Positions 1-64,000 of a stretch of 64,000 nt of DNA are shown piece after piece (position 1 is the stretch's first letter; each line of letters begins with the position of its first letter). Under the pieces are notes generated by a model. The model was given only the letters and a program-made list of their open reading frames with translations. It did no database searches and had not been told where the DNA came from. The position numbers and the translations under genes are program-made. This DNA is from Aurantiochytrium sp. KH105. Lineage: Eukaryota; Sar; Bigyra; Thraustochytrida; Thraustochytriidae. Location: positions 62,001 to 126,000 of the forward strand of contig BGKB01000035.1 of NCBI GenBank assembly GCA_003116975.1, given 5' to 3'.

Positions 1-1724
1 TCTCGGAACCCTGGTCGCTATCCTCGTCGAAATCATAGGCGTCCACCTCTTCTTCTGCATCGTCATCGTCATCATCGTCATCGTCATCATCATCGCTACT
101 GTCATTGATCTCATCTTCGTACTCGTCTTCTTCGTTATGATGGTGCGACACAATTGCCCAGAGTGGCAGTTCGATGCGTCCAAGATCATCGTCGAAGCCG
201 ACAACGTCGTGATCCTTGACGACAACTGTGACGAGGTCATCCAAAGAAATAAGTTCCTTCGGGTTCTCATCGCCTCCGAAAACAAATGTCTCGCCCCAAA
301 AGGGCGTTAGACTTTTGGAGACCACCTTGGTCTTGCGTTTTGCATTCTTGAGACGAATGACGCAGTATGGGTCAGATAAGCCGTTCATGTCAGCTGCGAG
401 AAGGCCACGACCCTCGATAATCTCGACGAGGAGCGCGGGCCGCCGACTTCCAGCAATCCGTGCAGGAGGCGTAGAAAAGCCTTCGATGCTCCCCAGAGAA
501 CTGAGTCTACCTCTCTCGCTCGCAGCGTCTATCGTTGAAGGCGGCCCAAGGACGACATGTTCGCTCTTTTGGTGCGTCAAATCATTCGAGATGACAAGAT
601 TTCGCGTTCGTGGGCCATCGAGGGCCATGTCTGGTGCCTGAAAGACCAGAGCATCTGCTTCTTCGTCCATTTGATCAATTTCGTCATCCATTAGTGGATA
701 ATTCCGCCATTCGCCCTCAAGAATCACACCTGGTGAATCGAGGTCAAGGCCCGACGCAGTGGCCCCAGACCGGACAAGCGCCTCTTGCGTCTTGTGAGGC
801 CTCGAAAGAGCGCTTTTTAATCGCGAGAACTTTGGCGAATGTAGAACGGGAATGGGAATCGAGAGACCAGCAAGGCTCTTGCTCGACCTGGATGAGCGAT
901 GTGATCGCTGCGACTGCCCCGAGAGCGGCTCCTCGAGATTGGCCCCTTCATCGAGATGGCGCTGCTCGAGCGGGGAGAGCGCCTCTTCCGCGACGTCTCG
1001 GACCCAATACATGCTCAGACAGATTTCGCCTTGCGCAGTTTTCATTTTTTCGTAAGGGGCCAAAGGGAACCACACCTTGCCATCGGCGGTGCCAAGCTCG
1101 GAGACAGAGCGCACGGCGATGGAGATAACTCCAACGGGAGCCGAAAAGGAAAGTCTGTGCGTTTGCTGTTTGACGCGAACAACGAGAAGATCTTCGAAAC
1201 TAAGTTGCGAGGGGCGTGATAAAGGCCAATCTCGAAAGGTTTGTCCTACAAATGTCACAATGCCATCCCCTGTTTTTCAAGTGAGTTTGTCAGTCTCTCA
1301 AGCCCCATATTGCAAAGTGTGCAAAGATGATGCTGCTGGATTGGGTGTATCGATCGATTTTCTATTCTTTGAAGGACCACGCGAAAAGTAGAAACGTACC
1401 GCTTTCTTCTTCGACGACCTTGCTTACCGCCGTCCTGTGCAGTGCACTGTTCAGTGAGAGTTTGCAAAAGACTTGACGCCCAACCAGTTCGTGATTTAGG
1501 CCGCGTAGGCCGCGCAAGCGCACGACTAGGCGCCAGCGGCTCTGCGGAGGCTGAAGAGAGTCCGTCATTGGTCTATAATTGTGCTCGAAATCTTCGTCCC
1601 CCTCGAGATCCTCTTCGTTGTCGTCCTCCTCCTCGTCCTCTGCACGTTGGTGGCTCTTCGCCTCGGATTCTGATGCCGTAGACATTGCCGTCGCTGCCGC
1701 CGCCGCGAAGCCTTCGCCCGACAT
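1..1724 (-). CDS. Tandem C2-domain protein (5' part; continues beyond the window start)
   Basis: The frame is on the minus strand. The chosen ATG is at 1724 (A at -3); the open frame continues upstream but without an ATG. Exon 1 is 1724-1400. The intron 1399-1246 has donor GTACGT and acceptor TGTAG. Exon 2 runs from 1245 off the left edge. Joining keeps the frame through the first C2 domain (about residues 64-190), which ends in a typical G-E-I-x-L strand. A Ser-rich linker follows, then a second C2 domain (about 377-470). The second domain keeps the calcium-site pattern: D-x5-D in ADMNGLSD, then DHD and DDD in the later loop. Ca2+-dependent membrane binding is therefore plausible for it; the first C2 is less complete. 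After it comes a long run of aspartates with a few glutamates. The protein could be a synaptotagmin-like, MCTP-like or other multi-C2 protein; the missing C terminus prevents a choice. Confidence 0.8.
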
Positions 1725-2054
1725 GCTCCAGCCCAGGTCTTGCGCGCGACCGCGACCGTGGTAACGCTCGAGGTCGGTCGAGCGAGCTGACGCTCGCTCG
1801 CCCGCAAGCTCGTAGGAAACGAATTGAACGAACCCCAGCAATGCCAAGCAAGCCGAGCGCGCAGGCCGGCCTCGCGAGCGATCGGACCCGGGGCGGCTCG
1901 CCTTTGGGCCCCGTCCCTCGGAGCGTCCCTCTCCCTCTCCTTGCGCGTGCGCCCCGGCCTCGCGCGCGGAAAGAGTTTTGCAGTTCCGCGCGGACTCCTC
2001 GCCTGCTCGAAGCTCGCCTCGGATTTGAAAACAGCCTCAGACTAGATTAGAAAC

Positions 2055-2141
2055 GAAAAGAAAGGAAAAGAAAAAAGAAAAGAAAAGAAGAGGAAAGGAA
2101 AGGAAGGAAAGGAAGGAAAGGAGAGGAAAGGAAGAAGGAAA
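2055..2141 (+). repeat. 87-bp uninterrupted polypurine tract
   Basis: Every base on the plus strand is A or G, in irregular AAAAG/GGAAA units. It lies 0.7 kb upstream of the giant coiled-coil gene. Confidence 0.9.
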
Positions 2142-2746
2142 CAATCGAAAGCAGCCTGCCTGCTTCTCGAAGTTGGTTTGAATGGTTTGATGAATGTACA
2201 TAGAAGGGAAAGGGAAAGAGAGAGCAGCCTGCGAGGACGACGGGGCGAAACCGCGCGAAACCCAACGCCCGTAACCGCTCGCCCGCTCCACGATCGAGTA
2301 GGTCGAGTCGATAACAGACAGACACAGGCAGGCAGACTGTCTGTCGTCGGCAAGGCGAGAAAGCAAAAGCCAACGACGAGGGCGCGGAGCGCGGCGCCGA
2401 GAACTCGGCCCGGAGGCCTCGACGGCGGGGCGGCGGCGGCGGCGCGCTGCAGACGCCGGAGAGCGAGGCTCGGACGCGAGAAGAGAGACAGTCCGCAGGA
2501 TCTGGTGCGCCAGAAGCGAGCAGCACGGGACACCGGTCGACGGGGACTCGTGACAAAAGCGCTGCGACGGGGGCTTTGCCGCGGGCCTCGAGAGGAGCCT
2601 TGTTGGGGTTGACGTTCGATTTGAGGGAGGTCTTGCGGTGTGGAAGCGGATCTTCAGCAGGCATAAGCGGTCGTGCCCGTTTGGCACTTCGTCAGACTAG
2701 CTGTCTGTAGGTCTCTCTGCCTGTCCGTGTGACTGTCAGCCAGACT

Positions 2747-2770
2747 GACCGACCGACCGACCGACCGACC
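2747..2770 (+). repeat. (GACC)6 microsatellite
   Basis: Six perfect GACC units lie about 80 bp upstream of the ATG at 2850, probably in the promoter or 5' UTR. Confidence 0.9.
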
Positions 2771-2849
2771 GATCGGGCAGTCAAGGTTTGGTGACCTCAG
2801 TTGCCGCATCCTTATCAAATTATCAACGAGATCCCCCTCCCTCCCAAGT

Positions 2850-5800
2850 ATGGACGGTCTGTGGCCTTCATTCAGGGCATCCCGGCGACAAGAGGAAAGC
2901 GGCCCGCTCGGAGCTAAAAACACTCCATTGTCCGTGGTGGACAGCGGTACGCTCCCCAAAGATGCCTTTGTGATGCGGGTCTGCAATCAACAGCGCGGAC
3001 GCGATGGGGACACCGACGAAGACGAATGCAACAGCGCTCTCGACGATGAAGAATACAGCCTCGACGCAAGCGATGGCGTCCATAAAAGCCGCGAGAGAAG
3101 ATCTGTGTACGATCAACGCAGAAGCAAGGTTGTGCGCTCGCGCAGCTTGGATATGGGCTCACGCGTCCCCCCTGCTTTACAGCGCGGCAATCTTCCCCCT
3201 CGGCACCTCCAGACGCAGCAAGCTTCAACCCAAAGCCCGCAACAACCGCCGCATGCGCACGAATCCCGACGCATTCCTCTTCGCGCAATGTTACCTTCGA
3301 GCATCAAGCTGGCACCCGCGCTCGTGGCTGACGAAAATCGCCGCGATCCAGTGGGGGCTCGTCTCATTCATGCCATCAAGCTCGACGAACACCTTGTACC
3401 TGAAGATTCGCTGCTTGTTGAGGTGAATGGCCGCGATGTCCGGAATCTCCCAACGGCGTCCCTGATGGAGCAAATTACGTCCGCACAAGGAAAGCATCTG
3501 GACTTGTGCTGGCTGCGTCCTAAAGCAAGCGTGCGGAGACCTCGAAGCAAGTCTAGCGACAGCACGACGCGGCGTCGCCGCCGCTCCTTTGGGCTGTCTA
3601 ACAATCTCAAAACCATTTGGTCCGGTCTGGAAGGTCTCGTTCAGGCTCTCGACAACGGCGATGACCTTGCCAGCCTTTTAAAGCTCCCACTCACAGGACA
3701 GTCAGAGGTCGTCCAGCCACAGGATCTCGATCAGGATCACGAGGATGCGGCAAAACGGGCCCGTGTAGAGGACATTTCTGGCCTTCTTGAGGTGCTCGCC
3801 TCCCAGGTCAGGCGACGCAATCGCGACGCTGTCGCGACAGCCAATGACCTGCGTCGTGCCAAGGAAGACAATTCACGCCTCGCTCAACGTGTGGACGCCC
3901 AACGCGAACTCATTCAGCAACTGGAAAGCGGCGAATCAATTTCATCCACGTCGAACGAATTCGCGCTTGGCGTCAGTTCGAGCGAAAAAGACAAGGAGAA
4001 GGTAAACGAGCAAGAGGAACGCAAGGATGGTACCCTTTTGGAGGAGACGCAGCGAGGCCAAGCGTTTTCTGCTGAAGTTGCCGCTGTCGAGCGCAAACTG
4101 GCGCAGGTAACACAGGACCTTCGCACGGCCACGGCGGCCAAGCAATTCTTTGAGCGCAAGGTGCAAGTCATGGAGCGATCGCTTGAAGCTACTGAAGGCA
4201 AGCTCGTAGACCTCTCACGCGCGAACGAAGAATTCAAAACCCAACTTTCGCAGCAAGAAAGCCGTGTGAAGGAACAGCAAAGCCTTATCACCAACTTGGA
4301 AGCGCAGCACAAAGCAACCTTGAATGAGCACCTTGATCGAGTTAATGTAGAGCATTCACGCCAACTCAAAGAGATGGTGGCGAGTCTGGAGGCTTCACAT
4401 GATGAAAAGACGCGGTCTGCAACTGCTCGAGAGGAGACCTTACGGGCGCACCTGGACCTATTGCAGCAAAGCGTTGCGACCAAGGACCGCGAAGTCGGGG
4501 ACTTGAAGGTCGCCCTGCAACAGGCTCGAGCGCGACTCGCTCAGCATCAAGACGACCAGCGCGCATTGTCGCGCGAGCGAAATGACGCGAACTCCGAGGA
4601 ACTCAAACTCTGGCGTCGTGACGCGAACCAGCTCCGCAAAACCGTCGAAGAGCTCTCTTTGCAGCTACGCAAAGCCGACCAGGAGGTCGTCCTGTACAAG
4701 CAAAAGTTCACATCTGCAGAACATGAGCTCGAAAAGGCACACGAGGCTCTTGTCGACGTGGCAAGTCGACAGCATGCGGCCTCGAGCGAGCGCGTGGCCG
4801 ATCGCAAAGAGCGAGATGCACTCATGAGCAGGCTGCAAGAGGCGGAGCGACGAGCTGCTCATTCCAATACAGATAGTGCCCAGGTTCGAATGGAGATGGA
4901 AGAACTCAGGCATTTGCAAGCCGCTCAGCTTGCAGAGCTTGAAGCCAAGTACCGACACAATGCGCACGATGTAACGGCGCACCCTGCAAGCGAGAAAAAG
5001 ACGCCAAGGCAGGAAGACCAAGGCTGGGTCTTTGAGTGCGACGCAATGCTTCGTGAAGACCTTTGCGCACAATTACTGCGCGCGCAGGTACTGGCCCAGG
5101 ACCGCCAAGAGACATGCACAATGTTACGGGAACAGGTGCAGATTGTCTCGGACGAACTTGCGCGACGTGCGGACGAACTTGAATCTCTGCGGTCGCAAGC
5201 TGCAAGCGAAGCGAGCAGCAAGTTTCAGGCGGTCTTGAGTAAGGTAGAAAGTGACTTCGAGCACGAACTGAAAACATTGCACACAAACCTCGCCGAAAAG
5301 GAGGCCGCACTTACAGAGCTTCGCGATGTTCTCCGTACCAAGCACGAGGAGCTGGGTCGCTTGCGCGAAAGGCACAGCCAAGCGCTCGCTCAGGTCGCGC
5401 AGGAGCACAACGACTGGAAAGAGGAGCTTGCGGGAGTGCGGGAGACAGCCTCTCTCGAACAGTCGCGCGCGTCTGAGCTCGCAGTTCGTCTTGACGAAGC
5501 GCTTCGTTTAAAACAAGCGAGCGATACAGGCTTGCACGAGGCGCAGAGAAAAGTCCAAGAGCTTTTGCTTGCCTCGTCGAAGCTCGAAGACGCGCGCGTG
5601 GAGCTCGAATCGCTTCGTGGAGCGCACGCAAAGCTTCAAGACGTTGAGACGAAACTCGCACAGGCTGAAGCGGACCGTGCATCGTCTGCGGCGGAGTCTG
5701 AGGCCGCACGTGTGCGCGCGGCACAGGCGGAAAAGGATGCTGATGCTGCGCGCCGACAGCTCGAGGAGGCAGAAGGTCTTCGCAGTGGTTTGCAGCGTGC

Positions 5801-8800
5801 CCAATCCGAGCAGCAGTCCTTCACGCACCAGATTCAGGCCGACTTAAACGAACACCGACGCGTCTGCACACGAATGCGTCGCGAGCTTGCCGACGCCGAG
5901 CAGGCATTGCGCGCATCGCGCGGTGCGCTTGACGCTCAAGAGGCCAAGGAGCGGCAGACTCGTGATATGATCAACCGTCTCGTCGAGCAGCTCGACGCAG
6001 CGCAATCTGAGGCACGCTCGGGAAAACTTGCCATTTCAGAACATGAGACAGTCGTTCGGGGTCTCGTGTCGGACATCGCGGCGCTGCATACAGAAGTCAA
6101 TCGGCTCAAAAACGGCCTTCAGGACAAGGCACATGCTCTGGCGCATGCAGAGCAGGCCCGAGAGCATGCTGAGACGAGCGCTGCACGGGCGCTCGAGACC
6201 CTCGAGGCCAAGGTTGAGGCTCGTGACGATCAGCTCGAAGCGCTCGAGAAAGATCTCACGGACTCCCGTCATGCCCTTGACGTCGCCGAGCATGCGCGCG
6301 ACTCGTATATGCGGGCGCGCGCGGGCGATATTGGCAGCCTCTCTCGCGCAACTGGAAGACTTCAAATGCAGCAGCGACATTGCCGCGAGCAATCTGTGGC
6401 AATCTTGGAGAACTTTGCGTCCGAACTGGCCGCCGCGCTTGCATCGTGCGCGCGCCGCGCGCAGGATCTCGAGGCCCGACATTTGCGAAGGGTCGCAGGG
6501 CTCGAGGCGGCGTTGCAAGATGCAGAACACCGTCTCAATGCGCAGCAGCAATCATTCAACAATCTCTCTCAGGAAAGGCAGGAAGAGCTCATAATGCTGC
6601 GGGAGAAGACGGCTCAATCGAAAGAAAGCGAGCGAGCAGCGCGGCGAGAGCTGGCCATGGCGAAAACGGCGCTCGCCTCGCAAAAGGAGGAATTGCGAAT
6701 GGCTGACGAGCGCGCAAAGGCAAGTACGGAGATGGCTGGTCGTCTTCAGACCCGCGTGGAGGAACTTGACGATGCCTTGGAAGAAGAGCGCACAACTGCG
6801 CAACGCAATACAATTCGTCTCGAGGGCGAGCTATCCCGTCTTCGCGACTCGCATGAGATCGAAGACGGTGCGCGCAGGGCTCTTGCTCAAGCTCGCGAGG
6901 ACGCCGAGGAGCGCGAGGCGCGACTGCGCGATTTAGAAGTTGAAGCATCGACGCTGCGGGAGGAGAAGAAATCTCTGCAGCAGCGACTCGCTGATGCTCG
7001 CGACTCTACTTTGAGCGCAGAGCGTGAACTTGAAGTCGTGCAGGAAAAGCTCAATAGCGAAGTGGATCAGCTTGCAGAGGCTGCGTCAGCCAAGGTCGCG
7101 CTGGAGACGCGCTTGAAAGATGCGCACGCTCACGAGAAGCAGTGCAAGCTGCAATCAGACGCCCAGATTGCCCGACTTCAGGTACAGGTTGCGCGTCTTC
7201 GACAGGCTCTGGAAGATGAGCAAGCTGCTGCCAGTGTTGCCGCCTCTTCCCACCACAAGTCGGACCGGCTTGAAGAAGAGTGCGAGCGGTTGCGCACCGA
7301 GTGCGAGCGGCTGCGCGACGCGCTTGCCAAGAGCCATGACCTTGTAGCGGCTGTGCAGGCTCGTTTAGAGGAGCACGAAGACCAGGTTGAGGAGACGAAG
7401 CGCGACTCTCTCAATTGCCAGCAGGAGCTTCACAGGTCCCTGCGCGAGTCTGAAAACAGAGCAGCAGGCCTTGCATCACAGCTGCAAATCGTCAAGGGCG
7501 AGTCGGAAGCGGCACAACATTCTCTCAAAGAGCGCATCGTCTCTCTCGAAGCCGAAACATTTCGCCTGACGAGCGAGAAGGAAGACTTGATCGCGGTACA
7601 TGATGATGAGCGTTTTGCAATGACTCAAGAGCGAGACGCATTTCGTAAAGAGCGAAGCGAACTTACATCCGCCGCCGAAGCCCAGGGTCAGCGGCTTACT
7701 CGCCTTGAAGCCAGATGCAATGAGATGGAAGAGGAGGCCGCGGGCTATCAGAGCAGCCGATTCGAAAGCGAACAAACGGCTCGTGGAGCTGCCAAAGAAA
7801 TTGATATATTGCGAGACCAGTGTCGTCTGCTGGAAGATAAGGTCGCCTCAGCAGAGCAGGAGTCGTTGCGCAGCAGCGAGCTCGAGGACCTCTTGAAAAG
7901 GCAGCAAACAGAGTCTGCCCGTTGGCGCAAGGAAAAGGAAGATGCTCAAGAGCAGTACCAGCGACAACTCGAAGACTTTCGCGCATCGCAACTATCACAG
8001 CTTGAAGACCTCCGCGCGGCAAGGCAGAGCGAGCAAGTCCGGTACGAGGAGGTGCAAACGAAGCTTGAAACGACGCGGGCCGAGCTTGCTTCGGCGCTCG
8101 AGGGTAAATCTTCTCTGGAAATTCAGGTCGAGAGTCTGCAGCATGCGGTTCAAGCCGGGACAGAGTCGCAAAGAGTTAGCGTTGCTGAGAAGTTGGCTCT
8201 TGAATCACGTTGCGAGGACCTGCAGTCAAAAGTATCTGCGTGTCATGCGCAATTGGAGACAGCCCATCGGGAGTCGCAATTTTCTGCTGCAGAGCGAGCA
8301 GATCTCTCGGAAGCCCTCGAGTCTTCCCGACATCGGATTGCGCAGCTAGAGGAGCAGTTCTCTCACTTGCAGCGTCAGGCAAATGAGAATGCTCTCAAGC
8401 TGAGTGAGGAAGCCGATCTCTCGGCGCGTCGCTCGTCGGCGCAGAAAATGTTACAGCAGGCCACAGAACGCGAGGCAGAACTTCTCTCCGAACTTGAAGT
8501 TTACCGTGCCAGATCTTTCGAGGAGAAGGAGCAAACGGAGGCCCTCGATGCTGAAGCACGCGTGTTTTGCGATGTTGCAACGCAAGCAAGCTTGCAAGAC
8601 GAGCCGCCTTCGTCTGAGAAGGCCACGAGCTCCGACGCCGTGACACAAACCTTGCAGCAAGCATCAAGCGTCGAAAAGGAGACTGTATCGGGAGGTTGCC
8701 AGACAGATGACCTTGACTTAGTTGCCCTGGAGGAACTGAAGCGGATGCGAGAGCTCCATAAACAAGAGCTCGCGGATTTTTTGGCCCGAGTACAAGAAGA

Positions 8801-9776
8801 AATTGTGGAAGAACGAGAGCGTCAAGAGCTTGAGCAGCTCGTGCATCGAGCTCAGATTGACAAGGACCGGGCTCACTTGGAGGGTTTGGTTGCGAGACAA
8901 GCAGAAGAACTTGATGTACTTCGTGCAGAAAAGCAGCAATGGCGGTCTCAGACTGCAGGACGCGTGCGGAATCAGGCGCAGCAAACGGACGCAGCGGCAC
9001 AGCAGGCTGAGATGGGGGCGGCGACACCCGTCAGCGATGCTGTCGTAAGCGAGTATGACCGCCTCTTGTTGTACGAGGAGAATCCTGACCTCAATGAGAC
9101 CTTGAGCGAGCTTGAGACGACCAAAGCGGTTCTCGAGGCCTCAAACTCTCAACTTGCGAGTTTCCGTGCGCGTGAAACGGAAACAATGTTTCAGACAGAA
9201 CTGCTCAAGTCGGCATTGGAGAGCGCGCAGTCTCGCATTCGAGCGCTCGAAAACCGTAGAGGCGCGTCATTGCAGCAAGAGCTATCGACGTCGTCTTCTT
9301 CGCCAAGCCAAGCGTCTTCGCGTCGGGAGGACGAGCTGCACGAGGAGGTAATTATTTGGCGATCCGTGGCTGAGCGCGACGCGAAACGCTGCGCAGCATT
9401 GATGGACGCGGTGGCACGAGAATCTGACCGTGCTTCTCGTCTCGAAGAGGCTTTGGCGCGACGTGAGCGGCATGGCGGACAGTATGCGAGCATTGCATCG
9501 AGCAGTGCTTCTTTGACGTTGAGCGAATCAGGGGTGTCTGTGGCCGAAAGCGCGACGCTGCACGATGAGCTCGAGACGCTGGCTTCTGATATGAACGAGA
9601 CACTGCAGGCGCTTGGTTCTTCTGGCGTCTCGAATCGTATGGTTTCGTCCTCGAGGAGGCACAATGGAAGGACGACGACCTCAAGCGCAAGGAGTATCTC
9701 GGTCGGGCGCGGGGGCGCCTACAGCACTGGAGATAGATCTTTCAAAGGAGATCGTTGCAGCGGTTGTCCGCCATAA
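2850..9776 (+). CDS. Giant PDZ-like / coiled-coil protein (2308 aa)
   Basis: A single open frame begins at ATG 2850. Residues 1-140 are polar and probably disordered. Residues about 141-227 resemble a PDZ domain: they include the DSLLVEVNGRDV strand pair and a following helix, but lack a clear GLGF loop. An Arg/Ser-rich linker follows. From about residue 300 to 2250 the protein is almost continuous coiled coil (heptad Leu with Glu/Arg/Gln/Ala), broken around residues 1900-2050 by a Ser/Thr-rich stretch. That stretch has four TQ/QT sites: VATQAS 1909-1914, AVTQTL 1930-1935, GCQTDD 1949-1954 and QQTDA 2044-2048. The C terminus is Ser/Arg-rich. No motor head or ATPase is seen, so it is not a myosin, kinesin or SMC protein. 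A scaffold of cytoskeleton, centrosome/basal body or Golgi is likely, but the exact role is unknown. The 3' end converges on the PI4K gene. Confidence 0.85.
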   Translation: MDGLWPSFRASRRQEESGPLGAKNTPLSVVDSGTLPKDAFVMRVCNQQRGRDGDTDEDECNSALDDEEYSLDASDGVHKSRERRSVYDQRRSKVVRSRSLDMGSRVPPALQRGNLPPRHLQTQQASTQSPQQPPHAHESRRIPLRAMLPSSIKLAPALVADENRRDPVGARLIHAIKLDEHLVPEDSLLVEVNGRDVRNLPTASLMEQITSAQGKHLDLCWLRPKASVRRPRSKSSDSTTRRRRRSFGLSNNLKTIWSGLEGLVQALDNGDDLASLLKLPLTGQSEVVQPQDLDQDHEDAAKRARVEDISGLLEVLASQVRRRNRDAVATANDLRRAKEDNSRLAQRVDAQRELIQQLESGESISSTSNEFALGVSSSEKDKEKVNEQEERKDGTLLEETQRGQAFSAEVAAVERKLAQVTQDLRTATAAKQFFERKVQVMERSLEATEGKLVDLSRANEEFKTQLSQQESRVKEQQSLITNLEAQHKATLNEHLDRVNVEHSRQLKEMVASLEASHDEKTRSATAREETLRAHLDLLQQSVATKDREVGDLKVALQQARARLAQHQDDQRALSRERNDANSEELKLWRRDANQLRKTVEELSLQLRKADQEVVLYKQKFTSAEHELEKAHEALVDVASRQHAASSERVADRKERDALMSRLQEAERRAAHSNTDSAQVRMEMEELRHLQAAQLAELEAKYRHNAHDVTAHPASEKKTPRQEDQGWVFECDAMLREDLCAQLLRAQVLAQDRQETCTMLREQVQIVSDELARRADELESLRSQAASEASSKFQAVLSKVESDFEHELKTLHTNLAEKEAALTELRDVLRTKHEELGRLRERHSQALAQVAQEHNDWKEELAGVRETASLEQSRASELAVRLDEALRLKQASDTGLHEAQRKVQELLLASSKLEDARVELESLRGAHAKLQDVETKLAQAEADRASSAAESEAARVRAAQAEKDADAARRQLEEAEGLRSGLQRAQSEQQSFTHQIQADLNEHRRVCTRMRRELADAEQALRASRGALDAQEAKERQTRDMINRLVEQLDAAQSEARSGKLAISEHETVVRGLVSDIAALHTEVNRLKNGLQDKAHALAHAEQAREHAETSAARALETLEAKVEARDDQLEALEKDLTDSRHALDVAEHARDSYMRARAGDIGSLSRATGRLQMQQRHCREQSVAILENFASELAAALASCARRAQDLEARHLRRVAGLEAALQDAEHRLNAQQQSFNNLSQERQEELIMLREKTAQSKESERAARRELAMAKTALASQKEELRMADERAKASTEMAGRLQTRVEELDDALEEERTTAQRNTIRLEGELSRLRDSHEIEDGARRALAQAREDAEEREARLRDLEVEASTLREEKKSLQQRLADARDSTLSAERELEVVQEKLNSEVDQLAEAASAKVALETRLKDAHAHEKQCKLQSDAQIARLQVQVARLRQALEDEQAAASVAASSHHKSDRLEEECERLRTECERLRDALAKSHDLVAAVQARLEEHEDQVEETKRDSLNCQQELHRSLRESENRAAGLASQLQIVKGESEAAQHSLKERIVSLEAETFRLTSEKEDLIAVHDDERFAMTQERDAFRKERSELTSAAEAQGQRLTRLEARCNEMEEEAAGYQSSRFESEQTARGAAKEIDILRDQCRLLEDKVASAEQESLRSSELEDLLKRQQTESARWRKEKEDAQEQYQRQLEDFRASQLSQLEDLRAARQSEQVRYEEVQTKLETTRAELASALEGKSSLEIQVESLQHAVQAGTESQRVSVAEKLALESRCEDLQSKVSACHAQLETAHRESQFSAAERADLSEALESSRHRIAQLEEQFSHLQRQANENALKLSEEADLSARRSSAQKMLQQATEREAELLSELEVYRARSFEEKEQTEALDAEARVFCDVATQASLQDEPPSSEKATSSDAVTQTLQQASSVEKETVSGGCQTDDLDLVALEELKRMRELHKQELADFLARVQEEIVEERERQELEQLVHRAQIDKDRAHLEGLVARQAEELDVLRAEKQQWRSQTAGRVRNQAQQTDAAAQQAEMGAATPVSDAVVSEYDRLLLYEENPDLNETLSELETTKAVLEASNSQLASFRARETETMFQTELLKSALESAQSRIRALENRRGASLQQELSTSSSSPSQASSRREDELHEEVIIWRSVAERDAKRCAALMDAVARESDRASRLEEALARRERHGGQYASIASSSASLTLSESGVSVAESATLHDELETLASDMNETLQALGSSGVSNRMVSSSRRHNGRTTTSSARSISVGRGGAYSTGDRSFKGDRCSGCPP

Positions 9777-10017
9777 GATACGTCATCAAAGTGCTAGAGT
9801 TTTGGAGAAGGTAGCCGGGCTCTGGGACAAAACGTTAAAAGCTTAACAGCTACTACCATGGTATAGGTATGGTTATTAGGCCAGACCAAGCCTCTGAGGG
9901 TAAAGGAGAAATTGTGTTGTTATTGTTGTTGTTCATTTGCGCGTGATGCCAGGGAGAAAGAAAGATTGAAAAGAGCAATTGTATGGAAGGCGAGACTCGC
10001 GCGGCTAGCCTAGCTCA

Positions 10018-12525
10018 TTACCAGATACCATTGACGCAGCGCTGGTAGCGGTCGTAGCAGCGAGTGGTGTAGTTGCCCATACTCCAGTCAATCATATCGT
10101 TGATGTGAACCTTGAGCCTTCGCGTGCTCGCACCGGGCCGAAAGCGGTCACGCAGCTCGTCAATGACCCAGCGTCGGCCGCCTGCAAAGCATTCACTCGT
10201 GGAGTCTCCAACGCTCATGAGCTCCGCAAGGAGAATAATCTCCTTGTGATGTTTGTTGGCAGCAATGTACGCCTTTTCCATGAGCCTGCGAAAGGTCTGA
10301 AAGGTCTTGGAGTAAGGCCCGCCGAGAATTTCAACAAAGTCCTTGGTGAGCTTGAAGGGCGAGCGTTCGAGACGATGTGAATAACCGAGCATAAAGCCAA
10401 AGTCAATGTGCAAAAGGTGGCCATTGAGATCCATGAGAACGTTACCGTTGTGTCTGTCGTGGAGCTTGATGAGGTAAGAGACAATGCTGTAGCCGGCGAG
10501 ACTCTGAAGAAAGTTGCGCTGCGCGCGCTTGTAACGCTTCGAGTTTTTGGGACCAAACTGTTCCAGAAAGTACTTGTCAATACCATCGTAGCCACCTCGC
10601 TCCTTGATGCGGGCAATCGAGTCCGAGTTTCGCGCAGGTTCGAGAAGACCGCAGCTATTTCCTGTGGCGATGACCTTGTAAGGGGACAGCCATACAGGAA
10701 CTCTTTCCTCGAGGAAGATTTTCTGAAAGGTCGAAACGAAGAGGACGCCGAGTTGTTGTTGCCGCAAGTCGTCGCCGGCCTTGACAAACATGGAAGCTAG
10801 CTGCCAATTGGGCCGATCAGCATACGGACTTTCACGGCGCACGCGCTCCTGCATGTCCTCCCAGCGCTCCTGGGAATTCTTGATTGCGCTTGACTCATTC
10901 TCGCCCTCGGTCATAGGGACTTCTTCGTCTTCGTCCATGTTGACCTCAAGAATACCGCTCGCATTTTGGCTGCTTGAGGCCTTGGACTTTAGAGTCTTGA
11001 CGGGATTTTTCCAAAACTCTCGGGTGCTGACCATTTCGATAGCACCCATTGCCATGGCCTTGGGCGATCGCGGGGAACTTTGAGCTGCGCCAGAGGTGCT
11101 TCCTTCGGGAGCTCCAATGGGTTCGACCTCGGCCACGAGAAGAAAGGGGCACTTTTTCGCCGTGTTGAAGACGATGGTTTCGGAAAGTACGAGGCGCAAG
11201 ACGCGGTGCTTTTCTGTAGCACTCTGCACGGCCGTAGGAAAGTATCTGCGTTTTGAGAGAGCTAGCGAGTTAGTAATGACACGACACGACACGACATGAC
11301 CCGGCACGACTCGACGCGTCACGAAAAAGAGATTTTGGCAGGAAACAAATGATGGTGGTGCGGATTCCGAACCGAACAAGACAACTTACGCGCCGAAAGG
11401 AACCGAGTGAGCGAGGGCAGCAAGCTTGGTTTCAAGAATATTGGCCCGATCTTCGCGAGCGACGGAGACCCGAAGCCAGTCGTCGAGGTCCGTGAGGGCC
11501 TTGATAAAGCCAATCTTGCCGTCAAGGTCGCGCAGAGCTTCCTCGCCTTGGGCCGTGTGCGTGCGCACCATAGCGTTACGGACCTTGAGCACGAGCATGT
11601 CGACATTTTGCCGAGATGTGCGGCCTCGCACATTCATGTCCAAATTGCTGAGCACCTGACTATCGTGGACGTCCTCGAGCTGACCAAGAGCCTTGTGAAG
11701 GGAGGATTCGAGATCAGATAGCGCGTTTTGGGCACGATCGTCCTTGGATTCAGTCTTGGAAGCCTCGTTGGCCTTGACCACGTTCTGAATCTTAGTTGTA
11801 GCAGTGAGGGACTCGCGTGTGATGGTATCTATGATGCGCTCAACAGCGGCAAGATTCTCTGCGCGCTTGCGCTTATACTCGGCGCTGAGCTCATCTTCGT
11901 CAATTTTGGGCTTCGAGTGGCAGCTTGCGTTCAGGTTACAGATGACGAGAAAGGCAAAGTGGTGCGAGTTGATGGAGCCCTGGATGAGGAAACGCCATAC
12001 TTGTGCGCGAATCACGTCCGACTTGCCGTGGAGGACGACGTTGACAAAGACCGAGATGAGATCTTCGAGCACGTTCGCATTGGCGAGGCACAGATCAGCA
12101 CAGGTTTCCTGATCCTTTTCCTCATACATCCACTCGAGAACGGCAGTGCGGATATCGCCCGGGGAGCGCGCTTTGTCGCGCGTTCCTGAGAGCGCGCTGT
12201 AGCCAGCAATCTCCTCGAGGTCCCCATCGAGGTCAAATGACATGTCTGAGAAGGCGCGGCTGCGCGGCGAGGCAACAGAGGCGGCCTCGCCGCGACTCGC
12301 ATCGTTGTCGAGGAGTGCTGACGAGGCGTCTGGCTCCTCGAGCATTGGAAGCATATTGGCGAGCGAGCCCTGGGCGGCGCTCCCGGATCTCTGGATCAAC
12401 GCCCTCCTCGCCTCGGAGGCGGTGGCTGCGCTTCCATTGGGGCTGCGCAGAGGCGGCGGCCTCGCAGCCTCCTCAGCTTCTTCGCCGCGCAGGGGCTGCG
12501 CCGCCTCGTCGTCGAGCTTCGACAT
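10018..12525 (-). CDS. PI4KB: Phosphatidylinositol 4-kinase, beta/Pik1 type
   Basis: Exon 1 is 12525-11390 and exon 2 is 11245-10018. The 144-nt intron has donor GTAAGT and acceptor CGCAG, and joining gives 787 residues. The start is the ATG at 12525; the frame is open further upstream only from non-ATG codons. The N-terminal part is disordered. Residues about 125-260 form a helical segment like the LKU/helical domain of type III PI 4-kinases. The C-terminal 300 residues are a PI3/4-kinase catalytic domain with HDRHNGNVLMD (catalytic loop), HIDFGFMLG (DFG), and a C-terminal tail ending in SMGNYTTRCYDRYQRCVNGIW-like sequence, as in PI4K-beta. It should make PI4P from phosphatidylinositol and ATP, typically at the Golgi. 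It diverges from the GAF protein gene across 658 bp. Confidence 0.95.
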
Positions 12526-13183
12526 GACCGCCTTCTTATCGCTTTTTATTTTCCGCTTTCTCCGCCCCCTCCTCCGTTCGGGTGGCGGTCCTCCAACGCG
12601 AACTCTTCGCAAAGCGCAGTGCTGGCCGCCAGGCGAGCGAGCCTAGCTCGAGCACGAGCCAAGCTTGAGCGCGTTCACGCGCTGGCGGTTCAGGCGAGGC
12701 GATCTTATTATGCCGTCCCTCTGCATCATCCCTGCGACTCACGAATCTTTTAAAGGGGTTGCGCACACCGCGGCGAGGGCACACATGTATGCGTTGGCGA
12801 TTCAGTTTTATTATGTATCTTAGCAGTATACGCAGCCGCCGCGGCAGCGGCCTGGCCGGGCCCTCAAGGGCCCTGCTTGGCCTGAGACCAGTCTCGAAGT
12901 CGGGCTTTCTCGCACACTTCGTCTTTTTCTTTGACAACTTCTTTTCTTTGCTTCACTGTCAAATCGAGATTGCGGATTCTTATACTTGCGCGGTGATGTT
13001 GACCAGATTGATGCCGTAACGAGGACAGCAAATGGGTCGCAAACTTTCCAAAGGGGGTGACCCCAAATCTGATTCGTGCTCGCTCGCTGGCTCTGGTTGG
13101 CTGGTACTGTCAGAGTCTGCGCGGCGCTAATGAGAGACACGAGAGGCTAAGAGGTGAGGACTGTGCGGAGAAGAGCAAGGCAC
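12526..13183. promoter_or_regulatory. Divergent intergenic region, nothing specific seen
   Basis: This is 658 bp between divergent starts (PI4K and GAF protein). I see no convincing coding frame, RNA gene or strong repeat. Confidence 0.5.
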
Positions 13184-16100
13184 ATGGAAGGAGAGCCTGA
13201 CCTTGCACTCCAGCTGGATATTCCAGACCTGGACGCTTCGGATGACGCCCTCGAGCAGAACGCGTCTCGACGAAGTGAGAATGGCCTTTCGCCGGCAAGC
13301 TCGCGCAGGCGAACGACGTACAAGGAAAAGAGCTCGCGCAAATCGGTAGGGCCTGAGAATTCGCTCACCGCGGACGCAGAGATGATGGCGCTTGTCCGGG
13401 CCCGTGCAAACAGAGCAAATCGTCTTGTGGGGTCCCCAGACGAGCTGGATAAAGACTTTGCCTGGAAAGTGGACGTTTCGAGCCTCGAACTTGACCGCAT
13501 CGACTCCATTATGACCTCCGCTGGAGTCGGTCATTTAAGCCTGGCAACTGCCATGCGTGCCGTGGAAATTGCAAAGCCCTTTACCCGTCCTGCCGCACAA
13601 TGGATCAAGGGATCTGCGCAAGACCCATCCGAGGTTGACCGAATTCTTCTCGAGGCTGAGCAAATTGAGAGAGAAAGCTCTGGAAATCACTGGTCTCGTG
13701 CCCAAGCAGTCGTTATTGAGCCCGCTGTAAAGAGTCCAACCGAGGAGGCGCAGCCAAGCCCACCACGCGAGACCCGCCTCGACGGTTTCTGGGCCCCTGG
13801 ACAACCTCAGCATTGCACTGCGGACGTCGCTGATGACCCACGACTTCCTATTGCATATGATGCGAATCTTGCTCGAGACTTGTTCCAGGGCCACGGTGAG
13901 CACTTTGCTGACAGGCTCGATGCTCTCGCACAAGAGCGAGGTGATGACATGCTCATCGAACGCGTGGTGAATGAGGCTGCAGACGCTTTCTTTGAGCTTT
14001 TGGCAGCAGATGTGGAGCTCGAAGAACGTTGCGCAGACTGCCGCAAACCTACGCAAATGATGCGCGCAGACTGGCTGCGCCGCGCCGCGCGTATACTAGA
14101 TGCACAAGAAGTTCATTATGTCACCGCATGCGACGCTGTTTCTGGGAGTGCAGCTGACGAATTCGCAAACAGAGCCATGCAACTCTTTCGAAAGCATGGC
14201 CAGCGCTGTCGTGAATTGCAGGCGTCGGATGATTCTGAAACAATTGCGCTCTGCGTCGTGGTACAAGTTGCGTTTGACAGCGACGCAGACCAGGTGTCGA
14301 GCGAGGAGTTGCACGTGCTTGTCGCGCAAAGACGACAGCTTCTAGATCAGGAGCAGCAATGGACGTCGCTCCAGCACGAGGAGGCGCAGTGGCTGGCAGA
14401 AATGTATCATCAGCTTTTGGATGAGGAGAGAGGTCTCAACACGAATAGCGACGTCGACAAATCCTCGCAGGCCAGTGTAGAAATGCACGATACCAGTACA
14501 GATCCACTACTGAGCGAGGAAGAGCTCATTGCCGCCGCGTGCAAGCAGCGCGCTTCTCAGCTACCCACGGACATCGTTGGTACAGAGGTCACGTCTTTCG
14601 CAGCTCTTGTCGAGCACGTGCAAGATATTTGCAAGACTTTCTTTGACGCCTCAAGAGCTTCACTATTGATTCCGAGAGATATGGAAAGGCGAACTGCATT
14701 TTTTGGCCACGCGTCTGCGGTGAGGCCTCGAAAGATTAATTTTGCAGCGAAAGCGTCCCACGCGCTCGATATAAGTTCGATGCCAATGAAGCAGTCGACT
14801 TCGACTGCATCAACCCCGCGAAATCACGAATCCCAGTCAGCGCCCGAGACGCGGAAAAAGCGTAGCATTTCGCAATCCCCGCGGCGTCGACGAAAACGAG
14901 GTCACAGGAGGCAATCCCTGTCGCGACGTGCGAGCATCTTGGAATCGAGCGACATCCTCGGGACCATTATGCTGGAAATGGAGCGCGAGACGGTGAGTCC
15001 CTGGCTCGCACTGGACTGTCCAGGTGACAACAATGAGCGCGCATCTCCCTTGAATCCTTTTTCCGAGTGTGATGCCGCGCTGGCTTGGAATATTGAAAAA
15101 GATCACGCGCTTGTGCGATCCATTGCGGAGAAGAAGTCGACGCGATTTCGAGACATGTTTCGCGAAGTTTCCGAACTCTGCGTTCCCATTTTTGCGGTTG
15201 ACCCAGCTCTTCAAGAGGATGAGGAAGTCTTTTTGGGCGTTTTGCGACTGGAGAGGGCGCTCGAGCAGACTCGACTTCGCGGTAAAGCAGAAGGCAAGTA
15301 CTTTGAAAGAAGCAACGAATTACACGCGCGGATGAAGGAGCCCTTTGGGCACATGGATGAGATTGTTGGTGACGAATGTGCACCAATGATTGCGAACGCG
15401 CTCTCCCAATATCTTCGTGATGCAGGAGACCAAGAAAAGCGCGCAGCCACAATGCGCGAATGGGAAGGCGAGGTGGAAAATCTTGCACGGTCATGCACAG
15501 TCCAAGCGCAACTAACAGACATACGACGCGGCATACTTTCGGCCCGTTCTTCCACGGAACTTTGCGAGCAACTTGCACAAGGTCTTTACAAATCTTTGTG
15601 GTTAGGGGATCTTGACTCTTTGCGTATTTGTGCCGAAACTATGCAATCATCGGATGAAAATCTCCTGGGACCAAGCGCACAAGCATTCCAGAGAACAATG
15701 CTTGATGTACATGCACCATCCGCCTGGGACCCCGAACTCGAAATGACGCCCTTTGAAATGCCAATCGCTGCATCGCTACGGGCCCTATACACGCACAGAA
15801 AGCCGCAGCTGGCCAGGCTTGATCTTGCACGAACACAGCAAAAGGCTGTTAAACTTATCATAATTGACCATCAGGATCACGTCGTGAAGTGGGAGCGCTC
15901 CTCATCAATCAACCCAGGCGCGCAGGCGCCAAAATCGAACCGTGGAGAAGAGACGACGAATACTGTTACAAAAGAGAGAAAGACAAGGGAGCAGAGCAAT
16001 ACCAAAACCCGTCGCATGGAAATCGTTCCTGGGCTTTACGAGAATTCTGGGCTTGTGGAGCGAATAAATCCTCGAGACCCCGTTGGCCCGTCGAGAGCGG

Positions 16101-18010
16101 ATCGATTGGAAGACTCGGATTCCTGCCCTTGGCTTGTGCAGTACCTGCGGGACTTTGGTCTGCGGGTGGCTGCGGCAGTGGTCGACGTTGCTTCCAAGCA
16201 AAGGCTCGCCATGAAATGCAATGCACGGGGTGCAACATTTCCAGAAGAAGTTCTCCCTGTGGATGGCGAGGAAATTGTCGCTTGGACCGAATGGGCTTCG
16301 AAAAGCAGCTCGAGATGGGCCTTTGAAATTGCATTCTCTCTTAGTCAAAGCAGCACAGCTGCTGCAAAGAAGGAGACAGTCTACTTTTGCCAGGCATTGG
16401 CCCTTGATGAGCATCAAGAGGAGCAAGACTTCTCCGTCTGGTCCATGGACGATGTACTTGTGCGCACGGGGCGTGGGGACCTGGAGATCCTACATTGGGT
16501 CAATTCTGTGAGCCCCCTCATCGCAGAAACTCTGAGGCATCTTGCGAAGGTAGAACATGCCAGAGGCCGGCAGGAAGATCATCGCATCGAGATGGATGAG
16601 ATACGTCACGACATGGCCGAGACTGGGTTACGATGCTTTCAAGAATACCTTACAAGCGCGGGTATGCACGATCGCGCTGCTCTTCTCGCTTCCTCGGATC
16701 AAAGCAACAACCCCAGCATCCCGCATGGCATTCTGGTATGCGGTGACCTTGGGACATTTTGCGCAAAGCACGATCTTCCATCTCAGGCAGAACATCCAGA
16801 AGAAGTGATGGCTTCGCCAAGTCAGCCAGTTCATGCGAATATTCTTACAGAGGGAGATAATCAAGGCCTTGCACTCTTGGACACAAGTGATCTGGCTAAA
16901 GACTTGCGCGAAAAAATGTGGGACTTTATGCAGCGGGCAAATCAAGATCCGCGCCATGCGATTCTTCGTGCCACCTCGAGCCAAGTATCGAGCCTGGTCC
17001 TTGCACATATTGCCGAAACAATTCAGCCAGCTTGTGCAGGACTCATTGAGCAGACACATCTTTTGCTTGATACCGACAACATTGTCGTTTACCTCATGCC
17101 TGAGGAGCACGATGCAAATCAAGGTCTGAAGCCCGTGTACGCGGCCGCATCAGGTAAGACCCGCTGGGAAGTGGCAGAAAACTCTGCACAGCCCGAGTTC
17201 GACGTTGAGGCTGCACGTTGCGTCAGCAAACAGGGAGCCAAAGTTTCGTGGTCTGAAGATGGGACACTTGCCTCAGTGCCTCTCTATTGTCCGAATGATG
17301 AGACGCCGTGTTTCGGGGTATGCCAATTTCGATATTCGAGACCACTCGAGGAAATGGACGTTGCTGTACAAATTATGCTCGGGTGCTCAGCAATGGTTTC
17401 TTTTGATCTTGACGTTTGTCTTCGCAGCGCACGAGACTCGGAAAGTTTAGCTCGTGCAGAAACTATCAATAGGTCGATCGCAGAGGCTGTGCACTCCATC
17501 TCACCAGAAGATCGTACAGACTGGGCTAGACGCCTGGATCGGGCGGAAGTACTCGAAGCAGCCGCTCACGAGATCGTGCCTTGCGAATTTGTCGTCCCTT
17601 TGCTTCAAGTACAGATCGACGGTAAGGACGCTTTCATTCGACTCGATGATGCAAGGACTTTGGAAAGTCCAGCGGCTTGCCAGAAAGACTTTGCCAATGT
17701 TCCTTTAGTCTTTCGATCTGACCTTGCAGTCAATGAGAAGCTCTCTCGAACCTTACAAGGCACTACTCTGTCTGGGCATGACGCAAGTTTGCTTCACGTT
17801 TTCCTCGAGGCATCTATGAACAATTTCTGCATTGTGCCGTTCGCGAAATGCGACGGTCTACTTTTCCTGGGCAACCGCGTTCGCTTTTCGCCCCAACCCG
17901 CTTCACTTCATCACGTCTCCTGGGCTCATCGTCCTCCTCAGACAAATGAATTTTCCGAACAAGACACAAGCACGTTAGCGATACTGGTGACGATTATAGC
18001 TCATTACTAG
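13184..18010 (+). CDS. Large protein with several GAF-like segments (1608 aa)
   Basis: The chosen start is the ATG at 13184; the frame also extends 10 codons upstream to a GTG. No introns are needed. The N-terminal 460 residues are helical with no recognised domain and contain a CADC pair near residue 283. A GAF-like segment starts at about 467 (helix, then DASRASLLIP) and closes near 670-740 with a strand pair around VFLGVLRLER and a helix; a basic Ser/Arg linker sits inside it. A second possible GAF-like region covers about 790-1130. A third, clearer one covers about 1265-1415 (NIVVYLMPEE, ASVPLYCPND, FGVCQFRY). No kinase, cyclase or phosphodiesterase domain is joined to them, so the output is unknown. 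GAF folds often bind small ligands or mediate dimerisation. The assignment rests on pattern only; a profile search would decide. Confidence 0.75.
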   Translation: MEGEPDLALQLDIPDLDASDDALEQNASRRSENGLSPASSRRRTTYKEKSSRKSVGPENSLTADAEMMALVRARANRANRLVGSPDELDKDFAWKVDVSSLELDRIDSIMTSAGVGHLSLATAMRAVEIAKPFTRPAAQWIKGSAQDPSEVDRILLEAEQIERESSGNHWSRAQAVVIEPAVKSPTEEAQPSPPRETRLDGFWAPGQPQHCTADVADDPRLPIAYDANLARDLFQGHGEHFADRLDALAQERGDDMLIERVVNEAADAFFELLAADVELEERCADCRKPTQMMRADWLRRAARILDAQEVHYVTACDAVSGSAADEFANRAMQLFRKHGQRCRELQASDDSETIALCVVVQVAFDSDADQVSSEELHVLVAQRRQLLDQEQQWTSLQHEEAQWLAEMYHQLLDEERGLNTNSDVDKSSQASVEMHDTSTDPLLSEEELIAAACKQRASQLPTDIVGTEVTSFAALVEHVQDICKTFFDASRASLLIPRDMERRTAFFGHASAVRPRKINFAAKASHALDISSMPMKQSTSTASTPRNHESQSAPETRKKRSISQSPRRRRKRGHRRQSLSRRASILESSDILGTIMLEMERETVSPWLALDCPGDNNERASPLNPFSECDAALAWNIEKDHALVRSIAEKKSTRFRDMFREVSELCVPIFAVDPALQEDEEVFLGVLRLERALEQTRLRGKAEGKYFERSNELHARMKEPFGHMDEIVGDECAPMIANALSQYLRDAGDQEKRAATMREWEGEVENLARSCTVQAQLTDIRRGILSARSSTELCEQLAQGLYKSLWLGDLDSLRICAETMQSSDENLLGPSAQAFQRTMLDVHAPSAWDPELEMTPFEMPIAASLRALYTHRKPQLARLDLARTQQKAVKLIIIDHQDHVVKWERSSSINPGAQAPKSNRGEETTNTVTKERKTREQSNTKTRRMEIVPGLYENSGLVERINPRDPVGPSRADRLEDSDSCPWLVQYLRDFGLRVAAAVVDVASKQRLAMKCNARGATFPEEVLPVDGEEIVAWTEWASKSSSRWAFEIAFSLSQSSTAAAKKETVYFCQALALDEHQEEQDFSVWSMDDVLVRTGRGDLEILHWVNSVSPLIAETLRHLAKVEHARGRQEDHRIEMDEIRHDMAETGLRCFQEYLTSAGMHDRAALLASSDQSNNPSIPHGILVCGDLGTFCAKHDLPSQAEHPEEVMASPSQPVHANILTEGDNQGLALLDTSDLAKDLREKMWDFMQRANQDPRHAILRATSSQVSSLVLAHIAETIQPACAGLIEQTHLLLDTDNIVVYLMPEEHDANQGLKPVYAAASGKTRWEVAENSAQPEFDVEAARCVSKQGAKVSWSEDGTLASVPLYCPNDETPCFGVCQFRYSRPLEEMDVAVQIMLGCSAMVSFDLDVCLRSARDSESLARAETINRSIAEAVHSISPEDRTDWARRLDRAEVLEAAAHEIVPCEFVVPLLQVQIDGKDAFIRLDDARTLESPAACQKDFANVPLVFRSDLAVNEKLSRTLQGTTLSGHDASLLHVFLEASMNNFCIVPFAKCDGLLFLGNRVRFSPQPASLHHVSWAHRPPQTNEFSEQDTSTLAILVTIIAHY

Positions 18011-18161
18011 GGCCTGGGCCTAAATTTCTTCCTGATCTTAAGTTGGTGAGCCCCTTGGGAATCGTCATCAAGAGAATCATTGAGACGAAGAGCATCAAAA
18101 GGAGATTCCTGGGCATCAAAACCATCGTCACCACATTCATCGAAACCTGTATCTGCATAGC

Positions 18162-18368
18162 CTAGACGTCGTCACTGTCGGCAGAGAAAAGCTCGCTCGC
18201 GACATCCTGGTCGTCCACGTCTGCGTCCACGTCCTCGTTCTCATCCTCGTCCTCGTATATACCAGAGACTTCCTCTCCGTCACTCGTTCGAAATTTCTTT
18301 AAGTAGGCTGCGGTAATTCCAGGCACCAAATGTTCCAAGAAGAAAGTCCGTGGGGAACGTTTTCTCCT
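18162..18368 (-). other. Alternative-frame acidic C-terminal tail of the dynamin-like gene
   Basis: In the +1 frame relative to the GTPase the minus strand is open for 68 codons. The frame reads a hydrophobic helix-like piece (FLEHLVPGITAAYLKKF), then a D/E-rich tail, and stops at TAG 18162-18164. The crossover point would be near the four-base G run at plus 18352-18355. One base too many there, either in the genome or in the assembly, would join it. I see no GTAMGT donor nearby that would explain it by splicing. Confidence 0.5.
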
Positions 18369-20430
18369 TTATCGACGCCTTCAATTCCTCAGTGACACCC
18401 GCATCTATGAGTAGTCTTGCCTTTTCAAAATCCTCAGGAATTCCCTCGAGATCTTGCAGCTCCTGAAGCACGTTCACGGTACGATAAACAGCATCAATTT
18501 GGTCCTCAATAGCTTCACGCTTTCCAGCTACGCCAGGCTCCTCTTCGAGCTCGAAGTGACAATCGGTATAGAGATGTTCGACTAAAGTTTTGCTCGCGAT
18601 CGAAGCTATGATGCGCAAGTTCACAGCGTCGCACACGCTTTCACGGATCTGATCAGTCTCAATCTCGTCACTTCGGGTCATGAGAGCTTCCTCGAGCTGA
18701 TCGAATGCGCAAGAGAATGCTTTCTCGGTTATGCCCATCTTCGCTTTATCGAAACTGTCTTCCAAGGTGACTCTGATGTGCTCTCTAATGAAGGAAAATC
18801 GCCCAATTTTGAGTGGGAGCTCCGACTCGTCGAGAATTTTGCGCATCGCAAGCTTCTTGAAAGATTCCCAGTTATCACTGATGAGTTTCTTGGTGTTTCC
18901 CATGAGTTTCTCCTTGCAATCATCGAGAAGTTGTGCTCTACGCAGGAGGGGAGCGTTTCCCGGGAACTCACGAATGAAAGCGAAACAATCTCGGCTCTCG
19001 ACTTCCTGCAGCACCTCTGTAGTTGGCATATCCTTGAGAGCATTGAGTCCTCGCTGTATTTCGCTCACCATCGAATTCTGCGAAATAGCTTGGGGTGTCA
19101 TGCCAAGCCCCCAGAGGTTTCGGAAGCGGACCATGAGGACGTTTCTACAGCGCTGCAGCTCTGCAGTCACCCACTGGTCGCGCATGTACGTGCGAATCAA
19201 TTCATTCAGCGCGTGCAGAACGCCTGGCATGCCGTGTTTCGTCGTATCGTATTCTATCTCTTCCTTTGTGCATGCTTCACGCAGCGCGGTCTCCTCTCGG
19301 GTGTACGAGTTCCGCAGACTATCCCTGTCGATGTGCCTGCGCGTGTCCCGGTTCGCCACAGGAACGACAATTCTGATCGGAACATCATCTGGCATGACCG
19401 CTGGATCGCGCTCAAGACGGGCGCGGAGGTCCTCCTCGCCCCCCGATTCATCCACTCGAGTCAGCACCACAATCGATGGCTTGTTGGCTGCACGCATCAA
19501 AGGCCAAATTATGTTGTTGTTGAGCGCTTCTGAACGCGCAGAGACAACCGCAAGCACGAGGACATGTTCCTGGGCCAGCATACGTTGTGTAATGCTCGTC
19601 GTGGCCAATCTGGCATTTTCTGGAGCAGACACGATGCCAGGCAAATCGACCAGGTCGATGGTTGGCACGGAGGGAGCGCGAATCTCGATCTGAACTTCGC
19701 GATCGGTGACCACACTGCGACCTGTGTCTTCGGGATGCTCTTCGCGGATAAAGTCGCGAATAAGCTCTGCAACTTCTGCAGAGAACGGCTCATCGGTTTG
19801 ATCTCCCGTCACGCAGATCTGAGGGTCGGTTTCACGTCTAATTTCACCGTTGTCGAGGTCCTTGACGCGAATTGTGACTTGATTCTGGTGACGGCTTGTT
19901 CTCAGCATGAGTCGCACGGGCATTCGCGTGCAAAATCTGCGGTCGCGAGGGAAGATGTCCCGCATGGCAATGCGCTCGAGCGTCGAAGACTTTCCTTGGC
20001 TTTCGGCGCCGCATACAATAATCTGCGGAAGCTCTAGCTCAAAGTTGCCTTTGACTTGCAGAGCTGCCTGGAGAAGTCTGGCGTATGGAGCATCTGGAGC
20101 ACAAAGGATACCAGCGATGCCTTTCGTTGGCACGGCATGAACAAGAGCTGGCGGCGACTTGCCTGTAGACGCGTCAGAGTCTTCGCGCTCTCGCGTTTCG
20201 AATTGAGTGAGCGCAAGCCGATATCCTGTCCGACAAGGTTCTGTCTCGATGGTTCGGAATGCCTCAAAAAGACGTCTCCGCTCTTCCTCTGTGTTCGCCT
20301 CACGTAGTCGATCTTCGTATGCGGTTCGAACCAGCTCGTCGCTGAGTTCGTTCTCGTCGATCGATAGAACCTCGAATGCTGTTCTATCTACGCGAGTCCA
20401 GCCATTCTCGCTTGATGTCTCGCTCATCAT
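18280..20430 (-). CDS. Dynamin-superfamily GTPase with J-like N terminus
   Basis: The start is ATG 20430 (A at -3; a second ATG follows directly). The frame is open further upstream but without another ATG. Residues about 19-71 resemble a degenerate J domain (FEVLSI, AYEDRL, then an EAFRTIE helix and a CRTGY end) without HPD. The GTPase domain follows: G1 GAESQGKSST at 141-150, G3 DLPG at 262-265 and G4 TRVD at 324-327. These match the dynamin/Mx pattern. The remaining 380 residues are helical stalk, with no PH domain or proline-rich tail. Such proteins self-assemble and remodel membranes on GTP hydrolysis. The frame stops at 18280, but a neighbouring frame is open to 18162 with an acidic tail, so the last 25 or so residues may be wrong (see findings). 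Confidence 0.85.
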   Translation of the reverse strand: MMSETSSENGWTRVDRTAFEVLSIDENELSDELVRTAYEDRLREANTEEERRRLFEAFRTIETEPCRTGYRLALTQFETREREDSDASTGKSPPALVHAVPTKGIAGILCAPDAPYARLLQAALQVKGNFELELPQIIVCGAESQGKSSTLERIAMRDIFPRDRRFCTRMPVRLMLRTSRHQNQVTIRVKDLDNGEIRRETDPQICVTGDQTDEPFSAEVAELIRDFIREEHPEDTGRSVVTDREVQIEIRAPSVPTIDLVDLPGIVSAPENARLATTSITQRMLAQEHVLVLAVVSARSEALNNNIIWPLMRAANKPSIVVLTRVDESGGEEDLRARLERDPAVMPDDVPIRIVVPVANRDTRRHIDRDSLRNSYTREETALREACTKEEIEYDTTKHGMPGVLHALNELIRTYMRDQWVTAELQRCRNVLMVRFRNLWGLGMTPQAISQNSMVSEIQRGLNALKDMPTTEVLQEVESRDCFAFIREFPGNAPLLRRAQLLDDCKEKLMGNTKKLISDNWESFKKLAMRKILDESELPLKIGRFSFIREHIRVTLEDSFDKAKMGITEKAFSCAFDQLEEALMTRSDEIETDQIRESVCDAVNLRIIASIASKTLVEHLYTDCHFELEEEPGVAGKREAIEDQIDAVYRTVNVLQELQDLEGIPEDFEKARLLIDAGVTEELKASIKEKTFPTDFLLGTFGAWNYRSLLKEISNE

Positions 20431-21367
20431 CGTCTCGTTGACTTCTGCGCTCTTGGTTGGCTTCTTGCTGGCTAGTTCTTTTCGGGTTTGCTGGCATCGC
20501 TGTCTTTTTCTTTTTTTGCTTGCCTGATATCCGCCGAAAGATCCATCGCTACAATCGCTACAATTGCTGCAATCCAAACCTTTTGAAGTAAAGATTCCGT
20601 ATACCCTATTACACAGTAGAGTCCAATTTGAGTTTTGGTCATGGCTGATCAGGAAGAGTCCATTTTGTGTTTTGGTCACCAATGATAGAAAAACCCGACC
20701 AAAGTCAGTCAGTCATCGAACCGTGGCGAATGAATAAATGCGACAAAAGCTTTCCTGGCCTTGTCGATCTATTTGCGGAACGACTTCATGGACGAGCCTA
20801 CTTGGCATTTTGGTCACGGATGATGAAAATACTTGATCAAAGTTAGTCGTTCGGATCGACAGTCTCCATAAGGCTTTTGACCTGTTTCCAGGACAACGGA
20901 ATGGACGAGTTCATTTTCCGTCTTGGCCCCAGGATGAAGAATCCAAAGCGATGTCACGAAACTTGACGGCCAGTACAGGGGCTGTCCCTTGACTGAAGAA
21001 TGGACAGTACCCATCAACTTCTCGATGGTAGGCATAGGGGCCTAGTCCAAAGAATTCAACGTTTTTGTCCCGCCATGGTGCTTGAGGGCTCCGGCTCTCA
21101 CGCCACGCTTATCTGCAATGCCATCCACCAAGCTATGCAGTAATGAAAGGGCACAGCTGTAGAAGTGGAGTCGGCGGCCCGCTCGAAGTCGGCCAGGTGC
21201 TCCCTCTGCAATATTGTCAAGTAGAGATCTCGCTCTGGTCATTGCTGTCACCGATGTGAATATTCGTCCTTTGCCACGTCTTCCTATCACGCCATCGGCA
21301 TCTCATCTAGAGACTCTAATGCTCGGAGAAGTCGTGCACATCAAAGAAAAAAGAAATGCTTGCGTGA
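20431..21367. other. Intergenic region with degenerate tandem repeats
   Basis: This is 937 bp between two minus-strand genes. The part near 20619-20945 holds diverged repeat units (separate entry). The remainder shows no gene that I can support. Confidence 0.5.
20619..20945 (+). repeat. Degenerate tandem repeat, unit about 115-135 bp
   Basis: A motif like GAGTCCATTTTGTGTTTTGG recurs at about 20619, 20656, 20791 and 20904. At the last three it is followed by TCAC-GATGA-like sequence, AAAGTYAGTC (in two) and a GG(A)AACGGAATGGACGAG-like end. The copies are clearly diverged. The first two overlap the 5' leader of the dynamin-like gene. Confidence 0.6.
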
Positions 21368-22477
21368 TTAGTTCGCAGCCGGAGCCACCATTCTGCGACG
21401 AGCTAGAGCAGCCTGAAGCTCTGAGTTAGCGTTGCTTGCCGGCACGATCGGAGTGTTTCGCTTGTTGTTCGCCAAAATGTCACCGATGCACTGTCTCGTG
21501 CCTTTGGCGGCACGCTCCTTGACCTTATCCAGACAAAGTTGAGCCATAGAAGGCGCGGCCGAATTTGCAACAGCAGGTTTTGCTTGCGAAGGTGCATCTT
21601 TAGTGACGGCCTTGAGCTGCTTGCCCTTTTGAAGCTCGGCAAGAAGGGAGTTCATTGGAGGGCGTCCCGAAGCCGTCAAGTCTGGTTGACGAGCAGAGTC
21701 ATTGGCAGTGACGGCCTTGAGCTGCTTGCCCTTTTGAAGCTCGGCAAGAAGGGGGTTCATTGGAGGGCGTCCAGAAGCCGTCGAGTCTGGTTGACCAACA
21801 GAGTCCTTGGCAGTGAGGGCCTTGAGCTGCTTGCCCTTTTGAATCTGGCCGAGCAGGGCATTCATTGAGGGGCGTACAGGTGTCGCAGCTGCCTTTGTGG
21901 CCTCACACGCGGGCGTTGTGAGTCCCTGAGACTTCTTGAGCTCGTCAATCTGCGCCTGCTGGGTCGCGATTGTGCGGTCGCGCTCGGCAAGCTGAGTGCG
22001 CAGATTTTCTACAGTGGTCTGCAGCTCTGCAAGCTGTTGCACTTGATCCTCGTTCGTTGGCGCAGACGGCGGGCGTTCCTCGTACACGTTCTCGCGATAC
22101 TTTGCCGATGAAATCATGAGAATACCAACGAGAAGGCAAAGAGGTCCATAGGCGCCGAGAAAGACAGCCACGTAAATGGAGAGCCCGCTCTTATTCTCGG
22201 TATCCCTCTTGCTCGAAAGCATCCATGCGATGAAACTCATCATAGGATTAAGGATAAGGCCGAGAATGACACAAGGGACAATATCCAGGTTAGGAATGCC
22301 AAAGGTCTTCCATGAAAACAAAGATGATGTCACGATCGACGGCGGAAACGATGGCAATTCCGATACAAGTTCAGAGGGCAGTCCCGATGCTTTACCCGAT
22401 TCAAGGAGATCGAGGCCAGAGCTATACCAGAGTAAAAGCGTTGCTGCAGCGATCACCAAACGTTTAATTGGTCCCAT
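21368..22477 (-). CDS. Membrane protein with coiled coil and three tandem WH2 motifs
   Basis: The start is ATG 22477 (A at -3), giving 369 residues. Hydrophobic segments lie at about 6-25, 64-87 and 98-122, the first possibly a signal anchor. A coiled coil follows at about 142-184. Then come three WH2 actin-binding motifs: RPSMNALLGQIQKGKQLKAL at 202-221, and near-identical RPPMNxLLAELQKGKQLKAV at 237-256 and 272-291. The period is exactly 35 residues. A decayed fourth copy may start at 308 (APSMAQLCLDKVKERAAKG), and the C terminus has ELQAALARRR (353-362). WH2 motifs bind actin monomers, and tandem arrays nucleate filaments (Spire, Cobl, VopL types). Combination with membrane spans and a coiled coil suggests actin assembly at a membrane. 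The repeats are nearly identical at DNA level, so the array expanded recently. Confidence 0.8.
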   Translation of the reverse strand: MGPIKRLVIAAATLLLWYSSGLDLLESGKASGLPSELVSELPSFPPSIVTSSLFSWKTFGIPNLDIVPCVILGLILNPMMSFIAWMLSSKRDTENKSGLSIYVAVFLGAYGPLCLLVGILMISSAKYRENVYEERPPSAPTNEDQVQQLAELQTTVENLRTQLAERDRTIATQQAQIDELKKSQGLTTPACEATKAAATPVRPSMNALLGQIQKGKQLKALTAKDSVGQPDSTASGRPPMNPLLAELQKGKQLKAVTANDSARQPDLTASGRPPMNSLLAELQKGKQLKAVTKDAPSQAKPAVANSAAPSMAQLCLDKVKERAAKGTRQCIGDILANNKRNTPIVPASNANSELQAALARRRMVAPAAN

Positions 22478-23535
22478 CGTTTCGTGGGTCCTCCAAGACG
22501 GAGTTCTTGTGAGCACTTCGCTTCACTTCACTTCACTGCTTTCTTTCGTTTGAGGTTTGCCTGCACAAGTTTCTTGCCTTCATGCTCCCGTCCTTGCTGC
22601 TAGCCGGCCCAAGGCATGAGTCCACTTTCATCGTCTCTCCAGTCTTGTCTTCACCTTTTGGAGTTGCTTCTGCAAAACCATCGGGCAAAGTTTACAGTGA
22701 AGTCCATTTTCTCGCTTCTGGTCAGCGGTGATCATAATCCTTTTCTTGGACCACGGGCTAACGATAAGTAGGCTTGGGCTTAGGTGGACAGCTCGAGTAG
22801 TAGTAGTAGCCTGGCCACCTCGGCCGCACCTTTGGCAACTTCGAAGAATAAGTTCGCGGTGAAGTGCAAAGCCACTTTACCTGTAGGTTTCGTTGTCGTT
22901 GTCGTTGGTTGTCGTCGCTGCTATCAAATAGGCTTACTACCACGAAAACGATACCGTCTCAATTTTACAAGGTCTAAACAGGACCGCCCAACGACGGCGG
23001 ATTTTTTTGCGAAGACAGCCCATGATACCCGCCCTCAAGAACGGCGACCGCCATGTCTAGCTACCATGCAAGTTGCAAAACGTATAAAATACCACCACTG
23101 CGTCCTGCATGACGCAACCGACCCCGAGTCGCGAGCACGGGCCCCCCAGGCTCGCTGCAAGTGCCGCCGCAAGCGCGTAGCCTTTCTCTCTCCCTCCCTC
23201 TCTCCCTCCCTTTCCCCGCTCGGCTCCGCGATGGCGACGAGTAACGACGCCACGCTCGTTTGCGCCTCGGCTCCTTTGCTCGGCGCTTGTTTCCGCGGGA
23301 GGGGGAGAAGAACACTTGAAGGAGGAGGGAGAAGATAGAACCTCTAGATAGACTCGGACGCGGAGAGACAGCAGACCCGACTCGGCATCCCGCGCGCACG
23401 GGAGGCCAGCGAAGACCGAGGCGGAGCAGCAGCACGCGCGCAGCGGCGAGAGGCAGACGCCAGGCGGCCAGCCAGCCAGGCGGCCCGACAGCCAGGCAGC
23501 GAGGAAGGCGAGCGCGAGACGGGGACGCGGGCACG
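22478..23535. promoter_or_regulatory. Divergent intergenic region with a dispersed repeat copy
   Basis: This is 1.06 kb between divergent starts (WH2 protein and ceramidase). It contains a copy of the repeat described at 20619 (near 22697), a short TAG microsatellite at about 22797-22809, and a CT-rich stretch at about 23184-23216. No gene is supported. Confidence 0.5.
22697..22740 (+). repeat. Dispersed copy of the 20.6-kb repeat motif
   Basis: The stretch carries GTCCATTTT, then TGGTCA and TGATCATAA, in the same order and spacing as the copy at 20656. Confidence 0.45.
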
Positions 23536-25740
23536 ATGGCCGCCATGAGCACCTCGGTGGGGACGCGTCTGCTGGTGATGGTCCTGTCGGCGACGCTGGC
23601 CGTGACGCAGGGATACTGGGTGGGCGTGGGCCAGGCCGACGTGACAGGGCCCGCCGCGGACGTGAACATGATGGGATACGCGATGCCTGCGCAGACGACG
23701 GGCGGAATTCACTTTCGTCTGCGCGCCCGCGCCTTTGTGTTCGGAGACGACGAAGCTGCCAAGGACCCGAACGCGACCCGCGTCGCGTTTGTGAGTCTCG
23801 ACGCATGCATGGGGACGCAAGCCGTGACGGACGCAGTGGTGAGTCGCCTCGAGAAGCGGTTCCCTGGAGTGTACTCTGCCGAGACGATCTCCATCAGTGG
23901 AACCCATACGCATAGTGCGCCGGCGGGTTTCCTCCAGAACGTGCTCTTCCAGGTCCCTTCGCTTGGCTTTGTGCATGAGGCTTTCGAGAGCTTCGTCTCC
24001 GGAATCGTCGAAGCGATCGCACGAGCTCACGAGTCGGCCCGGGCCGGTCGCAAGATGGAAGTCTCGCGCGCAGCCATGGCCCCTGGCGAGGCCAACATTA
24101 ACCGCTCCCCCTCAGGGTATGCCAACAACCCCAAGGAAGAGCGCGAGCTTTACGGTCACAATACGGACCTAAATGCGACTGTCCTGCGCATCGAAGAGTC
24201 CGATGGGACTCCCGTGGGCATGGTGAATTGGTTCAGTGTGCACGGAACGAGCATGCCGAACACGAATCATCTTATCAGCGGAGACAACAAAGGGTATGCC
24301 TCGCAGCTCTTTGATGCCTGGTACAATGGCCCCGAGGTCCTCACGGGCAATGGATCCTTTGTATCAGCCTTTGCTTCCACCAATCTTGGCGATGTTTCGC
24401 CCAACATTAACGGCACCTTTTGCTCGGACTCGGGCGAGCCTTGCGAGGAGCTCCACTCAACTTGCCATGGTTTCAATGAGCAATGCCATGGCCGTGGACC
24501 GTCGGATGACCCGTTCGAATCGACGCGTATTGTAGGTACCCGGCAGGCCGAGTTTGCTCGCAAACTCTACGACCGCGTCGAGGGCGCGGCCCTTGTGCGT
24601 GCCGCCGTCGATGGCCCTATTAAGTCGGCTCACGTGTACCGAGACATGTCCAACCTCGAGGTGGAGCTCGAGGGTGGAAAAACGGTGCGCACGTGCAAGC
24701 CTGCGCTCGGGTACTCCTTTGCGGCGGGAACGACAGATGGCCCCGGTGCCTTCGATTTTGTACAGTCCGAGAAATCGACCAACCCCCTCTGGGAGATGCT
24801 CCGCAACATTCTGAAGAAGCCCAGCGATGAACTCAAAGCGTGCCAGCATCCCAAGCCCGTTCTGCTTCCCACGGGCGAAATGACCGAGCCGTATCCGTGG
24901 CACCCGGTAGTCATGCCGATCTCCATTTTTCAAATTGGATACCAGCTCGCCATCATCAACGTCCCTTCTGAGTTTACGACCATGGCTGGCCGTCGCATGC
25001 GCGCTGCAGTGCGCGCCAAACTCGTGGAGGGCGGTGGTTTTGATGCTCAAAATGGCGTCGTGGTCATTGCTGGTCTTGCCAATGAGTACTCTTCCTATGT
25101 GACAACTTTGGAAGAGTACGAGGTGCAGCGTTACGAGGCGGCTTCAACGCTATACGGCCCGTACACGCATGCTGGTTACGTGCAAGAGGCCGTCAAGCTT
25201 GCCGGGGCTCTCAACAGTGACACCAAGCCTAGCAGTGGTCCCGCGCCCCCAAGCCTCATGGGTCATCAAATCTCGCTCTTGCCTCCGCCGCTTCCGGACA
25301 CCGTCCCCATGGGCTCTCACTTTGGCGACGTCAAGACTGACGTGGAAGCCTCGTACGACCTCGCACCCGACACACTCGTGTCGGCGACCTTTTGGAGCGC
25401 CAATCCGCGCAACAACATGCGTCTTGGTGGCACCTATCTCACGGTTGAATATCAGAACACCAGCGGAGTCTGGGAAGTGATTGCCACTGACAGTGAGTTT
25501 GAGACGCGCTTTATTTACCAGAAGCTCTCTGCCATTTCGCTGCATAGCGTGGCCACCGTCGAATGGAGACCGGGTCAAGCCCTGCGCAAGATTGTTCCGG
25601 GCAAGTACCGTCTGCGCCACTTTGGTGATCGCAAGCATCTTACGGGTCGTATTTCCTCCTTTGAGGGTACTTCTCGTGTTTTTGAGCTCCAGGCAGCGCC
25701 CCCGCGTCGCTATGGAGGAAGCTGGGCTGAGGCGTTTTGA
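23536..25740 (+). CDS. ASAH2: Neutral ceramidase
   Basis: ATG 23536 gives 734 residues, the normal length for the family. Residues 1-26 form a signal peptide. The catalytic domain shows GTHTHSAPAG (H124 and H126, zinc ligands), NINRSPSGYANNP with the nucleophile Ser191, and WFSVHGTSM (H236). The C-terminal 150 residues form the immunoglobulin-like domain usual in eukaryotic and bacterial neutral ceramidases. It hydrolyses ceramide to sphingosine and a fatty acid, probably in the secretory route, at the cell surface or outside. I see no mucin-like stalk after the signal peptide. An AATAAA lies 42 bp after the stop. Confidence 0.96.
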   Translation: MAAMSTSVGTRLLVMVLSATLAVTQGYWVGVGQADVTGPAADVNMMGYAMPAQTTGGIHFRLRARAFVFGDDEAAKDPNATRVAFVSLDACMGTQAVTDAVVSRLEKRFPGVYSAETISISGTHTHSAPAGFLQNVLFQVPSLGFVHEAFESFVSGIVEAIARAHESARAGRKMEVSRAAMAPGEANINRSPSGYANNPKEERELYGHNTDLNATVLRIEESDGTPVGMVNWFSVHGTSMPNTNHLISGDNKGYASQLFDAWYNGPEVLTGNGSFVSAFASTNLGDVSPNINGTFCSDSGEPCEELHSTCHGFNEQCHGRGPSDDPFESTRIVGTRQAEFARKLYDRVEGAALVRAAVDGPIKSAHVYRDMSNLEVELEGGKTVRTCKPALGYSFAAGTTDGPGAFDFVQSEKSTNPLWEMLRNILKKPSDELKACQHPKPVLLPTGEMTEPYPWHPVVMPISIFQIGYQLAIINVPSEFTTMAGRRMRAAVRAKLVEGGGFDAQNGVVVIAGLANEYSSYVTTLEEYEVQRYEAASTLYGPYTHAGYVQEAVKLAGALNSDTKPSSGPAPPSLMGHQISLLPPPLPDTVPMGSHFGDVKTDVEASYDLAPDTLVSATFWSANPRNNMRLGGTYLTVEYQNTSGVWEVIATDSEFETRFIYQKLSAISLHSVATVEWRPGQALRKIVPGKYRLRHFGDRKHLTGRISSFEGTSRVFELQAAPPRRYGGSWAEAF

Positions 25741-26276
25741 AAACAAGGAGAAAACCGCCAGCTCCTGATCGACTTGTGCATAATAAATCATTCTTACTTT
25801 TCATTTTGACATCACAGAGATCTCGACCAAAATTGAGGTCTGGGGTGTTTTGCTCCTAAAACCTGACCAAGTGTTGTTGCAATGATGGACTTTGCGAGTG
25901 CTCAACATTTCTACACTCTCGCGTGAAGGTAATTGTTCCCTTTGCGAACACCTGGAGACTCGAGCGAAAACACTCTTCGCCACTTTGCAACTTTTTCAAA
26001 ATCCAAAAACGACTCCCCGAAGAAATTTCACATTGCTTCCTGGTGTTCTCATTTTTTTGTTTTATTATTATAATTGAAAATGAACATCACAGCACGAAAA
26101 ACAAAACAAGCATTGCCAGCTCGCAAACTCGATGCACGGCTGACCTTCCTCGACGTCGCCTTTGCAGCCATTATCGACGTCGCATAAGCAGTTCAATTTT
26201 AGTATTTTCTTCTTCTCCGGAAATTCGCTCACCCTCGTCCTTGGCAAAATTTGCCTTTCATCAGTTCACGAAAACG
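25741..26276. other. Convergent intergenic region, AT-richer
   Basis: This is 536 bp between the 3' ends of the ceramidase and the transporter. Apart from the polyadenylation signal I see no gene or strong repeat. Confidence 0.5.
25782..25787 (+). terminator. Probable polyadenylation signal of the ceramidase gene
   Basis: A canonical AATAAA lies 42 bp after the stop codon at 25740. Confidence 0.45.
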
Positions 26277-27515
26277 TTAGTCATCAAAAATTGCAGCTGC
26301 GATAAGAGTAGACAAAATACTGCCTGCAGCGAGACCCGCATTGAGCCAGAGACTCATAGCCGTGGGTGAAAACCGCTCGCAGCCAATCATCATCGCAATC
26401 GTGGCGAGGTGACCATTTGTGAGCCCAAGCAGCGTGACCCAGAAAAGTGGCCAGACGTCGCCAAAGAAGGCTTGAGGGACGTGTGAAGAGCCGTCCATCC
26501 CACATGATATGATGAGTGGCACAAAGGCAAATCTCAGCAAGCCGTAAAAACATTGCATGAGAGGCCTCGAGAGACAAGACCACGGGCCGACAAGGCGACC
26601 GAGAAGGTCCCCAATATTGAACGCAAGCACGAGAAGCGGCTGGAAATAAGGCTTTGATATGCTCTCAGGACGCAGGTGCACCGTGACGCCGGGAAACACG
26701 CCAAGCGTGCAGGTGAAGCACAAGAAAACTGCCAAGGCACACAAGGATGCATGGCGCCAAGGCGGAGTCGCCTTGATTAATTCTGGGGCGGAAGCCTCTT
26801 CCGTTCTGTTACTATGCAGCTCGACCTCAAAGACACTGCGGGTTGGCCGTTCAGTGTCGTCTGCTGACGGAGGAAGGTCCTCTTCGGCGTCCGAGTTCGT
26901 GGCATGTGGAACTTGACCATACGGCGCGTCACGCTTCAATAGACGCGCAAATTGCGCGATTGAAGCGGCGACCACAGCTGCAGTAATAATCAAGTAGATG
27001 CACCCCACGCGCGCAGGTTGGAATCCGCCGGGTACGAGCAGAAAAATGACGATCGAGGACAAGAGCCCTGCAACAGCCTGGCCCGCCATGATTGCTTGCG
27101 TTGTTTTCCCGCTCACATCGTGCTTAGCTGAAAAGCGAAAGGTGCCACTTTGAAGCGACGCGGTGAAGCCGCCCAACGCAAGTAAGCAAAGTCCTACGAG
27201 ATAGTAGAGCGCTGTGGCACGATCATAGGCTGTGGCCACGACCAAGGCCAATACGAGGGTGACCAGGGCTGTCATGCTACCGGCAAGGACAACAATGCGC
27301 GAGGGCTCGCGCAGAATTGCCCCAGTTCGTTCGCGAGCTCTTTCCACGGCCAAGACGGCAAAGTTGCTCACAAGGTATGTTGTGGAGAAGGCCCCAGCGT
27401 AGGTTGACGCCCGCGATGACCCGGCAAAGGCCTCTTCCAAGAGTCCAAGTAGATTCAAGGTCGAGCTCCAAGGCAGCAGCATCGCCAGGCCGATCAAGAG
27501 CATCGTGGCCCGCAT
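26277..27515 (-). CDS. Equilibrative nucleoside transporter (SLC29/ENT family)
   Basis: The start is ATG 27515 (A at -3); an upstream GTG in frame is disregarded. The 412 residues contain about 11 hydrophobic spans. TM1 ends in LLPWSSTLN, as in ENT proteins. A long polar loop of about 70 residues lies between spans 6 and 7, and GLTNGHLATIAMM in the last third matches the conserved ENT GLTNG region. ENTs move nucleosides or nucleobases across plasma or internal membranes down their gradient. Substrate choice cannot be read from the sequence. Uridine phosphorylase lies next on the same strand, though 1.4 kb away. Confidence 0.88.
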   Translation of the reverse strand: MRATMLLIGLAMLLPWSSTLNLLGLLEEAFAGSSRASTYAGAFSTTYLVSNFAVLAVERARERTGAILREPSRIVVLAGSMTALVTLVLALVVATAYDRATALYYLVGLCLLALGGFTASLQSGTFRFSAKHDVSGKTTQAIMAGQAVAGLLSSIVIFLLVPGGFQPARVGCIYLIITAAVVAASIAQFARLLKRDAPYGQVPHATNSDAEEDLPPSADDTERPTRSVFEVELHSNRTEEASAPELIKATPPWRHASLCALAVFLCFTCTLGVFPGVTVHLRPESISKPYFQPLLVLAFNIGDLLGRLVGPWSCLSRPLMQCFYGLLRFAFVPLIISCGMDGSSHVPQAFFGDVWPLFWVTLLGLTNGHLATIAMMIGCERFSPTAMSLWLNAGLAAGSILSTLIAAAIFDD

Positions 27516-27717
27516 CCTGCGCTGTGCTGCGTTTTGCTGCACAACACTGGCGCTCTTGCGCGCGCACGCGCGCTGACGCGCTGAGAAACGGAGCCGGTTT
27601 GATCCTGACGAATCGTCGGCAAAAAGAAATACGTTACGTTCCGTTTCGGTGTCGCCGCGGTTTCACGCTATCCAAACATCTACTAAAGTGGGCCTCTAAA
27701 ATATCCCGATAATTTGT

Positions 27718-27736
27718 AAGTCAAACAATTGTTTGA
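27718..27736. repeat. Palindrome copy 1
   Basis: TCAAACAATTGTTTGA at 27721-27736 is a perfect 16-bp palindrome preceded by AAG. It is shared with the second copy 63 bp downstream. Confidence 0.9.
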
Positions 27737-27779
27737 ATTAAGCTATAAATTTTAACAGGTTAAAAGGAGACTGAGTGCT

Positions 27780-27803
27780 TAAGTCAAACAATTGTTTGAC
27801 TTA
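27780..27803. repeat. Palindrome copy 2 (24-bp perfect)
   Basis: Bases 27780-27803 are a perfect 24-bp inverted repeat with the same 16-bp core (27784-27799) as copy 1. The core is centred on CAATTG. Confidence 0.9.
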
Positions 27804-28893
27804 GGTCACCCTTTTCTTGTGTCTGTCTCTCGTGCTGCAGACGTCGGTCCACCTTAAGACCTGGTTTACTGGGTCCCCTGACACGCAGGCATTACGCTTG
27901 CAACGTCCCTCCAAGTAAGGTGGTTTGAAGCTCGTGAATTTCGGTGATTCGTGATCTTCAGTGATGGCACCTAACCACCAAACCGGCACGCGGAGGCAAA
28001 GAGCGAACGTTGTTGCAGTGCACGTGAGAAGGGTGGGTCACAGAGGTCGCGCATGGTGAGGTCCCTATGTCTGATGCCTCAAGTCATCAGCCTGGCCACC
28101 AGCCTGGCCACGACGTGAGCAGTACGACCGAGAGGCAACCTGATCATCGTCCCGAGACACGTTGAGCCAGGTCTCACGTTAGCGCGCAAGCACAACTTTG
28201 GGGGCGCGAGTTAAACAGTGCAGTGCATGCCACAAGTTTGGCCACCTACGGGTTACGAGTAGGGACTGCGATTTTTATTAGCATAGGTCTCGAAACGCAA
28301 GCTCGTCGCATGGTACCTTGCAAGATCCTGGTCGCTCGGCGCTGCAAAACAGCTTTCAGAGTAGCTCAAGTGCAACAGCCAGGAGCACTTCGACAAATGA
28401 TTTTTCGACGCGTGCCCCATGCTCGTCCCAGAACAGCTCGCAAAGTGACTTTTCCCTTGCTTCGCAAAGTGCCTCACAGAGCAACTCGAGCGAAACGGGC
28501 GAAAACACAAGATCGCCTTCCGGGCAAAGCTCTGCTCGTTCCAAGGCATTTCATGCAGCTTGGCAATAACTCACAAACATTGGATCCAGAGCTTTTGTCT
28601 CGCGAAGAAGCCAGCGAGGTTTGTGGCATAAATGCAGGTGCTCGACAGCATAATTTTCGGGCTTATTACTGACGTGTTTATCAATTCGCTGGTTGTCTGG
28701 CGGATGTGCAAGGTTTATGACCCCTTCATGTGGGTTGACTTGCGAAAATTCCTCACATTGTGCTCGCGAAGAGTTCGTCTGACCGACTTCCTTGAAAAGG
28801 TTGTCCTCGGTCTTCTCGCACACGCTGAGAAATTAAAATCTCGCGACATGGCGGTGCCGGAGCCTGACGTGGGAGCTTCGACGACGTTCTCAG

Positions 28894-28894
28894 N
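28894..28894. other. Undetermined base (N)
   Basis: This is the only N in the window. It sits 11 bp before a 16-bp exact tandem duplication, so local assembly may be uncertain. Confidence 0.95.
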
Positions 28895-28904
28895 TATCTA
28901 CTTG

Positions 28905-28936
28905 CCTACGGTTGCTCCTGCCTACGGTTGCTCCTG
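28905..28936 (+). repeat. 16-bp exact tandem duplication
   Basis: CCTACGGTTGCTCCTG is repeated head to tail, directly upstream of the 3' end of the uridine phosphorylase gene. Confidence 0.9.
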
Positions 28937-28970
28937 CCTTGCCAATGCTCGTACTACCTGGGCCTTTGGT

Positions 28971-30152
28971 CTAGGCCTTTTTTGTTTTTGAAAGAATGTA
29001 GTTGATGACAATGTCCGAGCTGAGGTGCGGATTGTCAACAATGGCAGGAACCTCGCCCTGAAGACGATCGACAAGGGGCATGCAGACGATGCAAGCCTTG
29101 ATCCCTGCGCGATGCATCCAGGCAGAAAAGCACACGGCCTCCATCTCGATGTTCTTGACACCAGCGTGCTGCAGACGCTCCAAGAACGCCATCTTGTCTT
29201 CATAGGTAAAGTCGACAAAGGCGCCGTCCAGTCGACCCTGATTGCTGTAAAAGCAATTCGCAGACATGGTCTTGCCAACGATAACATCGTCGAGCTCGTC
29301 CAGAGCGGTCACAATCTCTTGCGAAACGCCCGTCGGGTACTGTTTCTCCTTGCCGAGCTCGATCACTTCATGAAAGGGCTCGAGTTTCTCATTAAGAACC
29401 TCGGCACTGACCACGACCTTGCCTGGCTCGACCCCGATGCCGCCGCTCGTACCGATGCGAAAGGCCTCGACCTCATTGCATGGAACGCAGGCCATACGCA
29501 GCGCCATTACAAGCTCATTAACCAGAATGCTAACCGATGGGGCGCCCATGCCATGATTGACGACAATGACGGGCCCAACCTTGTACAAGGTGAATCGGGA
29601 GGTCGAGCTCACGCGCGTCGCCTTTGTGCCAATTTTCTTTTGCAAGGCAGTCGCGAAGCGACCCATGCGCTCCACCGTACCGCCCATGACGATGAAGCGA
29701 ACGTCTGCAAAGACTTCTCGCGCTCGTTCGTCCGTGAGACCAATGTGATATAGCACAGGCGCAAACTTGACCTTTTTCGCGTCCTTCCGGTGCTGTTCAT
29801 GTCTGGGCAATCTTGTGCTCGTGTCTGTCTCGGTGTCTTGCGCTACTTTTGCGCGCTTCGCAATGGGTCGCAGCAGCGGTGGAGGTCGCGGACTGGCGCC
29901 CACCTGAGCTTCGTCGCAAATAGCATAGTAGTCTGTGCCCATGTCGCCAGACGAGTGACCGCGCTTCAAAATCACCGGCGTCTGCCGGCCGCTATCGCCG
30001 CCATCGCTCCTCAAGTCCTCGCTCTTCTCCTGCATCGTTGCGCCTCGCACAACTTCTTGGCTTCGCCCGTCGCTCCCTGCACGGCCCGGCCGCAGATGTT
30101 GGATTGCAGACTGACTGTTCTCGACGACACTTACTCTTGACCTCCACGACAT
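28971..30152 (-). CDS. UPP1: Uridine phosphorylase
   Basis: The frame from ATG 30152 gives 393 residues; another in-frame ATG lies at 30035. The N-terminal 135 residues are polar and variable. The catalytic domain has MGGTVERM (phosphate site, family GGSxxRM), GTSGGIGVEPG (phosphate/ribose loop) and KNIEMEAVCFSAW (ribose/uracil site). These fit the animal-type uridine phosphorylases rather than purine nucleoside phosphorylases. It splits uridine with phosphate into uracil and ribose-1-phosphate, and acts in cytosolic pyrimidine salvage. GTAAGT occurs exactly after codon 6, and a 105-nt in-frame stretch ends in GATGCAG, so an intron 30134-30030 is possible. Either reading leaves the enzyme domain intact. 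Confidence 0.93.
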   Translation of the reverse strand: MSWRSRVSVVENSQSAIQHLRPGRAGSDGRSQEVVRGATMQEKSEDLRSDGGDSGRQTPVILKRGHSSGDMGTDYYAICDEAQVGASPRPPPLLRPIAKRAKVAQDTETDTSTRLPRHEQHRKDAKKVKFAPVLYHIGLTDERAREVFADVRFIVMGGTVERMGRFATALQKKIGTKATRVSSTSRFTLYKVGPVIVVNHGMGAPSVSILVNELVMALRMACVPCNEVEAFRIGTSGGIGVEPGKVVVSAEVLNEKLEPFHEVIELGKEKQYPTGVSQEIVTALDELDDVIVGKTMSANCFYSNQGRLDGAFVDFTYEDKMAFLERLQHAGVKNIEMEAVCFSAWMHRAGIKACIVCMPLVDRLQGEVPAIVDNPHLSSDIVINYILSKTKKA

Positions 30153-30476
30153 TCGGGCTTGACAAGTCCACCCATGTAGTATCGCACCGCCCCCTCATGA
30201 TGATGATGTCGAAACCGTGGCTGACGAGCGCAAGAGCGAGCTTGGTACACATCTCAATGTGCAGGTCATAGATTCTGCGCGTGCAGATGCAAATGTCGTT
30301 ACTATCATCCCATGTGAAGTTCTCGCGAGATTGCAAATCGACTCGTGGGGTGGGTGGGTGGTTGGATGGGTGTGACTGTGACCGCCGGCCACTGCCAGCA
30401 CGAATCGACACGAATAAGCAAAACCAAGTTTGTAGATTCCACGCTCAGGGACGAACGAAGACTGGGGCGCGCAGAA
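30153..30476. promoter_or_regulatory. Divergent promoter region UPP / TyrRS
   Basis: This is 324 bp between divergent starts. It includes a GGGTGGGTGGGTGGTTGGAT stretch at about 30348-30367, which is G-rich enough for a G-quadruplex. No gene is seen. Confidence 0.5.
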
Positions 30477-31889
30477 ATGCAGCGTGTACTGTCGCGGCTG
30501 CGTGGACGCAGGCTCCTGGCAGCATCGACGCGATCTGCAGACGCCGTGGGCTCACTGCAGCAGCAGCCGACATCGAGTGAACTTGGCGACGGCGCCAAGG
30601 CCTCGACGTGGTGGCAGCGCGACGACGACAGCGCCCGCGGAAGCGATGGCATCGTGCGCCTTGACAACGGAGACGTTTGCAGCGTCTACCTGGGCATTGA
30701 CCCGACTGCTGACGGCCTGCACGTAGGTCATCTCGTAGGCATCATGGCGCTCCGCGCCTTTCAGCGAGAGGGCTTTCGACCTCTTGCCCTCGTCGGCGGC
30801 GCCACGGGCCTTATTGGCGATCCAAGCGGCCGTGCCACGGAGCGCGCCATGTTAGAGACGAGCGATGTAGAGCGTAATGTGGAAGGCATCCGCGCAGACT
30901 TAGAGCGCGTCCTCGAGTTTGGCGGCAAGGAGCCAAATGCAGCGCAGCTCGTAAACAACCTTGACTGGTATCGCGGCATGTCCGCACTCGAGCTTCTTCG
31001 CGACGTAGGAAAACACTTTCGCGTGAGTGCGATGATGTCTCGAGAGAGCGTGAAGGCGCGTCTGGAAACATCTTCGGATGAAACGCAAGAGGGCCTCAGC
31101 TTTACGGAGTTCTCCTATCAACTTCTTCAAGGGTACGATTTTCTGCACCTTTACCGTACCGAGTCGTGCCGCGTCCAAATTGGCGGAAGCGATCAATGGG
31201 GTAATATTGCTGCAGGCACAGATCTCATCCGACGCGCCACAGGTGACACTGCCGAGGCCCTTGGTGTGACGGTGCCGTTGCTCACAAATCGCGCGGGCGA
31301 AAAGTTCGGCAAGAGCGCAGGCAACGCTGTCTGGCTCGCACCCGACAAGACGAGCGATTTCGAGTTGTACCAATTCTTCATGCGTGCAGAGGATGAAATG
31401 GTCGAGGATCTGCTCTACAAATTGACCGAGTTGCCTGAAGATGAGGTGGCCGCGATCGCCAAGGCGCATGGCGAGGCACCTGAAAAACGCGAGGCCCAAC
31501 GTCGTCTTGCGCAAAGTGTTGTGCAAATGGTGCGCGGACCGACAGGTTTGCGTCGCGCTGAGGTGGCCACTCAGGCGCTTTTTGGCGGCGACCTCGATGC
31601 TCTATCGGCAGAAGACCTCTTGAGCATTGACGCGCCTCGTGTCACGCTTTCAAGGGAGCAGGTTCAAGATCGAACTGCAATTGACGTTTTTGCTGCTGCC
31701 AAGGCTGTGGCCTCAAAGTCCGAAGCTAAGCGACTTGCTGCCAGTGGCGGTCTCTATGTTCAGAACCACCGGGTCCCCGACGCGTCTTACACGTTGGATC
31801 TCGCGCGCGACGCTGCTGAGGGTCGCGTTATATTGCTACGATCTGGCAAGCGCAAGTACACCATTGTCTCTGTGCAAGATGCCGAATGA
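30477..31889 (+). CDS. YARS2: Mitochondrial (bacterial-type) tyrosyl-tRNA synthetase
   Basis: ATG 30477 gives 470 residues. The N terminus (MQRVLSRLRGRRLLAAS) is an Arg-rich amphipathic presequence, so mitochondrial import is likely. A further in-frame ATG at 30366 lies in the G-rich promoter stretch and is less likely. The class I catalytic core has LGIDPTADGLHVGHLVG (HIGH motif near residues 82-85), the tyrosine/tRNA region GGSDQWGNI, and KFGKS (KMSKS motif near 276-280). The C-terminal 80 residues are the S4-like RNA-binding domain of bacterial TyrRS. It charges tRNA-Tyr in the organelle. It is of bacterial type, distinct from the cytosolic eukaryotic enzyme. Confidence 0.95.
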   Translation: MQRVLSRLRGRRLLAASTRSADAVGSLQQQPTSSELGDGAKASTWWQRDDDSARGSDGIVRLDNGDVCSVYLGIDPTADGLHVGHLVGIMALRAFQREGFRPLALVGGATGLIGDPSGRATERAMLETSDVERNVEGIRADLERVLEFGGKEPNAAQLVNNLDWYRGMSALELLRDVGKHFRVSAMMSRESVKARLETSSDETQEGLSFTEFSYQLLQGYDFLHLYRTESCRVQIGGSDQWGNIAAGTDLIRRATGDTAEALGVTVPLLTNRAGEKFGKSAGNAVWLAPDKTSDFELYQFFMRAEDEMVEDLLYKLTELPEDEVAAIAKAHGEAPEKREAQRRLAQSVVQMVRGPTGLRRAEVATQALFGGDLDALSAEDLLSIDAPRVTLSREQVQDRTAIDVFAAAKAVASKSEAKRLAASGGLYVQNHRVPDASYTLDLARDAAEGRVILLRSGKRKYTIVSVQDAE

Positions 31890-32483
31890 TCGCATGTCGT
31901 TGTGGATTCGATTGCACGAGCCCAGTAGCTCTGCCGCTCAGTAGCTCGTCCACCCCAACTTCAAGCTCACACATTTTTTTTAAGCTTGATTTTGACACAG
32001 TGCAAGGGGTTGATATGTTTCAGTTAGCGCGTATACACCACTTTGGGCCTATTGAGTCTCTATCAAAGTGCAAGCAAGACGGCTAAATCGTGTCTCACTT
32101 GTTTTGAAAAGATAATTTCATGGTTACCCATGGCTGTTTTCGTTTCTTCTCGATGTTTGCTTCGTTTCATGTTTTCATTGTCATGTCAAGACGACAATGA
32201 ACGAGCAATTCGCGAAAAGTATGACAAAAAAAATCAACATAGAACAATTTTAGACCCATAGCTCCAAGGGCAAACTAACACTCGTGTGCGGAAGGAGGAA
32301 GAGACGGCTCTACATGAGCCCAAATCTTCCATGTTTCCTAATCTTTAATTTCCCAAATAAATCTGATTTGGTCCTCCATTTCGAACGTTTGCGCGCGCAA
32401 ACAAACAGAGCCAGGGTGCATTCCGCTCATTCTTCTCTTCAGACGTTTCGAGCGAGTCTGAAAGCGAGCTTCGCATTCAATTT
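31890..32483. other. Convergent intergenic region
   Basis: This is 594 bp between 3' ends, AT-richer than the genes, with short A and T runs. I see nothing else in it. Confidence 0.5.
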
Positions 32484-33218
32484 TCATTCAAAAGGTTTTG
32501 GTTTTGTCAATCGACCTTTGACGTCGTCCCATTCTGAAGGCTTCATGCTAAAGTCCTGATGCTGCTCGCGCGAGAATCCGCACTCGCAAACGCCATAACC
32601 CCCTTCACTCTCAAGATTGAGAGTGAAGTTCCCACATGGCCTGGACGGCTTTCGTGAAGCTTCAGGATCGTGGCTTGACGACTCTTTCCTTTTCCGACGT
32701 TCCTCTTCGCGACGCTCCTCTTCCAAAGCCCTTTTTGCAGCGATCTTGTCATGCTCGAGCTTGTTGAAGCCACAAAAGCAGAGGCCATACTGCTCGCTGT
32801 TCAAGTCGATGGCGAAATGCTCGCAGGGCTCGGCAGGGCTCTCGATGGAGGATTTGGTGAGCTTTCTACTGATTCGCTTTGCAAAATTTCGCATGGACCG
32901 TCGAAAAGAGGACCTTTTGTCCTCGCTGCGATGCTCCTCCATGGCGAACCCGCATTCGCACATTCCAAAGCCGTCCTTGGCAAAGGTGAAGTTGTGGCAC
33001 GCCTGCGGCTTGGCAGGTTCCTCGGGCGGTGGTGGGGGCACCTCTTCCGCGACCTCATCCTCTCCCTCGCTGCCCTGCTCGGCATCATCCCGCGTCGCCA
33101 GCCTCGCCAGGTGGTCCGCCAGCGAGAAGCCGCACGTGCGGCACTGTCCAAAGGCCGCTTCCGAGGCGTCAAAGCTCTCGCACGCGGTCTTGTACTTTGC
33201 TCTCCGCAGCGTCGCCAT
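32484..33218 (-). CDS. Protein with four copies of a C-x2-F ... C-x-C-G-F-x4-H module
   Basis: ATG 33218 gives 244 residues. The sequence repeats one pattern four times: C13/F16/C26/C29/H36, C74/F77/C87/C89/H96, C132/F135/C147/C149/H156 and C195/F198/C211/C213/H220. The consensus is C-x2-F, 6 to 9 residues, aromatic-G-x-C-x(1-2)-C-G-F-x4-H. Three cysteines and one histidine per unit suggest four small zinc sites. The linkers are charged: an acidic/proline stretch after copy 1, a basic one after copy 2, and an Arg/Glu-rich helix after copy 3. There is no signal peptide or membrane span. I do not recognise the family and give no function; nucleic-acid, protein or lipid binding are all open. Confidence 0.75.
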   Translation of the reverse strand: MATLRRAKYKTACESFDASEAAFGQCRTCGFSLADHLARLATRDDAEQGSEGEDEVAEEVPPPPPEEPAKPQACHNFTFAKDGFGMCECGFAMEEHRSEDKRSSFRRSMRNFAKRISRKLTKSSIESPAEPCEHFAIDLNSEQYGLCFCGFNKLEHDKIAAKRALEEERREEERRKRKESSSHDPEASRKPSRPCGNFTLNLESEGGYGVCECGFSREQHQDFSMKPSEWDDVKGRLTKPKPFE

Positions 33219-34282
33219 CCTCCCCCGCCCCTCGCCCCTCCCTCCCCCTCGCCGCGCCGCCCGAGCGCTGCGCCGCTGTTCTGGCTTTGCCTTTCGCGCC
33301 TCTCGCAGCGGGTGCGGTCCAGGAGCCCGTCCTCGCTTTCGCGCCGCGATCGCCGGGCGGGGGTCGCTTTCGCGCCCGCGGTGCAGCCGGCCGCGGCGAG
33401 AAGGGCGGTCTGCGCGCGGGGCTCTCGCGCCCGCGCCTCGAGGTTGTGCGCGCGAGGCTGCTTTCGCTTTTGCTTTTGCTTTTGCTTCTGCTCTTCCGCT
33501 TCTGCTTGTCCGGCTCTGCTCTGCTCTTCCTGGTCTCTTTGATCAACGCCGCCCGCGCGTGCACCGGGTTCCCCCGGCGCGCCGCAGAGGCCCCGCGCAC
33601 CCCCCGAAGGCGCACACCCTTGCGGGCGCGCAGGGCGCCGTGGGACGGAGGCGGGGGGTCCGGGGCGAGTGTGGCGCGGCCCAAGCGAGGACTGGACTTT
33701 GGCCGAGCGCGCGCAAGGGGAGGCGAAAAAGTGCGCGTGGCGCGCACGGTGCTTGGCGAGCTGCAGAGCAGCTGCTGTCCGGGGGACGGCTGCGCGCGAC
33801 GAAGGCGACGAGGATGGCGAGAAGGCAGGCGTCCGCCTCGACCTGGCCGCGCGGGCGAGTCTAACCGGACGGACGCAATGCCCTCCTCTCCCTCCACGTC
33901 CTGACCCGGTGGGACCTCAGGCTCATCCCTAAAAGTAGAATCAACTCCTGGGATCGACGGGACGAAGCGGATTGGAACGCGTGTTCTCTCCTGCATCATG
34001 ATGATCATGGTGACCACGCCATCAAGCCCACCTTCTTTTTGTCCTTGTTCGAGACGTAAAGAACCCGGAACAGATCCAGGGTCTGTCTTTCTGTCAATCT
34101 CCAGCGCTTGGCTTATGCTGTTTGAGTCGGCCTTTTGTAGAGACATTTGTCATTGACTTGCCAGCCAGCCATGCACACACCACCCAAGCTAGCTAGCTCC
34201 TTTTTTTTGTCAGAAATCACGGGGATGGATGAACAAATGCGAACGACGGCTTGGCAGCGTTGAGCTCCTCCGTTGACGAAGA
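33219..34282. other. GC-rich intergenic region with a doubtful ORF
   Basis: This is 1.06 kb between two minus-strand genes. A minus-strand ATG at 34146 opens 325 codons that overlap the next gene. Its first 90 residues look ordinary, but the remainder is low-complexity Arg/Pro/Ser/Lys, as expected of GC-rich non-coding DNA. A GCTTTT-type repeat is at about 33460-33507. A small gene cannot be excluded. Confidence 0.4.
33460..33507 (+). repeat. Imperfect (GCTTTT)n repeat
   Basis: About eight units of GCTTTT/GCTTCT/GCTCTT lie in the 5' region of the CCCH-module gene. Confidence 0.7.
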
Positions 34283-35260
34283 TTACCCTTTTCCTGGCCG
34301 CTGTGGTTCCGCTTTCTTCAGAGAATTTCCTTTGGCCAGGCCTGCGAGATCCTCATCATAGGCACGAGCGCCCAGAACAGTGGCGAGACGAGCGGAATCC
34401 GCGACGGAAAAAAGGAACTGGATGCCATCGACCACGCACTGCTGCGAGACGCTTGTAGGTTGGCTGCAAGGCTCCTTGGATATGCCTTGGCGCCCCTGAT
34501 GAACGGCACGAACATCAAGCCGGACAACCTGCTCCACGGCGCGCTTCAGTTCCGCCACGGTACGGTAGAAGCGCGTCACGCCAGCCTGTACAAGCTCATC
34601 CATGTCTTGGTCAGCTTTGGTTGTAAATTCGACGGTCCACGCCAGATTCTGCTCCGCCAAGACCCAACTCGCAAATCTAGGTGTCTCGAGAGGCACGTCT
34701 CCTGGGACGAAGGGTTTGAGGTCTAGCACGGGCGTCAAATGGCAGAGATCAATACCTCCTACAATGACATGGCGACGCGAAAGGTCGACAGACCGCACTG
34801 TGGCAAGCGTAAGACCGATTGGATTGGGTCGATGCGGCGTGCGTGTACTCAGCGTGCCTGTGCTCTTGCCTTGCAGCAACGGCGGTCGAATTTTCGACGG
34901 TAGAATCACCTGCGCGTCCCCGCGTACCCAGGCCGCGACTTTTGACTTGTTGGTATTGCGCGAAAAGACAAAGACAATCCACACATGGCTAAAGGCATCA
35001 AGTCCCTCGAGAGCCGCGTCGCCAACGTGCTTGTGCAGCACAACGCGACCAAGCGTATCTGGTGCTAGGTTACCCTGACGTGGAACACCTCTTTTATTAG
35101 CAAAAACCGACTCGCACACGCCAATTTCCCGAAACGAGACGACCTGCTCGTCGTGCTCGGCGCCCGTGCTCTTTTGCTGCTCCGATTGCTTCTGCTGCTT
35201 TTGCCGCCCGAGACCCTGGTCTCCTCCGGCTACAGCGCCGCCATCTTCCGCGTCCACCAT
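34283..35260 (-). CDS. TRMO: tRNA (N6-threonylcarbamoyladenosine-37) methyltransferase TRMO
   Basis: The chosen start is ATG 35260 (G at -3), giving 325 residues. The frame is open for 144 codons more, but these would cross the promoter and start of the divergent exosome gene. After a Gln/Lys-rich lead, the TrmO/YaeB beta-barrel domain shows FREIGVCESVF, RQGNL, GLDAFSHVWIVFVF and RTPHRPNPIGLTLATV, all hallmark stretches of the family. It uses S-adenosylmethionine to methylate t6A37 of some tRNAs to m6t6A, which tunes decoding. The C-terminal part (about residues 200-325) is the extension seen in eukaryotic members. It shares a 253-bp promoter region with the MTR3 gene. Confidence 0.92.
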   Translation of the reverse strand: MVDAEDGGAVAGGDQGLGRQKQQKQSEQQKSTGAEHDEQVVSFREIGVCESVFANKRGVPRQGNLAPDTLGRVVLHKHVGDAALEGLDAFSHVWIVFVFSRNTNKSKVAAWVRGDAQVILPSKIRPPLLQGKSTGTLSTRTPHRPNPIGLTLATVRSVDLSRRHVIVGGIDLCHLTPVLDLKPFVPGDVPLETPRFASWVLAEQNLAWTVEFTTKADQDMDELVQAGVTRFYRTVAELKRAVEQVVRLDVRAVHQGRQGISKEPCSQPTSVSQQCVVDGIQFLFSVADSARLATVLGARAYDEDLAGLAKGNSLKKAEPQRPGKG

Positions 35261-35513
35261 CGCCGAGACAGACGCTGCGCCAGCCCAGACACACTCAGGC
35301 AAGACGCGCGGGCCTCTTGCCGGCACGAGTTCTTCCCTTCCTCCCACCACGCACGCACGCGAGCGAGCACGCGGTTCTGCTGGCTGGTGCTCGGCCGTGC
35401 GAGAGGTGCTCGCTGGCACAGCAGTGGCAAGTCGGGCGGGTCCTTGCTTGCCTTGCTTGGCTTGGCCACTGGGCAGCAGAGCAGCAAGGCAGCCAACCAC
35501 TGGCCTCGGCACG

Positions 35514-36389
35514 ATGGCCACCCTGTACAGGCCTCGCGTCGTGCGTCGCGCGCGGGACGAGACGCCCTCGCGCGGGGCGCGCATCGGCCCCACCGACGCG
35601 CGCTCCCACAAGCCCAGCGGCGCCCGGAGCGGTGGCATCGACACGGAGACGGAGGAAAACGAGGGGCCCAAGACCTTCGTCGAGGTCGACACCGGCGTCG
35701 TGGGCGGCGCGGCAGGCTCGGCTTATGTAAAGGTCAACGGCACTCGCGTGCTCTGCAGCGTGCGAGGCCCTCGTGCAATCAAAAAGTCCTCAGACTTCGG
35801 AGACGAGGGCGCTCTCGATTGCACAGTGCGCCTCGCGCCCTTTGCGCTCTATGGCGAGGCTGCCGGGCCAACCAGCTCCCGTAACGTAGAGACGCGGCGC
35901 ATCAAGCGCGAGCAGATGCTTTCGGGCGCTCTTCTTCGTGCAATCAAGGGAAGCATCCGTCTCGATCGCTTTCCTAAATCTGTGCTAGAAATTGATGCTC
36001 TCGTGCTCTCCGACGACGGTGCCGCTCCGGCTGTCATCCCAAGCTGCGCTTCTCTTGCCATCGCAGACAGCGGCGTAGAAATGAGAGACCTTGTCGCCTG
36101 TGCTCAGGTTGGCGTCTCTGACGCCGCTGGCAAGGGCGTTCCTTCTTTTATTTCGAGCCCGACCCTCGCCCAGCAGGCTGCCTGCTCCAGCGTTATGACA
36201 ATGGCTCTCTTGCCAGCATCAGAAACAATCTCTGATCTTACCATCAAGGGCACCGTGTCACACTCGCTGGCTGGCGAGACCTCCAAGCGATGCTTTGAAG
36301 GCTGCATTACGCTGCATCGCCAAATGCGTGAGCATCTTGTCGCCAAGGCTGAGCAGGCCTTTGCAGACCTGGAGGGTGAAGAACAATAA
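35514..36389 (+). CDS. EXOSC6: Exosome RNase PH-like subunit MTR3 / EXOSC6
   Basis: The chosen start is ATG 35514 (CACGATGGCC context), giving 291 residues. The longer open frame upstream would overlap the opposite promoter. The RNase PH fold is clear: GSAYVKVNGTRVLCSVRGPR, CTVRLAPF, FPKSVLEIDALVLSDDG and SGVEMRDLVACAQV. The last, with an inactive-type active site, points to MTR3 rather than RRP41 or a bacterial RNase PH. It would form part of the six-member ring of the nuclear and cytosolic RNA exosome. A 40-residue basic N-terminal tail precedes the domain. RRP42/43/45/46 members are alternatives but fit less well. Confidence 0.85.
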   Translation: MATLYRPRVVRRARDETPSRGARIGPTDARSHKPSGARSGGIDTETEENEGPKTFVEVDTGVVGGAAGSAYVKVNGTRVLCSVRGPRAIKKSSDFGDEGALDCTVRLAPFALYGEAAGPTSSRNVETRRIKREQMLSGALLRAIKGSIRLDRFPKSVLEIDALVLSDDGAAPAVIPSCASLAIADSGVEMRDLVACAQVGVSDAAGKGVPSFISSPTLAQQAACSSVMTMALLPASETISDLTIKGTVSHSLAGETSKRCFEGCITLHRQMREHLVAKAEQAFADLEGEEQ

Positions 36390-36612
36390 GTGAGAGAGCT
36401 CGCTCATCTCAGCAAGCTTGCCCTGGTAACGTTATTCAAGGACTGACTACTCGTAATCTAATCAATCATCGCGTCTTATGCTAGGCCTACAATCAAAATT
36501 GCTCGCGATTCGCGGCTCTTCCCCCACACTTGGATTGGAATCAAAAGGATTCTTCTTCAACTTCTCTCAACCGATCAGTTCGATTAACCTACTTATAATT
36601 ATTGCGTCCATA

Positions 36613-38001
36613 CTACAGTTTTCGCCGTGCTTCTTCCATGCGCCACGCGTGCCATCTTTCTCGACATCGCCGAATAACTTCTACGCATAAGGCTAATGTT
36701 GCGATGCCCAAAACAAAGATTGCAGCCAACAAATGTACACTTTCCATGTCCTGATTGTCCTCAACCTTGGTGAAGGCATCAAAGATGATCGCGTCCTCAA
36801 ATGCAGCAGACTCGTCAGGCGTTGGCACATCTTCCGCTAGAGTCGGGAGAAAACCACTTTCACGCACACCACTCAGCGGGCCTGCGTCAGCAATGACAAA
36901 GGACTCACTCTTTGTCTCTCGCATGTCCACTGCCTGGAGCACATTGGCGTCGCCATCATCATTGTCAATCTCGATGCCATCATCGCTATTGTCGACCTCG
37001 GGCAACCGAGGTTGCTCTGATTCGACGGAATTTGCACCACTCAAATCTTGCGCGTATAGTTTCACGGCTTCTTCCAAAATCAGCTCAATCATGTCCGTCG
37101 TGCCTGCGATGGCACTTGCTGGAACGCGAAATAGATCATGAAAATTTACAGGTTGGGCCTTGCCAGGAACTTCCAGCATGAAGGCAGCTCGAACGCCCGC
37201 ATAACGCTCCATCCAATCGACAGCAATTCCTGTATTTTTAGCATCAATAACATCGCTTCGCTCACGATATCTCAGCACGCCTTGTGATGCATGCGCTAAT
37301 TGCGTCGCCTCTGCGACGCGCACCTCAGACGCGTTATAGACGGGGAAGACCACCTTGGCGCAGCAGTGCACATCTAATACAATCCGACGTGCAGGGTTCC
37401 CCGCCAAGACGAGATCGCGTAGCGCACGAGCCTCGAGTGCCTCAAAAGGGTATTCACCTTGGTACAGCTCCGAGAAAAAGGCCTCCGGATTGCCAAATCC
37501 CCATGTCTCATTGGCAACGCCGAAATTACGGTTCAGATCGATGCCAGCAAACTTTCCGCCCCGTGGCAATGGAGTTCTTGTTCGACGCCATGACCGCTGC
37601 GTTGTTCGAGTATACGCATACCCGTCCGGATTCAAATTTGCCAAAAAGGCAAGTCGCACCGGAGAGGTCGCCAAGATCTCAGCAAGACGCTCGAAATGAC
37701 GGACCATGAGACACAACACCGAGGCTGATGAAATCCACTCGCGGGCGTGCATCCCTCCAATCATAAGGACTTCGAGAGGATCCTCGAGGCTGCGTTCTGC
37801 CCTCTGCATGGATTCCATGGTCACCGTGATTAAAGGTCTAGCTTCCGAAGTCCACGCTAATTCTTGGGCACGCACACTCACGCCATGCAATCCGTTCAAA
37901 TCTGACGCGATTCGCCATAATAGCTCCGCCGTTGAGTCATACCGAAGATACACGTTGCATGCCCGCGCTTCGAGAGCGCCGGCGGTCCCGGCACCGGCCA
38001 T
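36613..38001 (-). CDS. M14 zinc carboxypeptidase with C-terminal membrane anchor
   Basis: ATG 38001 gives 462 residues. Active-site residues are present: zinc ligands H85 and E88 (GGMHAREW) and H212 (LDVHC), substrate-binding N157-R158 (DLNRNF), and the catalytic Glu277 (FMLEVPG). The domain spans about 15-310. An acidic linker and one membrane span near the end (HLLAAIFVLGIATLALCVEV) follow, then a basic tail (RCRERWHAW). This resembles membrane-anchored type I carboxypeptidases, but no signal peptide or propeptide is visible at this start. The start codon is only 33 bp after the stop of the coiled-coil gene on the same strand. Upstream the frame is open for some 17 codons with no start codon, so a 5' exon may be missing. 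Confidence 0.85.
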   Translation of the reverse strand: MAGAGTAGALEARACNVYLRYDSTAELLWRIASDLNGLHGVSVRAQELAWTSEARPLITVTMESMQRAERSLEDPLEVLMIGGMHAREWISSASVLCLMVRHFERLAEILATSPVRLAFLANLNPDGYAYTRTTQRSWRRTRTPLPRGGKFAGIDLNRNFGVANETWGFGNPEAFFSELYQGEYPFEALEARALRDLVLAGNPARRIVLDVHCCAKVVFPVYNASEVRVAEATQLAHASQGVLRYRERSDVIDAKNTGIAVDWMERYAGVRAAFMLEVPGKAQPVNFHDLFRVPASAIAGTTDMIELILEEAVKLYAQDLSGANSVESEQPRLPEVDNSDDGIEIDNDDGDANVLQAVDMRETKSESFVIADAGPLSGVRESGFLPTLAEDVPTPDESAAFEDAIIFDAFTKVEDNQDMESVHLLAAIFVLGIATLALCVEVIRRCRERWHAWRMEEARRKL

Positions 38002-38033
38002 GGACGCCCTTTCTTTCTGGCAGCGCTTGTAAG

Positions 38034-41000
38034 TTAAGAATACGCGTCGAGCCGTCCGTCTTCCGCGTCAAGCAGCTGCCGCACACGGTCCAATTCGGCC
38101 TGCAGCCTCTCCAAAGCGGACGCGTCCTCGCCGTCTTCGTCCTCGCCCGCCCCCTCGCCGCGCAGCGCGATCTCCAAACTTAGCTGCTGCAGCTTCAGGT
38201 TAAGACGTCGCTCCTGCTCCTTCTTGTCCTCCTGGAGGCCGCCGAGCACGCTCTGTGACCCCGGGCTTTGCGCCTCGAGGCCGCCCGCTGTCGCCCTGCC
38301 TCCGCTGCCCTCGCGGCCGGAAGGCGTCCACGGCCCAGGTCTTTGCCCGTAGCGTGACCGGTGAGCGAAGCTTGCGCCTCCTTCTTCCTGCTCCTCCTTC
38401 TCCCCTGTACCATCATCGTCTCCATCATCATCCAGAAAACTCGAGCCAAGCGTCCCAGATTCGGGTGACCTATTCATCGCCACTGCGTTCGTTCGCGGTG
38501 TGCCGAGGACGCCAAAGGCGCCTGCGCCGGCGACGCGACGTGGAGGCGTGCGCACCGAGATGTCTTCTCCTTCTTCTTCGTTGTCGTTGAGTTCGTCGTT
38601 GCTGCCCTCGCCCTCCGCCTCGGCGTCGAAGGACTGCGAGTCCCACGCGTCCTCCGCTTCTTCCGAGCCGCTCTCGCGGTCCGCATCGCTGGCATCGTCA
38701 TCATTGTCATCCTCATTGTCAAAGTCGTCGTCGTCGTCGTAGTCGTCGTCATCGTCGTCATTATCCTCGTAATTGGCGCCATTGTCGCCCACGCCGCTCG
38801 ATGCAAAAGAGGAGTCGTGCGCACCATGAGCGGCTGCTGTCGCTGCTGCGATCCCGGCATCAATCAAGGCGTCATCGTCTTCTTTGAGCAATTGCTCGCG
38901 CGTCTCTAGCGACTGCTTGAGCATCTGCAGACAGTTTTGCAATTTTTCATGATACGATGACGGATCCTCATCGCCATCCGAAGGCTCAACGGACGCTTCG
39001 CTAAAAGAGTCTTCCGCAAGCAGCTCGTGTCGGCGCTCATGGTGATGTTGATGGTGAAAATTGTTGCTGCCTTCATTGGCAAACAAAAGCTCGCGTTGGT
39101 GTTGCAAATGAACTAGTCGATTTGCCTGTTGGATCAGATCCTGAAAGCGCTCTTCTACAGAGGACTGTCGCTTCTGCGCCTTGAGAGCATCCTCGCGCAA
39201 AGCGTCCACCACCCCTGAAGGAAGCACAAGCTCTTCGTCGGCGAGCAAATCCTCACGCTGCTTGAATACGCGTGTTTGAACCTCTACCGCAGCCGACGCC
39301 ACAGCACACATATCATCGCTCAGCGATTCAGTCAGATGCTCCGAGTTAATTGGAACAAGCAACAAGTTTAATCGCTTCAGACGCTGCATGCTTGCCTCCG
39401 TAGCAAGCAAGAGCGTTCGAATCTGTGAGTCGAGCGTATCTAATTGCGTTACTTGCGACTGTCTTACGCGAGAGAGCTCGGAGCGCTCCTCGCTTTCGTC
39501 TTCCTCGTCCATCTCGTCTTCATCCTCCTCGCCCTCGACGCCATCCTTGCTGTTGCCCTCGTCCTCCTTGTTATCATCTTCGACAAGATCGTCCAGCGAG
39601 AGCATCGGTTGCGCGTTGCTATCGCTCTGCATCTGAAAATCCCCGTTGCCTGCTTCGAGTTCCAGGTTTTCTGCAAAAGCTCGTGAAGCAAGGGCTTCCT
39701 TTTCCATGATCGCTTTCGCGAGTCTCTCGCGTTCCGATCGCGCGCGCGCAACCAGTAGTGGTGTGCGCGATTGTAGCTCTTGCAAAGGCGGGCCAGCGCC
39801 ACGCGGGCGCGATTGTACAACATTCTTGTCTTCTGGGGACCGTGACGCACTGCCTCCACCCTCTTCATCATCCGGATTCGCCTTACGAGCAGACGCAGAT
39901 AGAGATGCAGAGGCAGCTGCAGATGGAGATACAGACGGAGATGTAGAGTCAGATGGAGAGACGGGCGCAAAGGCGTTTCTTTCTCCCTCCTCGTTGTGGG
40001 GACGAGACTGCACCTCGTCAAGAGCGCGTAGCGTACCACGAACGTTAGGTGATACCGGTGTAATAGGATCGTGTGCTTCCGCAGAGCCTTTTGTGTTTTC
40101 GTCGTCTGCATACGAGGAGGAGCGTTCGTTTGGCGGCCTTGTGGTGTCCCCGGGAAGCTCCACCGCGTTAAGAGCCGCCCACTTGGACTCCAAAAGCGCA
40201 TGCTCGCGGGCAATTTGTTCACGATGACGGGCAAGTTCCTCTTCAATTTCGCGTCGCTCGTTCTCGAGCTTGGCATGCTCCTGGGCTTGCTGTGCGGCGC
40301 GCTCCGCAAGTTCTGTCTCAAGGCGAGTCTTTTCCTCAACAAGCTCGCGAACCGCATCGGTAACCAAGGCGTCGACATCGGGTGAAACATTGCCATCGGT
40401 ATTTTCTGCTCCGAGTCCGCCGTCCATTGACCCACTCGTTGTGCGCGTTGGCTCGTCTTGGATATGAGAAACGAGTACCTCGTCACGCTGTAAAGCCGAG
40501 TACCGTTCCTTGCGTATGGCTTCCCATTCTCGACGGATACGCTTGTCCAATTCTTTGCGTTCGACCTCGAGAGCTTCGCGCTCCCACTGCTGCCGAGCCT
40601 GAAGAGCTTCACGTTCAGCCGCGAGTTCCTCCAGCATACGATGACGCTCTTTCTCCACCTTGGCGGCTTCAACCTCAGCCACTGCAGCCGCGCGTGCAGC
40701 GGCTGCAGCATCTGAAAGGCCTTGGCCGGCACCAGGAGCACCAGCCCCCCCAAGGCTTTTACCCACAATCGCACCACCAAGGCTACCCTCGTGGACCAAC
40801 GTCTCCATCTTTTGTAGCACAAGGTCCTGATCCTTGCGCTGGACCTGTAAAATGCTTTCATGTAACCTCTCAAGCTCGGCACGCTGACGATCCGCCAACG
40901 CTCGCGTTTGGTCGAGGAGTCGACTTTCCATGGCTCGCTGCGCACGTTCAACGTCCTCGAGATCGCGACGCCAGCTCTTTTCTTGTTGCGACCGGACTTC

Positions 41001-44000
41001 CTTAAGCTCTCCCATGAGCTCTTTGATCGTCCGGTCACTGCTTGCGGCCTGCGACGCCACTATTCCAGGCGGTGCGCTCTGCCGTAACTTTTCACGCGAT
41101 CGCTGCTTTTGCTCTCGCACCGACACGTTCTGCAAGCGTTCGTGCAGTTTTTGGCCATACGCCTCGAGTCGCTTTGCTAGCGCAGAGCTCGCAGACTGTT
41201 CCTGGGCACGCTCACGAGCATGCCGCTTGCTGCGGTCCCGCAGCCGCTCGGCTTGGAACTCCACGGCTGCGGATCGCTTGGCCAGCTTACGTTCACGCTG
41301 CCGTACCTCCATCATTTGCTTCTTTAACGCGCGAACCTTGGCCGCAAACGAACTACGCTCGCCCTCGAACACACGGCGTGCGTCCTCATGCGACCGTTCT
41401 CTACTCTCAAGGTCGCAAGCCCGCTCGTCGAGGGTTTGCGATGCTTCCGCCGCTTTCGTCTCTCGTTCTTCCATCTCCGCAACCCGCTGTTTAAGCGCTT
41501 CCGATGCGGCACGGAGCTCTTCGCGGACGCGGACGTCGAGCTTACGCGCGCGCGCAATGCGTGCGGCTGCGCGACGCTTTTCGGCCACCGCAGCCTGTCG
41601 TACTGCATTCAACCGCGCATCAAGGTTAGCCCGATCTTGGCCAAGCTCTTCGCGCAAACTCCGTAGACGGAGCTCTCTGTGCGCCATTGCTCGCTCCCGC
41701 TCGTCACATTCGCCATGACGCGCGTCCAAGTCCTGCTCGCGGGCGTCCAGATCTGCTGCTCGAGCGTCCAAGTCCATTTCTTTGCGATCCAGATTCGTTC
41801 GCTCGTCCAAGAGGGCGCCGTCTGCGTCTTGCCACAACGAAGTGTCGGCGCGGAGTTTGTCTTCGGCTTCTTTGACTCTCTGAAGTCTTCCTGCAAGATC
41901 ATTCTCGGCTCGTTCCAAGGCTACTTCGTGGTCTTTAGCATGGGCGAGACGCTCTTCAAGTTCACTCCGGAGTGTCATTGTTTCGCTTTCTAGCCTCGCC
42001 GCCTCTTGCTCCGCGCGATCCAACTTGGTTTTGCGTGAATCTACATCTTCGCGGTCTCGGCTCACCTGGGCGGAGCGCTGCTCGAGGTCAGCCACAAGCT
42101 CCGCCTGTCGCTCGCGTAGAAGCTGTGCACGCTGGTGTTCTGCAGCGGCTTGCTCCCGCTCTTGTTCGAGGTCCCCAAGCGTTTCTTCGGCTTCGCGCTT
42201 GAGCGCGAGTTGCTCTTGATGCCAAAGACCGATTTCCTCTTCAAATTGCTTTTGCCTCTGCAAAAGAGCTTCTTGATTTGTTGTCACGTCACGCTCGCGC
42301 TTCTCAAGTTCGGCCTCGCGCTCGTCGAGCTCCTTCTCACGCGATTTAATGGCCTCCGCCTCTGACTTAAAGCTCGCAAGATCTGACGCCAAGGCCTCGC
42401 GTTCGTGGTCCAGGCGTCTTCTGGCGTCAGCTAGTTCAGACTTGGCTTGCTCAGCAGCCTCTCGCTGCGCTGTGCAAGCAAGATCATGCTCGCGTCGATC
42501 CATCTCAAGCTGGGCGCGCTCTGCTCCAATGCGGTCACTTTCGCGCTGCGCGACCTCTTGCGACTTTGCCACGTCTTCTTCGCGCGCCTCAAGAGTTTGC
42601 TTGAACGTCTCGAGGTTGCCAGCTTCTTTGTCCACTTGTGAGCGAAGGGTTGCAATGGCGTTTTTCTCGGCCTCGAGATCCTTTTTAGCAGCGGCGAGGT
42701 GCGAGGCTTGTACCTCGAGATCCTTTGCCCGCGCCTCGAGATCCCCAAATCGCGCCCGATCCGCGCGAAGTCGCTCTGCATCCTTGACGAGCCTGCGTTC
42801 TGCCTCGTGCGCAACGCGCTCCGCCAAAGTTGCCTTCCGCCGGGCCTCTATAGCATCTGCAAGCTCCTTGCGAGCGCTTTGAATGGCGACCAGCATACGT
42901 TTGCGTTCACCCTCGACACCCGCAACAGCAGCTTCACGATCGCGTACTCTCGCGAGCTGATTCTCGATCCCCAAAGCCTGTGCTTCGAGACGTGCAGCTT
43001 CGCGCACATTCTTCGCCTCATCAGCCGCGAGAGAATCGAGGCGTTGCGCGTCGACCTGCGCACGAGTCAAGAGCGTCTTGAGGCGCGCAATCTCTTGCTC
43101 GGCCTCTTGGAGCGAGCCCCGCTCGCGCCTCCACTCTGCCTTTTCTTTCTCGAGATCTTTGGTAGCTTTGTGCAAGGAGGCGCGACTCGCATCGAGTTTA
43201 AACTGTTCTTCGCGAACCTCAACTTGAAGAGATCGCGCATCTCGTAATGCTCGTTCACGCGCTGCAATGCCTGCTTCGGCGCTTTCAGCAGCGCGCAAGC
43301 GCGCGTCGGCAGCAAGTCTTGCTTCTACGGCCTCACTGTGCTTTCTTTCGAGCTCGAGGCGTTCCTCGCGGCATGCTGCCTCCCAGTCTGCACGCATGCG
43401 CGCCACATCCGCCTTAGCGCGGGTAGAATCATATCGCTGGCGTTCTCTCTCGGCGATGACCTCCGCCATGGATGCGTCGCACTCACGTTGTCTGGCTTCG
43501 GCGCTGTTTGCGGCCTTGCGGGCCTTGATGAGTTCTGCTTCGAGCTGCGTCCGAATTTGCTCTGCATCCCGCACGCGCCGTGCAGCTTCGTCCTCTTGAG
43601 CCCTGACGCGGTCCATACGCGCACTGAGCGCCTGCTGTGCGGTTTCCACCCGCGTGGCCTCTTCGCGAAGCTTGGCGAGCGCATTAGCAGCCTGTGCCGC
43701 CTCAAGCTTGTGTTGTTGTGAGGTGGCCTCGAGACGGCCAGCTTCGATCTGCAATCCATCAACGCGCAATGCGAGGGCGCGCTCCTCATTTCGAAGCGCA
43801 TCAGTGCGCGTCAAGAGCTCTTGATGCTGCTCGAGAAGCTCCATCTCAAAGGCCTCCCCAACCCTCGTCAGCAGCGTCCCAACTCGCGGCACCCCGCCGC
43901 GTGTGTCAGAGAATGTGCTCCCAATCGACACCGAGGACACCTCGGCATCGGACTCGGTCAGCACTGTGGCATACGGGGTATCTCGCGCCTTTGGCCTTGC

Positions 44001-44225
44001 CCGTGCGGCCTTTGCTCGCGTCCCTTCTTCGTCCCGCGCGGCGGGCTTGCCTCGACGAGTTTTGCCTTCGCCATCTCCATGATCGTCGACTTCGTCGGCG
44101 TGCCTGCCGTCCTCGTCAGCGTTTAGGACAAGGAGCTCGGCGCCATCGGACTCGCTCTCGCGCGACCCGCTCCCGGCGTCGCTGCTGTCCACGGCCTCGC
44201 TTTGCCGCGCCGCGGGATCCTCCAT
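38034..44225 (-). CDS. Giant coiled-coil protein (2063 aa)
   Basis: ATG 44225 opens one uninterrupted frame. Residues 1-120 are acidic and disordered. From about 120 to 1400 the sequence is almost continuous coiled coil, with a run of near-perfect heptads around residues 805-830 (DLDARAA, DLDAREQ, DLDARHG). A Ser/Pro/Glu-rich middle follows, then a few short helical pieces, a His-rich patch (HHQHHHERRHE), a long Asp/Glu run at about 1820-1860 and a final coiled coil of about 60 residues. No motor, nucleotide-binding or membrane motif is seen. Proteins of this build act at basal bodies, striated rootlets, centrosomes or as tethers, but no family is recognised. It diverges from the ankyrin gene and is followed very closely by the carboxypeptidase gene. 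Confidence 0.83.
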   Translation of the reverse strand: MEDPAARQSEAVDSSDAGSGSRESESDGAELLVLNADEDGRHADEVDDHGDGEGKTRRGKPAARDEEGTRAKAARARPKARDTPYATVLTESDAEVSSVSIGSTFSDTRGGVPRVGTLLTRVGEAFEMELLEQHQELLTRTDALRNEERALALRVDGLQIEAGRLEATSQQHKLEAAQAANALAKLREEATRVETAQQALSARMDRVRAQEDEAARRVRDAEQIRTQLEAELIKARKAANSAEARQRECDASMAEVIAERERQRYDSTRAKADVARMRADWEAACREERLELERKHSEAVEARLAADARLRAAESAEAGIAARERALRDARSLQVEVREEQFKLDASRASLHKATKDLEKEKAEWRRERGSLQEAEQEIARLKTLLTRAQVDAQRLDSLAADEAKNVREAARLEAQALGIENQLARVRDREAAVAGVEGERKRMLVAIQSARKELADAIEARRKATLAERVAHEAERRLVKDAERLRADRARFGDLEARAKDLEVQASHLAAAKKDLEAEKNAIATLRSQVDKEAGNLETFKQTLEAREEDVAKSQEVAQRESDRIGAERAQLEMDRREHDLACTAQREAAEQAKSELADARRRLDHEREALASDLASFKSEAEAIKSREKELDEREAELEKRERDVTTNQEALLQRQKQFEEEIGLWHQEQLALKREAEETLGDLEQEREQAAAEHQRAQLLRERQAELVADLEQRSAQVSRDREDVDSRKTKLDRAEQEAARLESETMTLRSELEERLAHAKDHEVALERAENDLAGRLQRVKEAEDKLRADTSLWQDADGALLDERTNLDRKEMDLDARAADLDAREQDLDARHGECDERERAMAHRELRLRSLREELGQDRANLDARLNAVRQAAVAEKRRAAARIARARKLDVRVREELRAASEALKQRVAEMEERETKAAEASQTLDERACDLESRERSHEDARRVFEGERSSFAAKVRALKKQMMEVRQRERKLAKRSAAVEFQAERLRDRSKRHARERAQEQSASSALAKRLEAYGQKLHERLQNVSVREQKQRSREKLRQSAPPGIVASQAASSDRTIKELMGELKEVRSQQEKSWRRDLEDVERAQRAMESRLLDQTRALADRQRAELERLHESILQVQRKDQDLVLQKMETLVHEGSLGGAIVGKSLGGAGAPGAGQGLSDAAAAARAAAVAEVEAAKVEKERHRMLEELAAEREALQARQQWEREALEVERKELDKRIRREWEAIRKERYSALQRDEVLVSHIQDEPTRTTSGSMDGGLGAENTDGNVSPDVDALVTDAVRELVEEKTRLETELAERAAQQAQEHAKLENERREIEEELARHREQIAREHALLESKWAALNAVELPGDTTRPPNERSSSYADDENTKGSAEAHDPITPVSPNVRGTLRALDEVQSRPHNEEGERNAFAPVSPSDSTSPSVSPSAAASASLSASARKANPDDEEGGGSASRSPEDKNVVQSRPRGAGPPLQELQSRTPLLVARARSERERLAKAIMEKEALASRAFAENLELEAGNGDFQMQSDSNAQPMLSLDDLVEDDNKEDEGNSKDGVEGEEDEDEMDEEDESEERSELSRVRQSQVTQLDTLDSQIRTLLLATEASMQRLKRLNLLLVPINSEHLTESLSDDMCAVASAAVEVQTRVFKQREDLLADEELVLPSGVVDALREDALKAQKRQSSVEERFQDLIQQANRLVHLQHQRELLFANEGSNNFHHQHHHERRHELLAEDSFSEASVEPSDGDEDPSSYHEKLQNCLQMLKQSLETREQLLKEDDDALIDAGIAAATAAAHGAHDSSFASSGVGDNGANYEDNDDDDDDYDDDDDFDNEDDNDDDASDADRESGSEEAEDAWDSQSFDAEAEGEGSNDELNDNEEEGEDISVRTPPRRVAGAGAFGVLGTPRTNAVAMNRSPESGTLGSSFLDDDGDDDGTGEKEEQEEGGASFAHRSRYGQRPGPWTPSGREGSGGRATAGGLEAQSPGSQSVLGGLQEDKKEQERRLNLKLQQLSLEIALRGEGAGEDEDGEDASALERLQAELDRVRQLLDAEDGRLDAYS

Positions 44226-44700
44226 CGCATCCCCGCGCGCGCGGCGCGGCCCGACGCAAGCCGCAAGTCAATCTGGGCTCTCCCTCCTTCTCCGTGCTGC
44301 TGCTCTTGCTCCTGTGCTCTGCTTGTCGCAGTTCTTGGCGCGGTTAACGACCGGTACCCTGATTTTGGGTGCTTCTATCCGTTGCCACTACGTGCAGGAG
44401 GGACGGTGGTGGATGCTCAGGCTCAGGCTGAGCTCAGCTCAGGCTCCGATCCGAGACAGTTTAGAGGCGCTCGGGTCCACGTTCGTCCTGCACTGGCAAC
44501 GCGGGCCTTGCTTGCTCCCTTCTTTCTTGGTCGAAGCTTGTTCGAAGACCTGCACGGCTTGAACAGCCAGCGAGCGAGCGTTAGCTCGCGTTAGCCTTTG
44601 CGTTAGCCTTTGCGTTAACTTGCTCACCGGAGCCCACGACCGGTGACAAACAGAGCGTCTTTGTCTGAAGCAACATCAGAGAAACTAAACGTATCGCAAT
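44226..44700. promoter_or_regulatory. Divergent intergenic region
   Basis: This is 475 bp between divergent starts. It holds a 12-bp repeat (separate entry) and a short GCTCAG-rich stretch at about 44418-44448. No gene is seen. Confidence 0.5.
44588..44619 (+). repeat. Tandem GCGTTAGCCTTT repeat
   Basis: Nearly three units of a 12-bp repeat lie about 85 bp upstream of the ankyrin gene start. Confidence 0.85.
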
Positions 44701-47229
44701 ATGCCTCGAGTCGGGCGTCGCGTGGCAGCGAGTGATGAAGAAGACTCGGACCTCGAAGAGACGCTTGCTGTCTCGCGACGGCGCAGGCAGTATGAAAAGA
44801 CTCGCGGCAAAGGCTATCGACATGGATTCGATGACCAAGACGAGAATTCTGATCAAGAGGCAAAGCGAGCGTTTAGCGACGACGACGACAGCGATGCTGA
44901 AGATCAAGATGAATTTGCTGGCGAAGATGAGCTATACGGTGGTCACGAATATGCTGCGAACCTAGCTGTGACGCAACGGCGTCTTATTACTGGTAGGGGC
45001 CATGACAACATTGAGAGTAAATTGAGGCGGTCGTCGGACGCTCTTCTTTGCATGTCAGCCGAGGAAATTGCGGTGTGGCGCGATCGTAGGAGCAGGAACC
45101 TATTGCAGGTCAGTCTCGCAGCCGAGAATTTAGGTGCTGTTCGTATCGTGCTCGAGACGCTCGTGAGCCGTAAAGTGGAAGCTCGGAGACGTGAGATGGA
45201 ACGTGCAGCACGAGTGGCTCAGCGAGAGACCTCCCGTTTGGAGCTTGGATCTGTGGCCAGCGCGCCTGGGACAATCTCGGCCCGTGCCAAATCTCGCAAA
45301 CGAATGCGCGCTCAGCTCGCGCAGCTCTCCGAAAAATATTTCATGCGAATTGCCTGCTTTCCAGATACACAGGGATGGACCGCATTTCATTACGCAGCAC
45401 AGTCACGCAGCAATGCACTCGGCTTGCTTCTCGAGGGAAATCACATTGCACGTCTCTCCGTACTGAGCGACATTAAACTACAGGACGCCATGTACAGAGA
45501 GCGAGCGCTTATGGTCTCTGTGCGCGACAGCACGGGTTGTACTCCTCTTCATATTGCCGCGGCACAAGGAAATGCCTCGGCGGTGCGAGCCTTACTGCGC
45601 TGGGGCGCAGATCTTCGCGTGAGAAATTTGGACGACGATTTAGCAATGGATGTCGCCGCTGACCGCGTCACAAGGCGCGCTCTTCAAGCTGGACTGCGCA
45701 TGCCGAGCACTACCAGCAGCGCGGCCTTTGATGGTGATCATTCAGCCCCAGGACCTGAGATGTCACAAGGGACGGTTCAGACGCTACGAACGCTCGCTGA
45801 ATGTGGAGAAGACGTCAATGAGCGTTTCGGACTCTCTTTGCAGGCTTCGCTGCATGAAGCGGCCCGGGCTGGAGACTTACACGTCGTGAAGTTTCTCGTC
45901 GAAGAGGGTGGTGGGGCCGATGTAAACCTCATTGACGCGAATGGTCGCACCGCCTTACACCTGGCTGCTGAGCAAGCGGATGCTGTGCATCGTGCTATTG
46001 CAGACGTCCTTATTCGTAATGGCGCGCATCTCGATCTTACGAGCCATGCGGGGCTTACGCCCTTGCATGCGGTGGCAGCGAGCACCATTCGTGGGGTTGA
46101 TCCGCATCGTCGCGGGCGTAACAAGCGACTTATGGCAAGCCTTTTAATCCGTGCAGGTGCAAATACCGAAATCAGGACAGAAAAAGGGTTGACGCCTCTT
46201 TTAGCTGCGGCCAAGCATGGCGAGGTCAATGTTGCCTACGAGCTCATCCTGTCGGGGTGCCAGCTTGCGGCGATGGACTCAAAGCGCTGGAATGCCCTTC
46301 ATTTTGCCGCTTTCTACGGCCATCTTGAGCTCGCTCACGTTCTTGCTTTTTGCGACGCCGAAATACAGCTTCTCAAGCACCAGCGCAACGCACACGGCAA
46401 GTTTCCGGCTGATCTGTGTCGTGACTCAGCCTTTCGTGACGCCTTACAAACGCCATGGGAGTACGCAAGCGAGGGACGAATCGATAAGCTTCGCGCCTCG
46501 CTTCGAAAGAGTCAGCAAGTGCGGAGCTGGCTGCTCTATATGGAGGTCTGGCAGCGCCTTGCAGGCAATGCGAGCCAGCAGACGCTCCGCCACAAATATA
46601 CCATTTTGCACGCTGCAATTCTTGGTCAAGACCTTGCGTGCAAGCACTGCGGAGCGCGTCGTCTATCGGGAAACACTAAGACTCTCAAGAGTGAGCGTTG
46701 TGAAAATCTGAAATCTGTGGAACAAACCGTACGCTACGTCCTGGAGCTCAAAGGCGTGTCCGTCGATGCTTCGGACGCCAAAGGTCGGACGCCGCTGATG
46801 CTTGCAGTCATGCTCGGAAGAGCTAAAGTCGCTGAGGACCTTGTTCGACGTGGTGCATCTCTTTCTCACATCGATCGTGCCGGAAATAATGTTTTACATT
46901 ACGCGCATGCCTATGGCCAGGCATCGCTGGTGGACTCTCTCATTCTCACGGCGACATCGGCTGAAGCTTGTGACGTTTCTGAAGCGTCCTTGGACCAGGA
47001 GAACCATGCAGGTCAGAAACCTTTGCAGGTTTCAGGTCTCCGTGATCGCCTTGTTGTTCCAGGCGGTATCGAGCTTCGAAAAAATAGGGGCGATCTCGGG
47101 TCGTTTGAAATGTCGGATGATGACGAAGAGTCAAAAGAGGAGGAAATTGGACAAAGTCCTCTGTCGCTCGATCCTTCTCATGCACAACGCACGCTTGCCC
47201 AGGTTGCGGCAGAGCTTGAACATGCGTAG
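44701..47229 (+). CDS. Ankyrin-repeat protein (842 aa)
   Basis: ATG 44701 opens one frame. Residues 1-90 are acidic and disordered, rich in Asp/Glu/Ser. A helical region with a basic stretch follows. Ankyrin repeats are recognised by TPLHxAA-type helices: GWTAFHYAAQ, GCTPLHIAAAQG, ASLHEAARAGD, GRTALHLAAEQ, GLTPLHAVAA, GLTPLLAAAKHG, RWNALHFAAFYGH, YTILHAAILG, GRTPLMLAVMLG and NNVLHYAHAYG. That is about ten, grouped in two blocks. Between the two last groups sits a Cys cluster (CKHCGARR). The C terminus is acidic. No kinase, SOCS, channel or protease domain is present, so it is probably a protein-protein adaptor with unknown partner. Confidence 0.88.
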   Translation: MPRVGRRVAASDEEDSDLEETLAVSRRRRQYEKTRGKGYRHGFDDQDENSDQEAKRAFSDDDDSDAEDQDEFAGEDELYGGHEYAANLAVTQRRLITGRGHDNIESKLRRSSDALLCMSAEEIAVWRDRRSRNLLQVSLAAENLGAVRIVLETLVSRKVEARRREMERAARVAQRETSRLELGSVASAPGTISARAKSRKRMRAQLAQLSEKYFMRIACFPDTQGWTAFHYAAQSRSNALGLLLEGNHIARLSVLSDIKLQDAMYRERALMVSVRDSTGCTPLHIAAAQGNASAVRALLRWGADLRVRNLDDDLAMDVAADRVTRRALQAGLRMPSTTSSAAFDGDHSAPGPEMSQGTVQTLRTLAECGEDVNERFGLSLQASLHEAARAGDLHVVKFLVEEGGGADVNLIDANGRTALHLAAEQADAVHRAIADVLIRNGAHLDLTSHAGLTPLHAVAASTIRGVDPHRRGRNKRLMASLLIRAGANTEIRTEKGLTPLLAAAKHGEVNVAYELILSGCQLAAMDSKRWNALHFAAFYGHLELAHVLAFCDAEIQLLKHQRNAHGKFPADLCRDSAFRDALQTPWEYASEGRIDKLRASLRKSQQVRSWLLYMEVWQRLAGNASQQTLRHKYTILHAAILGQDLACKHCGARRLSGNTKTLKSERCENLKSVEQTVRYVLELKGVSVDASDAKGRTPLMLAVMLGRAKVAEDLVRRGASLSHIDRAGNNVLHYAHAYGQASLVDSLILTATSAEACDVSEASLDQENHAGQKPLQVSGLRDRLVVPGGIELRKNRGDLGSFEMSDDDEESKEEEIGQSPLSLDPSHAQRTLAQVAAELEHA

Positions 47230-47270
47230 AGACAAACAAAGAAGCAGACAAACGAACAAACGAACGAAGA

Positions 47271-47348
47271 AACAAACAAACAAACAAACAAACAAACAAA
47301 CAAACAAACAAACAAACAAACAAACAAACAAACAAACAAACAAACAAA
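47271..47348 (+). repeat. (CAAA)n microsatellite
   Basis: About nineteen uninterrupted CAAA units lie in the 3' region of the ankyrin gene, 42 bp after its stop. The complementary strand reads TTTG and produces spurious Cys/Phe/Val frames. Confidence 0.95.
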
Positions 47349-47507
47349 TGAGCACGAGAAGAGGAAGTAGAAAAGAAACGAAACTGCAGGTTTACTGCGC
47401 AAACTTGAACGTGTTGCTGCATGCATAATTTATCTGACAGCGAGTCAAGACATTGACCGCCGGATGAAAAGTGTTCGAGGAGAGAGAGAGAAAGAAAGAA
47501 AAAAAGA

Positions 47508-48581
47508 TCATGACTGGTTGAGAGACTGTCTGGCCATTTCGAGAACGCCCTCGTATGTCCGGTTGCCACCGATAAAGCCAGAGTTGTGGACAAAAATGCA
47601 GCCCGGAATACCCCAGGCCTCGCTGAGCGCATCGTCGCGGATGCCGCGGTATTTCTCCGGGAGCGACTTGCGGTTGGTGAAAGAGCTCTCCTCGACAGGA
47701 ACACACTGAATGCGCCATGCACCATTCGAGTCCGGGTAAAGAACGTACTTGAGATCACCCTCAGCCAGACCGTCAACGCCTTCGGTCTCGAGAGCAAAGA
47801 GGTGGCTGCGCCACGGGCACGATTCCTCGAAGCGAATAATCGCCCCGCTTGGATCGATCTCCTTGCGCGACTTGATGGCCCGCTCGACGATCTCCCGCGC
47901 AGGAAGCCAGATCTTGAGAAGCCCTTCAACGGTGTCGACAAACTCGGACAACGTCAGACGCATGGCCTCCTTGAACTGGCCCATCTCGCGGGCCGTCTCG
48001 TCGGCAACGGGCGGCGCATTCCAGGCAGGATTAAGGGAACCGACTCGCGCGCTGAGGTGCGTGCTCACAGAGTAGTTTTTCTCGCCCGTGTAGGCATCGA
48101 TGCCGTTGTCAATGCCGTCGATGTGCTCCACAAAGTTCTTGTACACGCGCTTGTAGAGAACCTCGAGGACCTCGTCGCTGACGGTCGTCTTGGACTCCTC
48201 CGCAATGAAGCGAATAATCTCCTTGCCAAAATACTTGTAGACGAGACCTGCGCTGCTCAGCTTGGTCTTAAAATCTTCGCTGAAAAAGACGTCCTGGAAC
48301 TCGCGTTGATGATGATCGAAGCGCAGCGCGTCGGCGTCGAAGGTCCCGCCGACGTCGACCACGATCTTGCATTGGTCGAGGACGGTACTATCACGGGTGC
48401 GCACGATAGGCAGCCCGCGGAACTGGCTCACCATTTGGAGCATGCCGCAGGCAAAGGCCTCGTCGCAGTGGAAGTGGCCATTGTGCGTGCCTACGCAGTC
48501 CGAAAAGCTCGCGGCGTCCTTGGCGGGTGCCGAGACCTCCACGGCGTCCACCAGTTTCATCGCAGTCTCTTTGACGGACAT
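47508..48581 (-). CDS. MYG1: MYG1 family exonuclease-like protein
   Basis: ATG 48581 gives 357 residues; the domain begins with GTHNGHFHCDEAFA at about residue 31. Other family signatures are VDVGGTFDADALRFDHHQREF-like sequence (DHH-type metal site), HIDGIDNGIDAY and, near the end, GCIFVHNSGFIGGN. MYG1 of animals and yeast is a 3'-5' RNA exonuclease found in the nucleus/nucleolus and in the mitochondrion. Directly upstream the same frame stays open for 24 codons and encodes an Arg-rich amphipathic stretch (RAIQRRLLATR), typical of a mitochondrial presequence. There is no ATG before the in-frame TAA, however (see findings). Confidence 0.94.
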   Translation of the reverse strand: MSVKETAMKLVDAVEVSAPAKDAASFSDCVGTHNGHFHCDEAFACGMLQMVSQFRGLPIVRTRDSTVLDQCKIVVDVGGTFDADALRFDHHQREFQDVFFSEDFKTKLSSAGLVYKYFGKEIIRFIAEESKTTVSDEVLEVLYKRVYKNFVEHIDGIDNGIDAYTGEKNYSVSTHLSARVGSLNPAWNAPPVADETAREMGQFKEAMRLTLSEFVDTVEGLLKIWLPAREIVERAIKSRKEIDPSGAIIRFEESCPWRSHLFALETEGVDGLAEGDLKYVLYPDSNGAWRIQCVPVEESSFTNRKSLPEKYRGIRDDALSEAWGIPGCIFVHNSGFIGGNRTYEGVLEMARQSLNQS

Positions 48582-49549
48582 CGTGCTTGCGACCCGGGTC
48601 GCAAGCAGTCGTCGCTGGATCGCACGGAGCGTTGTGACTGCTGTGCGCAAACCTTCTTACCCCAACCTCGTCAGACGTGGGCGGAGGAGGGCTGCTACGC
48701 GTGGCGTGTAGCGCGGTGTTGCAGGATTGATTGCCAGTTGAGTTGGTTGCTCATGTTCACACCGCGGCGAGGCCGCAGTGCTCAAGAACAACTTCCTGAT
48801 TTGATCTGACAGCGGGGTCCGAGGCACGTAGAGGTTTTATGAGTTGAAGAAACGGCCTTGGAAAGTCGCAGACAGCAACAAAAAAAGAATGCGCGAACCT
48901 TGCCAACAAGGAAAGGCCAAACAAGGAAACAAAATACAACATAATAAAAATCAAATTCGAGATGACTTCTTATTTTTTCCGAGACATTGGTGATGGCTCG
49001 ATCCTTCATTCGAGGTCGCTCATTCATACATATCCTTGCACCTTTTTTCTACTTTACTTTTGTCGAGATGTTTACGATGAAAAGAAGGCCTCTATCCTGC
49101 GAAGGGCCTTTTGCTACTCCAAGCAAACTTCCGCTCACTCTCTCGACCTGAAAATCACATCATTGGAAAAACGATTTGCTTTGCTTCAAGCCAAGCATCC
49201 CAAGTCCTGCTGCAAGACAAGCAAGCCTTTGCGTCGTGTCGCATCACGCGTCGCACGAGGTCAAACTAACACTCATCGGAAGCCGAGCATTCGGCATCAT
49301 CTTCGTCGTGCATGCAGTGTGCAGTGCAGCGCCGTAGGCCACGTCAACCCGATTTCTTGCATGTAAAACAAGAAAGCCGCTCGCGGCGCTTGCGGGCTCG
49401 CTGGCTTGTCTACGCGCCGCTGAGGCGGTCAACTCGGCTGGCGCAGCCTGTCAAGGCAGGGCACGGCACGGACCGCGGCAGGTATGTCGTCGTCCCGCGC
49501 GGCTGGCGGTCCGCAGCCGTGGTGGGCGAACCAAGGGCATAACCGTGCC
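48582..49549. promoter_or_regulatory. Divergent intergenic region MYG1 / GT60
   Basis: This is 968 bp between divergent starts. The first 70 bp hold the in-frame presequence-like stretch of MYG1. The remainder shows no supported gene. Confidence 0.5.
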
Positions 49550-52016
49550 ATGGCGGAGCGCGCGGCGCAGCTCGCGAAACAGAGAAAGAAGTGGTCGCTC
49601 GCGGGGTGCGCGCTGATCTCGTGGATGCTCGTGTACATCGCGGGCGCTTCAATGTAAGTTGCATCTCTCGGGCTGACAGACATTCTTTTACCCCTTGATT
49701 CCTTGCTGACAAATGGCGAGCAACCTGCGCAGCTTCATGTTCGGGCGTGGCGACAGCGCCGGCGACGACGCAAGCTCGGTTCAGGCCATTGGCACCAAAC
49801 GACATTTGGCAAAGTCTTGCCGCTTTTATGGTCCTGCAGACGGCTACCTTCTCGGTTGCGTACAGGACTGTATCGGATTTGCAAGACTTGCCCCGGCACT
49901 CCATGCATGCGCGGCCGATGTTGCTTGTTCTGGTGTCACCTATGTGCCTTGGGAGCAAGAACAGCGTCGCTTTGAGCTTCGCGGTGGCAAGATGCCCGTC
50001 GGGCCTCGAATGACCCCTGATGGACAGGTATCATTTGTCGTCGAAACCTGCGAAGATGGCAGACCAGGGTGGAATCCTGATGCTCCTCCGAAGCCAATCA
50101 AGAGCTCGCAACGCGCAAAGCGCTTATCGCAGGACCTCAGCGCGGGCCTTGTCGATGCTGCTGGCGGTGCTGTTGCTGCTGCTAACGCAGACCAAGGCGC
50201 GAAAAATCGGAGGAAAAGTGGTCTTCGACAGGTAAACCCAAATGATGCCCAGCCAAATCATGTTGAAGGAGGTTCTGCGCTTGCAGCACTTGAAGCGCGT
50301 CTTGAGGAGGAGGCAGGGGCCGTACGCTCTGACCTGACACCCGGCGGGGAGAATCAAGAAGAAGAAGAAGAAGAAGAAGAAGACGCCTCATTTGACAAGG
50401 ACGCAGTGGAAGATGCTGAAATTCGTGATGACGATGTCGAAAAAGAGGATGAAAAACACGTCAAAGACGCTGATGCTACGGGTGCTGCTGTTGCTAGCCC
50501 GCGCGACATCGACAGCGGCAATGACAAGGGCAGAGCGCAAGGCACGGAAGATGATGACGATCACGGAAACGCGGAGAACGTGGAAGATGAGGAGGAAGAT
50601 GACGAGGAGGACGAAGAGGAAGACGAGGATGAGGAAGAAGAGGAGCGGAACAAGGAAGACGAGGGAGAGAAAGACGATGACAGTAAAGTTGAAACTCCCG
50701 AACCGCACGTCGAGGTTCAAGGTCCGGCGAGTGACCCCTTTAAAGAGCCATTCGGCGACGCTTTGGGTCCGCACGTGATCGCGGAACGACCGGAAGATAG
50801 CGCGGACTTTGAGGTCAAACTCTGGACACCACCTGGCGTGGATCTCGATGATGATGCTGCAGTCGATGCGGTTGGAAGTTACGAAGACGGAAAACCCACA
50901 ATTTTCGTTGGAATTGCATCGTATCGTGACTCGATGTGCGGCGATACACTCGAACGCGCATTGCACTGGGCCACGTATCCCGAGAGACTGCGATTTGGCG
51001 TCGCAGAACAAAATGCGCCAATTGACGAACATTGCTTCCACGTGAAGCGACCTTGCGCTGAAGACCCCGAGCAACTGCTGTGCAAGTATCGCGCCAATAT
51101 TCGCATTCATAAAGTGAGCGCTCTGGAGGCGCGCGGACCCACCTTTGGCCGCTTTCGTGCCGACAGCTTGTATCGAGGGGAGTACTATGCGTTGCAGGTA
51201 GACGCACACATGTACTTTGTCAAAGGCTGGGACGAGGATATGGTTTCGCAGTTTGAGAGCACGGGGAACGAGTACGCCGTTCTTTCCACGTACCCTTCGG
51301 ACGCAGTCCGACAAAATTTTGACGAGGAAACTGCCAAGTCTTTGAGCAAGACGACCCCTGCAATTTGCGACTCGCGATTCATTGGCGAAAGGCAAATGAC
51401 CAAGCACAACGCGGCGCAGGAGTTTTACCCACCGCACGACATTCCGACGCCAATTTTGCAGATTTGGTGGGCTGCAGGCGTGTCATTCTCAAGAGGACAC
51501 CGGATATTGCGGGTGCCTTATGACTGCTGTCTCCCCATGGTCTTTGACGGCGAGGAGACCTCGATGGCATTCCGGGCGTGGACGCATGGATATGACTTTT
51601 ACACTTTTCACCACAGCGCCGTCTTTCACCCCTACAACCGGAAAAACCGTCCGCCACTCTATTGGGAAAACCAAAAAGTTGATGGCAGCGCGCGCGCCCG
51701 CGATCTTGTCATGTCAGAGCGTCGTCTGCGCAAAATCTACGGTTTGGAAACGAAAGGACCGTACTTTGACAAAGACATTGAGCGTTTTGGGCTGGGAAAG
51801 CGCAGGCCGCTCGTTAAGTTTTGGAAGGTTTTTGGCGTCGATTTTCGCAAGAATCGCATTCGAAATCAGTGCAGGCCAGCTACCTCCGGCGCTATCCACC
51901 GCGTGCTCACACCGTTTCTCAGACCGGATGGTAAGGGTATCGACTACACAAAGGTGAGAGACGACATGAACTTTGTAAAGGCAGGCAAACGTCAACGCAA
52001 GGATCGCGACAAGTAA
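49550..52016 (+). CDS. Type II membrane glycosyltransferase, GT60 / GlcNAc-transferase family
   Basis: Exon 1 is 49550-49653 and exon 2 is 49733-52016. The 79-nt intron has donor GTAAGT and acceptor GCGCAG, and joining gives 795 residues. Exon 1 encodes a short basic cytosolic tail (AKQRKKWS) and one membrane span (LAGCALISWMLVYIAGAS), which is Golgi type II topology. Residues about 45-125 form a Cys-rich segment resembling a PAN/WSC-like binding module. A very acidic linker follows (about 245-365). The catalytic domain runs from about 410 to 690: IFVGIASYRDSMC, then YYALQVDAHMYFVKGWD, and SRGHRILRVPYD. This pattern fits the GlcNAc family (PF11397), which includes Dictyostelium Skp1 and trypanosome mucin-type alpha-GlcNAc transferases. 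With this topology, O-glycosylation of secreted or surface proteins is more likely than cytosolic Skp1 modification. Confidence 0.85.
50355..50660 (+). repeat. GAA/GAG/GAC-rich low-complexity coding stretch
   Basis: Purine-rich triplets encode long Glu/Asp runs in the linker between the Cys-rich module and the glycosyltransferase domain. Confidence 0.8.
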
Positions 52017-52410
52017 TTTTTTTTCAATACTTTGTCCATGCACCAACGCACCAACGTACACCTTTTTTTAAGATTAAAACTATCCCCACCGCACCGACCT
52101 GATTGACACATCGTAAAGATTACAATGGGCATTTATTGAACTTTTGTGCGAGGAAAAAAAAAAGTATGCGATGCTCGTACACCATAGATTTTGACCTGTA
52201 AAATCTCTCGCCAAGATAAGAGCATTGAGAAGAGAATTAGAGGAATAAGTGAAGGCCTTAAAGATTTGACATGTTCTCATTTTCACCGATTATGGAAAGC
52301 AAGACACAATCCACTTGCAGCACTCAAAGCGAACTTGTTTGAAATGCAAAAAATCTTGGCTGTATGTCCTTCGAAGCAAAAAGGAAGCGTACTCTATGTG
52401 CCTCTGTTTT
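52017..52410. other. Convergent intergenic region
   Basis: This is 394 bp between 3' ends, with T and A runs near 52017-52025, 52063-52070 and 52154-52164. No gene is seen. Confidence 0.5.
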
Positions 52411-53370
52411 TCAATAGTACTTGGTGCCAAAGACTTCGAGATCAAAGTCTTTTTTCACTTGCGCGCGACCTTGGGAGACTGTCGATTGAGCGTCCTCGGA
52501 AAGTGTCGCGCGGTCGTACATGGGATGAAATGGAGGCTGCATGACTGCAAGCTCTTGTTCGCTCATGCCATCAAGAAAAGCTTCTGGCCAGCGCTCGGAG
52601 CAGTATCCGCGTGCAAACGCGTGCGTAGCAGGCGCAAAGCGGAAAAGTGCGACGCGCCGCTGCCGATCTGCAGGCGTCCAAGGCAAGCAGCCATGGACAG
52701 TGGCCTCGCTAAAAAGGACTACATCTCCTGCCTGTGTGACGGGCTGTTCAACGCACGTCTCGAGAAAATCTGCGTCATCGCCATCCAGCATCGCTTTAGT
52801 AATGGGAAAGTTCATTTTGTGCGAGCCTCGCACAACACAGAAGCCGCCATCGCCAGCACTGTGGTCTGAGAGCTGAAACGAGACCCCCAAGAGAGTGTTG
52901 TATATCTCCCCCTGCACGCATCGGTACTGCAGCTGAGGGACGAAGCGTCCGGAAGCCGTGAGTGGTCCACCGTGAAGTCCAAAACCTTCTGCGCCTTGGT
53001 TCTGGCCCAATACAAGCGGAGAATGGTCCAATCGGTACCCCTCGCCAACAAGTGCATGCAGCGTCGAAACGAGACCGGGATGCGCAAGCATTTTTCGGAA
53101 GACGCGTCTGTGCGGATCTTCCCAGCCGAGCATACCGGCCATGTCGAGCCTGCCCGTCTTCATGTCGCCGGCAAACTTGGTCTCATCCTTGGAGTTCCGC
53201 ACGGGCGCACCACGCTCATGCCACGTGTGAGCATCGATGGCCGTGTTTGCTGCAGCGACCTCTTCCTTGGTCAGAACGTTGCGTATCACCACAAAGCCCT
53301 GCAGGTCAAAGAGCAGCCGCGTGCGCTCCAAGGTCTGCATTGTCTGCTGCGCCGCGCGCGCTCCGCTCAT
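52411..53370 (-). CDS. Phytanoyl-CoA dioxygenase (PhyH) family protein
   Basis: The chosen start is ATG 53370 (319 residues); the frame is open 39 codons further without an ATG. The Fe(II)/2-oxoglutarate double-stranded helix fold is indicated by DHSPLVLGQNQGAEGFGLHGG, GDGGFCVVRGSHKMNFP, and GDVVLFSEATVHGCLPW followed by RQRR. H133 and H226 are the likely iron ligands, and R236-R239 includes the likely 2-oxoglutarate Arg. In place of the usual H-x-D the first motif reads H-G-G (133-135), so the carboxylate ligand is absent at that position. I recall related LHGG-type members among PhyH-like proteins, so this may be a subfamily trait. The substrate is unknown; hydroxylation is the default guess. 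No peroxisomal PTS1 is evident, since the C terminus is GTKYY. Confidence 0.88.
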   Translation of the reverse strand: MSGARAAQQTMQTLERTRLLFDLQGFVVIRNVLTKEEVAAANTAIDAHTWHERGAPVRNSKDETKFAGDMKTGRLDMAGMLGWEDPHRRVFRKMLAHPGLVSTLHALVGEGYRLDHSPLVLGQNQGAEGFGLHGGPLTASGRFVPQLQYRCVQGEIYNTLLGVSFQLSDHSAGDGGFCVVRGSHKMNFPITKAMLDGDDADFLETCVEQPVTQAGDVVLFSEATVHGCLPWTPADRQRRVALFRFAPATHAFARGYCSERWPEAFLDGMSEQELAVMQPPFHPMYDRATLSEDAQSTVSQGRAQVKKDFDLEVFGTKYY

Positions 53371-53546
53371 CGGGACAGCCTCCTGCAATACAGGGTATGC
53401 GTGCTTCGGGCCGCTCGATGCCTCTCGTGCCTCTGAATGACTGACAGTGAGCTCATGGGATGAGCACGACAAGTTCACCTCCTCCAAGCCGACCTCATCG
53501 AGCCTGTGCTACCTATACCTGGCGCGACCAATTTCTGTTCTTCCCC

Positions 53547-53595
<49 letters not shown>

Positions 53596-53822
53596 CGCCG
53601 ACACTGGCCCCGGCGGTCTCAACATGTTCGAGCAGCCGCATCGTGGGACCCAACATGGACGGATGAAGTCCGCATTATTTGGCTGTGAACCTGAAACGGC
53701 TAGTCGGAGAAAGGAGGACCGTCGCGCGAGGAGGACTGCCAGACTACAGACGCCACCCTCTCCAGCGACGAGGCGCGTGCGCGCGTGGGAGCTCATTCAC
53801 GAGACGGGAAGAGCTCGCAAAG
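53371..53822. promoter_or_regulatory. Divergent promoter region with CAG repeat
   Basis: This is 452 bp between divergent starts (PhyH and CFAP418). A (CAG)n tract lies at its centre. Open frames that read it as poly-Gln, poly-Ala or poly-Ser are not supported as genes. Confidence 0.5.
53550..53595 (+). repeat. (CAG)n trinucleotide repeat
   Basis: About fifteen CAG units with one CAA interruption near the 3' end lie some 230 bp upstream of the CFAP418 start. Confidence 0.95.
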
Positions 53823-54748
53823 ATGGACGCTGACCTTGACGACTTGCTTGCTGACGTTGGTTTTGCGTGTGAAGAGGCCTCCGCGCGAACGTTTCAAGAG
53901 ACGAAAAACCGAGAGCGCGCCCCCGAAGCACTTGTTCGACAAAAGGCGCGCCGAGGAGAGCAGACGAAGACACAGACGCAAATGCGCAAGCATGCGGACG
54001 AAGAAAATGGTGTTGATGCCCTTCTTCGGGAGTTGCGTTTTGACAGCGACGAGGAGGAACTCGTTGATAGGGAAAGACGCGATCCGACGCGAAGCGCGAG
54101 AAATAACAACAGCTCCCGAACGACGTCATTTTCAAGTCGTAGTAGCGCCGGAACAGCCTGCAGTAGCAGCGGCACAGGTGGCGCAGGGGGTGCAGGGTAA
54201 GTCGGTGGAATACAAGCATCCACGAGACGAGCAGAAGAGTCTGACGTGTGCTTAATTGAGCAGGTTCGCGGTACTCGGTGGCGAGTCTGCGCGCATCGAT
54301 CGCCAGGGTTCACTTGCACGAAAAATTGCCAGCGCAGACTTGCACTGTGTGAACTGCGACATGAGCGTGAACCGATGGACGGGCCGCGCCTGGGCAGAAA
54401 AGGCAGACTATATATTTTTTCGCAACACAGCTCCGGACAGGGTACGTAAAACGACCGACACGTTTCGCATCGAAGCCAATAGGATGTGCCCGCACTCTTA
54501 TGACTGACGTATTGTCGCATCCGTACGATTTGCGAACAGATGAAAATGCGTACCATGCTGGTGCCAAACGAGGGCTTTGCGGCGTACGCATGTCAGTGCT
54601 CCTGGGTTGCAGTCGATGAATTCGTTCAGGTTCGCATTGGTACGTTTGTCTCAACTCAAATTGTATTCAAGGATGGGAGATAGAAGCGCTAACACTATAT
54701 ACAGGACAACGAGTTGACGGCAAGGCGCTCAATTGGGTGGCGAATTGA
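53823..54748 (+). CDS. CFAP418: CFAP418 / C8orf37 ciliary protein homologue
   Basis: Four exons: 53823-54196, 54264-54441, 54540-54639 and 54705-54748. The introns are 67, 98 and 65 nt with donors GTAAGT, GTACGT and GTACGT and acceptors GAGCAG, AACAG and TACAG. The joined frame gives 231 residues. The N terminus starts MDADLDDLLADVG, as in the human protein, which also begins with an acidic helix. A Ser-rich linker follows. The conserved C-terminal domain has LHCVNCDMSV, DYIFFRNTAPD, EGFAAYACQCSW and a final ALNWVAN, matching the CxxC ... DYxFFRN ... AYxCQCxW pattern of C8orf37. In humans the gene is linked to retinal dystrophy and Bardet-Biedl syndrome, with the protein at the ciliary base. 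It implies that this organism builds a cilium or flagellum. Confidence 0.92.
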
Positions 54749-54757
54749 CATTGCAAC

Positions 54758-54763
54758 AATAAA
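54758..54763 (+). terminator. Possible polyadenylation signal of CFAP418
   Basis: AATAAA lies 10 bp after the stop codon, so the 3' UTR would be very short. Confidence 0.35.
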
Positions 54764-54869
54764 ACCAGTAAATAGACTTGTTTTGTCCTTTTTCATAAGA
54801 AAACGACTAAGGATGAGTCAAGTTAAAATGCTCCAGGCCTAGCGTCCCGCCTTTTGGCATTCGTTACTT

Positions 54870-55325
54870 TTAGAGATGGGGAGACACAACGTTGTAGGCG
54901 AAGGCAAGAATGCCGGCCAATCCAACGTTGTACGCAATGGAGCGAAAAGGTTGAAGACCAAATACGTAGCAAGGCGTGAAGAGCACACGGCCCGCTACAA
55001 AGGCGGTGACTGCGGCCGCGTGCACCGTCGGATCAGCGCCGGCCAAAAGACTCATGGACATGAGCGCAAGGCCCAGCGGGAGGTTCTCAAAATCGTTGCG
55101 GAGGACATTCTGCCAACGCATATACCGCTCCGAGGTGCCTGCCTTGAGGTTCTGCTGCGAGCTGGTCAGCGCGCTGACAGAAGCCTGGTCCTCGGCCGGG
55201 TGCGCGCCCTCTGCGAGGCTGGCCGCGAGGGAACCAAACGTCGTGCCAAGAAAGCGCACCGTAAGCACGCCCAGCCCGAGCGCCGTGGTGCGCAGGGCAG
55301 CGTCGTCGATGACCACCTGAAGCAT
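54870..55325 (-). CDS. MAPEG-family membrane protein (microsomal glutathione S-transferase-like)
   Basis: ATG 55325 gives 151 residues, the usual MAPEG length. Four hydrophobic helices are seen. The loop after helix 1 and the start of helix 2 read RWQNVLRNDFENLPLGLALM, which matches the MGST1/MAPEG signature (R-x-x-x-N-D-x-E-N). RVLFTPCYVFGLQPFRSIAYNVG fits helix 3 to helix 4. Members are trimeric ER or outer-mitochondrial membrane enzymes that conjugate or reduce lipid peroxides with glutathione. MGST1-like is the closest guess. The gene converges with CFAP418. Confidence 0.9.
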   Translation of the reverse strand: MLQVVIDDAALRTTALGLGVLTVRFLGTTFGSLAASLAEGAHPAEDQASVSALTSSQQNLKAGTSERYMRWQNVLRNDFENLPLGLALMSMSLLAGADPTVHAAAVTAFVAGRVLFTPCYVFGLQPFRSIAYNVGLAGILAFAYNVVSPHL

Positions 55326-55785
55326 CTTTCCTTTCTCTTACTCGGCTCTGCGCGGCTTTGCTGTCTTCTGCTGCTCTGCTTCCTCTCGGTATGTAGTTAC
55401 ACGCTATCTTCGATCGAGTTTTGCTGCGACTTGGCGGTGTCTGCGTCCGCGATATCCTCTTTCTCCACTGAGTTCAACTTCTTTCCCCTCCTATTCCCCT
55501 TGCACAAGGCTCACTTTGCGTCAAGGCGGAACCGGGTGACGCTCACAGAAGTCTGTTATGCCCCATCCCTAGTGTAATTGAGGCTCACGTCTTCCTTGTT
55601 CTTGGGGGCAGCCGTGGAGTGCTTTTGTGAGGAGACAAGATTCATTACCTCTTGATCGCCACTGGGGCAAACTTCTAGGCGCGGTGGGACCTCTGCCCAG
55701 CCGGTACCATGGTCTACATGGTACCATAAATTGGCACGCGCGAATCTAGGCACGCGTCGAACACAGAACCGCATTGCCCGTGAGG
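55326..55785. promoter_or_regulatory. Divergent intergenic region
   Basis: This is 460 bp between divergent starts. It includes GGTACCATGGTCTACATGGTACC at about 55704-55726, an imperfect inverted repeat of GGTACCATG. No gene is seen. Confidence 0.5.
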
Positions 55786-56622
55786 ATGCGGACGACTCGC
55801 GCGGCGTCGCTCCGCAAGCGCGAGCGGCAGCAAGAAGAGCTTGGCGGCGAGCAAGGCGTGGACAGTCTTGATAAGGAACACGTCGACGGTAAGCGCACAA
55901 CGGGCAAGAAACAAGCGAAGGGGGCAAGGGCAACGAAAAGGACCAAAACGACACCAGCGCCGCCGCCGCCGTTATCGTCGCCAACAAAAAAGGATCAATC
56001 TGTCGATGCTGAAAAGGGCACCAAGTCCACGCCAAAGATTGTAGAGAGCAAAGGGGGTGATGGGGGAGCGGTGGGCATGCCATCGTGCACATTTTTGGCT
56101 TTCATCCGTGGCGTGAATGTGAGCGGAGCGCGGCCGATGCCCATGGCCAAATTGCGCGATGTTTTGAACAAGGTTCCAGAGTTCAGCAAGGTCTCCACAC
56201 TGGTGCAGTCAGGCAACATTAAGCTCGACGCGCCGGCAACAACGTCCGAAGCTGTCCAAGCGACCTTGAAGGATCTCATTGAGGAACACTTTGGCTATGA
56301 TGTTCCGGTAATGGTCTTCACTCGTGACGAACTCTGCGCCATTAACGAGGCTAATCCTTACAAGGAAGCGTCTTCGGCAGACCACCGCAAGGTTCACGTT
56401 GGTTTTTTCGACGAGTGCCCTGACGCCGAGCGTGTCACTGCTTTGCAATCGCAAGCGCCGTTCCCGCAGAATGAAGAATTTACTGTGCTAAAGAATTGCA
56501 TGTTCCTGCACACACCACTCGGCTACGGGCGTGCCAAGGTGAACAGCAACTTTCTCGAGAAGCACCTCGACATCGAGCTCACCTGTCGCAACATGAATAC
56601 AATTGCCAAGCTGTTGAGCTAG
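55786..56622 (+). CDS. DUF1697 protein with basic N-terminal extension
   Basis: ATG 55786 gives 278 residues; the open frame begins four codons earlier at a non-ATG. Residues 1-95 are Lys/Arg/Gln/Ser-rich and disordered, possibly a nuclear or organellar targeting extension. The DUF1697 domain covers about 98-278: FLAFIRGVNVSG at its start, LRDVLNKVPEFSKVSTLVQSGNIKL, then HFGYDVPVMVFTRDEL and a C-terminal region with GYGRAKVNSNFLEK and TCRNMNTIAKL. These match the (L)RGIN-G, QSGN and T-R-N-W-x-T patterns of the family. DUF1697 proteins are common in bacteria and have no settled function, so none is given here. Confidence 0.88.
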   Translation: MRTTRAASLRKRERQQEELGGEQGVDSLDKEHVDGKRTTGKKQAKGARATKRTKTTPAPPPPLSSPTKKDQSVDAEKGTKSTPKIVESKGGDGGAVGMPSCTFLAFIRGVNVSGARPMPMAKLRDVLNKVPEFSKVSTLVQSGNIKLDAPATTSEAVQATLKDLIEEHFGYDVPVMVFTRDELCAINEANPYKEASSADHRKVHVGFFDECPDAERVTALQSQAPFPQNEEFTVLKNCMFLHTPLGYGRAKVNSNFLEKHLDIELTCRNMNTIAKLLS

Positions 56623-57182
56623 ACGAACACGTTGCTAGCTGCGAAAAACACCGCATCCATGCATTCAGATCCTTCTCTCTCCTTGCTCCTTTCTTCCTTT
56701 TGTCTGCCTGCCTGTCTGCCAGTCTACTTGCCCGGACGCCTCACCTATACCTGGCTGGCGAGCGTCGTCGCCTCGCGTCCCCGAAATGCAATCTGCAGCT
56801 CTGCTTGTCCTTCTGTGGCTTTACTATGCAACTATACTCTGCTCTGCACTGCGACTTGGTTGGATAAATAATGAACTTGGAACTCAAAAGTTCCGAGGGA
56901 GAGAGTCCGCAAGGCAGCCTGCAGCAAACGCACATCGGCGGCTCGACGCAACGCAGCAAGACTCGGAGCAGCGGTGCGGCGAGAGGGCGCGCGGACAGAG
57001 CGCAAGCTTGGATAGATCGCACGCGTAGATAGATCTCGCGCGCACAGCTGCGAGCGGTCAGCGGCGAAGCGAGGTGCACATTCCGAGAGCCGCGAGGTCC
57101 GTCCTCGACGGACGGACGCCGCCGCGACTGAGACGTCCGAAAGAAAAAGGACGCACGCACGCACACGCACGGGGCGATAACC
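56623..57182. promoter_or_regulatory. Intergenic region between two plus-strand genes
   Basis: This is 560 bp, with a CT-rich stretch (about 56670-56720) and GC-rich DNA before the DinB-like gene. No gene is seen. Confidence 0.5.
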
Positions 57183-57794
57183 ATGCCGACCAAGCTCGTT
57201 GAGGCGTCGAGGCGCGTGCTGATGCAAAAACAGCTTCTTCTGAGCACCATGGAGAGACTCGGGTGCTATGAGGCGTATGCGACCAAATGCCCGGTCGTGG
57301 GGTCAACGATCGGTGGCCATGTGCGGCATGCCCTGGACCACTACGATCGCGCTCTAGACGGGATCTTGAGCAAGGCCAAGACGAGCTCGAGCTTGTCGCT
57401 GGTCGACTATGACACGCGCTTGCGCGGGGGCGATGTGGAGAAAGACCTGAGCTCCGCTGTTGAGGCCATTTTGAACTGCAGCGAAAGACTGGGGAGCATC
57501 ACGGAGGAAATGCTTGCACGACCAATGCAAGTGCAGTTTAACCTCTCAGGCAATGATGACTCGAAGTTTCTCTTTGAGTCTTACGCAGCACGAGAGCTCT
57601 GGTTTGCAGCGCATCATTCGATTCACCATCAGGCCATGATTAAGCTCATCATCCAGTGTCACGATGAAAAGAAAACTCTCGCTCAGGCCCTTCCTCGCGA
57701 TTTTGGCATGGCTCCCTCGACGGTCTTGCACAACAACACCAGCAACAATGCTGCGTCTGCTTCGGCTTCCGGTGCCGCCTCATCGTCGGGTTGA
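57183..57794 (+). CDS. DinB-like four-helix protein
   Basis: ATG 57183 gives 203 residues. Helix 2 has TIGGHVRHALDHY and the late helix has ELWFAAHHSIHHQAMIK. The histidine placement (one from GGHVRH, two from HHSIHH) is that of the DinB/YfiT-like superfamily, which binds a metal with three His. The C terminus after about residue 170 is an Asn/Ser/Ala tail without structure. DinB-like proteins are mostly bacterial. Some are thiol- or mycothiol-dependent transferases and many have no known role. The substrate is not predictable. The gene could be an old transfer from bacteria. Confidence 0.8.
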   Translation: MPTKLVEASRRVLMQKQLLLSTMERLGCYEAYATKCPVVGSTIGGHVRHALDHYDRALDGILSKAKTSSSLSLVDYDTRLRGGDVEKDLSSAVEAILNCSERLGSITEEMLARPMQVQFNLSGNDDSKFLFESYAARELWFAAHHSIHHQAMIKLIIQCHDEKKTLAQALPRDFGMAPSTVLHNNTSNNAASASASGAASSSG

Positions 57795-58105
57795 CTGGCC
57801 TCTTTCACCCCATTTTTCCCTTTTGCGAAGTTCACATCATTGCCTCCATCTCCCCTTAGCACATACATACTACCAACCTGTTTGAATCTATTTCCTCACA
57901 CATTCCATTTGCGAACGAATAGGCGTACTCATCTGCTCGAGACAATAAACATCTTCCCAAGATCAAGCGTACGAAGAGGCAGGCACGCATGCCATTTGGC
58001 TCGAAACGGCTTGGGCCAAGCAAAGCCCAATTCCTGACAACTCCATTCTCGAACGTCTGACAAATGAGTAAAATGTAATCTTTAAAAGAGCAAGCCAGCA
58101 GGGCC
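57795..58105. other. Convergent intergenic region
   Basis: This is 311 bp between 3' ends. An AATAAA at about 57943-57948 may serve the DinB-like gene. Nothing else is seen. Confidence 0.45.
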
Positions 58106-61100
58106 TCAAAAGGAGAAAGAATCGTTGAGACTGGGCGCCGTGTCGCCCCATGCCGTCAGGAAAGCATGGCGCATGAGGCGATAGCTATCGGCATCACTCG
58201 ATTCTGGCAAAAGCTTGGCCGGGGCTTTGAGCGCCGGGTGCTGAAACTCCAAAACAATCTTGGGCTTGCCATGGATAATGTCCAGCTCCGAGGCGTCCCC
58301 GAGAGGCAGAAAACGCGATGGTCGCTCGTACGCATTCTCGCAGAAAAGCATGAACGAAAGTGTCAGCACGACGAGCGGAATCATGAGCGAAACTGACGTG
58401 GGTGAAGCACGGACACTAAAGATGCCGAGCATGACGAGCTGGAAGATGACGACAGAGATAATGAGCGCCCGGAAAACGTAGGGAAACATGAGTCCTCCAC
58501 CCTCGCGCTCGTGCGTGTACACAAAGAGGAGCTGGTTTCGGTAAACCACTGTGGCGACCAGGAAAAACACAAGAGCAACAAAAGTCATGGGCGGACAGAT
58601 TACAGAGTAGCAGAGCCCAATCGAGAAGCACAACGTAATGTTGGAAATGGTGCGCTCGATGTTGCCGCCCGTGGGATGGTCGATCGTCGTGCATCCACAC
58701 CAGGGTGTGCGCCGGTCGCGAGCAGTACGAGAGCGCGTAAACATTCCCCGTAAAACAGCAATACTCACATCTGCAACGCGAAGCAGCTCGAAAATGAGCA
58801 AAAAGGTTCTCGTCACAAAATACTGCAGAAAGAATAACTCGTTCGAAGGCAAAGCGCGACCCATGAGACTAAGAAATTCAATCGGCCGCACAACAATCGA
58901 GCTGAAATTCTGCAAAAACCCTCCGGCGACCGTGTAAAAGAGAAACACCTGAATGAGCAGAAAGTAGTAGTACACCTGGAAGAACTCAATCTGAGTCTCC
59001 GACATAAACCTCCGGCGCTGTACACTCAACACTGTATTGATGATAGGAGGCACAAGCGTGTACAGCACGACCATCATCATAGGCGTCAGCTGCTGAAAGA
59101 GGACGACCCATTGGCCGTGAATGATGAGCCACTCGCGCAAGCCCGGAATCACCTTTTGAAGATACGCAAGGTTGGTCAGCGCAGCCAAAGACGCCGTGAT
59201 TGTACCAAAGACAATGACAACGGCAGCTAGAATGGCGCGAATCACCCAGGTGAAAAACGCAAGCAAAGGAAGAGGCAGGCCCAGGTTTTCCCACAGAACA
59301 TCGCGCACATCGGGAGCAACTGAGATGCTCATTTTTAGCGGGCGATCAATCGTGGACTGCGCCGCAGCCATGGCCGCTGTCAGCGAGGAAAAGGTGATAA
59401 AAGCCGAGGTTCGTTCGTTCTGGTCCACAGCATATCGCAGAATGTCATCGAGACCGGCATGTTCAAACAGATTCACCTGACCATCATCCGAGGTCGCATA
59501 TCCACTCAAACCATCGTCATCATCCAAAAAGTATTCGCTGTCTTCATCGCCATCCGAGGTCGCCACCGACATGCCTGACTCGGAGATCTTTCGCTCCGTG
59601 AGCAACGAACGCAAAAGTGCATTGTTGCCATCGTCCCATGGAACCGCCAATGGTGTTGCAGATGCTGACGCCGAATTCAAACTCTTGCCCGACGAGCTTC
59701 GCGTGGCTGTCTCGATGTCGCCCGCGGCACCCGGTCGCTGTTCAAGACTTCGTCTGCGCCGAGGTTCATAGTTTTCTGCGGCTCGCATCGTCGAGGCGCC
59801 TTGGCCAGCCCCATAGCCACGTGCCATGGCCGCGCCCCCTGGCATTGAGACATTGTCACCAGCGAGGGAATCGCCCGTTGTGCGGCGACGCAACTCGCCC
59901 GTCCCTGATGCACTGTGTCGACGTTGGTGATTTGCGCGACGCAATTTCCGTTCTTGCTTGAGACGCAGACGAAATTGATCCTGAACAACCTGCTGCGAGG
60001 GAATGACGACATTTGCGATCGCCTCCTCCTCGATGCGCTGTCTACGCCGCATGGCGCGGAACTGCAGACGTTTCACACGCCGATTCCACACCTTGAGTTC
60101 GCGCTTGTAGCTTTTAATCGAGTCAATGTACATGTACACATTAAAATGAGCCATGAGCCAGAGACAATAGCTTCTTCGTTGTCCCCGATGATGGTGGCCC
60201 TGCGACAGGGAGTGATGACGCGCCGCGGCATGGCCGCCGACCCGCGCATGCGAGCTCGCGCCGTGAAAAGCCTCTGGATTCACCTGCGCACCTGATTGCT
60301 CTGCAGAATAGCCCCCCGCCTGCAGTTCGCGCTGCCAACTTTCAAGATAAATGCGTTCTTCGTCGACGCTATCCTGCACGCTTACATTGGGAATTGTGCT
60401 TGGTGCAGAATTCAGCCCACCCAGGGCGTCTTCGTTGGCGCCAGAGGTGCTTCCTGGAATCGTCAATTCTCCTTCGGCATTGTTGTCTTGGCCGATCGAC
60501 GCTGCTGCAGCAGAGGCTGGTGGTGTTGATGACACGGGTGAGACTGGCGACGACGTCAAAACCTGCGGTGTCCCAGGCTCGGACGAATTTGCTGGCGAAC
60601 GTTGCGAAACACTTCGGGAGAGGTCACTGCTCCTTGGCTCAATGACCCCATCCATTTCGCCGTCATCGTCCTCGTCCTCGTCCTCGTCATCATCGTCATC
60701 GTCGTCGTCATCTTCCTCGCTTGAATCGGCCTGAGGCTCTTCGCCAGTTTGTGCTCCAGCGCGTGGCGTCGAGGCGCGAGAGGCACCCGTATCGTTTTGC
60801 AAAAGATGCTCCTCCAAGCCAGCTTCGGCAATGTGAATGTTCTCGTAGTCTCCATGGAAAACGCCAAGAGGGGCCATCCGCTGACGAATCTGGCCGCACA
60901 TCCAGGGAAAGTAGAGCCGCCATGGCCGCTTTCCTGTGCGGTCAAGCTCGTAGAGCGCGCGCTCCAGCAGCGTGACGGCCTCGAGACGCTTCCGAAGCGC
61001 GTAATTGAGCATGGGATCGCTCTCCACAACACGCGCATCCAATACGCGGTTGCCGAAGATTTTGCGAAAGTAGTGCAAGAGAGCTGGGCGGTTGCACAAG

Positions 61101-61729
61101 GCTTTGGGGATGCGTTCCACGAGAACTGTGTAGCTCTGAGGCGAGAGTCGTCGCAAGAACTCGTGGCGGTGGCGGATATACTGTCTATACTCTTGATGCA
61201 GAAAGTAAAGGACAATGATGGAGTTCACATAAGTCATGACCACTGCCGCCCACAGACGACCATCGGCCTCGCGGCTCTTGAGCAGCGAATCGATCGTATA
61301 CCGTTTGAAACCTACGGCCTCATTCGTGGGCTCGGTGGCATAAAGAGGCAGCAGCACAAAGAGACAGCAGGGCGTCATCCAGAGAAAGGTCTTGGAGCAG
61401 AGCACGAGCAGGCGATTCATCATAAAGGCGTCGAGGCCAACCTCATCGAGGATCCGGCGCGAGGCCTCGCTCTTGGACATGCTTCGGAGCCACTTCCAAA
61501 TGCCTCTGGGCGGGGCACGCGGCGGAATTCGCGCGGTCAGCAACCTCGGCGCAAAGATCTTCCGCGCCCATCCGCCTCGCGCGGCGCCCGCGCGCACAAC
61601 CGCGAAGAAGGCGAAGAGCACGACGAAGCCGAGCGAGGCCGACGCGCACGTGCTCAAGAAGGTGTCAACGGCGATGTCCGGCTTCACCGCCGGCGTCGGG
61701 CCCTGCGTCGGCCCGGCGTCCTCCGACAT
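58106..61729 (-). CDS. OSCA/TMEM63 (CSC1-like) mechanosensitive channel with large insert
   Basis: The start is ATG 61729, giving 1207 residues against about 700-850 in typical members. The open frame upstream lacks an ATG. Early membrane spans are at about 23-48, 115-140 and 155-180. After RQYIRHRHEFLRRLSPQSYTVLVERIPK comes the cytosolic RNA-recognition-like domain (PHM7_cyt). This domain is split by a disordered insert of roughly 400 residues. The insert has a long Asp/Glu run (about 336-358), a His-rich patch (about 490-516) and Ser-rich stretches. The pore block (RSN1_7TM) follows from about 800 to 1110, with VLWENLGLP just before it. OSCA/TMEM63 proteins are osmotic or stretch-activated cation channels. 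The insert could tune gating, for example by calcium. Confidence 0.92.
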   Translation of the reverse strand: MSEDAGPTQGPTPAVKPDIAVDTFLSTCASASLGFVVLFAFFAVVRAGAARGGWARKIFAPRLLTARIPPRAPPRGIWKWLRSMSKSEASRRILDEVGLDAFMMNRLLVLCSKTFLWMTPCCLFVLLPLYATEPTNEAVGFKRYTIDSLLKSREADGRLWAAVVMTYVNSIIVLYFLHQEYRQYIRHRHEFLRRLSPQSYTVLVERIPKALCNRPALLHYFRKIFGNRVLDARVVESDPMLNYALRKRLEAVTLLERALYELDRTGKRPWRLYFPWMCGQIRQRMAPLGVFHGDYENIHIAEAGLEEHLLQNDTGASRASTPRAGAQTGEEPQADSSEEDDDDDDDDDEDEDEDDDGEMDGVIEPRSSDLSRSVSQRSPANSSEPGTPQVLTSSPVSPVSSTPPASAAAASIGQDNNAEGELTIPGSTSGANEDALGGLNSAPSTIPNVSVQDSVDEERIYLESWQRELQAGGYSAEQSGAQVNPEAFHGASSHARVGGHAAARHHSLSQGHHHRGQRRSYCLWLMAHFNVYMYIDSIKSYKRELKVWNRRVKRLQFRAMRRRQRIEEEAIANVVIPSQQVVQDQFRLRLKQERKLRRANHQRRHSASGTGELRRRTTGDSLAGDNVSMPGGAAMARGYGAGQGASTMRAAENYEPRRRRSLEQRPGAAGDIETATRSSSGKSLNSASASATPLAVPWDDGNNALLRSLLTERKISESGMSVATSDGDEDSEYFLDDDDGLSGYATSDDGQVNLFEHAGLDDILRYAVDQNERTSAFITFSSLTAAMAAAQSTIDRPLKMSISVAPDVRDVLWENLGLPLPLLAFFTWVIRAILAAVVIVFGTITASLAALTNLAYLQKVIPGLREWLIIHGQWVVLFQQLTPMMMVVLYTLVPPIINTVLSVQRRRFMSETQIEFFQVYYYFLLIQVFLFYTVAGGFLQNFSSIVVRPIEFLSLMGRALPSNELFFLQYFVTRTFLLIFELLRVADVSIAVLRGMFTRSRTARDRRTPWCGCTTIDHPTGGNIERTISNITLCFSIGLCYSVICPPMTFVALVFFLVATVVYRNQLLFVYTHEREGGGLMFPYVFRALIISVVIFQLVMLGIFSVRASPTSVSLMIPLVVLTLSFMLFCENAYERPSRFLPLGDASELDIIHGKPKIVLEFQHPALKAPAKLLPESSDADSYRLMRHAFLTAWGDTAPSLNDSFSF
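60658..60720 (+). repeat. GTC/ATC-rich low-complexity coding stretch
   Basis: Triplet-rich DNA encodes the Asp/Glu run of the channel insert on the minus strand. Confidence 0.8.
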
Positions 61730-62011
61730 CGCGCCGCGGTGACCCCGCGCCGCCGCCGCCGCCCTGCGCGATCCCCTCCGCGCGCCTGCGCACGCGGCAA
61801 CGCGGGTTTGCCCGGGCCGCCGCGGCCTTGGTCGAGTCCCTCTCGCCCTCGCTCTTTGCTCTCCTTCAAGTTCAAACGCCTTCAAGCGCCTTCAAGTTGT
61901 TCAAACCTCTCTCGAGCCTCGTCTCGAACAGACTCCAGCAGAGCGAGAACCAGGCTCGAGCGAGCGGGCGCGCGGGGCGTCGAGCGGAGCACCGGGCGGA
62001 GGAGCGGCGCC
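61730..62011. promoter_or_regulatory. Compact bidirectional promoter, OSCA / VPS52
   Basis: Only 282 bp separate the two divergent start codons. The stretch includes a GTTCAAACGCCTTCAAGCGCC-like direct repeat of TTCAA near 61867-61903. Confidence 0.5.
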
Positions 62012-64000
62012 ATGCAGGCCTCGCCCGAAAGTGCGCCCCTCGCTCGCGCCGAGGCGGCCTCCGCGCGGGATGGAGCTGGGAGCACCGTCGCCTCTATGAT
62101 GCACGGCGGCGCGGACGAGGTGTACGAAGACGAGGCCGCCGCCGCCGCCGAGGCTGGAGGAGGAACGCGGGCTGACGAGGACCAGGATGACTTTGAGTTC
62201 GACCTGACGACCATCGAGGAGGATCTGGCGAGATTCCAGGAGGACGAAGTCGTGCGCGACGCCCTGGCGAGAGGCGTGGATCTTCGCTCGTATTCACGCC
62301 AGATCGACGGGGACCTGCGCGCACTCCAGTCGAGCTCGATCCCGGAATTTGTCATTGAGGCGCCCGTCTCGGCAGAACTGTACCGCGAACTAACCGCGTG
62401 CGACGAGGCTCTTGCCGGCATGGAAAATGTTCTCCTTGGGTTCCAGGCAGATCTAGGCGGCATCAGCGACGAGATCCGACACCTTCAGGACGAATCTCTA
62501 CTCATGAGTGTCAAGCTCAAGAACAGACGCGCTGCCGAAGAAGACTTTTGTCGCGTCCTCGAGAATCTCATCGTGCCCGAGACCCTTATTGTTGGCATCT
62601 GCCAGGGCGAGGTCAACGAAGACTATGTGCTCTATGTCCAGGAACTTTCCCGCAAGATGAAGTTTGTGAGAAACAAGGATCCCGTTCCGGGTGCTGGCTC
62701 AGTGGCGCCCAGCGACATGCAGGCTGTCCAAGATGTGGAACCACAGCTGGAAAAGCTTCGCCTGAAGGCTGTCGCGAAAGTTCGTCAGTTTCTCCTCGAC
62801 CAAATCAACGCGCTCAAGAAACCAAAGACGAATGTGCAGGTTATGCAACAGAACGTTTTGCTCAAATTCAAAGTATTCATGACCTTTCTAGCCGCTCACG
62901 CCCCAGCCGTTGCCGAGGAGGTTCGCGCCACCTATGTCGACGCGATGACACGAATTTTGTACTCGCTCTTTAAGAGCTACACGAGCAGCTTGCTCAAGCT
63001 GCAAGTCCCTGGCCCTGTCAAGGAAGATGTCATTGGTGCTGAGGAAACAGTAGTATCCGCACAAGAGTCGAATGTGGCGTCCCCCTTTGGACCCACAGGC
63101 CTCGGACAACGGGAGTCCGAGCTCGGCGAACCGGATGCGCCTCCGATCATCTCTCATCTAGCCAAGTCCAGGGGGACAAGGTTCCACTTTGAGTGCATTT
63201 TCCGATCCGTGCAAAAGCATCTCATGGATTCAGCAACCTCTGAGTTCCTATTCATTCTTGAGTTTTTTGACGCGCGCTCGCATGATCTCTTCAATCAAAT
63301 TTTTGCCAAGACGCTCTCATTGTGTCTGGAGCATGTGGAAAACTTTTTGTACTCGTGTAACGATCCGGTTGCGCTGCTGCTCATGATCCGGACCACGCAG
63401 TCGCATCGTCTTCAGATGGAGCGCCGACGCGTCCCTGTGCTCGACGGCTACTTTGATCATGTGGGCATGATGCTCTGGCCGCAGTTCAAAAAGGTCTTTG
63501 ACGCGAACCTACGGAGCCTGCGTGCACCCGCACTTGCAAAACTTGGTGTGCAGCGCCTCTCGTTGCAGCCGCACTATGTCTCGTTGCGCTACGCGCGCTT
63601 CACTTCGTCCGTGTACGCTATCAGCACGTCATTAACGACCTCGGACGATATGTTGCCGCACCATATGAGCGCGCTGCGCCAGGCGTACCTAGACCTCCTG
63701 GACAAGCTCGTCATCGCGGCAACACAATCACGGCAGCACCACCGTGCGCTGGAAACTTCGCGCGGTAAGCTCGTTTTTCGCATTAACAACCTTGACGCGG
63801 TGATCAGCTACTTTTCCAAGGCCTCGCACTCGAGCAATCCCGAGGATTATCGTGCTCTGGAAGAGCTTCTCTTGTACGATGTAGAAATGTACATTGAGGA
63901 AGAACTCGCGCAGGTGCTTGGCCCCTTGGTAGCCTTTGTCAAGGAGCGCGGGGCCGGCGACGGTGAGGAGGATAGCGCCAGTGCAGCACCGATTGACGAG
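62012..64000 (+). CDS. VPS52: VPS52, GARP/EARP tethering subunit (5' part, runs off the window end)
   Basis: ATG 62012 opens 663 codons to the window end with no stop. Residues 1-55 are Ala/Glu-rich. The Vps52/Sac2 signature follows: LRSYSRQIDGDLR, then CDEALAGMENVLLGFQADLGGISDEI, and LMSVKLKNRRAAEE. A long helical C-terminal region has FFDARSHDLFNQIFAKTLSLC and KLVFRINNLDAVISYF. VPS52 forms the core of the GARP complex (with VPS51, 53 and 54), which tethers endosome-derived vesicles at the trans-Golgi, and of EARP at recycling endosomes. The frame has no intron in this part. Together with the PI4K and dynamin-like genes it adds to the membrane-traffic content of the window. Confidence 0.93.
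   Translation, partial: MQASPESAPLARAEAASARDGAGSTVASMMHGGADEVYEDEAAAAAEAGGGTRADEDQDDFEFDLTTIEEDLARFQEDEVVRDALARGVDLRSYSRQIDGDLRALQSSSIPEFVIEAPVSAELYRELTACDEALAGMENVLLGFQADLGGISDEIRHLQDESLLMSVKLKNRRAAEEDFCRVLENLIVPETLIVGICQGEVNEDYVLYVQELSRKMKFVRNKDPVPGAGSVAPSDMQAVQDVEPQLEKLRLKAVAKVRQFLLDQINALKKPKTNVQVMQQNVLLKFKVFMTFLAAHAPAVAEEVRATYVDAMTRILYSLFKSYTSSLLKLQVPGPVKEDVIGAEETVVSAQESNVASPFGPTGLGQRESELGEPDAPPIISHLAKSRGTRFHFECIFRSVQKHLMDSATSEFLFILEFFDARSHDLFNQIFAKTLSLCLEHVENFLYSCNDPVALLLMIRTTQSHRLQMERRRVPVLDGYFDHVGMMLWPQFKKVFDANLRSLRAPALAKLGVQRLSLQPHYVSLRYARFTSSVYAISTSLTTSDDMLPHHMSALRQAYLDLLDKLVIAATQSRQHHRALETSRGKLVFRINNLDAVISYFSKASHSSNPEDYRALEELLLYDVEMYIEEELAQVLGPLVAFVKERGAGDGEEDSASAAPIDE

Follow-up and report, generated by a model that had tools for sequence, protein, structure and literature searches.

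Does the open reading frame (ORF) at 21368..22477 encode an actin-binding protein that carries its own membrane anchor, and how might such a protein act on actin? The frame comprises 369 codons on the minus strand of the window (the whole 64,000-nucleotide stretch of DNA analyzed in this study), with its ATG at 22477 and its stop codon at 21368-21370, and contains hydrophobic segments, a predicted coiled coil, three WH2 motifs, and a conserved tail. The initial annotation had interpreted this combination as a possible membrane-anchored actin-assembly factor. In our view, a membrane-anchored recruiter of actin monomers is the best explanation, with a slightly better than even chance of being correct.

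A second copy of the gene was identified on contig C161 (the window contig being C35). The comparison of window 3-39668 with C161:65001-105000, covering 40 kb, revealed collinear, gapped blocks of 92.7-97.9% identity, the largest gap being an unaligned stretch of approximately 1.2 kb at 27706-28918 of the window. Because the second copy is collinear and the assembly size is 76.0 Mb, the assembly seems to carry two haplotypes of approximately 38 Mb, and the C35 and C161 copies look like haplotypes of one gene. The two proteins are identical at 336 of 369 residues, with no indels. A dynamin-family GTPase gene (70.3 bits; 18283-20682, minus) adjoins the ORF downstream on the same strand, and the window yielded no matches to Rfam families or in a tRNA scan.

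The initial annotation had reported three near-identical WH2 motifs at an exact 35-residue period, and our analysis confirmed their starts at residues 202, 237, and 272, with linkers of 15 residues. In Pfam, motif 1 (residues 202-221; 21815..21874, minus strand, as are all features of the ORF) scored 22.3 bits alone, motif 2 (residues 237-256; 21710..21769) scored 12.9 bits alone, and motif 3 (residues 272-291; 21605..21664), the core of which is the same as that of motif 2, had no match alone. The cores read LLGQIQKGKQLK, LLAELQKGKQLK, and LLAELQKGKQLK, respectively. All three fit LL..[LI]Q.G..L[KRN], a pattern written after the motifs had been seen, and when residues 137-369 were shuffled 200,000 times, at least one such core arose in 6 cases. 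Tandem Repeats Finder identified a 105-bp unit in the array DNA, present in 2.6 copies with 90% matches (score 437). The two haplotypes differ in repeats 2 and 3 and show no difference in repeat 1, a distribution consistent with tandem duplication or conversion. In having several WH2 motifs in tandem, here three, the protein resembles Spire-type nucleators.

Profile searches supported the WH2 assignment. The window copy scored 23.7 bits against the Pfam WH2 profile (PF02205), above the gathering cut-off of 23.1, and the C161 copy scored 33.9 bits. A six-frame scan of the genome for WH2 at E<=0.001, in which 15 candidates were scored, yielded four matches that included the C161 copy and not the window copy; the window copy is therefore borderline by profile alone. 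When a 25-residue piece containing motif 1 was compared with PDB chains, it matched N-WASP (3m3n, E 0.00022), Spire (3mn7, 0.012), and WIP (2a41, 0.14). The likeness to these proteins concerns the WH2 motif sequence; unlike them, the window protein has no WASP-family or Spire domain besides WH2 among its Pfam matches and no acidic tail. Compared by eye with the pattern given in section 11 of PMC3298513, all three window repeats contain L-K and the three hydrophobic positions of the helix. The repeats of the C161 copy retain these features as well, which counts in favor of a membrane-anchored recruiter. Counting against it, LKAL or LKAV stands here in place of LKK(V/T), without the second basic residue. 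Relative to L-[KR]-[KR]-[VTA] in the same source, again by eye, this residue is Ala in all three repeats, and repeat 1 further deviates in having Gly at the third helix position and Leu at the last position.

The element at approximately residue 308, previously taken for a decayed fourth WH2 motif, had no Pfam WH2 match and aligned with the tail of a long coiled-coil paralog beyond that protein's two WH2 motifs. We rejected it as a WH2 motif and describe it as a helical tail (residues 308-341; 21455..21556) of the family shared with that paralog; a low-confidence structure model places a helix at 311-341. It is followed by the C-terminal basic helix SELQAALARRRMV (residues 352-364; 21386..21424), the first ten residues of which are identical in the paralog. 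The WASP-family C region is described in section 11 of PMC3298513 as three large hydrophobic residues, with three residues between one and the next, followed by a basic doublet or triplet and a hydrophobic residue. Compared by eye, SELQAALARRRMV fits this description in part, with two of the three hydrophobic residues (L354 and L358), then RRR, and then MV. An acidic C-terminus with Trp or another aromatic residue, of the Arp2/3 type, is absent; residues 306-369 have a net charge of +6 and end in RRRMVAPAAN. The Pfam scan of this protein revealed no other actin-assembly domain above the cut-off.

The coiled coil proposed in the initial annotation was also recovered, at residues 142-184 (21926..22054), and is probably an oligomerization element. 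The level of hydrophobic residues at heptad positions a and d of residues 142-183 was reached in 3 of 20,000 shuffles, and the segment aligns with the paralog. The AlphaFold2 single-sequence model contains a helix at 142-184, with block pLDDT values of 78, 92, 90, and 86 over residues 141-180 and 63 over residues 181-190; for the whole model, the mean pLDDT was 54.2 and the pTM was 0.23.

On the basis of the constrained and uninterrupted frame, the WH2 motifs, the hydrophobic segments, the coil prediction, and the paralogy, we propose that the N-terminal hydrophobic region would anchor the protein in a membrane and that the coiled coil would assemble two or more chains. With three WH2 motifs on each chain, such an assembly would offer at least six to actin monomers on the cytosolic side of the membrane, and the monomers loaded there could feed or seed filament assembly. 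Oligomerization, cytosolic orientation, actin binding, any nucleation, the membrane involved, and the direction of the fusion discussed below are inferred. That the array would nucleate actin is less certain than that it would recruit monomers, the safer claim, because the three WH2 motifs are near-identical and there is no acidic Arp2/3-type tail.

A rival explanation is that the protein is a membrane decoy or sequestering protein, the WH2 motifs of which would bind G-actin in an array that does not nucleate. The near identity of the three motifs, the 15-residue linkers, and the lack of an acidic Arp2/3 region or of another actin-assembly domain above the Pfam cut-off would suit such a protein, and we give it an appreciable chance, somewhat short of even. 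However, through its coiled coil the protein would bring at least six WH2 motifs together, and several nucleators work by such clustering. The decoy and the recruiter overlap as explanations, nucleation being left open in the latter, and their probabilities do not sum to one. Rather doubtful, in our judgment, is the more ambitious proposal of a multi-span eukaryotic actin-assembly factor, in which spans, a coil, and an expanded cytosolic WH2 array would seed actin at the membrane without a recruited activator.

The genome contained four further matches, originating from two loci: an 888-codon frame on C147 (L021:3243-5906, minus) and an 805-codon frame on C96 (L022:4072-6486, plus). These long coiled-coil WH2 paralogs are mutually alike and have the same neighboring frame. 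They have in common with the window gene the end of the coil, the first WH2 motif, the helical tail, and the basic C-terminus, and the matched stretches are 47-52% identical. By an eye count, motif 1 and the first WH2 motif of the paralog agree at 17 of 22 residues, which counts in favor of a membrane-anchored recruiter; the LNAV of the paralog, at the position of LKAL in motif 1, counts against it. The C147 frame, which was used for the span and Pfam scans, has a long coiled coil, no hydrophobic span in the 888 codons, weak Tcp10_C matches (27.4 bits versus a cut-off of 36), and one WH2 stretch, a second being recognized by eye. None of the 3 pattern matches in viral contigs and none of the 41 in bacterial and archaeal contigs, where protist genomes are not expected, was confirmed as a relative; this negative result in viral and prokaryotic collections is a further point against the recruiter.

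Because the tail, the coil, and the first WH2 motif are shared with a span-free paralog, the window gene probably derives from a soluble coiled-coil WH2 protein, with a membrane anchor and an expanded array. We infer that the C-terminal part of such a long soluble protein (coil, WH2, and tail) was joined to a membrane-inserting N-terminus, in that direction, and the WH2 array would have grown by tandem duplication after the fusion.

The initial annotation had counted three hydrophobic spans. Three segments are present, and segments 2 and 3 are likely membrane spans, but segment 1 is marginal. Segment 1 (residues 7-25; 22403..22459; Kyte-Doolittle value, KD, 1.70) had an apparent free energy of +0.61 in the window copy (4-25) and +1.14 in the C161 copy (3-21), and may act as a signal anchor, be cleaved off as a signal peptide, or do neither. 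The values were +0.05 for segment 2 (residues 66-87; 22217..22282; KD 2.15 at 66-84) and -0.78 for segment 3 (residues 101-123; 22109..22177; KD 2.27 at 104-122), and +0.22 and -0.61 for the respective segments of the C161 copy; helices were placed at 67-89 and 99-132 in the low-confidence model. With segment 3 below 0 and segment 2 near it, at least one inserting segment is predicted, as expected of an integral membrane protein. The scale, the parameters of which were entered by hand, recovered all four spans of a tetraspanin, 9 of the 11 spans that we take the neighboring ENT transporter to have, and none in the 888-codon paralog frame.

At E<=1, residues 1-143 matched only the C35 and C161 copies in the genome. 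An origin of the membrane part from the neighboring ENT nucleoside transporter (26280-27662, minus) was rejected, residues 1-140 scoring 35 against a mean of 33.4 in 300 shuffles (s.d. 4.8, maximum 53). A DUF7321 match over residues 69-160, at 17.1 bits in the window copy and 18.2 bits in the C161 copy versus a cut-off of 27 bits, was taken as chance.

The initial annotation had stated that a WH2 array on the outer side of the membrane would speak against its proposal. We scored both orientations by counting K and R near the membrane, with assumed propensities. With three spans, the score was tied for the window copy (0.20 for either orientation) and favored C-outside for the C161 copy (1.60 versus -1.23 for C-inside). 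With two spans, it favored C-inside for the window copy (0.61 versus -0.33 for C-outside) and C-outside for the C161 copy (0.61 versus -0.33 for C-inside). The tetraspanin and ENT controls were both oriented as we expected from their topologies. The proposal of a membrane-anchored actin factor was partly supported: a single ORF, probably coding, unites hydrophobic spans with WH2 motifs, and an outer-side placement of the WH2 array keeps some probability.

For the C161 copy, the scores under either span count would suit a coil and WH2 array on the lumenal or outer side, with segment 1 as a signal anchor or cleaved peptide and segments 2 and 3 as a hairpin. The array would then miss cytosolic actin and be a repetitive surface or lumenal stretch. 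The basic N-terminus, the acidic loop at 26-65 (2 K, 4 D or E), and the loop at 85-103 with 3 K or R are consistent with this arrangement. We nevertheless consider it unlikely: the WH2 pattern persists in every repeat of either copy and is common to the span-free paralog, and residues 191-369 of the window copy contain only three Cys, with no clear disulfide pattern. Because the actin-contact pattern of WH2 is kept and is shared with a paralog that has no spans, we favor the cytosolic side and judge it moderately more likely than not that the WH2 motifs face the cytosol.

To return to the recruiter, its support includes the constraint on the frame. Codons 1-130 exhibited 13 synonymous differences over 95.3 sites and 8 nonsynonymous differences over 294.7 sites between the copies (dN 0.028, dS 0.151, dN/dS 0.18), distributed as 6, 3, and 12 over codon positions 1, 2, and 3. 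These codons look to be under purifying selection, and because of this dN/dS translation of the membrane part is probable. The Fisher test yielded p 1.8e-4 for codons 1-130 and p 0.015 for codons 191-369, with sites treated as independent and counts that are small. The dN/dS was 0.34 for the whole ORF, 0.575 for the coil, 0.415 for the WH2 array, and 0.439 for the C-terminal part; the lesser constraint on the coil, array, and tail than on the membrane part counts against a membrane-anchored recruiter. Gap columns between the copies numbered 0 of 1110 in the ORF, 43 of 843 upstream, and 3 of 649 in downstream noncoding DNA, and the scarcity of gaps in the latter also counts against it. The frame is uninterrupted in both copies, neither of which contains a stop codon or indel.

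That the gene is a nearly neutral chimera heading for pseudogene status appears quite improbable. The ORF, with 66 differences in 1110 bases (94% identity), evolves faster than the neighboring ceramidase frame (97.3-100% in five complete 150-base bins, the sixth being spoilt by the alignment end), and the upstream noncoding bin at 22562-22711 is as similar between copies as the ORF itself (94.7%). The dN/dS of the WH2 array would also fit. Such a chimera is hard to reconcile with the intact frame in both copies, with the dN/dS of the whole ORF and of the membrane part, and with the identity of approximately 50% to the paralog, which suggests an old split. A mis-modelled ORF, with the membrane and WH2 parts on separate transcripts or split by splicing, would agree with the span-free paralog and is highly improbable given the single uninterrupted frame in both copies, the codon-position bias in codons 1-130, and the conserved ATG, upstream of which the frame has diverged.

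The initial annotation knew of no nucleator with its own membrane spans in this order. The order of spans, coil, and WH2 indeed differs from that of Spire1C, but Spire1C is a membrane-embedded tandem-WH2 precedent, and the nearest one: tandem WH2 motifs and a membrane-associating segment of its own occur in one protein (PMC4574297). According to that source, the authors suggest that ExonC is embedded in the mitochondrial outer membrane as a transmembrane segment or hairpin, the data suggest that the WH2 motifs face the cytoplasm, and Spire1C promotes actin assembly on mitochondria. Spire is described there as having four WH2 motifs and a KIND domain, with ExonC located after both. In the window protein, by contrast, the hydrophobic segments come first and are followed by the coiled coil, and KIND was not among the 17 families in a Pfam scan to E 10, the filters of which drop most matches above approximately 0.1.

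Other known systems resemble the window protein in part. VopL and VopF combine tandem WH2 motifs with a dimerizing part and differ in being bacterial effectors with a VCD, for which the account in PMC9569871, as far as it extends, mentions no membrane span. BimA of Burkholderia, a membrane-anchored bacterial analogue likened here by its description rather than by sequence, is a bacterial trimeric autotransporter (PMC9569871). The WAML proteins of Entamoeba carry a membrane-active domain and WH2 in one protein, with a membrane-deforming IMD domain and a VCA region instead of membrane spans (PMC3298513). As far as these systems are described in the cited sources, none of them has the order of spans, coil, and WH2.

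Other WH2 loci were observed in the genome. At L023:3779-5250 (G000:C205), a tetraspanin (Pfam 45.9 bits) that has a Gly-rich tail is followed by a 212-base N-run and then by a WH2 motif (30.1 bits); this is possibly a tetraspanin-WH2 fusion, with a frame that is unreadable across the N-run. The loci L003:1-1815 (G000:C16) and L002:1252-3066 (G000:C41) encode a PDZ domain, a proline-rich stretch, two CCDC53 stretches, a WH2 motif (27.4 bits), and an acidic tail that carries Trp close to its end, the Pfam scan having been run on the C16 frame. This domain set resembles that of a VCA-type Arp2/3 activator, with an unusual composition. A search of the open literature found no report of WH2 in thraustochytrids, and titles and abstract starts contained neither a membrane-anchored or transmembrane WH2 nucleator of this kind nor a WH2-tetraspanin fusion.

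WH2 proteins that build actin mostly depend on adaptors, on lipids, or on lipid-binding domains to reach membranes. A single chain with both spans and WH2 motifs would amount to a minimal and testable device for making actin at a membrane. Should the multi-span factor and the C205 tetraspanin-WH2 protein both be real, they would indicate a lineage that builds membrane-anchored WH2 proteins, and such proteins might drive actin-filled membrane extensions. The ectoplasmic network consists of plasma-membrane extensions with an actin cytoskeleton, and proteins specific to it are still sought, as stated in PMC12221091. If the host is a labyrinthulomycete, the window protein would be a candidate for a component of this network.
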